Assembly: GCA_035544955.1 (NCBI GenBank)
Contig: DASZZN010000047.1
Span: forward strand, 1-38,912
DNA from: Candidatus Dormiibacterota bacterium
Lineage (GTDB): Bacteria; Chloroflexota; Dormibacteria; CF-121
Direction of reading: 5' to 3'
DNA: 38,912 nucleotides
In this document: positions 1 to 38,912 of the stretch, piece by piece
How the letters are laid out: every line of letters begins with the position of its first letter
Position numbering within the stretch: the first letter of the stretch is position 1
Translations under genes and position numbers: made by a program
Notes under the pieces: generated by a model
What the model saw: only the letters and a program-made list of their open reading frames with translations
The model's database searches: none
Told to the model about the DNA's origin: nothing

Positions 1-28
1 TAGTCGAGGATTTCTTCTTCGCTGGCAT
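1..28 (-). CDS. 5' end of an unidentified gene, cut by left edge
   Basis: Only the first nine codons are inside the window; they read MPAKKKSST, a lysine-rich start. The ATG lies at 26-28 on the minus strand and is preceded by a good ribosome binding site (GGGAGG, five A's before the ATG). A well-formed promoter sits upstream at 105-133. The product cannot be identified from this fragment; a basic N-terminus would fit a nucleic-acid-binding protein, but that is a guess. Confidence 0.6.
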
Positions 29-104
29 TTTTCCTCCCTCGGATGCTCGATGCAGAGTTCGCGCGTGGTTCATGCGGATGAGGACCCGCTGCTGTTACCT
101 GCGA

Positions 105-133
105 TTTATAGCATCGGCTCTCCGCAAAGACAA
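105..133 (-). promoter_or_regulatory. Sigma-70-type promoter for the left-edge gene
   Basis: On the minus strand, TTGTCT (133-128) is followed after 17 bases by TATAAA (110-105). The predicted transcription start near 98 gives a 5' leader of about 70 bases before the ATG at 28. The spacing and a 5/6 match at -10 make this one of the few classical promoters with a long leader in the window. Confidence 0.55.
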
Positions 134-153
134 GCACTTCCCCACGTGGTCCA

Positions 154-1731
154 TCAATAGCCGATCACGCTGCTGGTACCCGGTCGCGGATCGCCGCCTC
201 CGGTTAGCATCCCGTCCTCGATCCGGATGACCTGGGCCGCTCCCCCCGCGGCCCAGTCGCCGATCGCCCGCACCGTATGGCCGCGTTCGCGCAGCGACCC
301 GATGACGGCATCGCCGAAGCGGGCCTCGAGGCTGAGGCCGGAGTCCGACCAGGTGGTCTGTCCGCCCATCGTCCAGCGGGGCGCATCGAGTGCGGCCTGA
401 AGGGGCATGCCGAGGTCGATCAGGTTGGTGATGAGCTGCAGGTTGGTCTGGACTTGCCAGAACGACCCGGGCGTACCGCCGACAATCTGAGGTTTCCCGT
501 TCTCCAGCAGCATCCAGGAGTTCAGCGTGTGTACGGGCCGCTTGCCCGGCGCCAGCCGGTTGGGGCTATTCGGATCGAGGCTGAAGCAGTTCATCCGGTT
601 GTTGAGCAAAATGCCGGTGTCGCCCGCCACCACGCCGTTGCCGGCGTAGAGACTGTGGATGTAGGACACCACGTTGCGTGCCTCGTCCACCACGCAGAGA
701 TAGGTTGTATCCGCTTGGCCGGCCGCTTCGTGCTGGAGGGCCGCGGCGCGCCTCCGGTCGATCCGCTGCGCCAGGGCATGGCCGCGCTCTTTTGAGAACA
801 GGTGGTCGATCGCGGTGGGGGAGAACGCGGGATCCCCAACGTGCTCGAGGCGTTCCCTCAGGGCCAGCTTGTGGGCCTCCACCTGGAGGTGGACGCGATC
901 CGCCGGGTCGCTGGGCAGATCGAGGCCGTCCAGGATCTTGAGCGCGATCAGTACGATCAGCCCCTGGGACACCGGTGGCTGCTCTAAGACCGTCCAGCCG
1001 CGGTACGTCGCCTGGATCGCGTCGAGGACGTCCGTGCGGTGCTCGGCCAGGTCGCGTTCGGAAAAGAGCCCACCGCCTCGATTGGAGGCTGCCACGATCG
1101 CCCGGGCGATGGGACCGCGATAGAACGCCGCCGCTCCTTCCGTCTGGATGGTCCGCAGCGTACGGGCAAGGTCGGGTTGCCGAAGCCGAAAACCGGCCTC
1201 GGGCCGCCGCCCATCGGGAAAGAAGACCGCCCTGGTGTCGGGGAACTCGGCGGCGGTGGCGGCCATTTCGGCGTTCTGGCGCGCTTGCCGGGCCGTGAGG
1301 GGAAAACCTGTCTGCGCGTACCTGATCGCGTCCTCGAGCAGCGTGCCCAGCGGCCGCGTGCCAAAGCGCTCGAGCGCCACCTGCCAGGCGTCAACGATGC
1401 CCGGGACGCTGGCCGCCAGCCAGCCCGACTCGGGAATTCGACCGAGGGCCAGATAGCGGTCGATGGTGGCGTGGTGCGGAGCGGCCCCGCTGCCGTTGAT
1501 CGCCGTCACGGTACCCCGCTCGGCCGCCGCCACCAGGAGAAACGCGTCGCCCCCCAGCTGACCGCTCCACGGCTCGACCACGGTGAGCACCGCTCCAGCC
1601 GCGATCGCGGCGTCCGTCGCGTTCCCGCCGTCGCGCAGCACCCGGAGGCCCGCCGCACTCGCCAGCGGGTTGACACTCGCGATCATGCCATGCGGCGCGC
1701 GCCGCGCCTCCTGTGCCGGCCAGCCGCCCAT
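154..1731 (-). CDS. ggt: Gamma-glutamyltransferase (GGT) family protein
   Basis: N-terminal-nucleophile hydrolase that cleaves gamma-glutamyl bonds (glutathione and gamma-glutamyl amides) after autoprocessing. The N-terminal GGT signature (GGNATDAAIAA), the nucleophile region DTTYLCVVD (first Thr of TT about residue 342 from this start) and the Gly-rich GGTPGSFWQ motif near 422 are visible. Length is normal, about 525 residues. No signal peptide is evident, so it probably acts in the cytoplasm. The chosen ATG (1731-1729) overlaps the TGA of the upstream esterase as TGATG, which indicates translational coupling; an in-frame ATG at 1749 would add six residues. The usual TTH.S is TTYLC here, a small departure from characterised enzymes, so substrate is uncertain. 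Confidence 0.9.
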   Translation of the reverse strand: MGGWPAQEARRAPHGMIASVNPLASAAGLRVLRDGGNATDAAIAAGAVLTVVEPWSGQLGGDAFLLVAAAERGTVTAINGSGAAPHHATIDRYLALGRIPESGWLAASVPGIVDAWQVALERFGTRPLGTLLEDAIRYAQTGFPLTARQARQNAEMAATAAEFPDTRAVFFPDGRRPEAGFRLRQPDLARTLRTIQTEGAAAFYRGPIARAIVAASNRGGGLFSERDLAEHRTDVLDAIQATYRGWTVLEQPPVSQGLIVLIALKILDGLDLPSDPADRVHLQVEAHKLALRERLEHVGDPAFSPTAIDHLFSKERGHALAQRIDRRRAAALQHEAAGQADTTYLCVVDEARNVVSYIHSLYAGNGVVAGDTGILLNNRMNCFSLDPNSPNRLAPGKRPVHTLNSWMLLENGKPQIVGGTPGSFWQVQTNLQLITNLIDLGMPLQAALDAPRWTMGGQTTWSDSGLSLEARFGDAVIGSLRERGHTVRAIGDWAAGGAAQVIRIEDGMLTGGGDPRPGTSSVIGY

Positions 1732-2519
1732 CAGTGGGCGTTCACCCAATCCAGCACCGTCGCGAAGAGGGTGTCGTGCTCGAGGTCGACGGTAATGGCG
1801 TGGCCCGAGCGCTCGAACCAGATCAGCCGCTTGTCGGCCGAGCCGATGGTCGCCAGGATGTGCGGCGCGTTGGCGACGTCGACGGTCCGATCGCGGCGGC
1901 CATGGGTGATCAGCGAGGGGATGGCGATGCGCGGCAGCTCCCGGTCGACGACGCGTAGCAGCGACATCAGGCTCTCGATGCAGACGGTGGGACGGCGGGC
2001 GTAGCTATGCAGCAGACGCACGGCGCTGGGGTCGCCGAGGTCGACATCGTCACCAGGCTCATGCCAGCGCACCACGTACTTGAGCCCGCGAATCGCCTTG
2101 ATCCGCCAATCGCGGAAGTAGACGGGCGAGCTCATCGCCCCCATGGTGAAGGCGCCGCGCACCTCGGGATGGGTGGCCGCCAGGTGGAGGACCAGCGTGC
2201 CGCCCAGCGACTGGCCGCCGACGAACACGTCGGCGCAGTCACGCTGAAGCTCCGCGAGAGCATCCTCGGCGGAGCGGACCCAGTCGGGCCAGCGGGTGGC
2301 GGCCATCGCCTCGGGCGTGAGCCCGTGTCCGGCGAGTAACGGCCCCATGACGTCGTAGCCGCCCGCGGCGAGGAATTGCCCCATGCCGCGCATTTCCGGG
2401 GGCGTCCCGGCAAAGCCGTGGATCAGGAGGATTCCCCGGGTTCCACCGCGAAAACGGAATGGTTGCAGCTGCGCGGGCTCGGCCGGGCTGCTCCAGACGG
2501 ATTTCGTGCTGAGCGCCAT
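1731..2519 (-). CDS. Alpha/beta hydrolase, carboxylesterase / monoacylglycerol lipase-like
   Basis: Serine hydrolase of about 262 residues resembling the Est30/thermostable carboxylesterase group. HGFAGTPPEM near residue 35 forms the oxyanion-hole HG motif, GQSLGG near 102 holds the nucleophile Ser, GRRDRTV near 215 supplies the Asp, and SGHAITVD near 243 the His. It is first in a two-gene unit with the GGT gene (TGATG overlap). A TACACT hexamer at 2534-2529 lies nine bases before the ATG, suggesting a very short or absent leader; a TTG just upstream (2522) is an alternative start. Substrate is probably a short or medium-chain ester; this is family-level inference. Confidence 0.85.
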   Translation of the reverse strand: MALSTKSVWSSPAEPAQLQPFRFRGGTRGILLIHGFAGTPPEMRGMGQFLAAGGYDVMGPLLAGHGLTPEAMAATRWPDWVRSAEDALAELQRDCADVFVGGQSLGGTLVLHLAATHPEVRGAFTMGAMSSPVYFRDWRIKAIRGLKYVVRWHEPGDDVDLGDPSAVRLLHSYARRPTVCIESLMSLLRVVDRELPRIAIPSLITHGRRDRTVDVANAPHILATIGSADKRLIWFERSGHAITVDLEHDTLFATVLDWVNAH

Positions 2520-2558
2520 CAAGTTCGCAGTGTATCGGCCCGCAAGTTCGCGCCGCCG

Positions 2559-2581
2559 CGCCCGGTTATACGAGCCGGGCG
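2559..2581. promoter_or_regulatory. Inverted repeat between divergent genes
   Basis: Perfect 7-bp arms CGCCCGG and CCGGGCG flank a nine-base A/T-rich loop (TTATACGAG) in the gap between the esterase (minus) and the LapA-like gene (plus). No T-tract follows, so it is not a standard terminator. It may be an operator or RNA hairpin. An 8-bp direct repeat AAGTTCGC at 2521 and 2544 lies beside it. Confidence 0.35.
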
Positions 2582-2635
2582 AAGATTCGCCCGTCGGTGC
2601 GACACCGCTGACCGAACCTGGGGGGTGACAGGCGC

Positions 2636-2956
2636 ATGGCGATCGTCGGGTGGCTCGTCGCGTTGGCGCTCGGTATCGTGCTCGCCCTCTTTTCGGTGGG
2701 CAACCAGCAGCCGGCGGTCATCAATGTTGTTGGCGCTACCTACAAGGACATCCCCACGTGGGTCGTGATGCTCGCCTGCGCCGCCATCGGCGCGCTGATG
2801 GTCCTCGTCATCAGCCTCGTCGATCGGGTGCGCTGGTACATGGCCAGCCGCTTCACCAAGAAAGTCCTGTCCGAACACAAGAAGATGATCGTCCAGCGGG
2901 ACAACCGGATCAGCGAGCTGGAGCAGGAAGTGCTTCGGCTCCGCGGAGCCGCCTGA
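2636..2956 (+). CDS. LapA-like (DUF1049) inner-membrane protein
   Basis: A 106-residue protein with two predicted membrane helices (about 4-25 and 43-63) and a charged, coiled-coil C-terminus (about 78-104) rich in Glu and Arg. This is the architecture of LapA-domain (PF06305-type) proteins, which in proteobacteria work with LapB in envelope assembly. Here there is no LapB neighbour, so only the domain-level call is safe. A G-rich stretch ending eight bases before the ATG can serve as ribosome binding site. It is followed seven bases later by the zinc-ribbon membrane protein, probably one operon. Confidence 0.7.
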   Translation: MAIVGWLVALALGIVLALFSVGNQQPAVINVVGATYKDIPTWVVMLACAAIGALMVLVISLVDRVRWYMASRFTKKVLSEHKKMIVQRDNRISELEQEVLRLRGAA

Positions 2957-2963
2957 GGTAGCG

Positions 2964-3380
2964 ATGACCCTCAAGGCCTGCCCGCACTGCGGGTACCGCT
3001 ACAACGCGCCCGAGAACCAGACGTGCGGCAAGTGCAAGGGCTACCTCGCCGCTCCGGCCGTCGCCGCCGCCGTCATTGCGCCGCGGCGTTCGCTGATCCC
3101 GCGGACGCTGCCCGAGTTCGCCTGCTACCTGGCCGTTCCCATTGGTGCGCTGCTGGGCTTCCCCAACCCGATCGGCGCCGCCTTCGGCTTGCTGATGGCC
3201 GGGTTGTTGATCAAGGTCGTGCGGCTCGATATGGAGCGCTTCTCCAAGGGGCTCCTGATCGGGATCGTCGTCGCGGGCGTCTTCTTCGTCTACTTGATCT
3301 TCCTGCTGATCTTTAGTTTCCTATTCAGTCTGCTTGAACCCGTCCTTCAACCACTAGTAGGGCGCACCTTCAAGCACTAG
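2964..3380 (+). CDS. Zinc-ribbon membrane protein, function unknown
   Basis: A 138-residue protein. The N-terminus has a zinc-ribbon pair CPHC (6-9) and CGKC (21-24), followed by a membrane part with hydrophobic segments at roughly 50-85 and 92-128. Such ribbon-plus-TM proteins are common, poorly characterised envelope proteins in Chloroflexota and Actinobacteria. It starts seven bases after the LapA-like gene, so the two are likely co-transcribed. No catalytic motif is seen. Confidence 0.7.
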   Translation: MTLKACPHCGYRYNAPENQTCGKCKGYLAAPAVAAAVIAPRRSLIPRTLPEFACYLAVPIGALLGFPNPIGAAFGLLMAGLLIKVVRLDMERFSKGLLIGIVVAGVFFVYLIFLLIFSFLFSLLEPVLQPLVGRTFKH

Positions 3381-3393
3381 CAGGCGGCCTTTT

Positions 3394-4653
3394 TTGCGGC
3401 CCGCTCGCTACCTCGTCCGTCCTGGCCTGATCGTATTGCTGGTGATGGCGGCGCTTCCGGCCGCGCTAGGCCCAAGCTCGGCGCGCCCAACCGCCCAGGT
3501 CGCGCGCGTCGTCCCGACGACCACGCCGACCCCGTCACCGAGTCCCATGACGCCATCAGCCACGCCCGACCCACGACCGGCGCCCTTGACGGTCGACATG
3601 GCCGTCGGTCAGATGATGGCGGCGAGCTTCGGTGGGCCGAACATCACCGATGGGCTCCGCCACCTCATCCTGGACGAGAAGGTGGGCACGGTGCTGATCT
3701 TCAGCGACAACTTCACCGACGCCGCCAGTCTTCTCCGGTTGACCACGGAGTTGCAGCGGCTCGGACGCGAAGCCGGCCTACCGGCGCCGCTCCTGATCGC
3801 GGTCGACGAAGAGGGTGGCCGGGTGATGCGGATCCACGACGGTGTAGCCGCGCTTCCCTCAGAACTGGAGCTCGGTGCCCGCGGTCCGGACGGCGTCCGA
3901 GGGGCAGTGGCGGCCACGGCGTCCGGCCTTCACGCGCTCGGCATCCAGCTCGACCTCGCCCCGGTCGCGGACCTACGGTGGAATCCGGCCGACGGCGTGA
4001 TCGGCGACCGCTCGTTCGGAAGTGATCCGCGCGCGGTCGGGCCGCTCGTTGCCGCCGCCGTCAACGGCCTGCACGACGGAGGGGTCGCCGCGACCCTCAA
4101 ACACTTCCCCGGGCTCGGTGGGGCGGCCGGTGATCCGCATAGCGCCATGCCAACCGACCCTGAGAGCCTCGCACGCTGGGCCGCGACCCAGGCGCTCAGT
4201 TTCAAAGCGGGGATCGATGCGGGTGCTGATGCCGTGATGACCACCTCGCTGGTCGTTCCCGGTCTCGACCCGAGTGGGACGCCGGCGCTCTTTTCCCGTG
4301 CGGTCGTCACCGGCCTGCTGCGCGAGCAGCTGCAGTTCCAGGGCGTGATCGTGACCGACGGCCTTGGCATGGGCGGGATCACCACGCTCTACGGGCTACC
4401 GCAAGCGACCATCGCCGCGGTGGTGGCGGGCAACGACCTGGTGCTGCTGAACAGCGCTGACGCCGCCTACGAGGCGTCAGCGATCGAGATGGTCAAGCAG
4501 CAAGTGCGCAGCGGCGCGATCCCGATGGACCAGGTGCAGGCGTCCGCGGCGCGCGTGATCGCCATGCGCGCGCGCTGGCCGGCCTGGGCGCCATCGGCAG
4601 TCGACGTGTCGGCGGCGCCGCCGACGATCGACTCAGCCTCGAGCCGCCGCTGA
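3394..4653 (+). CDS. Secreted glycoside hydrolase family 3 protein, NagZ-like
   Basis: About 419 residues. The N-terminus carries a signal peptide (basic MRPARYLVRP then a hydrophobic run to about residue 27), followed by a Pro/Thr-rich linker (about 40-65) and a GH3 TIM-barrel domain. NagZ-type hallmarks are DEEGGRVMR near 133, KHFPGLGG followed by the DPH dyad near 235-250 (Asp-His acid/base pair) and the nucleophile Asp in VTDGLGMGG near 325. NagZ enzymes remove beta-N-acetylglucosamine from peptidoglycan fragments; a secreted form fits cell-wall turnover or scavenging. Start is a TTG; no better start preserves the signal peptide. The ribosome binding site is weak. Confidence 0.85.
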   Translation: MRPARYLVRPGLIVLLVMAALPAALGPSSARPTAQVARVVPTTTPTPSPSPMTPSATPDPRPAPLTVDMAVGQMMAASFGGPNITDGLRHLILDEKVGTVLIFSDNFTDAASLLRLTTELQRLGREAGLPAPLLIAVDEEGGRVMRIHDGVAALPSELELGARGPDGVRGAVAATASGLHALGIQLDLAPVADLRWNPADGVIGDRSFGSDPRAVGPLVAAAVNGLHDGGVAATLKHFPGLGGAAGDPHSAMPTDPESLARWAATQALSFKAGIDAGADAVMTTSLVVPGLDPSGTPALFSRAVVTGLLREQLQFQGVIVTDGLGMGGITTLYGLPQATIAAVVAGNDLVLLNSADAAYEASAIEMVKQQVRSGAIPMDQVQASAARVIAMRARWPAWAPSAVDVSAAPPTIDSASSRR

Positions 4654-4654
4654 G

Positions 4655-5596
4655 CTAGCTTTTTCTCCCCACCGGCAGCACTTCTCCCTCTCCCGCTTGC
4701 GGGGGAGGGCCTGGGTGGGGGTTCTTATCTCGCACCAGCCAATTGAGCGCATTCACGTAGGCCTTCGCTGCCGCCTCGATGACGTCCAGTGCCATCGCGC
4801 GGCCGATGACGACGTGCGATCCCTGGCTCAGCGTCACGACCGCCTCGCCCAGCGCGTCCGTGCCCTGGGTCGCCGCCGCGAGGCTGAAATCTTCGAGCTC
4901 CGCCAGCACACCAGTCACGTCCTGAATAGCGCGAAAGACTGCATCGAGCGTCCCGGTCCCGGTCGCGCTGCCGGTTTTGACGGTGCCGTCATCGGTGAGG
5001 GAGACCTCCGCGTTGCACGACACCCCGCTCTGTGAATGCACCTGGACGTCTTTGAGGGCATACCGCCCGGGCGTGCTTCGGCCGAGTGCCTCATCGACGG
5101 CCAGCTTCAGATCCTCGGCATAGAGCACGCGCTTGCGCTCGGCAAGGCTCAGCACCAGCGAGTAGACCGATCCCAGCTGCTGCTCGTCCAGCCCAATGCC
5201 CATCGTCCCCAGTTCTTCGGCGAGCCGGCGCCGCCCCGCTGCAGTGCCAAGCTGCCCGTGCTGCGGCGCGTAACCAATGTCCTCGGGATCGATGAATGCG
5301 GGGAAAACGGATTTGGGCCGGCGTGGTGGCGCGAATACGGATGTCGGGAAGGCCGCTCGCACTTCCTCGATCCAGCGCTCCCACCCGGAGTAATCCATCG
5401 TCGCCAGCATGGCAACATAGGCGTCGAAGCGGACCAGCAGGGCCGCGGGCTGATCGTGATGTTTGACGATCAACGAGGTGCCGCTTTCCTCCAGAGCCTG
5501 AAGAATGGGATCGAGGTTGCGGGCGAGTTCAGGAGCGGAAATGACTTTGAGCACGATGCCATCGTAGACCGGCTTTTCATGCGGGTCAAACGTCAT
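4655..5596 (-). CDS. Phd/YefM-like domain fused to LeuA regulatory domain
   Basis: A 313-residue ORF with an unusual order. Residues about 16-66 (VLKVISAPELARNLDPIL to RFDAYVAML) look like a Phd/YefM antitoxin DNA-binding domain. Residues about 67-112 form a linker. Residues about 115-171 (LGTAAGRRRLAEELG, then LAERKRVLYAEDL) match the communication subdomain of 2-isopropylmalate synthase, and 178-290 match its C-terminal leucine-binding regulatory domain (GTGTLDAVFRAIQDVTG, TQGTDALGEAVV, KAYVNALNWL). The catalytic TIM barrel (DTTLRDG, HxH) is absent. No toxin gene is adjacent. The last about 23 residues are encoded by a REP-like repeat. Start ATG overlaps the divergent lipoprotein start by 18 bp; a GTG at 5554 would avoid this and keep both domains. 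Function inferred, not known: possibly a leucine-sensing regulator. Confidence 0.7.
   Translation of the reverse strand: MTFDPHEKPVYDGIVLKVISAPELARNLDPILQALEESGTSLIVKHHDQPAALLVRFDAYVAMLATMDYSGWERWIEEVRAAFPTSVFAPPRRPKSVFPAFIDPEDIGYAPQHGQLGTAAGRRRLAEELGTMGIGLDEQQLGSVYSLVLSLAERKRVLYAEDLKLAVDEALGRSTPGRYALKDVQVHSQSGVSCNAEVSLTDDGTVKTGSATGTGTLDAVFRAIQDVTGVLAELEDFSLAAATQGTDALGEAVVTLSQGSHVVIGRAMALDVIEAAAKAYVNALNWLVRDKNPHPGPPPQAGEGEVLPVGRKS
4681..4722. repeat. REP-like intergenic repeat, copy 1
   Basis: C-rich arm CCTCTCCCGCTTGCGGGGGA followed by a GGG-rich arm; partly self-complementary. Related copies occur at about 11091 and 26381. The minus-strand translation reads PHPGPPPQAGEGE, the familiar signature of a dispersed GC-rich repeat seen in many bacterial genomes. 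This copy has entered the 3' end of the Phd-LeuA ORF and supplies its last residues. Confidence 0.7.
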
Positions 5597-6760
5597 CGCT
5601 GGTTGTCTTCGCTGGCCGTCTTCCTGGCGGTTGGCGCCTGTCAGCCGGCTCCCACGGCGTCTCCGACGCACAACGCGACGGCAAGCTCTACCACGCCAGC
5701 GCTCGCGTCCTGCCCCGCCTCGCTGGCATCGGCGGGTCCGGAGGTCTTGCTTCGGAATCAGCCGGCGCCGGATGACCTCGCCTTCGACAATGAGGGCCGC
5801 CTGCTCTTCAGCGACATCACCGCTGGAACGGTCTCCGTGTTGAAGGCCGACGGTGCGATCGAGCTCGTCGCCGGCGGCATGTCGGTGCCGGAAGGGATCG
5901 TCGTGCAAGCCGATGGGCGGATCCTGGTCGGGGAGCAGGGCCGCAATCGTGTCGTGGCCATTGATCCGCAAACGCACGCCGTCAGCCTGTGGCACGGGTT
6001 TCCGAACGGGACAGGACGCGACGGCCTCGACGGCATCGGCCCGGTGCTCCCGGAGCGAGATGCCTCGGGCAATCTGCTCGCGACCGGCGGCACTGTCATC
6101 GTGCCGGACAGTCCCAACGGTGTGGTCTGGCGCGTCACCGCCGATGGCAAGACCGCCACGCAGATCGCGAGCGGCATGGTACGTCCCGTCGGGGCCGCCC
6201 TCGACGCGACCGGGCGAATCTTCGTTGCCGACGAGGGTGGCGCGCTCTGGGTGCTCGATCCGGCACGGCATCGATTCGCCACCTTGCCAACACCCGACGA
6301 TGTCCTTGTCGCCCGAGCCGCTCACATCTTCGTCAATACGCTCGGAGACAACGCGATCCACGAGCTCGACGCGCAGGGTCATCAGGTCAGCGTCATCACT
6401 GGCATCCAGCAGCCGCAGGGCATCGCCCTCGATTCCGCCGACAACCTGTACTACACCGAGTTCACCACGGGCCGGATCGACCGCGTGATCCGGACCTTCG
6501 TCCTTGATGCGCCCAAGGTGACGCGGACGACCCGCGGCACGTTCATCATCTGTCCTGTTATCAGGCGTGCCTCGGGCTTCAATGAGAGGTTGGGCCTCGA
6601 GACCGGGTCGAGCTTGAAGACAGCGATTCTCCAACTGGTGCAGCCCGGGACGGATTCATCGGGAGCGATCGAGATTCGGACGTCCGAATCGTCGATCACG
6701 ATGACGGTCAGCGGTGGTGGCCTGTTATCAGAATCGCAGACGGTTTCGCTGTCGCCCTGA
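5579..6760 (+). CDS. NHL/SMP-30-like beta-propeller lipoprotein
   Basis: About 393 residues. The N-terminus (MRVKRHRWLSSLAVFLAVGAC) is a lipoprotein signal peptide with lipobox VGAC, so the mature protein is probably tethered to the outer face of the membrane. From about residue 55 to 310 there are repeated NHL-type blades (PDDLAFDNEGRLLFSD, PEGIVVQADGRILVGE, PVGAALDATGRIFVADE, PQGIALDSADNLYYTE), typical of six-bladed propellers such as SMP-30/gluconolactonase or Vgb-like proteins. The last about 80 residues match nothing I recognise. It starts divergently from the Phd-LeuA ORF and ends directly against the rtcB stop (TGA then TCA at 6758-6763). Ligand or reaction unknown. Confidence 0.8.
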   Translation: MRVKRHRWLSSLAVFLAVGACQPAPTASPTHNATASSTTPALASCPASLASAGPEVLLRNQPAPDDLAFDNEGRLLFSDITAGTVSVLKADGAIELVAGGMSVPEGIVVQADGRILVGEQGRNRVVAIDPQTHAVSLWHGFPNGTGRDGLDGIGPVLPERDASGNLLATGGTVIVPDSPNGVVWRVTADGKTATQIASGMVRPVGAALDATGRIFVADEGGALWVLDPARHRFATLPTPDDVLVARAAHIFVNTLGDNAIHELDAQGHQVSVITGIQQPQGIALDSADNLYYTEFTTGRIDRVIRTFVLDAPKVTRTTRGTFIICPVIRRASGFNERLGLETGSSLKTAILQLVQPGTDSSGAIEIRTSESSITMTVSGGGLLSESQTVSLSP

Positions 6761-8140
6761 TCATTCCGTTCCTTTGATCGACGCCAGGGGCCGCAGCTCA
6801 TGCTCGATCGTCGCAAGACCCGCCCGGGTGACGGCTTCGACGACCTCGCGAGACGATTTGTAGCAGTCCTTTGACTCGTCGATGGGGACCACGCCGTCGG
6901 TGTTCACGACGATGCCCGCTTCGCGATAGGCCGTATTGACGACGTCCTGTTTCAAGACCTTCTTGGCGGCGTTGCGCGACATACGGCGGCCGGACCCGTG
7001 GTTGACGCTATAGCCACTCGCATGGGCCTGATCCGCCGCCCGGAGGATGAAGCTCGAGTCCCGGTTGCTTCCCGGGATGAGAATCGGGTGTCCGGCCTGC
7101 GGGTCGTCGTAGCCGGCTGGAAACGCGCGCGTTGCGCCCTTGCGGTGCACGTGGACCCAACCGAACTCGGGATGGTGCTCGCGCTGGACGAGGTTGTGGC
7201 TGATTTCGTAGACAAGCGAAAGTGGTTTGCCAAAGACCTCCTCGAATGCCATCGAGATCTGCTCGAACATGACAAGCCGGTTCACGATGGCGAAGTTCCC
7301 GCCGGCCGCCACCGCGTTCAGATAATCGCGGTAGTGCGCTGACTCTGGCGTGAAATAGCCAAGGTCGAGCGCCTTGATGGCCGGGTTTTCCCCTTTTGCG
7401 AGGTGGAAATAGTTCGTCGCCAGCCCGTGGCCAAAGCCGCGGCTGCCGGAGTGCAGTTGGACGTATAGCGTGTCGGTGCCCAGGTTGACTTGTAGTTCGA
7501 TGAAGTGGTTGCCGCCGCCCAAGGTGCCGAGCTGGGGAACGCCGCGCTCGGGGCGTCCCTGACCGCCCCAGGGTGGCTGCCACGAGTCATCGACGGGGAG
7601 CCGGTCACGCTCGGTGCGCGTTCGGTCCACCCGCTCGCCATAGCGCTCCGCGTAGTAGGCGGCGCCGCCGCGGATGATCGCTTCGAATTGCTTCTGCGTC
7701 AGGCTCTTGAGCGGCGTACGGCTGACCTTGCCGGGTCCAAGCGCCACGCGCCGCGTGACCTCCCGATTGAACCGCAGCCGATTGTCGGGCGTCGCGGCGC
7801 TCAGCGGCACATCGCTGGAGGCGGACATCATTCCGCAGCAAATGTCAAATCCCACGGGACCCATGGCCACGGCACCGGTCTCCGCGTCCGTCAGGAGCAC
7901 CGTGCCGATGGGCACCCCGTAGCCGTGGTGCACGTCGGGCGTGATCGCGACCAGCTTGACACCGGGAAAGCTGGCGGCGTTCACGATCTGCGGATAGATC
8001 GACTCCTCGACCTGGTCGAGCAGATTGGGCGTGAGGAACAGCCGTACCGGGACGGATCCGATCTCCTGCGCGTGCAGCGTGTAGTAGCCCTTGCCCGAAT
8101 CCTTGACGGCTGACTTCCAGCTCACTCGCGCACCGCGCAT
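6761..8140 (-). CDS. rtcB: RtcB RNA-splicing ligase
   Basis: GTP- and Mn2+-dependent RNA ligase joining 2',3'-cyclic phosphate (or 3'-phosphate) to 5'-OH ends in RNA repair or tRNA maturation. About 459 residues, normal size. Visible active-site elements are the metal Cys in DICCG (about 102), GGGNHFIE (His about 212), QLHSGSRG (His about 230), EISHNLVQREHH (about 312-323) and the guanylylated His in NHGSGRRMS (about 381). No archease or RtcA/RtcR gene is adjacent. The gene is divergent from citrate synthase, with only 33 bases between the two ATGs, so leaders must be very short. Catalytic residues appear intact. Confidence 0.95.
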   Translation of the reverse strand: MRGARVSWKSAVKDSGKGYYTLHAQEIGSVPVRLFLTPNLLDQVEESIYPQIVNAASFPGVKLVAITPDVHHGYGVPIGTVLLTDAETGAVAMGPVGFDICCGMMSASSDVPLSAATPDNRLRFNREVTRRVALGPGKVSRTPLKSLTQKQFEAIIRGGAAYYAERYGERVDRTRTERDRLPVDDSWQPPWGGQGRPERGVPQLGTLGGGNHFIELQVNLGTDTLYVQLHSGSRGFGHGLATNYFHLAKGENPAIKALDLGYFTPESAHYRDYLNAVAAGGNFAIVNRLVMFEQISMAFEEVFGKPLSLVYEISHNLVQREHHPEFGWVHVHRKGATRAFPAGYDDPQAGHPILIPGSNRDSSFILRAADQAHASGYSVNHGSGRRMSRNAAKKVLKQDVVNTAYREAGIVVNTDGVVPIDESKDCYKSSREVVEAVTRAGLATIEHELRPLASIKGTE

Positions 8141-8159
8141 TAAGTCTATGACCGGTTCC

Positions 8160-8165
8160 TATACT
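8160..8165 (+). promoter_or_regulatory. -10 element for a probable leaderless citrate synthase mRNA
   Basis: TATACT (5/6 match to TATAAT) ends eight bases before the ATG at 8174. Transcription would begin at or next to the start codon. No Shine-Dalgarno sequence is present in the gap. Confidence 0.5.
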
Positions 8166-8173
8166 TGGCTCGT

Positions 8174-9310
8174 ATGTCGACAACCAAAGCCGGCCTCGAG
8201 GATGTCATTGCGGCGAACTCCGCGATCTGCGACATCATCGGTGCGCAGGGCAAGCTGACCTATCGGGGCATCGACATCCACGACCTGGCCCGGAACTCCT
8301 CCTTCGAGGAAACGACCTACCTGCTGTGGTTCGGATCACTGCCGACCCGCGAGGCGCTGCATCAGTTCAGCGCCCAGCTGGCGTCACACCGAGCGCTCCC
8401 CACCCAGATCCTGACGCTGATGAACGACTTTCCGCGGAGCGCGACCCCGATGGACGCGCTGCGGACCGCCCTCTCGGCGCTGGCCTTCTACGATCCGCAG
8501 GCGCACGACGCGTCCCGCGAGGCGAACGTGGCGAAAGCCATGCGAGTGACCGCGCAAACGGCGACGATCATCGCGGCGTACGAACAGATCCGGCGGGGCC
8601 GCAAGCCCGTCGACCCGGAACCTGATGGGAGCCACGCGGAAAATTTTCTGCGGATGCTCTTCGGCGCGGAGCCTGATCCGCTCTATGTCCGGGCGATGGA
8701 CCTGGCCCTTATCCTTCACGCGGATCACGAGCTCAACGCGTCAACGTTTGCCGCGCGGGTGACCGCGGCCACCCTGGCCGACATGTATTCGGCGATCGTG
8801 TCGGCGATTGGCGCGCTGGCGGGTCCCCTGCACGGCGGCGCCAACGAGCAGGTGATGAAGATGCTGCAAAAACTCGGCGAACCGTCTCACGTCGAGGCCT
8901 ATGTCACCGAGCGGCTCGCCGCGCATCAGAAGATCTCAGGCTTCGGCCATCGCGTGTACCGCACCGAAGACCCGCGGGCCACTCACTTGCGGGAGATGTC
9001 GCGAGAGCTCGGAGAACACATCGGCAACCTTCGCTGGTACGAGATTTCGCGCAAGCTCGAGGAGGTGGTGATGCAGAAGAAACACCTCTATGCCAACGTC
9101 GACTTCTACTCGGCGTCCTGTTACTTCACCATGGGGATTCCGATCGACATGTTCACGCCGGTCTTCGCCGTCAGCCGGGTGGCGGGCTGGTCGGCGCATG
9201 TGCTCGAGCAGTACGCCGACAACCGCCTGATCCGGCCGCGGGCCGAGTACCTGGGGGAGAAGGACGTCGCCTACGTCCCGATCGACCGGCGGGTCAAGGC
9301 CGCCAGCTAG
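8174..9310 (+). CDS. Citrate synthase (or 2-methylcitrate synthase)
   Basis: Condenses acetyl-CoA (or propionyl-CoA) with oxaloacetate; TCA or methylcitrate cycle. About 378 residues, the size of bacterial type I-like dimeric citrate synthases. Motifs include YRGIDIHDLA near 36, PLHGGANEQVM near 222 (catalytic His), GFGHRVYRTEDPRA near 258 (second His), the C-terminal catalytic Asp region VDFYSAS near 312 and the Arg-rich PVFAVSRVAGWSAHVLEQ. An in-frame TTG at 8165 is possible, but the ATG at 8174 fits the leaderless -10 at 8160. Neighbours give no prp operon, so ordinary citrate synthase is slightly preferred; the two families cannot be separated reliably by eye. Confidence 0.92.
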   Translation: MSTTKAGLEDVIAANSAICDIIGAQGKLTYRGIDIHDLARNSSFEETTYLLWFGSLPTREALHQFSAQLASHRALPTQILTLMNDFPRSATPMDALRTALSALAFYDPQAHDASREANVAKAMRVTAQTATIIAAYEQIRRGRKPVDPEPDGSHAENFLRMLFGAEPDPLYVRAMDLALILHADHELNASTFAARVTAATLADMYSAIVSAIGALAGPLHGGANEQVMKMLQKLGEPSHVEAYVTERLAAHQKISGFGHRVYRTEDPRATHLREMSRELGEHIGNLRWYEISRKLEEVVMQKKHLYANVDFYSASCYFTMGIPIDMFTPVFAVSRVAGWSAHVLEQYADNRLIRPRAEYLGEKDVAYVPIDRRVKAAS

Positions 9311-9341
9311 AAGAGGCGAAAACTGCGCGAACGAACTCCGT

Positions 9342-9383
9342 TATATTAGTGGCGCCCGAGGGCGGAAACCCGACAACAGGAGG
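9342..9383 (+). promoter_or_regulatory. Promoter -10 and strong Shine-Dalgarno of the HNH gene
   Basis: TATATT at 9342-9347 is a good -10, and a perfect AGGAGG lies at 9378-9383. The reading frame of the HNH protein has no ATG, GTG or TTG within 5-20 bases of this site, which makes the true start uncertain. Confidence 0.4.
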
Positions 9384-9431
9384 TCGTTCGAACTCGTCCT
9401 ACTGCTAAACGCCTCACTTCAGCCGCTGAAC

Positions 9432-9923
9432 GTGATCAGTAAGCGGCGGCTGGTCGTCCTGCTGACCAAGCAGCGCGTCACCTTCATTGACGATGTTGCC
9501 CGGCAGGCGGTCGAGCAAGCAATGGCGCGGCGTTGCTTTGGTCAGGACGTTGTCATCGTCCGGCTGCTGTCCAACATCCAGATCCCCAGGCGCTTGCTGC
9601 GGGCGAACCGGCGAAACCTCCTCCTGCGCGACGATGGCACCTGCCAGTACTGCGGCAAAGGGATGCCGTCCTCGCAGCTCTCCGTCGATCACGTCGTGCC
9701 AACCTCGCGTGGGGGTGCCGCCAACAGCTGGGAGAACCAGGTAATCGCCTGCCGGCGCTGCAACGGGCGGAAGGGCAATCGTTTGCTGAGCGAGGCAGGC
9801 ATGCGGCTGGTCCGGCCGCCACGAGCGCTAACCCAGGAATTTGCCCACCTGATCTTCTTGCGCTACCCGCAGCTCAAGCACGCCTATGACCGCCTGCTTT
9901 CCAGCGCCCGCGCCGCCGTTTAA
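9432..9923 (+). CDS. HNH endonuclease
   Basis: HNH (beta-beta-alpha metal) nuclease. Zinc-binding CQYC (about 72-75) and CRRC (about 111-114) knuckles flank the HNH core SVDHVVPTSRGG with NSWENQV and the following Asn. From this GTG start the protein is 163 residues, but the family's N-terminal strand is encoded upstream in the same frame (ELVLLLNASLQPLN at 9390-9431), so the real product is longer. AGGAGG at 9378-9383 points to initiation near 9390, where only non-standard codons exist; a non-AUG start or a sequence error is possible. Such stand-alone HNH proteins are widespread and mostly uncharacterised. The tandem-repeat block follows immediately. Confidence 0.88.
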   Translation: MISKRRLVVLLTKQRVTFIDDVARQAVEQAMARRCFGQDVVIVRLLSNIQIPRRLLRANRRNLLLRDDGTCQYCGKGMPSSQLSVDHVVPTSRGGAANSWENQVIACRRCNGRKGNRLLSEAGMRLVRPPRALTQEFAHLIFLRYPQLKHAYDRLLSSARAAV

Positions 9924-9942
9924 GCAAGCCGGTATTTTCTCC

Positions 9943-10076
9943 CCGCTTTTTCACGCCGGAGCGGGGCCCCTTTTCTCCCGCTTTTTCACGCCGGAGCGGG
10001 GCCCCTTTTCTCCCGCCTTTTTCACGCCGGAGGGGCCCCTTTTCTCTCCGCTTTTCACGCCGGAGCGGGGCCCCTT
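9943..10076. repeat. Four tandem copies of a 35-bp hairpin-forming unit
   Basis: Units start at 9943, 9978, 10013 and 10048. The first two are identical over 35 bases; the third and fourth carry small deletions and the fourth is incomplete. Each has arms CCGCT and AGCGG around a TTTTCACGCCGG loop, then the palindrome GGGGCCCC and a short T-run. Units abut with no spacers, so this is not a CRISPR array. It fills the gap between the HNH gene and the PIG-L-like gene. A stack of weak terminators or an RNA structure is possible. Confidence 0.85.
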
Positions 10077-10088
10077 GAAAGAATCGGC

Positions 10089-10682
10089 GTGCCGGCTCGA
10101 TTATCCGATGTGCCCTTTCGACTGCTGGGCGTCGTGGCGGATCCACACCAGGCCGCCGACTTCTGCGGAACCGCGTTCGCCCACTATGCGGCCTCGGGCA
10201 CCGCTGTGACCCTGGTCTGTGCCGGTGCTCGGGACTGGCAAGGAGTGGACCACCTGCCGGCGCTGCGCCGGCTGGGCGTGCGTGACCTCCTGCTGCTCGA
10301 CTATGCGCCGAGCGAGTTGACCGCGGCCGTGCTCGAGGACCTCCTGGCCGACGTCATGGCCAGCGTCCGCCCACACGTGGTGGTCGCCGATGGCACACAG
10401 CCGGCCGTCAGAGATGCCACGGCCTGGGCTTTCTCACGCGTGCGCCGTACCGCCGGCGGATCCGCGGCCTTGCCGGCCAAGCTCTATTACCGGACGTCGA
10501 CCAGCAGCCCGCTGGTGAGCGTGACGACGTCGATCGCTGGAGGAGCCGGCGGGTCAGCCGAACTATTTGTTCGAGCCTTTCCTGATCCCTGGGTTACCGG
10601 GGTCCTGGAACGGGATCTCTTCGCCGGGGTGCCAGGCGAAAGCCGGGCTCTGTCGACCCTCGACCAGCAGCTCGCCGGCTGA
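10089..10682 (+). CDS. Degenerate PIG-L/LmbE-like protein
   Basis: About 197 residues from a GTG start. The order LLGVVADPHQAADFCGTAFA, then YAASGTAVTLVCAGA, then LGVRDLLLLDY, and a C-terminal ELFVRAFPDPWV, resembles PIG-L/LmbE N-acetylglucosaminyl deacetylases (AHPDDE..GG, then VTLVCAT, then LGV...L.Y). The zinc-binding AHPDDE motif is replaced by ADPHQAAD, so deacetylase chemistry is doubtful; this may be a pseudoenzyme or an assignment on fold alone. It follows the tandem repeats by about a dozen bases and has no clear ribosome binding site. Confidence 0.6.
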   Translation: MPARLSDVPFRLLGVVADPHQAADFCGTAFAHYAASGTAVTLVCAGARDWQGVDHLPALRRLGVRDLLLLDYAPSELTAAVLEDLLADVMASVRPHVVVADGTQPAVRDATAWAFSRVRRTAGGSAALPAKLYYRTSTSSPLVSVTTSIAGGAGGSAELFVRAFPDPWVTGVLERDLFAGVPGESRALSTLDQQLAG

Positions 10683-10709
10683 TCCCTAACCCCTTTTGTG
10701 ATAGCGGGA

Positions 10710-10739
10710 TTGACATATTAGGTACAAATCGGGTACAAA
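10710..10739 (+). promoter_or_regulatory. Promoter with 11-bp direct repeat
   Basis: Perfect -35 TTGACA at 10710-10715 and a TACAAA -10 at 10734-10739 (18-base spacer). GGTACAAA occurs twice, at 10721 and 10732, one helical turn apart; this overlaps the -10 and could bind an activator or repressor. The leader also carries AGGAGG at 10766-10771, eight bases before the ATG at 10780. Confidence 0.6.
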
Positions 10740-10779
10740 GTATGTCAGTACCAACTTTCACAGGCAGGAGGAAGAACGC

Positions 10780-11037
10780 ATGCATCTCATCGTGTTTCTG
10801 ATCATCGGCGGTATCGCGGGCGCCCTGGCCGGGCGGGTCGTAAGCGGCCACGGGTACGGAGTGCTCATGGATGTCGTTGTCGGCGTCATCGGCGCGTTCC
10901 TCGGCGGGTGGCTGTTCTCGACGTTGCTCGGTGTGACCAGCGGCGGACTGATCATCAGCTTCATCGCTGCATTCATCGGCGCCGTGATCCTGCTGTTCCT
11001 GGTCCGGTTGGTGACCGGTAATCGGGCGGCGGCCTGA
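10780..11037 (+). CDS. GlsB/YeaQ/YmgE family stress-response membrane protein
   Basis: A small hydrophobic protein of 85 residues with three predicted membrane helices and the Gly-rich pattern of the transglycosylase-associated/GlsB family (IIGGIAGALAGRVV near the N-terminus, VVVGVIGAFLGGWLF in the centre). These proteins are induced by stress in many bacteria; their molecular role is not settled. It has the strongest expression signals in the window: TTGACA promoter, AGGAGG with ideal spacing, and a strong hairpin terminator at 11059. It is therefore a likely monocistronic, highly expressed or inducible gene. Confidence 0.85.
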   Translation: MHLIVFLIIGGIAGALAGRVVSGHGYGVLMDVVVGVIGAFLGGWLFSTLLGVTSGGLIISFIAAFIGAVILLFLVRLVTGNRAAA

Positions 11038-11058
11038 GCCAAGTCCAGGCAATTGAGA

Positions 11059-11085
11059 GCGGGCGCCCCGGGCGCCCGCTTTTTT
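11059..11085 (+). terminator. Rho-independent terminator of the GlsB-like gene
   Basis: Nine-base stem GCGGGCGCC / GGCGCCCGC with a three-base loop, followed by six T's at 11080-11085. It lies 21 bases after the stop codon. Confidence 0.9.
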
Positions 11086-11090
11086 GTGGT

Positions 11091-11128
11091 TGCCTCCCCC
11101 AGCTTGCGGCGGAGGGTAGGGTGGGGGC
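11091..11128. repeat. REP-like intergenic repeat, copy 2
   Basis: CCTCCCCCAGCTTGCGGCGG followed by AGGGTAGGGTGGGGG. It is related to copies at 4681 and 26381. It sits between the terminator at 11059 and the ATG at 11129 and occupies the place where a ribosome binding site should be. Confidence 0.7.
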
Positions 11129-11812
11129 ATGAAGGCCCACGGCCGCGGCGCGGTGATCGCGGTCATCGTGCTGGCGCTGCTGGCGGTGGTGGGTTACACC
11201 GGCTACGCCGGCACCGCCGTCTACCAGCACCTGGACAGCGGCCGACAGGAGCTGGTGGCAGCCCAGGCCGGCATGAGCGCGGCCGTCCAGTCCGCCGATC
11301 CGGGGCAACTGCGGGTCGTAGCAGACCAGCTGGTGCAGGCTGAGCGGGACTTCAGTGACGCCGGCCGGCGAGCCCGCACTGACCCGGCGCTGCGCGCGGC
11401 GAGCGTGGTCCCGGCTGCGGGACGCAACCTCGATGCGACGGCGCACCTGGCGGCCATCGGCGCCGATATGAGCCGGGCTGGACAGGCTGCCGCGGCGGTG
11501 GCGATCCAGGTGGCGATCCTGAAGCAACAATATGCCGGACGGACGCTTACCCCTGAAGACCTCCAGGTCGTGCTTCAGCAGGCGCAGGGCATCGCCCGGG
11601 ACTACAGCGCGTCGACACAGGCGATCGGCCAGCAACTGCGCGCGGCGCACGCCGAACGGGCGCAGGTCAATACCACCGGTTTGGCGGGCCCGCTCAGGGA
11701 TGGCTTTGACGCGGTTGATCGAGCCCTGGCCGAGGCCGACACCGCCTTCCTCCGCTTCCAGGACGTCAGGCAGGTGCTGTCGGATTTTCTGGGCGTGCGC
11801 CTGCCGGCCTAG
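11129..11812 (+). CDS. Membrane-anchored helical protein, DUF4012-like
   Basis: A 227-residue protein with one N-terminal membrane anchor (about residues 8-28) and a long, Ala/Gln/Asp-rich helical outer part. The spacing of ELVAAQAGMSAAV, ADQLVQAERDFSDA, ASVVPAAGRNLDA and GADMSRAGQAA resembles the N-terminal half of DUF4012 proteins, which normally exceed 500 residues. This may be a short stand-alone version or a truncated relative. The start lies inside the edge of a REP-like repeat, so translation signals are poor. Function unknown. Confidence 0.6.
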   Translation: MKAHGRGAVIAVIVLALLAVVGYTGYAGTAVYQHLDSGRQELVAAQAGMSAAVQSADPGQLRVVADQLVQAERDFSDAGRRARTDPALRAASVVPAAGRNLDATAHLAAIGADMSRAGQAAAAVAIQVAILKQQYAGRTLTPEDLQVVLQQAQGIARDYSASTQAIGQQLRAAHAERAQVNTTGLAGPLRDGFDAVDRALAEADTAFLRFQDVRQVLSDFLGVRLPA

Positions 11813-11851
11813 GTTGGTCAGACCGCGCCATGGAATGCGACCGGTTTGTAA

Positions 11852-11870
11852 CGCTCTCCGTCACAGAGCG
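11852..11870 (+). promoter_or_regulatory. Inverted repeat upstream of the HD-GYP gene
   Basis: CGCTCT and AGAGCG form perfect 6-bp arms around a seven-base centre. It lies where a -35 element would be expected for the -10 GATAAT at 11875-11880, which itself ends seven bases before the ATG at 11888. Operator function is inferred. Confidence 0.4.
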
Positions 11871-11874
11871 GCCT

Positions 11875-11880
11875 GATAAT
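11875..11880 (+). promoter_or_regulatory. -10 element for a probable leaderless HD-GYP mRNA
   Basis: GATAAT (5/6 match) is followed by seven bases and then the ATG at 11888. No ribosome binding site is present. Confidence 0.5.
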
Positions 11881-11887
11881 TTCGGCA

Positions 11888-13141
11888 ATGGCCGCCGCCC
11901 GCAATGCGTCGCGCAAGGGCCGGCAGCGCTCCCAGGACCCGGCCGAGAGTCTGATCAACCTCAGCAATGAGCGGCTCACCGGACTCTTTCGGTGGACGCT
12001 GCTGATCTTCGCCGTCATCCTCAACAACCTCAACCCGGCACCCGGCTACGACCAGGGCCGGATCAACGCCATCCTCGCAGCCTGGGGCGTCGTATGCCTG
12101 AGCACGGTGCTGCTGCTGTTCTTGCATCAACGTCCGGGGCGAGCCTTCAGCTACACGACTACCGCGGTCGACATGCTGGTGGCGACGATGATCACCTACG
12201 CCTCCGGCGGCTACCAGAGCCCCTTCGCCGTGCTCTTCTTCCTCGTCATCACCGTATCCGCACTGCGGTTCGGGGCCGGCGGCTCCGTGCTCTGCGCGCT
12301 GCTGGTCGCCGTGCTCTACCTGACAGCGGGCGCCGTCGCACCGCTGCAGAACGGCACATACCTCGCCACCGTCTCGGACGAGCGATCGATCATCCTGCAA
12401 CGGCTGTTCCTCTTCGTGGTCGTGGCCGTGGTCGGCTCGGTGATGGCGCGCGCCGTATCGGCCCACCAGGAGCTCGTGACCCGTCGTGACGTTGAGGCCA
12501 AGCTGATGACCGAGGTCAACATGGCGCTGGCCAACGCCATCGAGGCGAAAGACAGCTACACCCGTGGGCACTCGGAGCGGCTGGCCAAGCTGGCGGGCGC
12601 CTGCGCTGAGCGGATGGGCCTGTCGCGCGACGAGGCGGCCGCGGTCCGTCTGGGCGCGATTCTCCATGACGTCGGCAAGATCGGGATCCCGGACCGGATC
12701 CTCCGGCAATCGATGGCGCTCACCGAAGACGAAATGGCGTGGATGCGGCGTCATCCTCAGATCGGCGCCGACATCATCGGTCCGGTCGAGGGCCTGCACC
12801 ATGTCGCCCCACTGATCCGGCACCACCACGAAAAATTTGACGGCACCGGCTACCCGAAGGGCCTCAAAGGCGAGGACATTCCGCTGGGGTCGCGCATCAT
12901 CTCGGTCGCCGATGCCTTCGAGGCGATGGTGGCCGACCGGATCTACCGCCCGTCGCTTGGCCTCAACAAGGCGCTCGAAGAGATCAAAGCCGGTCGCGGG
13001 AGCCACTTCGACCCGCGGGTGGTCGACGCCTTCCTCGACCTGATCGCAACCGACACGGTGCATCTGCCACTGCCAACCAAGGACCAGGGCCAGAAGCTGG
13101 TGCCCAGCCGGCCGGACGAGCCCGTCCAAACCGCCGCCTGA
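11888..13141 (+). CDS. Membrane HD-GYP domain c-di-GMP phosphodiesterase
   Basis: A 417-residue protein. The N-terminal half has about five or six membrane helices (roughly 32-190) with no recognised periplasmic sensor. After a short helical linker comes an HD-GYP domain (about 215-400): HSERLAKLAG near 228, the HD in ILHDVGKIGIPD near 258, HHHEKFDGTGYPKG near 315 (HH and GYP motifs) and VADAFEAMVADR near 343. Metal ligands look complete, so it probably hydrolyses c-di-GMP in response to a membrane signal. It has a likely leaderless promoter, and the MBL gene starts 21 bases after its stop. Confidence 0.93.
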   Translation: MAAARNASRKGRQRSQDPAESLINLSNERLTGLFRWTLLIFAVILNNLNPAPGYDQGRINAILAAWGVVCLSTVLLLFLHQRPGRAFSYTTTAVDMLVATMITYASGGYQSPFAVLFFLVITVSALRFGAGGSVLCALLVAVLYLTAGAVAPLQNGTYLATVSDERSIILQRLFLFVVVAVVGSVMARAVSAHQELVTRRDVEAKLMTEVNMALANAIEAKDSYTRGHSERLAKLAGACAERMGLSRDEAAAVRLGAILHDVGKIGIPDRILRQSMALTEDEMAWMRRHPQIGADIIGPVEGLHHVAPLIRHHHEKFDGTGYPKGLKGEDIPLGSRIISVADAFEAMVADRIYRPSLGLNKALEEIKAGRGSHFDPRVVDAFLDLIATDTVHLPLPTKDQGQKLVPSRPDEPVQTAA

Positions 13142-13162
13142 GTCGAGTACCGTTACCGGTCA

Positions 13163-14131
13163 GTGGAAGTCGCGCCCGGCATTTTTCGGCTAGAACTCCC
13201 CATGCCGTTCGAGCTGAAGCATGTGAACGTTTACTTACTGCGCGACGGCGACGCCTTTACCCTGATCGACACGGGCCTGCAGACCGATGAATCCCGACAG
13301 GCCCTGAACCAGAAGCTGGCCGAACTAAAAGTCGCTGTCCGGCGGATCAATCGCATTTTGATCACACACATCCACCCGGATCACTTCGGCCTTGCCGGGG
13401 AGCTGCGTGATCGATCCGGCGCCGAGCTCATCATTCATCGCTTGGAAGTTGCGCTGATGGAACCTCGCTATGCGCGCGCCGAAGACCTGGTGTACGACGT
13501 TGGCAAGTGGCTGAGCCTCAACGGAGTCCCTGAGGAGGACGCGGAGTTCCTCAAGAGCGCATCGATGGGCGCCCGTGAATACGTGTCGGTCGTCGAACCG
13601 GACACCCTGCTCGAAGGTGCGGAGCGGCTGCCCATCGACGATAGCGAGCTCGAAGTCATCTGGACACCGGGCCATTCGCCGGGCCACTGTTGTTTCTACT
13701 GGCCGGCGCGCCGCGTGCTCCTGTCGGGCGATCATTTGCTGCCGAAGATCAGCCCCAACATCGGCTTACACCCGCAATCCGGCGCGGACCCGCTTGACGA
13801 TTACATCGCGTCGCTGGAGCGCGTCCGCCGCCTCGACGTTGAAACCGTTCTGCCCGCGCATGGCGATCCCTTTTTTGATCACCGCAGCCGCATCAAGGAA
13901 ATCGTCGAGCACCATGAGGCGCGCAAGGCCGCGCTGGTCCGCCTCGCCACTGGCGCTCCGAAATCGGGCTGGCAGCTGGCGGCCGACTTGTTCCAGGGCA
14001 TCATGCAGCGCAACGTCTTCCAGCAGCGCCTCGCGCTGCAGGAAACGCTGGCGCACTGTCAATCGCTCGCGGTCGAGGGCCGGCTGCACAAGCAGGTCAG
14101 CCGCGAGCTGGTGACCTGGAGGGCCGCCTAA
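13163..14131 (+). CDS. MBL-fold metallo-hydrolase
   Basis: A 322-residue metallo-beta-lactamase-fold protein from a GTG start. Dinuclear zinc motif THIHPDHFG near residue 69-77, third His in TPGHSPGHCCFY near 171, Asp in SGDHLL near 191 and a final His in LPAHGDP near 230. The C-terminal region (about 250-322) adds a helical segment seen in MBL hydrolases of the lactamase-like/RNase Z-like thioesterase group. Substrate unknown; glyoxalase II-like thioester hydrolysis is possible. It lies 21 bases behind the HD-GYP gene (probable operon) and converges with the next hydrolase with stops overlapping at CTAA. Confidence 0.85.
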   Translation: MEVAPGIFRLELPMPFELKHVNVYLLRDGDAFTLIDTGLQTDESRQALNQKLAELKVAVRRINRILITHIHPDHFGLAGELRDRSGAELIIHRLEVALMEPRYARAEDLVYDVGKWLSLNGVPEEDAEFLKSASMGAREYVSVVEPDTLLEGAERLPIDDSELEVIWTPGHSPGHCCFYWPARRVLLSGDHLLPKISPNIGLHPQSGADPLDDYIASLERVRRLDVETVLPAHGDPFFDHRSRIKEIVEHHEARKAALVRLATGAPKSGWQLAADLFQGIMQRNVFQQRLALQETLAHCQSLAVEGRLHKQVSRELVTWRAA

Positions 14132-14901
14132 GCTCGCTGCCGCTCGACCTCCTCGACGAAGTCCTCCACGAGGCGCAGCACTGTCGAGAATTGCTCCGAG
14201 TGAACCTGGTGGCCGCCCGGGTCCAGTACCTGGAGTCGGGCGTTCGGCAGTCCCCGCTGCAGCTCTTCGGCGCGGGCGAGCGGCACCATTCGGTCCTGCC
14301 GCCCCTGGATGATCAATACCGGTTGGCGGATTGCACTCAGCCGGTCGCAGAGGTCGTGTCGCTTGACCGCCTGGTCCTGGCGAACGATGGCGTGCAGCGG
14401 CATCTTGCCGAAATGCGCGGCGTCTTGCTGGACCCAGTCTGGATGTTCGGCGATGAAGCGCGCGTCGTAGAGATTGGCATAGCGGCGCAGCGGACCCTCG
14501 ACCGCCGGCGCGTCGGCGACCGGCGGGCGCTCGCCGCCGCAATGGGTCGCACCCAGGATCAGGCTGCGCACGGCGTCGGGATGCGCGATGGCGAGCTGCT
14601 GCAAAATCATCCCGCCCATCGACAGCCCAAACCAATGCGCCGACGTTTCGCCGGCATCGCGCAGCACCGTTAGCGCGTCCTCTGCCATCAATCCGGTGCT
14701 GTACGGCGTGTCCGGTTTGTCGGAAGCCCCGGTGCCGCGATTGTCGAGCGCGATCACTTTGAAGCGCGGCTTCAGCGCCGGGACGTAGCGCCACCAGGCC
14801 CCATCGATGGTCGAGGTCCGTCCGCCGACCAGCACCAGCGGCGGACCACTTCCCTCAACGATGTAGTGCAGGCGCGTCCCGTCGGCGGCGGTAGCGATCA
14901 T
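14128..14901 (-). CDS. Alpha/beta hydrolase, 3-oxoadipate enol-lactonase-like
   Basis: A 257-residue alpha/beta-hydrolase. Nucleophile elbow GLSMGG near 92, Asp in GRQDRMVPL near 205, His in GGHQVHSEQ near 231, and the LDNRGTGASDKP strand near 53 typical of PcaD/BPHD-like enzymes. No aromatic-degradation neighbours are present, so the substrate remains open. On the minus strand GCTAAT (14913-14908) ends six bases before the ATG, suggesting a leaderless mRNA. It diverges from the small gene at 14914 with 12 bases between the ATGs. Confidence 0.85.
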   Translation of the reverse strand: MIATAADGTRLHYIVEGSGPPLVLVGGRTSTIDGAWWRYVPALKPRFKVIALDNRGTGASDKPDTPYSTGLMAEDALTVLRDAGETSAHWFGLSMGGMILQQLAIAHPDAVRSLILGATHCGGERPPVADAPAVEGPLRRYANLYDARFIAEHPDWVQQDAAHFGKMPLHAIVRQDQAVKRHDLCDRLSAIRQPVLIIQGRQDRMVPLARAEELQRGLPNARLQVLDPGGHQVHSEQFSTVLRLVEDFVEEVERQRA

Positions 14902-14913
14902 TCGCGCATTAGC

Positions 14914-15240
14914 ATGATGGTCGAGATGGCAGGGGCATCGCCACCCAGCAGCAGCGCGGTTCCCGAGCCCGCCTGGCGGGCGCTCCGCGGTCTCGATCCG
15001 CAGGTGGAGGACCAGATCGTCACCCTGGCGACCTGCCTGGCGCTCGCGGAGCAGCGCTTCCAGCTGCTCTTCGAGGACGTGCTGCCCCGCTTTGCGCAGA
15101 CGCCGGATGACCTAACCGGCGAAGCCGATGTCCTCGCCGATGCGCACCATGCGTTGACCTTGCTCCAGGAGAGCCTGCACGCCACCTCGCGGCGGATGCT
15201 CGACGTGCTCGACCGAGTCAGCCGCGAACTCGGCGAGTAA
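14914..15240 (+). CDS. Small acidic helical protein, unknown
   Basis: About 108 residues, mostly helical and rich in Leu, Ala and Glu, with no membrane segment or catalytic motif. Start chosen at the first of two adjacent ATGs (14914, 14917), because anything further upstream overlaps the divergent hydrolase. There is no clear ribosome binding site. It converges with the next minus-strand unit, three bases from its stop. I do not recognise a family. Confidence 0.5.
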   Translation: MMVEMAGASPPSSSAVPEPAWRALRGLDPQVEDQIVTLATCLALAEQRFQLLFEDVLPRFAQTPDDLTGEADVLADAHHALTLLQESLHATSRRMLDVLDRVSRELGE

Positions 15241-15243
15241 GCG

Positions 15244-15588
15244 CTAGAGACCCTGGCGGTCGAGCCGCTCCCAGGGCGGGTGCTCACTGCCAAGTTCGCG
15301 TTTGATGTCGGTCGCGCGCTCCACGATGTCGAAGCTGTGCTCGTCGGGTTGCGGCGGCTGCACCTGCCAGGGCGCAGGGTCGTACTGGGAGTGGTGGACT
15401 GGTGGGCGAAAACCCCAGGCCCGGCGTGGCATCACGCCCGCGGCCTGCCGTAGCACGAGGGGTTCGGTCACCGACGCGTCGTATTGCAGCTCGCCGGCGC
15501 CGGGGCGCAGCGCCATAACCAACCCGGTGGCGATCATGGCCACCGTCCAGCCCCCCATGATGATGATCGACCAGTCGACCAGGCTCAT
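15244..15588 (-). CDS. Small single-TM membrane protein, unknown
   Basis: A 114-residue protein with one N-terminal membrane helix (about 6-27) and a Pro-rich soluble tail ending in charged residues. It overlaps the stop of the TauE/SafE permease by four bases (ATGA), so the two are very probably translated from one mRNA and may act together. No known domain is recognised. Confidence 0.6.
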   Translation of the reverse strand: MSLVDWSIIIMGGWTVAMIATGLVMALRPGAGELQYDASVTEPLVLRQAAGVMPRRAWGFRPPVHHSQYDPAPWQVQPPQPDEHSFDIVERATDIKRELGSEHPPWERLDRQGL

Positions 15589-16394
15589 CGACTCGCCATT
15601 GTAGGCTGCGTGACTTTCGTCTTCGGCGCCTGCAGCATGCGAACCCCCGTGAAGGCGAGATAGGCGCCAAACAGAAAGCGCAGGAGTTGGTCCGGGCTGG
15701 CCAGCGCCAGCAGGGCGCCGGCCACAGCGCCGAGCACGCCGCCGACCGACAGCCAGCCGGCGGTTTGGAGCCGGATGTTGCCCATCCGAAAGTGCGTGAT
15801 CGAACCCGAGATCGCCGTCGGGATGATCACGAGCAGCGACGTTCCCTGCGCCACGTGCTGGCTCAGCCCGATGAGCAACGTCATCGCCGGCACCATCACG
15901 GCCCCGCCTCCGATGCCGAGCAGGCCGCTCAGCACGCCGGCGACGGCGCCGACGACGAGGGCCATGACCCAGAGCGAGATCCCGGTTGGATGGAAACCCG
16001 CGGTGAGGTTGACGCTGCCGCCCACCGCGCGGAGCGCTGCGTCGGCGATCATGATGATGCCGACGGCGAGGGCCATGATGCCGAAGGCCCGGCGCAGGAC
16101 CAGGTCGGACAAGCGACGGGTGAGGCGGGCGCCGACCACCGCACCGCCCACAGCCCCGATGGCGAGCGCGATGCCCACCTCGAGGTCGACCTGGTGGCCG
16201 TGTCCGAGGATGCTGGCGCCGACGATCGCCACCGGCAAGATGACGGCCAGCGACGTGCCATTGGCTTCGCGCTGCGGCGTGCCCAGCATGACCAGGGCCG
16301 GCACCATCACGAAGCCGCCGCCGACACCCAGCAGGCCGCTGGCCAAACCGGTGGCCACCCCGATGAGGATGAGGCGCGCAACCCGACCGCTCAC
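15585..16394 (-). CDS. TauE/SafE family sulfite/anion exporter
   Basis: A 269-residue integral membrane protein with about eight helices arranged as two homologous halves. The duplicated signature is GLLGVGGGFVMVPAL near residue 20 and GLLGIGGGAVMVPAM near 158. Family members export sulfite, sulfoacetate or other organosulfur anions; the substrate here is unknown. Start is a GTG at 16394. The promoter probably lies in the 16412-16443 palindrome shared with the divergent aldolase gene. The downstream single-TM gene is coupled by ATGA. Confidence 0.88.
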   Translation of the reverse strand: MSGRVARLILIGVATGLASGLLGVGGGFVMVPALVMLGTPQREANGTSLAVILPVAIVGASILGHGHQVDLEVGIALAIGAVGGAVVGARLTRRLSDLVLRRAFGIMALAVGIIMIADAALRAVGGSVNLTAGFHPTGISLWVMALVVGAVAGVLSGLLGIGGGAVMVPAMTLLIGLSQHVAQGTSLLVIIPTAISGSITHFRMGNIRLQTAGWLSVGGVLGAVAGALLALASPDQLLRFLFGAYLAFTGVRMLQAPKTKVTQPTMASR

Positions 16395-16411
16395 CGCGCC
16401 ACCATCAGGAC

Positions 16412-16443
16412 TCAGTTTAGGAGCGAGCCAAGGCCTAAACTGA
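16412..16443. promoter_or_regulatory. 10-bp-arm palindrome in the permease/aldolase divergent promoter
   Basis: Arms TCAGTTTAGG (16412-16421) and CCTAAACTGA (16434-16443) are perfectly complementary around a 12-base centre. Each arm contains TAAACT, usable as a -10 on its own strand (plus: 16436-16441; minus: 16419-16414). This looks like a symmetric operator and bidirectional promoter. Confidence 0.6.
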
Positions 16444-16471
16444 AAGGCAGACCTCGCAAAAGGAGGAACAG

Positions 16472-17548
16472 ATGGCCACTGCCACCGCGACGTCGCTCAG
16501 CAAGCTCGAGTCGATCCTCGGAAATGACGCCCAGGACTTGCTCGAGCACGAGTGCAAGACGATCCCGAAGTCGCAGCTCCACCTCCCTGGGCCGGAGTTC
16601 ATCACGCGGATCTTCTCGACCAGCGATCGTCCGACGCGCGTGCTGCGCAGCCTGGAGTCGCTCTTCGACCACGGCCGTCTGGCGGGCACGGGCTATCTCT
16701 CGATCCTGCCGGTCGACCAGGGCATCGAGCACTCGGCCGGGGCGTCCTTCGCCGCGAACCCCGCGTACTTCGACGGCGAGAAGATCGTCGAGCTGGCGAT
16801 CGAGGGCGGCTGCAACGCGGTGGCGTCGACGTTCGGCGTCCTCGGTTCGGTCGCGCGCAAGTACGCGCACAAGATCCCCTTCATCTGCAAGATCAATCAC
16901 AACGAGCTGCTCACGTACCCCAATAAGTACGATCAGATTCGCTTCGGGACCGTGAAAGAGGCCTGGGAGCTCGGGGCGGTCGCGCTCGGTGCCACGATCT
17001 ACTTCGGATCACCGGAGTCGGACCGGCAGATCCAGGAGATCTCCGCCGCCTTCCACGAGGCGCACGAGTTGGGGATGGCGACCGTGCTCTGGTGCTATGT
17101 GCGCAATCCCGCGTTCATCAAGGACGGGGTCAATTACGAAGTGGCGGCCGATCTCACCGGACAGGCGAACCACATGGGGGTCACCATCGAGGCCGACATC
17201 ATCAAGCAGAAGCTGCCCGAGACGAATCGGGGTTTCGAGGTCCTGAAGTTCGGCAAGACGGCCAAGGCCGTCTACGACAAGCTCACGACGGATCATCCGA
17301 TCGACCTGACGCGCTACCAGGTCGCGAACTGCTACATGGGCCGCAGTGGCCTCATCAATTCGGGTGGCGCCTCGTCAGGGGAGAGCGATCTGAAGGAAGC
17401 GGTCAAGACGGCCGTGATCAACAAGCGTGCGGGCGGCACCGGCCTCATTACGGGGCGCAAGGCTTTCATGCGGCCGATGAGCGAAGGCATTCAGCTGCTG
17501 AATGCCGTGCAAGACGTCTACCTGATGGACGAGGTCACGGTCGCCTAA
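16472..17548 (+). CDS. fbaB: Class I fructose-bisphosphate aldolase (FbaB/DhnA type)
   Basis: Glycolysis/gluconeogenesis: fructose-1,6-bisphosphate to DHAP plus glyceraldehyde-3-phosphate through a Schiff-base Lys. A 358-residue protein with the DhnA/FbaB pattern: [19 protein letters not shown] near 75, [11 protein letters not shown] near 144, [10 protein letters not shown] near 172, [15 protein letters not shown] near 203 and, near the C-terminus, [13 protein letters not shown] with its phosphate-binding residues. An excellent ribosome binding site (AGGAGG at 16461-16466) and a promoter within the palindrome suggest strong, regulated expression. The unusual point is only its divergent pairing with a TauE/SafE exporter. 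Confidence 0.92.
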
Positions 17549-17565
17549 CCGGCCGGCGGCGGCGA

Positions 17566-17571
17566 TACAAT
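17566..17571 (+). promoter_or_regulatory. -10 element for a probable leaderless small-protein mRNA
   Basis: TACAAT (5/6 match) ends six bases before the ATG at 17578, with no ribosome binding site between. Confidence 0.5.
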
Positions 17572-17577
17572 CCGCCC

Positions 17578-17769
17578 ATGGCAGCCCCCCGTCTTCGCGC
17601 GACTGATTCGGGCCAGGTCTACAACATCGATCTTCCCGACTTGAAGGTCACGCGTGACGACGTCGATGGGATCTACGTGCTGCACGGACGCGGCCATTTC
17701 CAGACATTCGACACGCGCGAGGAAGCGTTCGAGCGCAAGAAGGAGCTGGACTACAGCACGTTTCGTTGA
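17578..17769 (+). CDS. 63-residue small protein, unknown
   Basis: A small charged protein (ends ERKKELDYSTFR) with a short beta-rich centre (DGIYVLHGRGHFQTFDT) and a helical, Lys/Glu-rich tail. No family is recognised. The leaderless-type -10 at 17566 supports the start. The last 23 bases of coding sequence recur 250 bases downstream (17993-18015), followed by a TAA in the same relative frame; this suggests a lost second copy. Confidence 0.6.
   Translation: MAAPRLRATDSGQVYNIDLPDLKVTRDDVDGIYVLHGRGHFQTFDTREEAFERKKELDYSTFR
17743..17765 (+). repeat. 23-bp direct repeat, left copy
   Basis: GAGCTGGACTACAGCACGTT plus TCG; it encodes ELDYSTF at the end of the small protein. The right copy at 17993-18015 differs by one base. 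Confidence 0.8.
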
Positions 17770-17781
17770 GTTGCCGCCCGC

Positions 17782-17922
17782 CTATTCGCGCGGTGGCTCA
17801 GCAGCAGGTCGGCGCTCTGGCCGGGGTCGGACGGCGCGCGATGGGCATCCCCCAGCGCCGCACTCCTCGTCAGGATCAACCGGATCGTGCTCGAACTCAT
17901 AGTGGAAGCAGACGTAGTGCAT
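17782..17922 (-). CDS. Cys-rich small ORF, possibly 5'-truncated
   Basis: From the ATG at 17922 it encodes 46 residues starting MHYVCFHYEFEHDPVDPDEE, with Cys at 5, 21 and 26, then an Arg/Pro-rich tail. The reading frame stays open upstream (YTQIKPDCQVIEAERYEVFE) as far as the right-hand 23-bp repeat, where it meets a stop without a start codon. The real gene may therefore have been cut at the repeat. The segment lies exactly between the two 23-bp direct repeats. The composition looks coding, but no expression signals are seen. Confidence 0.4.
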   Translation of the reverse strand: MHYVCFHYEFEHDPVDPDEECGAGGCPSRAVRPRPERRPAAEPPRE

Positions 17923-17992
17923 CCGCTCAAAAACCTCGTATCGCTCAGCTTCGATGACTTGACAATCAGGCTTTATCTGCGTGTACTCGTTT

Positions 17993-18019
17993 GAGCTGGA
18001 TTACAGCACGTTTCGGTAA
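17993..18019 (+). pseudogene. Remnant 3' end of a second copy of the 63-residue gene
   Basis: The right copy of the 23-bp repeat (one mismatch) encodes ELDYSTFR then TAA, the same C-terminus as the gene at 17578. Nothing of the rest of that gene is present upstream. It is best read as the scar of a tandem duplicate or of an insertion. Confidence 0.5.
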
Positions 18020-18049
18020 CCGCGGATTCTACGGGAAAGGGGAGAGACC

Positions 18050-18196
18050 ATGGGAGAGCCAGCGACGAAGGAAAAGCCGTGCATTTGCCACGTCAAGAAG
18101 TCAGGATGGCCGTGGAAGGCCACAGGGAAGACCGAGGGTGGTCAGCGCGAAGAGAAGTGCCGTATCTGCGGCGCGACCCACATGGTGACGGCCTAA
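18050..18196 (+). CDS. 48-residue Cys-rich small protein (zinc-knuckle type)
   Basis: Encodes MGEPATKEKPCICHVKKSGW at the start and EEKCRICGATHMVTA at the end. Four Cys (11, 13, 39, 42) and His 14 form a CxCH...CxxC arrangement suited to one zinc ion. A good ribosome binding site (AAAGGGGAGAG) lies four to five bases before the ATG. The stop overlaps the convergent HTH gene's stop at CTAA (18193-18196). Function unknown; nucleic-acid binding or a protein-protein role is plausible from size and charge. Confidence 0.65.
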   Translation: MGEPATKEKPCICHVKKSGWPWKATGKTEGGQREEKCRICGATHMVTA

Positions 18197-18429
18197 GGGT
18201 CGCCCATCCAGTCGGCCGAATGGGGGAGGGCTCGGTGGCCCCGGCTCGGGCGCAGGTGCAGGACCCGCTGCAGGTCGGCCCTCCGGTAGAGGCGCGCACG
18301 CTTAATGCCCTGGCGGTAACTCTGTAGGACGCCCCGGCTGACATAGGCGTAGAGCGTCGCTGGCTTGACGCCCAGCAGTTCGCACGCCTCGGCCGCGCTC
18401 AAGTAGGGCTCCCCGTGGACCTCGATCAC
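18193..18429 (-). CDS. Excisionase/MerR-type helix-turn-helix protein
   Basis: A 78-residue protein with YLSAAEACELLGVKPATLYA and YVSRGVLQSYRQG, then a Tyr-Arg-Arg wing (ARLYRRADLQRV). This is the excisionase-like winged helix found alone or at the N-terminus of some actinobacterial citrate synthases. Start is GTG at 18429. It is divergent from the DRE-TIM synthase gene at 18508, with two inverted repeats in the 78-base gap, so it probably regulates that gene and itself. No effector domain follows the HTH. Confidence 0.75.
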   Translation of the reverse strand: MIEVHGEPYLSAAEACELLGVKPATLYAYVSRGVLQSYRQGIKRARLYRRADLQRVLHLRPSRGHRALPHSADWMGDP

Positions 18430-18433
18430 GTTT

Positions 18434-18482
18434 ACTCAAGCCTACGTGAGTTGATCGTTACAGTCAATAGATTGCAATGCAA
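18434..18482. promoter_or_regulatory. AT-rich divergent control region with two inverted repeats
   Basis: ACTCA (18434-18438) pairs with TGAGT (18447-18451), and TTGCAATGCAA (18472-18482) is a near-perfect palindrome. Both lie between the HTH gene and the synthase gene in the most AT-rich stretch of the window. They are candidate binding sites for the HTH protein. Confidence 0.45.
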
Positions 18483-18495
18483 ATCAACATATGCA

Positions 18496-18501
18496 TACAA
18501 T
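18496..18501 (+). promoter_or_regulatory. -10 element deciding the synthase start
   Basis: TACAAT ends six bases before GTG at 18508, giving a leaderless mRNA. This supports 18508 rather than the longer reading from 18415, which would overlap the HTH gene and add residues unlike the family. Confidence 0.5.
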
Positions 18502-18507
18502 TGGGAC

Positions 18508-19824
18508 GTGCTGGATCGCGCCGAGCCCAATCTGCTGCGCGATGACTTTCCCTACAGCCGCATTCCGCCGATCCGCTTCGAGGCGAATGGCGTCCCGCAG
18601 GCGATGCCGGCTGACATCTGGATGACGGATACGACCTTTCGCGACGGCCAGCAGGCGCGCGCTCCGTACACCGTCGAGCAGATCACCCACCTCTACGACC
18701 TGGTGCACCAGCTGGGTGGGCCGGTGATCCGTCAGACCGAGTTCTTCGCCTACACGCCCGTCGACCGGGAAGCAATCGCGGCCTGCCAGCAGCTGCCGGG
18801 CCCGGAGGTCACCACCTGGATGCGCGCGTCGCTCGACGATCTCAAGGCCGTCAAGGCAACCGGCGTCAAGGAAACCGGCATCCTGCTGTCCGCCTCCGAC
18901 TACCACATCTACCTGAAGATGAACCGCACGCGCCGGCAGGCGGCCGAGGACTACGCGCGGGTTGTGGCGTCCGTGATCGATGCCGGCCTCCGTCCGCGAT
19001 GCCATCTCGAGGACCTGACTCGCGCCGACCTGGAGGGCTTCGTGGCGCCGCTGGTCGCCTCGCTGCAGGAGCTGGGCCGGCGGGCCGGGGTGCCGGTCAA
19101 ATTCCGGCTTTGCGACACGATGGGGTTCGGGCTTCCCTGGCCGGAAGCGTCCCTGCCGCGAGGTGTGCCCCGGCTGGTGCAGTTCTTCACGGGCACGCTC
19201 GGCGTCGCGCCCGAGCATCTGGAATGGCATGGCCACAACGACTTCCATCGAGGCGAAGTCAACACCGTGGCCGCCTGGCTCTATGGCTGCGCGGCGGCAA
19301 ATGGTTCGATGTTCGGCTTCGGCGAGCGGACCGGCAACCCGCCGCTCGAGGCGCTGGTCATCGATCACATCGGATTGCGCGGGGAGACGCCCGGGGTCGA
19401 TCCCACGGCGATTACCCGGGCGGCGGCCTATTTCCGCGATCATCTCTTAACGCCGCTGCCGGCGAACTATCCGTTCGCGGGGGCCGGCTTCAACGTCACC
19501 AGCGCCGGCATCCATGCCGACGGCCTGCTGAAGAACGAGGAGATCTACAACATCTTCGACACGGCGCGCATCCTCGACCGGCCCCTCGGGATCACCGTCA
19601 ACGACCGTTCGGGGCTGGCCGGGATCGCCTATTGGATCAACACCACGCTGGGGCTGAAGGGCGCCGCCCTGGTGCGCAAGGAGGACCCCCGGGTGGTCGC
19701 CATCCACCGCGAGGTGGAGCGGCAATTCCAGTCCGGCCGGAGCACCGGCTTCTCGCCCGATGAGATGCAGGCCCTCGCCAAGTTGCATTTCGGCAACGCC
19801 CTGGCAACGAGGACGCGCAGCTAA
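18508..19824 (+). CDS. DRE-TIM synthase, isopropylmalate/homocitrate/(Re)-citrate synthase-like
   Basis: About 438 residues; a HMGL-like TIM barrel that condenses acetyl-CoA with a 2-oxo acid. DTTFRDGQQ (near residue 42) holds the catalytic Arg and metal Asp, EWHGHNDFHRGEVNT (near 247) the HxH metal pair, and GFGERTGNPPLEALV and GIHADGLLKNEEIYNIFD (near 335) are typical of the Re-citrate synthase/homocitrate-type subgroup. It lacks the LeuA C-terminal leucine-binding domain. Specificity cannot be settled by eye: isopropylmalate, homocitrate, citramalate or Re-citrate synthase are all possible. No leuBCD genes are nearby. It is probably controlled by the divergent HTH protein. Confidence 0.85.
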   Translation: MLDRAEPNLLRDDFPYSRIPPIRFEANGVPQAMPADIWMTDTTFRDGQQARAPYTVEQITHLYDLVHQLGGPVIRQTEFFAYTPVDREAIAACQQLPGPEVTTWMRASLDDLKAVKATGVKETGILLSASDYHIYLKMNRTRRQAAEDYARVVASVIDAGLRPRCHLEDLTRADLEGFVAPLVASLQELGRRAGVPVKFRLCDTMGFGLPWPEASLPRGVPRLVQFFTGTLGVAPEHLEWHGHNDFHRGEVNTVAAWLYGCAAANGSMFGFGERTGNPPLEALVIDHIGLRGETPGVDPTAITRAAAYFRDHLLTPLPANYPFAGAGFNVTSAGIHADGLLKNEEIYNIFDTARILDRPLGITVNDRSGLAGIAYWINTTLGLKGAALVRKEDPRVVAIHREVERQFQSGRSTGFSPDEMQALAKLHFGNALATRTRS

Positions 19825-19870
19825 CAAGTTGCCCGAACGGGGGGAGTTAATGCTGTGAGGCATCCCTCCG

Positions 19871-21670
19871 ATGAGCACCGAAGGCGACCTGACCCCAGCC
19901 CCCCAGCCCGATCCCGGCCAGGGTATCCCGCCGGCCGTGCCGGTCGCGCCTGCGGCAGCGCCTCAGTCCTGGTTGCTCCGCCATCGACGGCTGCTGATTC
20001 CCGCCGCGGCGGTCCTCGCCCTCGGCGCCGTCAGCGCGGCAGCCGTGTTGCTGCTCGTCAAACCGAACGCTGCCGTCGAGAAGATGGTGCCCGCGACCGC
20101 GGACGTGATCGCGGTGGCGAACCTCGATCCCTCCGTGCCGCAGAAGGTCAACCTCCTGCGGGCCGTGCATAGCTTCCCTGATTACAAGACCGACAAGGCC
20201 ATCGCCGACAAGCTCGATCAGGTCCTCAAGGATTCGGGGATGTCGTTCAGCGGTGATATCCAGCCCTGGCTCGGTTCCGAGATTGGTCTCAGCCTCAGGC
20301 TGAACCTGAAGAGCACTGCGGACGGTAGCACGGCGGACAGCCATGCCGCCTTCTATGCGGTGTCCCGTGACGACACCAAGGCGCGCGCCATGCTGGCGAA
20401 ACTGCGTGCGAGCACGTGGGCCAAAAATTATCGGTGGAAGGATGAGACGTACAACGGCATCACGATCTCCGTCGGGACGCCGACGGACACATCGGGGAGG
20501 ACCGCGGCGTACAGCATTGTCGATCACGTCGTGGTCTTCGCCACCTCGAGCGCATTGATGCACGAGATCATCGACACGGACGAGGGAAGGGCCCCACGCC
20601 TGGTGGACTCGAGTGATTACAAGGCAACCCTTGCCGGGTTGCCCTCCGACCACCTTGCTCTCGTGTACGTCAACGGCAAGTCGATCGTGGGCAACGTGAA
20701 GAAAGATATGGCCACCACACCCGCCCTCGGCCTCGCGCTCAAGAACGTGAACGACCTCGACGCGCTGCAGGGGATTGGGGCCACGCTCTCGGCGAATGGC
20801 GACGGCTTGCTCACCGATGTCCTGGTCAAGTTCGACCAATCGAAGCTCTCGCCGGCAACCCGCGAGGCGCTCGCGCACCCGGAGCGCGCCGACACCCTGG
20901 TCAGCTGGATTCCGAAGGCCAGCGACGCGTTTCTTTCCATCACCAGCCTGAACCGAACCATCCAGACGGTGCTCGACCAGTCGGGCAACACGGCGTCCGT
21001 GAAAGCCGGCACCGACGCGGTCGGCCTCACCGGCCCGGCCGGTGTCCTGCCCCATCTCACCGGCGACGCGGGGCTGGAGGTCAGCGTCGGCCAAAACGGT
21101 CTGCCCGCGGGCGCGATCCTTTTGGGAACCGATGACGCGCGCACGATGAACGCCTTCTTCGCCAGGCTGCTGGCGCTGGCGGAGGGGGCAGCGGGCTCGA
21201 GCTTCGGCTCTCCGTCCGGTGTCGCCGTAACGCCGCCGGCCAGCTCTCTGAGCAGGACCACCTACCGCGGCGTCGTGATCACCTCCTGGGCGTCCCCCTT
21301 GCTCGGTCAGCTCGGGGCCGGCGAAACCTTCATCCCCTCGTATGCCGTGCTCGACGGGATGGGCATCCTCGCGTCAACGCCGGCCGAAGTCAAAGCGATC
21401 ATCGATGCACACAAGGGTGCGGCGACCATCGCGTCCGATCCGACCTACAAGACGTCCAGCGCGGCGTCGCTGGCCAAGCCCGCGGCCATCGTGTACGTGG
21501 ACGTCGCCAGGCTGTTGAACGCGATCCGTCAATCCCCACTCGGATCCCAGACGGGCCTGAGCTCCAGCAGCACGCTGGGCGCAAACGCGGACCCGTTCAA
21601 GGCCGTGATCATCACGGCGGCCAGCCAGGCGGACAGGGCGACCGAACGCTTCTTTGTGATCGTCCGTTAG
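19871..21670 (+). CDS. DUF3352 domain membrane-anchored protein
   Basis: A 599-residue protein. The N-terminus is Pro/Ala-rich and cytoplasmic (1-35), one membrane helix follows (about 40-63), and the large extracytoplasmic part has the DUF3352 pattern: VPATADVIAVANLDPS near 75, YKTDKAIADKLDQVL near 108, SGDIQPWLGSEIGLSL near 130 and repeated AFYAVSRDD/YVDVAR-type strands. DUF3352 proteins are common in actinobacteria and Chloroflexota with no known function. There is no obvious operon partner; a weak start region (ATG at 19871) follows the synthase gene by 46 bases. Confidence 0.85.
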   Translation: MSTEGDLTPAPQPDPGQGIPPAVPVAPAAAPQSWLLRHRRLLIPAAAVLALGAVSAAAVLLLVKPNAAVEKMVPATADVIAVANLDPSVPQKVNLLRAVHSFPDYKTDKAIADKLDQVLKDSGMSFSGDIQPWLGSEIGLSLRLNLKSTADGSTADSHAAFYAVSRDDTKARAMLAKLRASTWAKNYRWKDETYNGITISVGTPTDTSGRTAAYSIVDHVVVFATSSALMHEIIDTDEGRAPRLVDSSDYKATLAGLPSDHLALVYVNGKSIVGNVKKDMATTPALGLALKNVNDLDALQGIGATLSANGDGLLTDVLVKFDQSKLSPATREALAHPERADTLVSWIPKASDAFLSITSLNRTIQTVLDQSGNTASVKAGTDAVGLTGPAGVLPHLTGDAGLEVSVGQNGLPAGAILLGTDDARTMNAFFARLLALAEGAAGSSFGSPSGVAVTPPASSLSRTTYRGVVITSWASPLLGQLGAGETFIPSYAVLDGMGILASTPAEVKAIIDAHKGAATIASDPTYKTSSAASLAKPAAIVYVDVARLLNAIRQSPLGSQTGLSSSSTLGANADPFKAVIITAASQADRATERFFVIVR

Positions 21671-21698
21671 GCAGCCGGCCGACGAACCTGCTAGGCTG

Positions 21699-22355
21699 GT
21701 GACTGACGTGTCAGTCAGTAGCCGAACCGCCAGCGAATCGCCGCTGACCGAGCGGCAGTGGGTGCGCCGTGGCGAGCTCCTGGAAGCCGCCCGCCGGATC
21801 TTCGAACGTGACGGCTACCACGGCACGACCGTTAGTGCGGTTGTGCAGGCAGCCGGCCTTTCCCAGGGTGCGTTCTACCTGTATTTCGTCGACAAGAAGG
21901 GTGTCTTCGGGGCACTGCAGAACGAGATGGCGACGCTGCTGCGCCGCCGGATCTACTGGGCCACCCGTGATGAGACCGACGCCCGCAAACGGCTCGTGGC
22001 CGGGCTCGAGGCATTTTTCGACTTCTATCAGGAGTACGCTGCGTGGAACCGCCGGCTGACGATCGAGGGGCTGGGCATCGACGAGAGTTTCGAGGCTCGG
22101 CAGACCGAGTTGCATCAGACCCTTGCCGCCGCCTTTGTGCCGACCCTTAGTGAGCTCGGTGTACGGGAGACCGCGGTGGCCGCCTTCGCGCTCCTCGGTC
22201 TGGCGGCGCAGCTCGCCTACTGGCAGCACTTTCAGCGCATCAAAGAGCCATCCATGAGCGCCGCCGCGCTCGCCCAGGCGTGCGCCAGCCTGTTCCTCAA
22301 TGGCGCGGCATCGATCCCAAGCTCGCTATCACAAGAAGGAGGCACACATGCCTGA
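21699..22355 (+). CDS. TetR/AcrR family transcriptional regulator
   Basis: About 218 residues. The N-terminal HTH is clear (LLEAARRIFERDGYHGTTVS, then VVQAAGLSQGAFYLYFVDKK), followed by an all-helical ligand-binding domain. It is first in a lipid-catabolism operon and most likely represses it in response to an acyl-CoA or fatty acid. The start is uncertain: GTG at 21699, or GTG at 21708, which is ten bases from a TAGGCT -10 and fits a leaderless mRNA. An 18-bp palindrome (21700-21717) overlaps both, indicating autoregulation. The gene overlaps the SCP2 gene by eight bases. Confidence 0.9.
   Translation: MTDVSVSSRTASESPLTERQWVRRGELLEAARRIFERDGYHGTTVSAVVQAAGLSQGAFYLYFVDKKGVFGALQNEMATLLRRRIYWATRDETDARKRLVAGLEAFFDFYQEYAAWNRRLTIEGLGIDESFEARQTELHQTLAAAFVPTLSELGVRETAVAAFALLGLAAQLAYWQHFQRIKEPSMSAAALAQACASLFLNGAASIPSSLSQEGGTHA
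21700..21717. promoter_or_regulatory. TetR-type operator overlapping the regulator's own start
   Basis: TGACTGAC-GT-GTCAGTCA: perfect 8-bp arms with a two-base centre. It lies directly after a TAGGCT -10 (21692-21697), at or next to the predicted transcription start. Binding there would block initiation of the whole operon. Confidence 0.75.
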
Positions 22356-22662
22356 AGCCAAGGAAGTTTTCACCGAGATCCAGAATCGCATCAAGTCGCA
22401 TCCGGAGAAGTCGGCGGGCCTGAATGCGACCTACCAGTTCGACCTGAGCGGCGAATCGTGGACGCTGCAGATCGCCAACGGCGCGCCCACGCTCACGCAA
22501 GGGCCGGCGCAGAGCCCCAACACGACGCTGATCGCCACCACGGATGATTGGATGAGCATCGCCACCGGCAAATTGAACCCCGTGACGGCGTTCATGCAGC
22601 AGAAGCTCAAGGTCAAGGGCGACATGGGGCTGGCGATGAAACTGCAGGGGCTGTTGCAGTAG
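22348..22662 (+). CDS. SCP2 sterol-carrier domain protein
   Basis: A single-domain SCP-2 protein of 104 residues: VFTEIQNRIKSHPEKSAG, the YQFDLSGESWTLQI strand, and the C-terminal LNPVTAFMQQKLKVKGDM followed by a helix. SCP2 proteins bind fatty acyl or sterol-like lipids in a hydrophobic tunnel and may present substrate to the beta-oxidation enzymes encoded downstream. A strong ribosome binding site (AAGGAGG, five bases from ATG) decides the start; the gene overlaps the TetR stop by eight bases and shares TAGTG with the next gene. Confidence 0.9.
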   Translation: MPEAKEVFTEIQNRIKSHPEKSAGLNATYQFDLSGESWTLQIANGAPTLTQGPAQSPNTTLIATTDDWMSIATGKLNPVTAFMQQKLKVKGDMGLAMKLQGLLQ

Positions 22663-23063
22663 TGACGGACGCGCGATGGGTCGGCCGGAGCTACGAGACG
22701 GCGCCCTATCAAGTCACCGAGCAGTCGATCCGGGATTACATGGCGGCCGTGGGCGACGTGCGGGAGGACGGCGAGTTGATCGCGCCACCGACTTATGCCA
22801 TGGTCTACGGCTTCGACGCCTACTGGCAGCTCTGGAGCGACCAGGAGGTGGCCCTGGACGTCGCGCACCTGGTGCACGGTGAACAGCGCTTTAGTTTCCA
22901 AAGGCCGGTCCGTCCGGGCGATCGCATCCGCACCACGGGGCGCCTGACCGCGATTCACACGCGCGGCGACATGGACCTGGTCACGTTCGAACTCAAAGCG
23001 ATCGATGAACAGGGTCAGCCGGTCTCAGATGGCACGGCCCTCTTCATCATTCGCAAGCCATGA
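22662..23063 (+). CDS. MaoC-like dehydratase, FAS1/HadA-type N-domain
   Basis: A 133-residue hot-dog-fold protein. VGRSYETAPYQVTEQSIRDY near the start, APPTYAMVYGFDA near 45 and the QRFSFQRPVRPGDRIRT strand near 76 match the FAS1-like/HadA-HadC type subunit. It lacks the usual catalytic Asp/His (D..N..H) of hydratase 2 and so would be the non-catalytic partner of the following MaoC protein, as in HadAB. Start GTG overlaps the SCP2 stop (TAGTG) and its own stop overlaps the next gene (ATGA). Confidence 0.8.
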   Translation: MTDARWVGRSYETAPYQVTEQSIRDYMAAVGDVREDGELIAPPTYAMVYGFDAYWQLWSDQEVALDVAHLVHGEQRFSFQRPVRPGDRIRTTGRLTAIHTRGDMDLVTFELKAIDEQGQPVSDGTALFIIRKP

Positions 23064-23512
23064 AAACGATGAGTGCCTTGGATTTCGAAAACGTCAGCGC
23101 CGGGCACACGGTGCCCTCCTTGACCAAGCACGTGACGGTCGAACAGATCCGTCGGTACGCGGAGGCCTCTGGCGACCGCAACCCGATCCACCTGGACGAC
23201 GGCTTCGCGCGCTCCGCCGGACTGCCCGGCGTGATCGCCCACGGGATGCTCACGATGGCCTTCGCCAACCAGATGGTGACCGACTGGCTGGGCGATCGTT
23301 CGTTACTGAAGCGCCTGCAGGGGCGTTTCGCCGGGATGGTTCTTCCCGGTGACGACGTGACCGTCTCGGGAAGCGTCGCGTCGAAAGACGAGGCGACACG
23401 ACGCGTGCTGATTAACCTGGTCGTGACCAATCAACGCGGAGAGAAAGTCTTCAACAAAGGTGTGGCTGAGGCCGAGTTCCCGCCACAAAGGAGCACAACC
23501 CATGCCGCTTGA
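23060..23512 (+). CDS. MaoC-like (R)-specific enoyl-CoA hydratase subunit
   Basis: A 150-residue hot-dog hydratase with the hydratase-2 motif [20 protein letters not shown] followed by [12 protein letters not shown] (catalytic Asp and His visible). It is probably the catalytic half of a heterodimer with the preceding FAS1-like protein, as in mycobacterial HadB. It would hydrate or dehydrate enoyl/3-hydroxyacyl thioesters. Overlaps: ATGA with the preceding gene; the next gene's ATG lies 11 bases before its stop. Confidence 0.87.
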
Positions 23513-24728
23513 CTTCACGCTGACCCCCGAGCAAGAAGACATCAAGGCGCTCGCCCACGAATTCGCCGAGAAGGAGATCCGGCCGGTGGCGCCGCACTAC
23601 GACGAGACCGAGGAGTTCCCCTGGCCGGTGTTGAAGAAGGCCCACGAAGTGGGGCTGACACCGGTCGCGGTGATGCCGGAAGCCTACGGTGGGGGCGGCC
23701 TCGACATGATTGCCAACATGCTGATCGCCGAAGAGCTCCACTGGGGCTGCGCCGGCATCGCGGTGGCCATCACCGGCACGGGACTGGCCGCGACCGCCAT
23801 CCTGGCGATGGGCAGCGAGGGGCAGAAGCAAAAATGGATCCGCGAGTTTTGCAGTGCCAAAAGCCCGGTCGTGGGTGCCATGGGACTCACGGAGCCCGGC
23901 ACCGGTAGTGATGCCATGGCGATCACGACCACGGCGAAGAAGGTCGACGGCGGCTACCTGATCAACGGCACCAAGCAGTTCATCACCAACGGCGGGATCG
24001 CCGACCTGCACGTGATCTTCGCCAATACGGACCCGAGCATCGGCGCAGCGGGCATCGCGGCCTTCGTCGTCGAAAAGGGCAATAAGGGCCTCAGCATGGG
24101 CCGGAAAGAAAAGAAGCTCGGCGTGCGCGCTTCGCACACGGCGCAGGTGATCCTGCAGGACTGCTTTGTCCCAGCCGAGAATCGCCTTGGCGGCGAGCCC
24201 GGTGATCCCGATGCCGGCCCCGGCGCACTGGGCGCCTTGCAGATGCTCGAGTACTCGCGGCCGGCGGTCGCTGCCGGCTCCCTCGGCATCGCCCGGGCCG
24301 CCTATGAATACGCACTCGACTACGCGCAGCAGCGCGTTGCCTTCGGCAAGCCGATCATCAAGCACGAGGGCATCGGCTTCAAGCTGGCCGAGATGGCGAT
24401 CAACATCGACGCCGCGCGCCTGCTCACCTGGCGGGCGGGCTGGATGGCGCAGAACAACATGCTCTTCACGCGCGCCGAGGGCAGCATGGCGAAGGCTTTC
24501 GCCGCCGATATGGCGATGCAGGTCACTGTGGACGCGGTCCAGGTCCTCGGCGGAAACGGCTACATCCGCGAGTATCCCGTCGAGAAGTGGATGCGCGATG
24601 CCAAGATCTACCAGATCTGGGAAGGGACCTCCGAGATCCAGCGGCTGGTCATCTCTCGAGCGATTTCGGGCGAGCGCCGCCCGCTGACACGCGAACAACC
24701 GAAGCCACTGATCCGGAAGGCGAGCTAA
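23502..24728 (+). CDS. Acyl-CoA dehydrogenase
   Basis: FAD enzyme oxidising acyl-CoA to trans-2-enoyl-CoA. About 408 residues with all three domains: the substrate/FAD signatures [17 protein letters not shown] near 128 and [12 protein letters not shown] near 154, [13 protein letters not shown] near 275 and the C-terminal [14 protein letters not shown] near 376 with the catalytic Glu. Start ATG at 23502 is set by AAAGGAG at 23487-23493; upstream in-frame codons belong to the overlap with the MaoC gene. The electron acceptor (ETF) is not encoded here. Chain-length preference cannot be told. Confidence 0.93.
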
Positions 24729-24730
24729 TC

Positions 24731-25564
24731 ATGATCGATCTCAAGGGGAAAGTCGCCCTCGTGACCGGCGGGTCACGCGGTCTGGGCCGGGCCGACTGCC
24801 TGGCGCTGGCCCGCGCCGGCGCCGACGTGGTGGTCACGGACATCCTGATCGAAAGCGATCCGGAGCTGGAGAAGACGGCGGAAGCCTCGCAGAGCGTGCT
24901 CTCGCAGGCGATGGCTTCCCAGAAGGCCGTCTATTCGGAGAAGACGTCCAGCGAGATTCGCGAGATGGGGCGGCGCTCGGTCGCCCTGAAGATGGACGTC
25001 ACGAATCGAGAACAAGTAAAGACCGTCGTCGACCAGGTGGTCAAAGAGTTCGGCAGCCTGGATATTCTCGTGAACAACGCCGGCACACTCGACCACATGG
25101 GGACCGTCGACAACCAGGTCGACGCGCTCTGGGACCGCGACCTGAAAGTCAACCTGACCGGCGCATTCAATGTCTCGAAGGCTGTCTGGCCCCACATGAA
25201 GCAGCGGAACTGGGGGCGGATCATCATGATGTCCTCGATCGCCGGCGCGCTGGGAGGCTTTGGCCAGGCGAGCTATTCGACGACCAAGGCCGGCCTGGTC
25301 GGCCTGGCAAGAACGCTCGCGCTGGAAGGCGCCCGCTACGCCATCACGGTCAATGCCATCGTGCCCGGCATCATCGCCACGGAAGCGTTCAAGATGGGCC
25401 GCCCCGACATGAACGAGCGCATGATCAAGCGCGTGGCCCTGCGCCGCCCGGGCGAGCCGGAGGACATCGCCAACGCGATCGCGTTCCTGTGCTCACCGGT
25501 CGCCGGGTACATCACCGGCGTGGCTTTGCCCGTAACGGGCGGCCTGGACCTGTTCACGTTTTGA
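24731..25564 (+). CDS. Short-chain dehydrogenase/reductase (3-hydroxyacyl-CoA/FabG-like)
   Basis: A 277-residue SDR. Cofactor motif TGGSRGLG near 12, DVTN near 93, NNAG near 118, catalytic Ser in MMSSIAGA near 170 and YxxxK (YSTTK) near 183. Compared with FabG it carries an insertion of about 30 residues (DPELEKTAEASQSVLSQAM and following) after the second beta-strand. In this operon it most likely oxidises the 3-hydroxyacyl-CoA made by the hydratase. It starts two bases after the dehydrogenase stop, and its TGA overlaps the next ATG. Confidence 0.9.
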   Translation: MIDLKGKVALVTGGSRGLGRADCLALARAGADVVVTDILIESDPELEKTAEASQSVLSQAMASQKAVYSEKTSSEIREMGRRSVALKMDVTNREQVKTVVDQVVKEFGSLDILVNNAGTLDHMGTVDNQVDALWDRDLKVNLTGAFNVSKAVWPHMKQRNWGRIIMMSSIAGALGGFGQASYSTTKAGLVGLARTLALEGARYAITVNAIVPGIIATEAFKMGRPDMNERMIKRVALRRPGEPEDIANAIAFLCSPVAGYITGVALPVTGGLDLFTF

Positions 25565-26373
25565 TGGCCGGCCTGATGGACGTCTCCACCACGGACTTCG
25601 TGACGACGATTCGCATGAACCGGCCGCCGGTCAACGCCCTGGTGCCCGAGCTCCAGGAAGAACTGATCAACGCGCTCAACCCGCTCAAAGACGACGATGC
25701 GACGCGAGTGGTGCTGCTTACCAGCGCCATCGACCGCTATTTCATGGCCGGCGCGGACCTCAAGTCCATGGGTGGCAATGGCGGGTTCGATCGGGAGAAT
25801 CCCGAGACGCTGGAGCGCGTGGCGCAGATGTCGCGCCGCAGCCAGGCCGCGTTCAGCGAGATCGAGCATTTCCCCAAACCGCTGATCGCCGCCATCAACG
25901 GGCATGCCCTTGGCGGCGGATGCGAGCTGGCGCTCGTCTGCGACTACCGGCTGATGATCGACGATGGCCGTTCGACGATCGGTCAGACCGAACCGAACGT
26001 TGGGCTGATCCCGGGCGCGGGTGGGACGCAGCGACTGCCCCGCGTCGTGGGTCGCGCTCGCGCGACGGAAATGATCTTCGAGTCGTTACGGCTGAAAGCG
26101 CCCGAAGCGGCCGCCATCGGGTTGATCACGGCGGCGATCCCCGCTGCTGGCTTTCACGAGGCCGCGCTCGCGCGTGCCCGCAAGCTGGCGCAGGCCGCGC
26201 CGATCGCACTGCGCTTGGCGAAAGAGGCGCTGCTGGCGGGCCTGGAGCGGTCCCCGGGCAAAGGGTTCGAGGTCGAAGCCGAGAACTTCGGGAAAGCGGC
26301 CATGACCGAGGACGCCATGATCGGCATCATGTCCTTTGTCGCCAAGCAACAGCCCGAATTCAAAGGCAAATAG
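25564..26373 (+). CDS. Enoyl-CoA hydratase/isomerase (crotonase family)
   Basis: A 269-residue crotonase. Oxyanion hole residues in YFMAGADLKSM near 60 and NGHALGGGCELAL near 110, catalytic Glu segment TEPNVGLIPGAGGTQRLPR near 143. This completes the operon: dehydrogenase, two kinds of hydratase and a hydroxyacyl dehydrogenase; only a thiolase is missing. The start is chosen by the TGATG overlap with the SDR gene. It ends just before a REP-like repeat that separates it from the convergent CinA-like gene. Confidence 0.9.
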   Translation: MAGLMDVSTTDFVTTIRMNRPPVNALVPELQEELINALNPLKDDDATRVVLLTSAIDRYFMAGADLKSMGGNGGFDRENPETLERVAQMSRRSQAAFSEIEHFPKPLIAAINGHALGGGCELALVCDYRLMIDDGRSTIGQTEPNVGLIPGAGGTQRLPRVVGRARATEMIFESLRLKAPEAAAIGLITAAIPAAGFHEAALARARKLAQAAPIALRLAKEALLAGLERSPGKGFEVEAENFGKAAMTEDAMIGIMSFVAKQQPEFKGK

Positions 26374-26380
26374 CCAGAAT

Positions 26381-26420
26381 TCCCTCGCCCCTTGCCGGAG
26401 AGGGTAGGGTCGGGCCCCCG
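26381..26420. repeat. REP-like intergenic repeat, copy 3
   Basis: CCCTCGCCCCTTGCCGGAGA followed by GGGTAGGGTCGGGCCCCC. It is more diverged than copies at 4681 and 11091. It fills the gap between convergent genes, a usual site for such elements, and may protect mRNA 3' ends. Confidence 0.6.
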
Positions 26421-26428
26421 TAGGCGAA

Positions 26429-27202
26429 TCAGCCGACCGGCGTGAACTGTTTGATGCGGTCGCGGATGGCGTTGATCACGGCCTCGACGCGGCCGGGATC
26501 GGGCCCTGATGCGCGCAGGATCAGCTCGCGTGTTTCCGTCTGCGGATACGACCCCAGCGACACGTCCGGATATTCGCGCTCGAGGTCTCTCATGACGTCG
26601 TGGAACATGCTCTCCGGCGCGAGCTTGTAGTGCAGCTCCCGGACCGCGTCACCGTGGCTGCCCGTCAGGTAGCGAATTTCGATGTCCTCGTAGACCGAAC
26701 GAAGCTCGTGTGGCACACCTGGCAGGGCAAAGACGTAGCGATCCTGTCCCAGGTCGAACGCGAGACCGGGGGCCATGCCCGCGCCGTTGCGCACGAGCAT
26801 CGCTCCCTCGGGCAGCATCGCCATCCGCCGGTTGCCCGCATTGAGCCCGGCAGTACCGCGGCGCGTCGCCATGTTCATGATGAACATCAGGTTCTGCATT
26901 TGCGCTCCGACCTCGCGCCGGTAGACGAGGGGCTGGTCGAGCGCGCGGGCCAACGCGACATAGGTCCGATCGTCCGGCGTCGGCCCGAGCCCACCACAGA
27001 CGAAGATCCGTGAGGGCTCGGGACGTGCGACATGTTCATGGATTGCCGCGACGATGTCCGCGTCGACGTCGCCAATGGTCGTCATCATCCGCACCGGAAA
27101 CCCACACTGGAACAGGCGGCCCGCCAGCCAGTTGGAGTTGGTGTCGACCGTGAATCCGCGGAGGATCTCGTTGCCGACGACGATGATGCTGGACTGCGGC
27201 AC
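26429..27202 (-). CDS. CinA N-terminal (MoaB/MogA-fold) domain protein
   Basis: A stand-alone molybdopterin-binding-fold protein of about 257 residues. IIVVGNEILRGFTVDTNSNW at the N-terminus, CGGLGPTPDDRT near 71 and FALPGVPHELR near 162 are the CinA/COG1058 signatures. The C-terminal PncC-type nicotinamide amidase domain is missing, as is usual for COG1058-only members. It may act as an ADP-ribose/CoA-type pyrophosphatase; that is family knowledge, not shown here. Start GTG at 27202 lies six bases from CATTAT on this strand; an ATG at 27229 would overlap the divergent gene. Confidence 0.85.
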   Translation of the reverse strand: MPQSSIIVVGNEILRGFTVDTNSNWLAGRLFQCGFPVRMMTTIGDVDADIVAAIHEHVARPEPSRIFVCGGLGPTPDDRTYVALARALDQPLVYRREVGAQMQNLMFIMNMATRRGTAGLNAGNRRMAMLPEGAMLVRNGAGMAPGLAFDLGQDRYVFALPGVPHELRSVYEDIEIRYLTGSHGDAVRELHYKLAPESMFHDVMRDLEREYPDVSLGSYPQTETRELILRASGPDPGRVEAVINAIRDRIKQFTPVG

Positions 27203-27207
27203 GCGCC

Positions 27208-27214
27208 CATAATG
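27208..27214. promoter_or_regulatory. Shared bidirectional -10 of CinA-like and HExxH genes
   Basis: On the plus strand CATAAT (27208-27213) ends eight bases before ATG 27222. On the minus strand CATTAT (27214-27209) ends six bases before GTG 27202. The two hexamers overlap by five bases, so one melted region could serve two leaderless mRNAs. Confidence 0.5.
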
Positions 27215-27221
27215 ACAGGGA

Positions 27222-27845
27222 ATGCCCAAATCCGCCTACGATCGCAGCAAGGGCGTTGAATCGGTCACGTGGCGCGAGTTTCCGCTGGGAAAAGGCATCG
27301 CGCTCTCGATCCTGGACGAGACGACGGCAGCCGGACGGCAGGTAAGAGGCCAGGCCCTGCTCGACGTCCTCGACGAGGCCGCGGGCCTTCCACCCTGCAA
27401 GCTGACGGTGGCCGACCGTCCGCAGCGACACCGCACACGCGGCGGCAAACTGGAAGTCAAAACCTACGGCTACTACCGGATCGCCTGGGAGTCGACGCCG
27501 CGGCGCGGGTCCATCCGGATCTACAACTTGACGGCGATTCGGCAGCAGATGCTCGCCCCCAAAGTCTTTCTCGAGACCCTCCTGCACGAATGGGTACATC
27601 ACTACGACTTCACGGGTCTGCAGCTCGATCGCTCGCCGCACACCTCGGGCTTCTTTGCCCGCATTCGTGACCTGGCCGAGACCCTGGGCGTCGGCTTTGT
27701 GGCGCCGCCTAAACGGGAGATATCGTCACCGGCGCCCCCCGAGGACGTCATGGTCGCGAAAGACCACCTGCGGCCGGGCGGTGTGCCGCCGCCCAAGTGG
27801 ATCCGCGACCAGGTCCTTGCGCTCTTTGGTCGTCCGAGGTCATAG
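27222..27845 (+). CDS. HExxH zinc-peptidase-like protein
   Basis: A 207-residue protein with HEWVHHYD near residue 125, an HExxH zinc motif, followed by HTSGFFARIRDLAETLG where a third ligand may lie. The layout recalls SprT-like or M48-like metallopeptidases but without their other domains. N-terminal helices and a Pro-rich C-terminus complete it. No signal peptide or membrane helix, so probably cytoplasmic. Substrate unknown. It is divergent from the CinA-like gene and has a leaderless-type promoter. Confidence 0.65.
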   Translation: MPKSAYDRSKGVESVTWREFPLGKGIALSILDETTAAGRQVRGQALLDVLDEAAGLPPCKLTVADRPQRHRTRGGKLEVKTYGYYRIAWESTPRRGSIRIYNLTAIRQQMLAPKVFLETLLHEWVHHYDFTGLQLDRSPHTSGFFARIRDLAETLGVGFVAPPKREISSPAPPEDVMVAKDHLRPGGVPPPKWIRDQVLALFGRPRS

Positions 27846-27857
27846 TCGTTCGGACGG

Positions 27858-27905
27858 TACAATACGGCGGGCCTTTTTTGGGACGCCGACACTAAGGTAG
27901 GGAGG
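27858..27905 (+). promoter_or_regulatory. Promoter -10 and Shine-Dalgarno of the pyrophosphatase gene
   Basis: TACAAT at 27858-27863 and AGGGAGG at 27899-27905. The reading frame after this site offers CTG at 27908 and 27914 but no ATG, GTG or TTG until 27953, 47 bases on. Confidence 0.4.
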
Positions 27906-27952
27906 CGCTGAACCTGTTCGTCGCGGCCGCCATAACCATCAATGACTCGACA

Positions 27953-29968
27953 GTGATGGCTGTCCTGGCTCTCGTTAGCGTCGCGGCATTGATTGCACTG
28001 GCATACGGCGGGCTGCTGACGCGCTGGGTGCTGGCGTCCGACGCGGGAAACGAGACGATGGGACGGATCGCGCGCGCCATCCAGGAGGGCGCGGCCGCCT
28101 ATCTCAACCGGCAGTACGCCACGATCGCGGTCATCGGCATCGTCCTGGCGCTCGTCCTCACGTTTGCCATCAACTGGGAGACCGGCGTGCTCTACGTCGT
28201 GGGCGCTGGTTGCTCGGCGCTAGCTGGCTACGTGGGCATGAACGTCTCCGTGCGGGCGAACGTGCGAACCGCACAGGCGGCCACCCGTGGGCTCGACGCG
28301 GCGCTCCAACTCGCGTTCCGCGGCGGCGCGGTGACAGGCCTGTTCGTCGTCGGCCTCGGATTGCTGGGCGTCGCGGTCTCCTATTGGGTCTTTCAGAAAC
28401 CCCAGTCGCTGGTCGGCCTCGCGTTCGGGGCTAGCCTGATCAGTGTCTTCGCCCGGCTCGGTGGCGGCATCTTCACGAAGGCGGCGGACGTCGGCGCCGA
28501 CCTGGTCGGCAAAGTCGAAGCCGGCATTCCCGAGGATGATCCACGCAATCCCGCGGTCATCGCGGACAACGTCGGCGACAACGTAGGTGACTGCGCCGGC
28601 ATGGCGGCCGATCTGTTCGAGACCTATGCCGTGACCGCGATTGCCGCCATGCTGCTGGGCAGCCTCCTGTTCCCCGGAAAAGTCCAGTACGTGCTCTTTC
28701 CACTGATCTTGGGCGCTATTTCGATCATCGCGACGGTGATCGGCACGCTGTTCGTGCGCCTCGGACGTAGCACATGGATCATGGGCGCTCTTTATCGAGG
28801 TCTCGGCGTCAGCGCCGTCCTAGCTCTGGCGGGATTTCTGGGTGTGACGCTGTTGATCGGCCTGGATATCAATCTATTTTGGGCGGCGGTGGTCGGCGTC
28901 GTGGTGACGATCGCGCTGGTTGGTATCACCGAGTTCTTCACCAGCGCCGACTATCCACCCGTGCGGCTGATTGCGCGCGCCTCAACGACCGGCGCTGCCA
29001 CGAATATCATTGCCGGCCAGGCGATCGGCATGATCAGCACGGCACTGCCGGTCCTGGTGATCGGCACGGGCATTCTCGTCTCCTTCTATCTCAATCAGCA
29101 GCCGTCGGCCGGTGACTTCGGCTTGTACGGCATCGCCATCGCCGCCATGTCGATGCTGTCGATGACCGGCATCATCGTGGCCATCGATGCCTATGGCCCC
29201 ATCACCGACAATGCCGGCGGCATCGCGGAAATGGCGAACCTGCCGGAGTCGGTCCGGAACATCACCGACCCCCTCGATGCCGTGGGCAATACAACGAAAG
29301 CCGTCACCAAGGGCTACGCCATCGGCTCCGCCGGGCTCGCCGCGTTAGTGCTCTTTTCGTCCTACACGGAAGAAGTTGGGCGTGGCGCGCACCTGGCATT
29401 TGATCTAACTGATCCGTTGGTAATCGTCGGGCTCTTTTTCGGCGGCATTCTGCCGTTTCTCTTCGGTTCGTTGAGCATGCTGGCGGTCGGTCGCGCCGCC
29501 GGCCAGGTGGTTGTCGAGGTTCGCCGGCAGTTCCGCGAAATCAAAGGCCTGATGGAGGGCACTGCCCAGCCCGAGTACGGGCGCGCCGTCGATCTCGTCA
29601 CGCGGGCGGCGCAACGAGAAATGATCATCCCCGGGCTGATCCCGGTCGCCGCGCCGCTGCTGGTGGGCTTCAGCCTCGGACCGAAGGCGCTGGGCGGCAT
29701 GCTCATTGGGTCGATCGTGACTGGCATCTTCCTGGCGATCCAGATGACGTCGGGCGGCGGTGCCTGGGATAACGCCAAGAAGTACATCGAGGACGGCCAC
29801 TACGGCGGCAAGGGCACGGAGACGCATGCCGCCGCCGTTACCGGCGATACCGTGGGCGATCCCAACAAAGACACGGCCGGGCCGGCGATCAACCCCATGA
29901 TCAAAGTCATCAATATCATCGCGATCTTGATCGCGCCCATGGTCGCCGCCCACTCGCTGCTTCATTAG
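27953..29968 (+). CDS. hppA: K+-independent H+-translocating membrane pyrophosphatase
   Basis: Couples PPi hydrolysis to proton pumping; about 671 residues with some 16 membrane helices. PPase signatures are visible: [11 protein letters not shown] near 44, [20 protein letters not shown] near 180, [19 protein letters not shown] near 206 and [20 protein letters not shown] near the C-terminus. [10 protein letters not shown] near 448 has Lys and Thr where K+-independent enzymes carry them. The start is unclear: GTG 27953 and ATG 27956 are canonical, but a Shine-Dalgarno at 27899-27905 and an in-frame hydrophobic extension ([11 protein letters not shown]) from about 27908 suggest a non-AUG start upstream. 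Confidence 0.95.
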
Positions 29969-30044
29969 GCCCCTGCGCAAGTTACCTTCCTCCAGGGACC
30001 TTCTGGGCCTGTTGCTCGCGGCGATTCTTGAATAAACTTGACCC

Positions 30045-30386
30045 ATGGACGAATACATGCTCGAGATCAACGATCTGCGCCGCCGGATCGCCAAGCTCAA
30101 GTTCGAGCGCGGTTCGGTCGTCATCATCGAGGAACTCGAAGCCCAGCTTCGGATCCTGAAGGCGATCTACGAATCCGCCACCGGTCTGTTCTCGGCTGGT
30201 GAGCAGGATCGCCGCCTGCAGGCCGGCTTCCGGGAACGCCAGCTCGGCAGCTGGACCTTCGAGAACGTCTATTTCTACGTGTACGAGCAGGCGGTTGCCC
30301 TCGAGCCCGATGGCCAGGACCTCGCCATCCTGATCTGGCGACACGATTACGCTGGCCCACTTCTGAGCACGGTCGCCGCCAAATAA
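30045..30386 (+). CDS. Small soluble protein, unknown
   Basis: A 113-residue protein; the first half is a charged helix, possibly coiled coil (MLEINDLRRRIAKLKFERGS), the second half has beta-like strands (WTFENVYFYVYEQAVALEPD). No family is recognised. The stop overlaps the A-tract that is the terminator tail for the convergent secreted-protein gene. Confidence 0.6.
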   Translation: MDEYMLEINDLRRRIAKLKFERGSVVIIEELEAQLRILKAIYESATGLFSAGEQDRRLQAGFRERQLGSWTFENVYFYVYEQAVALEPDGQDLAILIWRHDYAGPLLSTVAAK

Positions 30387-30410
30387 AAAAGGGCCTCCAG
30401 CGGGAGGCCC
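30385..30410 (-). terminator. Rho-independent terminator of the secreted-protein gene
   Basis: On the minus strand GGGCCTCC pairs with GGAGGCCC around a four-base loop, followed by six T's (30390-30385). It is placed 14 bases after the stop of the 30425 gene. The plus-strand gene ends inside the tail. Confidence 0.85.
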
Positions 30411-30424
30411 TAAGCGGTATTTCG

Positions 30425-30907
30425 TTAGGCGTTAGCGTGCTTGCCGTGACCGTTGGCGTGGCCATGGCCATGCGTCGCGCTCGAGTCCGCCGAAGCCGCC
30501 TCCGGCGTTTCCGTTGCAGCGCTGTCGGTCTTTGCGGTCTTGGCGGACGGCTTCAGCTGGGTCTCGCACCAGGCGTGGGCGCCACTCATCAGCTTGCCGT
30601 GATAGTTCTTCGACAGCGTCAGGGGGCCGGTCGTGGTGCCTTGCGGCGCCAGCGCGATGTTCTTGATCTTCGCCAGGAACGACACGCATTCCCCGGCGTT
30701 CTTGAACTCCGGCGTCGCCAGCGTCGTCGTCCCATTGAAGCCGATCAGCTTCAGCTGGTTATTCGCCGAGCCCAGGGTAATCGGCGTGGGGCTCACGGTA
30801 ATGGTGCTGTTGGCGTTCGCGGCGGCATAGGCACCGGCAGCGCCCAGCGTGAGCGCGCCAGCCGCAACGCCGGCCGCAACCTTCACCTTCGATGTGAGTC
30901 GAAACAT
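30425..30907 (-). CDS. Secreted protein with His-rich C-terminus, unknown
   Basis: A 160-residue protein. The signal peptide is clear (basic start MFRLTSKVKV, hydrophobic core VAAGVAAGALTLGAAGAYA, cleavage after about residue 29). The mature domain has two Cys (about 74 and 114) that may form a disulfide. The Ala/Ser/Thr-rich tail ends HGHGHANGHGKH, a likely metal-binding segment. AAGGAGG lies about 12 bases before the ATG, and a strong terminator follows the gene, so it is a single-gene unit. No family is recognised. Confidence 0.75.
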   Translation of the reverse strand: MFRLTSKVKVAAGVAAGALTLGAAGAYAAANANSTITVSPTPITLGSANNQLKLIGFNGTTTLATPEFKNAGECVSFLAKIKNIALAPQGTTTGPLTLSKNYHGKLMSGAHAWCETQLKPSAKTAKTDSAATETPEAASADSSATHGHGHANGHGKHANA

Positions 30908-30977
30908 ACGTATTCAGGTCCTCCTTGAGTGAAATCGATGACCTGCTTACTAGAACGAGCCGAATAGGAGGCGCCAA

Positions 30978-31052
30978 ATGGGCCGGCCAACCTTGTTACA
31001 TCCAAACAGGTGGCGGGTTACTAATTCGTCGCGGCGCCGCCGCGTATCCTGA
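30978..31052 (+). CDS. Possible 24-residue leader ORF
   Basis: A short ORF with a perfect AGGAGG (30966-30971) six bases before its ATG. It encodes MGRPTLLHPNRWRVTNSSRR then RRVS and stops nine bases before... the spermidine-synthase GTG at 31061. A possible promoter (TTGAGT, 17 bases, TACTAG at 30924-30952) precedes it. It may couple or attenuate translation of the following gene; chance occurrence cannot be excluded. Confidence 0.3.
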   Translation: MGRPTLLHPNRWRVTNSSRRRRVS

Positions 31053-31060
31053 GACGGACG

Positions 31061-32641
31061 GTGCGCCCCGAGATCAAGTCTGAGTTGGCCTCGGTGCCAC
31101 GACTCCCATCGCCTGCCGAGGGCCAGCGGCATCGTTTGTTGCTGCCGCTGGCGTTCACCGGCGGGCTGGCGAGCCTGGGCATCGAGTTCTCCGCCGCGCG
31201 CCTGCTGGCGCCATTTTTCGGACAGTCACTGTTCATATGGGGCACCCTGATCGGGCTGATCCTGATTTATCTGACCATTGGCTATTACGCCGGCGGCCGG
31301 TTGGCCGACCGCCGTCCGGACGCTCGGCTGCTGTTTCAATTAACCGGCGGAGCGGCTCTGCTGACGGCCGCCATCCCGCTCGTCTCGCGGCCGATCCTGT
31401 CGATCGCGCAGAGTGGCTTCGCGCAGGTGTCCGTCGGGTTAGTCCTGGGCTCGCTGATCTCCGTCATCGTGCTGTTCGCCGCGCCGGTGATCTTGCTCGG
31501 CATGGTGTCGCCCTTCGTGATCCGGCTTCGGATTCGGCAGCTGGAGACGGCCGGCAACGCGGCGGGCGCCGTCTACGCCCTGTCGACGCTCGGCAGCATC
31601 CTCGGGACGTTCCTGCCGGTGTTCTGGCTGATCCCGACCTACGGGACACGCCCGACGATTTTCGTGCTGGCGATTTTGTTGGCCGCCATCTCGACCGCCG
31701 GGCTCTACGAGACAGGCCGGCGACGCCTGTATTTGCTGATTCCCGTCGCGATCGTGGCCATGGCGCTGCTATCCGGCGGCGCGATCCGGGGCGCGGCCTA
31801 TGGGGTCCGCGTTTATGAAACCGAGTCGGCCTACAACTACATCCAGGTCGTTCGTTCTGGCACGGAGACGCAACTGCTGCTGGACGAGGGCACCGCCGTT
31901 CACTCGATTTACGATCCCACCAGCCTCTACACGCATGGCTACTGGGACGATGCCCTGCTGGCGCCGTATTTCGGCTCGGGCCGGCCGCCGAGCCGGGTAG
32001 CGCTGGTCGGGCTTGCGGGCGGCACGGTCGCCCGTCAGTTCTCGGCGATCGACGGTCCGATGCCCATCGACGGTGTCGAGATCGATCCGAAGATCGTCGA
32101 GGTCGGCCGGCGCTACTTCGCCATGACCGAGCCGAACCTGAATGTCGTCGTCGCTGACGGCCGCTACTGGATGGCGACCCAGGCTGGTCATTACGACGTC
32201 ATCCTGGTCGATGCTTACCGGCAGCCCTATATCCCGTTTTACCTGACGACGCGCGAGTTCTTCGAGAGCGCCAAGGCGCACCTCGCGTCGGGCGGCGTGC
32301 TGGCGATCAACGTCGGCCGGACGCCCACGGACAATCGCCTCGTCGATGCCCTCAGCGGCACGCTGAACGCTGTTTTTCCGAACGTCTTCGTGATCGACTC
32401 GAATGGACGATTTACGAACAGCGTGATCTACGCGACCTCCAGCCCGGCGACCGTCGACCAGTTCATCGCGCGGGCCAGCGGCGAATCGAATCCCAAACTC
32501 CAGCCGATCGCGGCCGAGGTCCTGCAGACCGGTGGCGTCCGGCGGGTCGGCCCCAACGGGATCGTGTTCACCGATGACCTGGCGCCGGTGGAGCGTCTGA
32601 TCGACGACATCATCCTGAGCTACATCCGAAGCTCGCGGTAG
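31061..32641 (+). CDS. Membrane-fused spermidine synthase-like aminopropyltransferase
   Basis: A 526-residue protein. The N-terminal part (about 25-245) has around seven or eight membrane helices; the C-terminal part (about 250-525) is a spermidine-synthase/methyltransferase Rossmann domain: VALVGLAGGTVARQF near 310, the acidic strand DGVEIDPKIVEVGRRYF near 330, DGRYWMATQAGHYDVILVDA near 366 and PFYLTTREFF near 389. Such fusions are common in Chloroflexota and proteobacteria; the true substrate is mostly unknown. Start is GTG; a TATCCT hexamer ends ten bases upstream. The stop TAG forms part of the -10 of the next gene. Confidence 0.87.
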   Translation: MRPEIKSELASVPRLPSPAEGQRHRLLLPLAFTGGLASLGIEFSAARLLAPFFGQSLFIWGTLIGLILIYLTIGYYAGGRLADRRPDARLLFQLTGGAALLTAAIPLVSRPILSIAQSGFAQVSVGLVLGSLISVIVLFAAPVILLGMVSPFVIRLRIRQLETAGNAAGAVYALSTLGSILGTFLPVFWLIPTYGTRPTIFVLAILLAAISTAGLYETGRRRLYLLIPVAIVAMALLSGGAIRGAAYGVRVYETESAYNYIQVVRSGTETQLLLDEGTAVHSIYDPTSLYTHGYWDDALLAPYFGSGRPPSRVALVGLAGGTVARQFSAIDGPMPIDGVEIDPKIVEVGRRYFAMTEPNLNVVVADGRYWMATQAGHYDVILVDAYRQPYIPFYLTTREFFESAKAHLASGGVLAINVGRTPTDNRLVDALSGTLNAVFPNVFVIDSNGRFTNSVIYATSSPATVDQFIARASGESNPKLQPIAAEVLQTGGVRRVGPNGIVFTDDLAPVERLIDDIILSYIRSSR

Positions 32642-32644
32642 ACT
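32639..32644 (+). promoter_or_regulatory. -10 element for a probable leaderless mrp mRNA
   Basis: TAGACT, which includes the stop codon TAG of the previous gene, ends seven bases before the ATG at 32652. Confidence 0.45.
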
Positions 32645-32651
32645 TGTTTGG

Positions 32652-33743
32652 ATGGCTGTCACACAACTCTCCGAAGAGACGGTCCTGGAGGCGCTGTCCA
32701 CCGTCCAGGATCCTGAGCTTCACCGCCCGATGATGGAGCTCAAGATGATCCAGGACGTAGCGGTGGTCGACGCGCAGACGATCGGCATGCGGGTCGTGCT
32801 GACGACGCCAGCCTGCCCGTTGAAGAACAAGATCCACGACGACATCGACGCCGCGCTGGCAACGCTCCCCGGCTCGCCCAAGGCGCAAATCACGTGGGAC
32901 GCGCAGGTCTCCCGCACCGGTGGCGTGCCGCAGAAGCAGCAAGTGCAGGCCGTCAAAAATATTATCTCGGTCGGCGCGGGGAAGGGTGGCGTCGGCAAGT
33001 CGACCTGCGCCGTGAACATTGCGCTCGCCCTGTCACAGCTTGGCGCGCGCGTGGGCGTGCTCGACGCCGATGTCTACGGACCCAACGTGCCGATTCTTCT
33101 CGGTGCCGAACACGAGAAGCCGTACGCCGAGAACGAGAAGATCATCCCGATCCAGCGCTACGGACTAAAAGTTATTTCCATTGCATTCTTTATCGAGGCC
33201 GATAAGCCGGCTATCTGGCGCGGGCCGATGCTCTCCGGGGCCGTTCGGCAATTCTTATTCGACGTCAACTGGGGCGAGTTGGACTATCTCGTCGTCGACC
33301 TGCCGCCCGGGACCGGTGATGTGCAGCTCACGATGTCGCAAAGCATCCCGATGACGGGCGCTGTCGTCGTCTCGACCCCCCAGGACGTTTCCACGGCCGA
33401 CGTGGGCCGCGCCATCCAGATGTTCAATACGCTCAAAGTTCCGAATCTGGGGCTGGTCGAGAACATGAGCTACTACGTCTGCCCGCATTGCGGTCAGCGC
33501 GACGATATCTTCGGCCACGGCGGTGCCAGGGCCCTCGCCGAGCGCATGACGATCCCCTTCCTTGGCGAGATCCCGCTGGACCGTCGCATCCGTGAGGGCG
33601 GCGGCCCGGGCGTGCCATTGATGGTCCATGAGCCGGATTCGCCACTGGCCGCGGTGTATCGTGACGTCGCGTCGCACCTGGCGGCCCAGGTCAGCATTCG
33701 AAACTTCAAGCAGGCAAGCGTTATTCCGCTACGGACAATCTAA
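32652..33743 (+). CDS. apbC: Mrp/ApbC Fe-S cluster carrier P-loop ATPase
   Basis: A 363-residue protein. N-terminal MIP18/DUF59 domain (about 5-85; VQDPELHRPMMEL), then a ParA-like NTPase with the deviant Walker A GAGKGGVGKST (about 108-118), DADVYGPNVP near 138, the switch DYLVVDLPPGTGDVQLT near 213 and the cluster-binding YVCPHCGQ motif near 275. It binds and transfers 4Fe-4S clusters to apo-proteins. The start ATG follows a leaderless-type -10. The following LOG-like gene is probably separately transcribed. Confidence 0.93.
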   Translation: MAVTQLSEETVLEALSTVQDPELHRPMMELKMIQDVAVVDAQTIGMRVVLTTPACPLKNKIHDDIDAALATLPGSPKAQITWDAQVSRTGGVPQKQQVQAVKNIISVGAGKGGVGKSTCAVNIALALSQLGARVGVLDADVYGPNVPILLGAEHEKPYAENEKIIPIQRYGLKVISIAFFIEADKPAIWRGPMLSGAVRQFLFDVNWGELDYLVVDLPPGTGDVQLTMSQSIPMTGAVVVSTPQDVSTADVGRAIQMFNTLKVPNLGLVENMSYYVCPHCGQRDDIFGHGGARALAERMTIPFLGEIPLDRRIREGGGPGVPLMVHEPDSPLAAVYRDVASHLAAQVSIRNFKQASVIPLRTI

Positions 33744-33746
33744 CGT

Positions 33747-33752
33747 TATAGT
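33747..33752 (+). promoter_or_regulatory. -10 element upstream of the LOG-like gene
   Basis: TATAGT (5/6 match) ends nine bases before the TTG at 33762. No Shine-Dalgarno lies between. Confidence 0.45.
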
Positions 33753-33761
33753 TCGTAGTCG

Positions 33762-34250
33762 TTGAGTCCTCGACGGCGCCTGGTCGCGGTCTGCGGTGAA
33801 TCAGACCCCCCGACGTCACTCGCGGATCTAGCCTTCGAGCTGGGCCGCGGCATTGCGCAACGTGATGCCGTCCTGATCTGTGGCGGACTGACCGGCGTGA
33901 TGGAGCATGCGGCCCGCGGCGCCCAGGCGGCCGGCGGCCTAACGATTGGACTGCTCCCCGGTGACGACGTTAACGAGGCGAACGCGTATCTCGACGTCGC
34001 GATTGCGACCGGGCTCGGTCATGCCCGCAACGCGATCCTGGCCCAAACGGCAGACGGTGTCGTCGCCCTCGGTGGCGGTCTGGGCACGCTATCCGAGATT
34101 GCCCTCGCGCTGCGCAATGGGCGGCCGACGATCGGCATCAAGACCTGGCACTTCGATCGCGACGGCCGCACCGAGCCGGAGCTGCCCGTTGCCGCGAATG
34201 TGACCGAAGCGCTTAATTGGCTTTTTGTCAAGATGGGTAACGCGTCTTGA
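33762..34250 (+). CDS. LOG-like Rossmann protein (TIGR00725 type)
   Basis: A 162-residue protein related to the LOG (cytokinin nucleoside monophosphate phosphoribohydrolase-like) superfamily: LVAVCGES at the start, ICGGLTGVMEHAARGA near 39, GHARNAILAQTADGVVALGG near 85 and GGLGTLSEIALAL near 105. TIGR00725-type proteins are of unknown exact role. Start is TTG. Its TGA overlaps the TTG of galK by three bases (TTGA), so the two are probably one transcript. Confidence 0.75.
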   Translation: MSPRRRLVAVCGESDPPTSLADLAFELGRGIAQRDAVLICGGLTGVMEHAARGAQAAGGLTIGLLPGDDVNEANAYLDVAIATGLGHARNAILAQTADGVVALGGGLGTLSEIALALRNGRPTIGIKTWHFDRDGRTEPELPVAANVTEALNWLFVKMGNAS

Positions 34251-35395
34251 GTGCGCCGCATCAACTGGATCAACGCGCCCGCAGTGGGTTTCGCCAGGCG
34301 TTTGGCTACGCGCCGGGCGCCGTCGCGGTCGCTCCTGGTCGGATGAACATCATCGGCGAGCACACGGACTACAACGAGGGCTTCGTGCTGCCGGCCGCGA
34401 TCGATCGGCACATCGCCGTTGCCCTTCGCTTGCGACGCGACGCTCGCGTCGTCTTGCGCAGCGACCGATATCAAGCGCCGATCGATGTCGACAGGCTACC
34501 CACCCGGCGGTTGGGTCAATGGGGGGACTATCTCATTGGCGTTGCGCGCGAAATCGACCGGCGGCATGAGCCTGGACCCGGCTTCGATGCATTCGTGGCG
34601 TCGGACGTGCCCGTTGGATCGGGGCTGAGCTCATCGGGAGCCCTCGACGTCGCGAGCGCTGTCGCCATGTTGGCGGCGCGTGGGATCGAAATGACCGCGC
34701 TGGAGACGGCCGAGCTTTGCCAGGCCTCCGAGAACGGCTTCGTGGGCGCGCGCACGGGGATCATGGACCCGTTCACGGCCCTCAAGGCACGAGGCGGCAA
34801 TGCCATCCTGCTGGATTGCCGGTCGATGCGCGACGAGCAAGTGCCGCTCCCCGACGGCCGCTATGCCTGGCTCCTTGCGGATAGCCGGGTGCGGCACGAG
34901 CTGGCCTCGTCCGCCTACAACGAGCGCCGCCGTGAATGCGAGGCCGCCGCCGCGGCGCTCGGGCTGCGCAGCCTGCGAGACGCAACCGAGGCCGACCTCG
35001 TACGAATCGCAAACCCTGTTGAACGGCGCCGGGCCCAACACGTCGTCACGGAAAATGCCCGGGTTTTACTGGCCGCCGACGCGCTCCGCCGACGCGCTTC
35101 CCGGGGCCTCGGCCCGCTTCTGTATGCGTCTCATGAGAGTCTTCGCCTCGATTTCGCGGTAAGCTGCCGAGAGCTTGACTGCCTCGTGGAGCTCGCCGCC
35201 GGGATGCCGCTGGTGGTCGGCGCGCGGATGATGGGCGGCGGCTTCGGCGGGTGCGTGCTGGCCCTGGTGGAGGCGACTGGCGTCGATGACGTGCAGCAGC
35301 ACCTGGCGGACGGCTTCGCGGACGAATTTCACAAAGCGCCCGAGTTCTACCGCGTCCGCTCCGTGGACGGCGTGATGCCCGAGAGGGCCGCCTGA
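34247..35395 (+). CDS. galK: Galactokinase
   Basis: GHMP kinase phosphorylating galactose at O1 (Leloir pathway). 382 residues. Galactokinase signature GRMNIIGEHTDYNEGFVLP near 28, ATP-binding GSGLSSSGALDVASA near 125 and the C-terminal GARMMGGGFGGCVLAL near 325. TTG start overlaps the preceding stop; the GH2 gene begins one base after its TGA. galT and galE are not in the window, so the rest of the pathway lies elsewhere or is replaced. Confidence 0.93.
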   Translation: MSAPHQLDQRARSGFRQAFGYAPGAVAVAPGRMNIIGEHTDYNEGFVLPAAIDRHIAVALRLRRDARVVLRSDRYQAPIDVDRLPTRRLGQWGDYLIGVAREIDRRHEPGPGFDAFVASDVPVGSGLSSSGALDVASAVAMLAARGIEMTALETAELCQASENGFVGARTGIMDPFTALKARGGNAILLDCRSMRDEQVPLPDGRYAWLLADSRVRHELASSAYNERRRECEAAAAALGLRSLRDATEADLVRIANPVERRRAQHVVTENARVLLAADALRRRASRGLGPLLYASHESLRLDFAVSCRELDCLVELAAGMPLVVGARMMGGGFGGCVLALVEATGVDDVQQHLADGFADEFHKAPEFYRVRSVDGVMPERAA

Positions 35396-35396
35396 G

Positions 35397-37748
35397 ATGC
35401 CGCTCAACGATTGTCTTTCGCTGTTTCCGGCCCAGGCGCTGAACCGCCAGGAGCTCACCACGGGCTGGCGGATGGCCATCGCGACGCTCGGCGAAGGCGA
35501 AGATCGCGGCTTTTCCAGAACCGACTTTGACGATGACGCCTGGGCGCCGGTGCCGGTACCGCGCTTGCACGGCGCCACGACCGGCAACGAAGCCATCTGG
35601 TACCGGGTGCGCTTTCCGCGGCCTCGCCACCGCCAGCGAACGTTGCTGCGATTCGACGGCGCGTTCCTGGTTGCCAACGTCTGGCTGAACGGCCGGCTGC
35701 TCGGCAGCCACTACGGCTATTTCGCGCCCTTCAGCTTCGATATCTCGTCGTTCTTACTCGAAGAGAACGTCCTGGCCGTTTGCATCGAGGCTCCGGTCGA
35801 GACCGACCTGGCGGCCAAGCGCCACCTGATGGGTCTCTTCAATGATTCGGACGCCAAGCCTTACCCGAGCCGCGAGCTGGGCCGGCTTGGAGAACAGTTC
35901 GTCTGGCACGTCCCGATGGGGCTCTGGCGGCCCGTGCTGCTGGAGCAGGTCGGCCACGTCGTCGCCGAATGGATGCACTGCGAGCCTCGCGTCGAGCAGG
36001 GGGATCTGGCGCGGCTGGCGCTACGCATCCGGCTGCGCAACCTCGATGGCCGGATCATGACCGGGGAACTCGCGATACGAGTCGGCGGGGACAATTTCCA
36101 GATGGCGGCGCCGCTGGAGATGCGCCGCGCCTTCAGGCTCAATGGCCACGATGTCCAGGACGTGGTGGTGGAGGTCGCCTTACCGGATCCGCAGCTCTGG
36201 TATCCCTGGGCCCACGGCGAGCCGGCGCTCTATCGCGCCGAGCTGGAGATCACGGCCGACGAACGGCGCAGCGCGAGCCTGAATGAGACCTTCGGCATCC
36301 GTGACGTCGAGCTTCAAACGAGGGCCGAGGGCTGGACCTTCGCCATCAATGGCCGGTCCATGTTCATGCGCGGCGCCAATTACTGTTCAGAATTCTTTCT
36401 CGATGCGGCCGCCGACGATGTATTAAAAGCCGATCTGGAGCTGGCGAAGCAGGCCAACATGGACATGCTGCGCCTCAACGCGCACGTTGAGGCTCCGGCG
36501 CTGTACGATGCCGCGGATCAGACAGGACTCGTGATCTGGCAGGACATGCCACTGATCGCGTCCTATGTGCATCGTGCCGATGTCCGGTCGCTGGCGTTTT
36601 TCCGCGACGCGGTGATGTCGCAGGCCGAAGAGCTGGTCCACCTGCTATTTAACAAGCCGTCGGTGATTTGCTACGCGGTTCACGCGGATCCGCCGTGGAG
36701 CCGGTCGTCGGCCTGGCTCGGGGAGAGGCACACCGAGCAGTTAAATCGCGACGTCGACGAAGAAGCCTCCACGCTGATGCGAACGCTCGACCCATCGCGA
36801 CCGGTCCTTCCCGGCGCCGGCGACCAGGATTTGCATTGCGGCGAGGGCTGGGCCCGGGGTCACTGGCGAGACCTGGCGGCCCTGAGCCCGGCGTTCGTCT
36901 CCGAAGTGGGCGCCCAGGCGCTGCCGAATTCGAACTCGCCGGTCTGGCGGCACCTCAATCGTGGCTGGCCGGTTGCCGATGACGACGAGAGCTGGCGCTA
37001 CGCCGGCTACCAGCCCGCCGAATGGGCGCGGAGCGGCATCGGCCTACCGTCGACGCACCCCAGCCGCGATGCCTGCGTGCGAGCCAGCCAGGAATACCAG
37101 GCGCACTTACTGCGCTTCGCGATCGATCGCTTCCGCCGGCAGAAGTTCGCGCACTGCGGCGGCGTTTTGATTTTTCAGTTCGTCGATACCTTTCCGGCGA
37201 TAACGGCGTCCATCGTCGACCACGCGCGCCGGCCCAAACGCGCCTACCGGGCCGTCGCCGACGCGTTCACGCCATTGTTCTTGACGATCGACCTACCCGA
37301 GAACCAGGCCGCCGTCGACGGCCTGCTGCTGCGGCTGCCGCGGGGGAAGCTCCAGCATTTACGCGTCGTCTGTGTCAATGACGATATTGGACGTCACGGT
37401 CGGGCGCGCCTGCGCTGGCGTATCGAGCGCGAGCGCGCGCACGAGACGGCGCTTTGGCGCGAGGTGCGCGGCTGGTTCGCGAAGCGGCGCTTCAAGGGCA
37501 ACGACTGGATCACAATTCCGGACCAACTGGATCCGGCGGCCGTGATCGCCGAGCCGGTCGTCCGGCTGCACGCGGACGGTGTCTACCGCGTGATGGCCGA
37601 GCTGGACGTCTCCGGCCAGGTCATCGCCCAGATGGAGCATCGATTTCTCGTCGGCGATCCACCGCGGCCAAACGAAACGCTCAGCGCAGGTCGGCCGGGC
37701 CGGCTGGCTCAGCGGGCTGCCGAGGCCCTGGCGGAAGCTCGACACTAG
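35397..37748 (+). CDS. Glycoside hydrolase family 2 protein, beta-mannosidase/galactosidase-like
   Basis: A 783-residue GH2 protein. It has an N-terminal jelly-roll sugar-binding domain (WYRVRFPRPR and NVWLNGRLLGSHYGYF near 62-112), an immunoglobulin-like domain, and a TIM barrel starting around INGRSMFMRGANY near 320, with NMDMLRLNAHVEAPALYDAA and GLVIWQDMPLI. The nucleophile Glu sits in FVSEVGAQALP near 500. The acid/base region, normally HNEP, reads VHADPPW near 425, with Asn to Ala and Glu to Asp, so activity may be weak or altered. No signal peptide, so intracellular. It follows galK directly and probably releases the sugar for it. Confidence 0.85.
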   Translation: MPLNDCLSLFPAQALNRQELTTGWRMAIATLGEGEDRGFSRTDFDDDAWAPVPVPRLHGATTGNEAIWYRVRFPRPRHRQRTLLRFDGAFLVANVWLNGRLLGSHYGYFAPFSFDISSFLLEENVLAVCIEAPVETDLAAKRHLMGLFNDSDAKPYPSRELGRLGEQFVWHVPMGLWRPVLLEQVGHVVAEWMHCEPRVEQGDLARLALRIRLRNLDGRIMTGELAIRVGGDNFQMAAPLEMRRAFRLNGHDVQDVVVEVALPDPQLWYPWAHGEPALYRAELEITADERRSASLNETFGIRDVELQTRAEGWTFAINGRSMFMRGANYCSEFFLDAAADDVLKADLELAKQANMDMLRLNAHVEAPALYDAADQTGLVIWQDMPLIASYVHRADVRSLAFFRDAVMSQAEELVHLLFNKPSVICYAVHADPPWSRSSAWLGERHTEQLNRDVDEEASTLMRTLDPSRPVLPGAGDQDLHCGEGWARGHWRDLAALSPAFVSEVGAQALPNSNSPVWRHLNRGWPVADDDESWRYAGYQPAEWARSGIGLPSTHPSRDACVRASQEYQAHLLRFAIDRFRRQKFAHCGGVLIFQFVDTFPAITASIVDHARRPKRAYRAVADAFTPLFLTIDLPENQAAVDGLLLRLPRGKLQHLRVVCVNDDIGRHGRARLRWRIERERAHETALWREVRGWFAKRRFKGNDWITIPDQLDPAAVIAEPVVRLHADGVYRVMAELDVSGQVIAQMEHRFLVGDPPRPNETLSAGRPGRLAQRAAEALAEARH

Positions 37749-38912
37749 CCGGCAAGCCGTTTAATCGACAGATCTCGGCGTATAAACGGGCGCTTGGGCG
37801 TGGCCGGCGCTCCTGGGACACCGGATCGCAGGCGATCAAGCCGAATTTCGCACTATAACCCTCTGCCCACTCGAAATTGTCCAAACACGTCCAGTGAAAG
37901 TAGCCGCGCACCGGGACGCCGGTTTGGATGGCGCGTAGCATGGCGCCCACATGGGTCAGCAAGAATTCCGGTCGCTTCGCGTCCGCGGCGTCGGCGATGC
38001 CATTCTCAGTGACCAGAATTGGCAGCTGCTCACGCACCAGCGACCGCAGCGTTCGGTACAGGCCCTCCGGATAGACCTCCCAGTTGAGATCCGACTTCGG
38101 GGCGCCGGCCGGGAGCACGCGCTCGCCGAACAGTTCAGCGCGATAACGATGATTGAACTTCACCAGCTCCCGCGCGTAGTAGTTCAGGCCAATAAAATCT
38201 TGACTGTGGCGCGGGCCGCTGGCTCGTCCGGCGCGCGTCAACGGAAACACCAGCCGCCCGAGTCGCAGTGACTTGAGCATCGTCTCGTTGAACACCCGGT
38301 TGAAGGCCGCGGCGACGGCGCGGTCCTGGGGCATGAACCGCCGGGCCGGGTCAAAAACACGCAGGTGATGCGCCAGGCCGATCTGAAGATCGGCATGCCG
38401 TGACTTGATGCGCTCGTACGCCATCCAGTGTCCGCGCAGCACGTTTACCAGGACCCGCGCCGCGGCGCCCAGGTCGCGCGTCCCGGGAGGCCACTCGCCC
38501 CGAAGGTAGCCCTGGTATGCGATCACGGTCGGCTCGTTGATCGTGATCCAGGAGCTCGCCAGCGCTCCAAGTTCGTCCGTGACCCGCTGCGCAAACCTGG
38601 CGAAATACTCCGACGTCTGGGGGGCGTCCCAGCCGCCCGCCTGAGCGATCCACGTCGGATTCGTGAAGTGATGCAGCGTAACCAGGGGCTCCATGCCGCG
38701 CTCACGCAACGCTTGTAGAACATCTCGATAGTGCGCCAGCGCCGTCGCAGAAAATTCTCCGGGCGCCGGCTCGATCCGCGACCACTCGACGGAGAACCGA
38801 TGCGCATTCTGGTGTAAATCTCGCAGCAAGTCGAAGTCAGTCGGGTATCTCTGGTAATGCTCGCAGGCCGGATCTGAACGGTCGTTATTTTTTATGTGCC
38901 CTGGGACCTGTT
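37681..38912 (-). CDS. Glycoside hydrolase family 1 beta-glycosidase, cut by right edge
   Basis: Retaining GH1 enzyme. The reading frame stays open to the right edge with family-typical sequence (PGHIKNNDRSDPACEHYQRY), so the true start is beyond 38912 and only the first 50-60 residues are missing. An internal TTG at 38829 is not the start. Acid/base Glu in TINEPTV and nucleophile Glu in VTENGIA are intact, as are HRFSVEWSRIEP and HWTCLDNFEWAEGY. The 3' end overlaps the convergent GH2 gene by 68 bp. It probably hydrolyses beta-glucosides or beta-galactosides and works with the neighbouring GH2 and galactokinase. Confidence 0.93.
   Translation of the reverse strand, partial: QVPGHIKNNDRSDPACEHYQRYPTDFDLLRDLHQNAHRFSVEWSRIEPAPGEFSATALAHYRDVLQALRERGMEPLVTLHHFTNPTWIAQAGGWDAPQTSEYFARFAQRVTDELGALASSWITINEPTVIAYQGYLRGEWPPGTRDLGAAARVLVNVLRGHWMAYERIKSRHADLQIGLAHHLRVFDPARRFMPQDRAVAAAFNRVFNETMLKSLRLGRLVFPLTRAGRASGPRHSQDFIGLNYYARELVKFNHRYRAELFGERVLPAGAPKSDLNWEVYPEGLYRTLRSLVREQLPILVTENGIADAADAKRPEFLLTHVGAMLRAIQTGVPVRGYFHWTCLDNFEWAEGYSAKFGLIACDPVSQERRPRPSARLYAEICRLNGLPASVELPPGPRQPAEPAGPADLR

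Follow-up and report, generated by a model that had tools for sequence, protein, structure and literature searches.

The window, a stretch of 38,912 nucleotides, corresponds to contig C47 in a genome of 3.67 Mb that is 95% complete. On its minus strand, between a GH3 hydrolase gene and an NHL-repeat lipoprotein gene, it carries a gene in which a Phd/YefM-type N-terminal domain is joined to the regulatory half of 2-isopropylmalate synthase (LeuA). The open reading frame, the domain order, the missing catalytic barrel and the two motifs (TQGTDALGEAVV and KAYVNALNWL) reported in the first-pass annotation were all as described, and the fusion is confirmed as real. The features of the locus are as follows.

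4655..5554, minus strand: coding sequence of the fusion protein, 299 aa plus stop, GTG start at 5554
5561..5589, minus strand: promoter (-35 TTGACC, 17-nt spacer, -10 TACGAT, then 6 nt to the GTG)
5393..5548, minus strand: residues 3-54, Phd/YefM-type domain (PF02604, AlphaFold, Foldseek and PDB profile matches)
5294..5392, minus strand: residues 55-87, helix carrying the SGWERWIEEVR motif, then a Pro-rich linker modelled at low confidence (AlphaFold)
5123..5293, minus strand: residues 88-144, LeuA linker remnant, the end of subdomain I and subdomain II (TIGR00973, PF22617 HCS_D2, PDB match)
4736..5122, minus strand: residues 145-273, LeuA_dimer regulatory domain, predicted to bind leucine (PF08502, Foldseek, pocket residues)
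4658..4729, minus strand: residues 276-299, C-terminal tail, not conserved
5579..6760, plus strand: divergent NHL-repeat (beta-propeller) lipoprotein gene (PF01436/PF08450)

The coding sequence was delimited by a start and promoter conserved in 13 loci of the window's family (f1), by an upstream stop in one relative (L018) and by dN/dS values of 0.04-0.13 over its domains. The start had initially been placed at 5596, which is too far upstream. In L018 an in-frame stop codon stands immediately 5' of the GTG, and this stop, together with the conserved promoter 6 nt before the GTG, sets the start at 5554; the first conserved residues in same-family relatives begin at the same codon. The promoter pattern TTTGACC-N17-TAnnAT was present in all 13 aligned f1 loci, and the sigma-70-like site at 5561..5589 was the sole promoter-like match in window positions 4500-6800. 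Given its distance of 6 nt from the GTG, the mRNA is probably leaderless. The conserved parts of this region were the -35, the -10 and the start region only, and no conserved palindrome was seen around the gene's own promoter in the aligned f1 loci. At the other end of the gene, the tail evolves neutrally (dN/dS 0.91) and overlaps a 24-nt palindrome at 4686-4709, a perfect repeat (CCCTCTCCCGCTTGCGGGGGAGGG); the last ~24 residues therefore lie outside the functional protein.

The neighbours at loci of the window type were the GH3 hydrolase, the NHL lipoprotein, RtcB and citrate synthase. The lipoprotein gene is adjacent and divergent in G017 and G015 too, and we know of no link between NHL-repeat lipoproteins and leucine. 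The absence of an adjacent toxin gene, remarked on at the outset, extended to the examined loci of f1 and of a second family (f3), and no leucine gene stood beside the fusion at these loci either. No neighbour was conserved across families, and the fusion had no match among defence-system models. Elsewhere in the window, positions 18415-19824 on the plus strand encode a protein of 469 aa that is a remote member of the LeuA/homocitrate synthase superfamily and lies far under all NCBIfam cut-offs (best model nifV, 124 of 463 bits).

Domain architecture of the fusion protein

The first-pass annotation had proposed the N-terminal Phd/YefM-type domain from the sequence alone. In the window protein, PF02604 matched residues 17-68 (counted from the upstream start) with an E-value of 9e-4; the match held, and its score fell below the cut-off (19.4 vs 29.8 bits). 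This weak call was rescued by the relatives: PF02604 was matched by 14 of the 15 family members, the G017 orthologue exceeded the Pfam cut-off (30.0 vs 29.8 bits), and the G109 head reached that of TIGR01552 phd_fam (20.8). A profile of 13 heads, compared with the PDB, retrieved VapB46, RelB1 and RelB2 first, all of them antitoxins with this fold, and also YefM. The AlphaFold model of the fusion protein (mean pLDDT 73, pTM 0.55, head about 70) gave the head the order b-a-a-b-b-a, and its Foldseek matches included RelB2, RelB1 and YefM, with E-values of just 0.01-0.1. The Phd/YefM fold of the head is thus taken as established.

YefM Arg10 and Arg31 are described as essential for DNA binding in PMC4803016, which cites Bailey and Hayes 2009. 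In the YefM match, profile positions 3-46 were aligned with chain positions 5-48, at equal lengths, and the two arginines correspond to profile columns 11 and 32, given a three-residue tag inferred from the 86-residue chain length. The window protein has Ala at the Arg10 position and His at the Arg31 position. Across the 13 fusion proteins, the Arg10 column held A, G, E or K, and Arg in none. The Arg31 column held H in six of the seven f1 proteins and K in the seventh (G015); among the f3 proteins it held R in G059 and G104 only and an acidic residue in the other four. Since both arginines are replaced, YefM's known mode of DNA binding is not supported, and with no conserved palindrome near the gene's own promoter, the DNA binding initially attributed to the head is not supported so far. 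The fold of the N-terminal ~50 residues is common to the fusion and the Phd/YefM antitoxins (PF02604, TIGR01552; M. tuberculosis RelB1/RelB2, E. coli YefM), but the fusion has neither their toxin gene nor their toxin-binding tail, R10/R31 or a visible palindromic operator.

The head is followed by a helix at residues 55-68 and a stretch of low model confidence (pLDDT <50 at 73-84). A WERW-type motif also occurs in G059 and G104 and is absent from G033, G041, G100 and G109. The LeuA part had been thought to begin at about residue 115, which is too late. TIGR00973 matched residues 102-285 (window 4742-5293; residues in the earlier numbering) over model positions 311-494 of 494 only, and just the final ~190 positions of the NCBIfam LeuA models were matched. 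The LeuA part thus retains the last portion of linker subdomain I and the whole of subdomain II, and this remnant matched residues 399-470 of LeuA 6e1j in the PDB. The expected LeuA_dimer domain (PF08502) was recovered at residues 159-287 of the earlier numbering, with E-values of 2e-29 to 7e-29. The catalytic barrel, PF00682, was not matched within the fusion ORF in a profile search of its own genome.

By Foldseek, the regulatory domain matched that of LiCMS with a TM-score of 0.76-0.79 on the target, and the matches included leucine-bound LeuA 3fig and LiCMS 3f6h. The leucine pocket of M. tuberculosis LeuA comprises G531, G533, L535, V551, Y554, A558, A565 and A567 (PMC2704214). At these positions the fusion protein has G, G, L, L, F, A, A and G, each either unchanged or changed in the way seen in full LeuAs of this class. 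The pocket positions therefore support, at the level of sequence, the leucine binding that had been proposed for the LeuA part. In the tree, all f1 and f3 fusion proteins formed one group (100/100), which was placed within LeuA and well away from citramalate synthase. Judged from this tree, the LeuA part has a single origin, and an origin of the sensor from citramalate synthase is ruled out; the exact LeuA sister of the fusion proteins is unsure because of long branches. The end of subdomain I, subdomain II, the regulatory domain and the pocket positions are common to the fusion and LeuA (TIGR00973; M. tuberculosis 1sr9/3fig). LeuA, however, has an HMGL-like TIM barrel with metal- and substrate-binding residues, whereas the fusion has no barrel or catalytic residues, carries a Phd-fold head instead and sits outside any leucine operon.

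Distribution and selection

The fusion was found in 17 of the 18 f1 genomes, where contig ends truncate some copies, and in six genomes of f3. The f1 exception (G016) was not usable as a true loss, as the neighbouring lipoprotein gene is missing from this MAG too; it is probably incomplete at the fusion locus. The distribution within the phylum rests on a 400-genome sample and a 110-genome set, and among the 400 genomes the matches listed from outside this class were full-length LeuA. The search for homologues of the same architecture thus recovered them in relatives: the fusion keeps its locus throughout the genus as well as in G015 and G017. The f3 locus differs from that of f1, and five of the six f3 genomes share it, between MetE-like and riboflavin genes or beside riboflavin genes. 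Each f3 fusion protein is encoded by an ORF of 246-312 codons without interruption, and the stop codons met within some of the f3 matches sit at the match ends.

All structured parts of the protein are under strong purifying selection. The dN/dS rose from 0.044 in the head through 0.076 in the linker and 0.090 in the subdomains (residues 85-160) to 0.129 in the sensor, all of them rough values given a dS near 1.1. The head is the most constrained part, a situation common among transcription regulators.

LeuA and the ilv-leu operon in the same genomes

The LeuA of f1, f3 and a further family (f4) ends cleanly after subdomain II, with its own complete linker and without the regulatory domain. 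This form is the rule in the three families (e.g. L076 (G000:C5) 7736-8968; L044-L067), and genomes of family f2 with LeuA mostly have the full-length form. The fusion carries the only PF08502 domain in each f1 genome that has one, the window genome included; since f1 LeuA lacks its regulatory domain, f1 has no leucine-binding domain of the LeuA type other than that of the fusion. The loss of this domain from LeuA in the window genome was missed by the first-pass annotation and opens an alternative role in trans. LeuA without a regulatory domain in the fusion-bearing f1 genomes is new here.

The truncated leuA is a separate gene within an ilv-leu operon unlinked to the fusion. The operon leader has a T-box motif (AGGGTGGTACCGCG), and the G017 leader matched the T-box model with an E-value of 6e-10 and 50 bits, under the 93-bit cut-off. 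A T-box leader lies at L082 9481-9655 (minus strand), and the same motif precedes the operon in L076, L084 and L083. The product of the first gene behind the T-box is small (~63 aa in G017, MASYTIEIPDGLH...); by eye it resembles a CcdA/RHH-type antitoxin, and it had no Pfam or NCBIfam match.

The LeuA without a regulatory domain, the fusion as the lone PF08502 of f1 and the truncated leuA in a T-box ilv-leu operon suggest that the sensor has moved into trans. The fusion was rejected as a strict partner of truncated LeuA, their co-occurrence not being strict either way. G033, G041, G100 and G109 have the fusion together with a LeuA that keeps its regulatory domain (of the M. tuberculosis type, as typed for the G033 copy), and truncated LeuA was not found in these four; conversely, the fusion is absent from many f3 and f4 genomes with truncated LeuA.

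Two further observations concern these enzymes. The leuA of G059, a genome with the fusion, has no counterpart for about 33 residues including the HQDG motif (L086 8414-9490; AFAHTARSGRHA), which points either to damage in the enzyme or to a fault in the assembly. At G000:C45 (L005; 411 aa, best 185 bits, under the cut-offs) lies the gene of a second LeuA-like enzyme, which has no regulatory domain. Matches like it seem present in the fusion-bearing G033, G041, G059, G100, G104 and G109, and it is another possible partner.

Proposed role as a leucine sensor

We consider it likely that this conserved fusion serves some soil Chloroflexi as a stand-alone sensor of leucine (branched-chain amino acids). 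In the proposed mechanism, a Phd/YefM-fold head takes the place of the catalytic barrel of LeuA, and the protein would dimerise via its head as well as via its LeuA domain. Leucine would bind the LeuA domain of the dimer, and the ligand-induced change would travel through the LeuA-derived linker to the head. The dimeric head would then bind DNA and tune genes in response to leucine, in the build of a one-component regulator. In Lrp/AsnC and NikR likewise, a small domain of DNA-binding type at the N-terminus precedes an alpha/beta domain that takes up a small-molecule ligand and also dimerises, and the NikR head is of an antitoxin type (RHH). Both halves of the fusion have other folds, however, its sensor derives from a pathway enzyme, and its DNA binding is putative.

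Taken as a whole, a leucine sensor whose dimeric head binds DNA is the best explanation, and one that we hold tentatively; gene tuning as the output is our first choice with, if anything, a little more reserve. It is favoured by the domains, the pocket, the conservation, the most-constrained head, the gene's own promoter and the absence of an adjacent toxin. Counted against it are the R10/R31 changes, the lack of a conserved palindrome, the T-box already present on the ilv-leu operon and the lack of an adjacent leucine gene. The combined role first read from the sequence accordingly stands in its domains, its orphan LeuA half and its missing toxin, and so far not in its DNA-binding output. A broader formulation, a split allosteric system in which LeuA's sensing half with an antitoxin-derived head controls genes, LeuA or both in trans, has an even chance of being correct. 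For the stand-alone sensor, gene regulation and an action in trans on LeuA have about the same probability.

The fusion may instead be a regulatory subunit that binds the barrel-only LeuA, or a related condensing enzyme without a regulatory domain, and restores leucine feedback inhibition, its Phd-fold head serving dimerisation or docking. Such an arrangement, with the amino-acid-binding part of a same-pathway enzyme encoded separately, is known from acetohydroxyacid synthase, in which IlvN acts on IlvB in a similar way. IlvN has an ACT domain and no Phd-type head, and its gene is usually beside ilvB, whereas the fusion has such a head and is unlinked to leuA, and its complex with LeuA is putative. 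The truncated LeuA of f1, f3 and f4, the lone PF08502 of f1, the retention under selection of LeuA's signal-carrying linker and the absence of YefM's DNA-essential arginines speak for a subunit in trans. We nevertheless regard it as somewhat unlikely, as the truncated LeuA has its own complete linker, the fusion and leuA genes are unlinked, and many f3 and f4 genomes manage with truncated LeuA alone. The retention of the fusion beside a regulatory-domain LeuA in four genomes further indicates a role beyond serving truncated LeuA.

Less probable still is a leucine sensor whose head binds a different protein; the partner would be encoded at another locus and might be toxin-like or related to the ribosome. 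Besides DNA, domains of the Phd/YefM type also bind proteins, within f1 the head is under high constraint despite the lost DNA arginines, and the window genome has four further PF02604 Phd/YefM matches elsewhere; however, the toxin-binding C-terminal tail of the antitoxins is replaced by LeuA sequence, and no neighbour is conserved across families. A leuA altered by decay or mis-assembly, or two frames joined by chance, is highly improbable; of these, the first-pass annotation had named decay as the threat to its reading. The C-terminal half is clearly LeuA-derived and a MAG may be mis-assembled, but decay is ruled out by the conservation at the same locus in the genus, G015 and G017 and by dN/dS of 0.04-0.13, and the fusion also occurs in six f3 genomes and a separate leuA lies in the ilv operon.

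Each half of the fusion is a known family. In the open-access papers that the search covered we found no report of a Phd/YefM-LeuA regulatory-domain fusion and no paper on PF08502. If the leucine-sensor reading holds, a sensor has been assembled from the allosteric domain of a pathway enzyme and an antitoxin-type fold, which would show feedback control excised from an enzyme and reused. It would also raise the testable question of what controls LeuA in bacteria where this enzyme lacks a regulatory domain, and would offer a ready-made leucine-binding module for biosensors.

A further regulatory element was seen in the amino-acid genes of the family. In four f1 genomes a SAM riboswitch lies upstream of a thrC-asd-lysC row, at the following positions.

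L076 6590-6693, minus strand: SAM riboswitch
L084 12121-12224: SAM riboswitch
L082 4077-4182, minus strand: SAM riboswitch
L083 3541-3644, minus strand: SAM riboswitch
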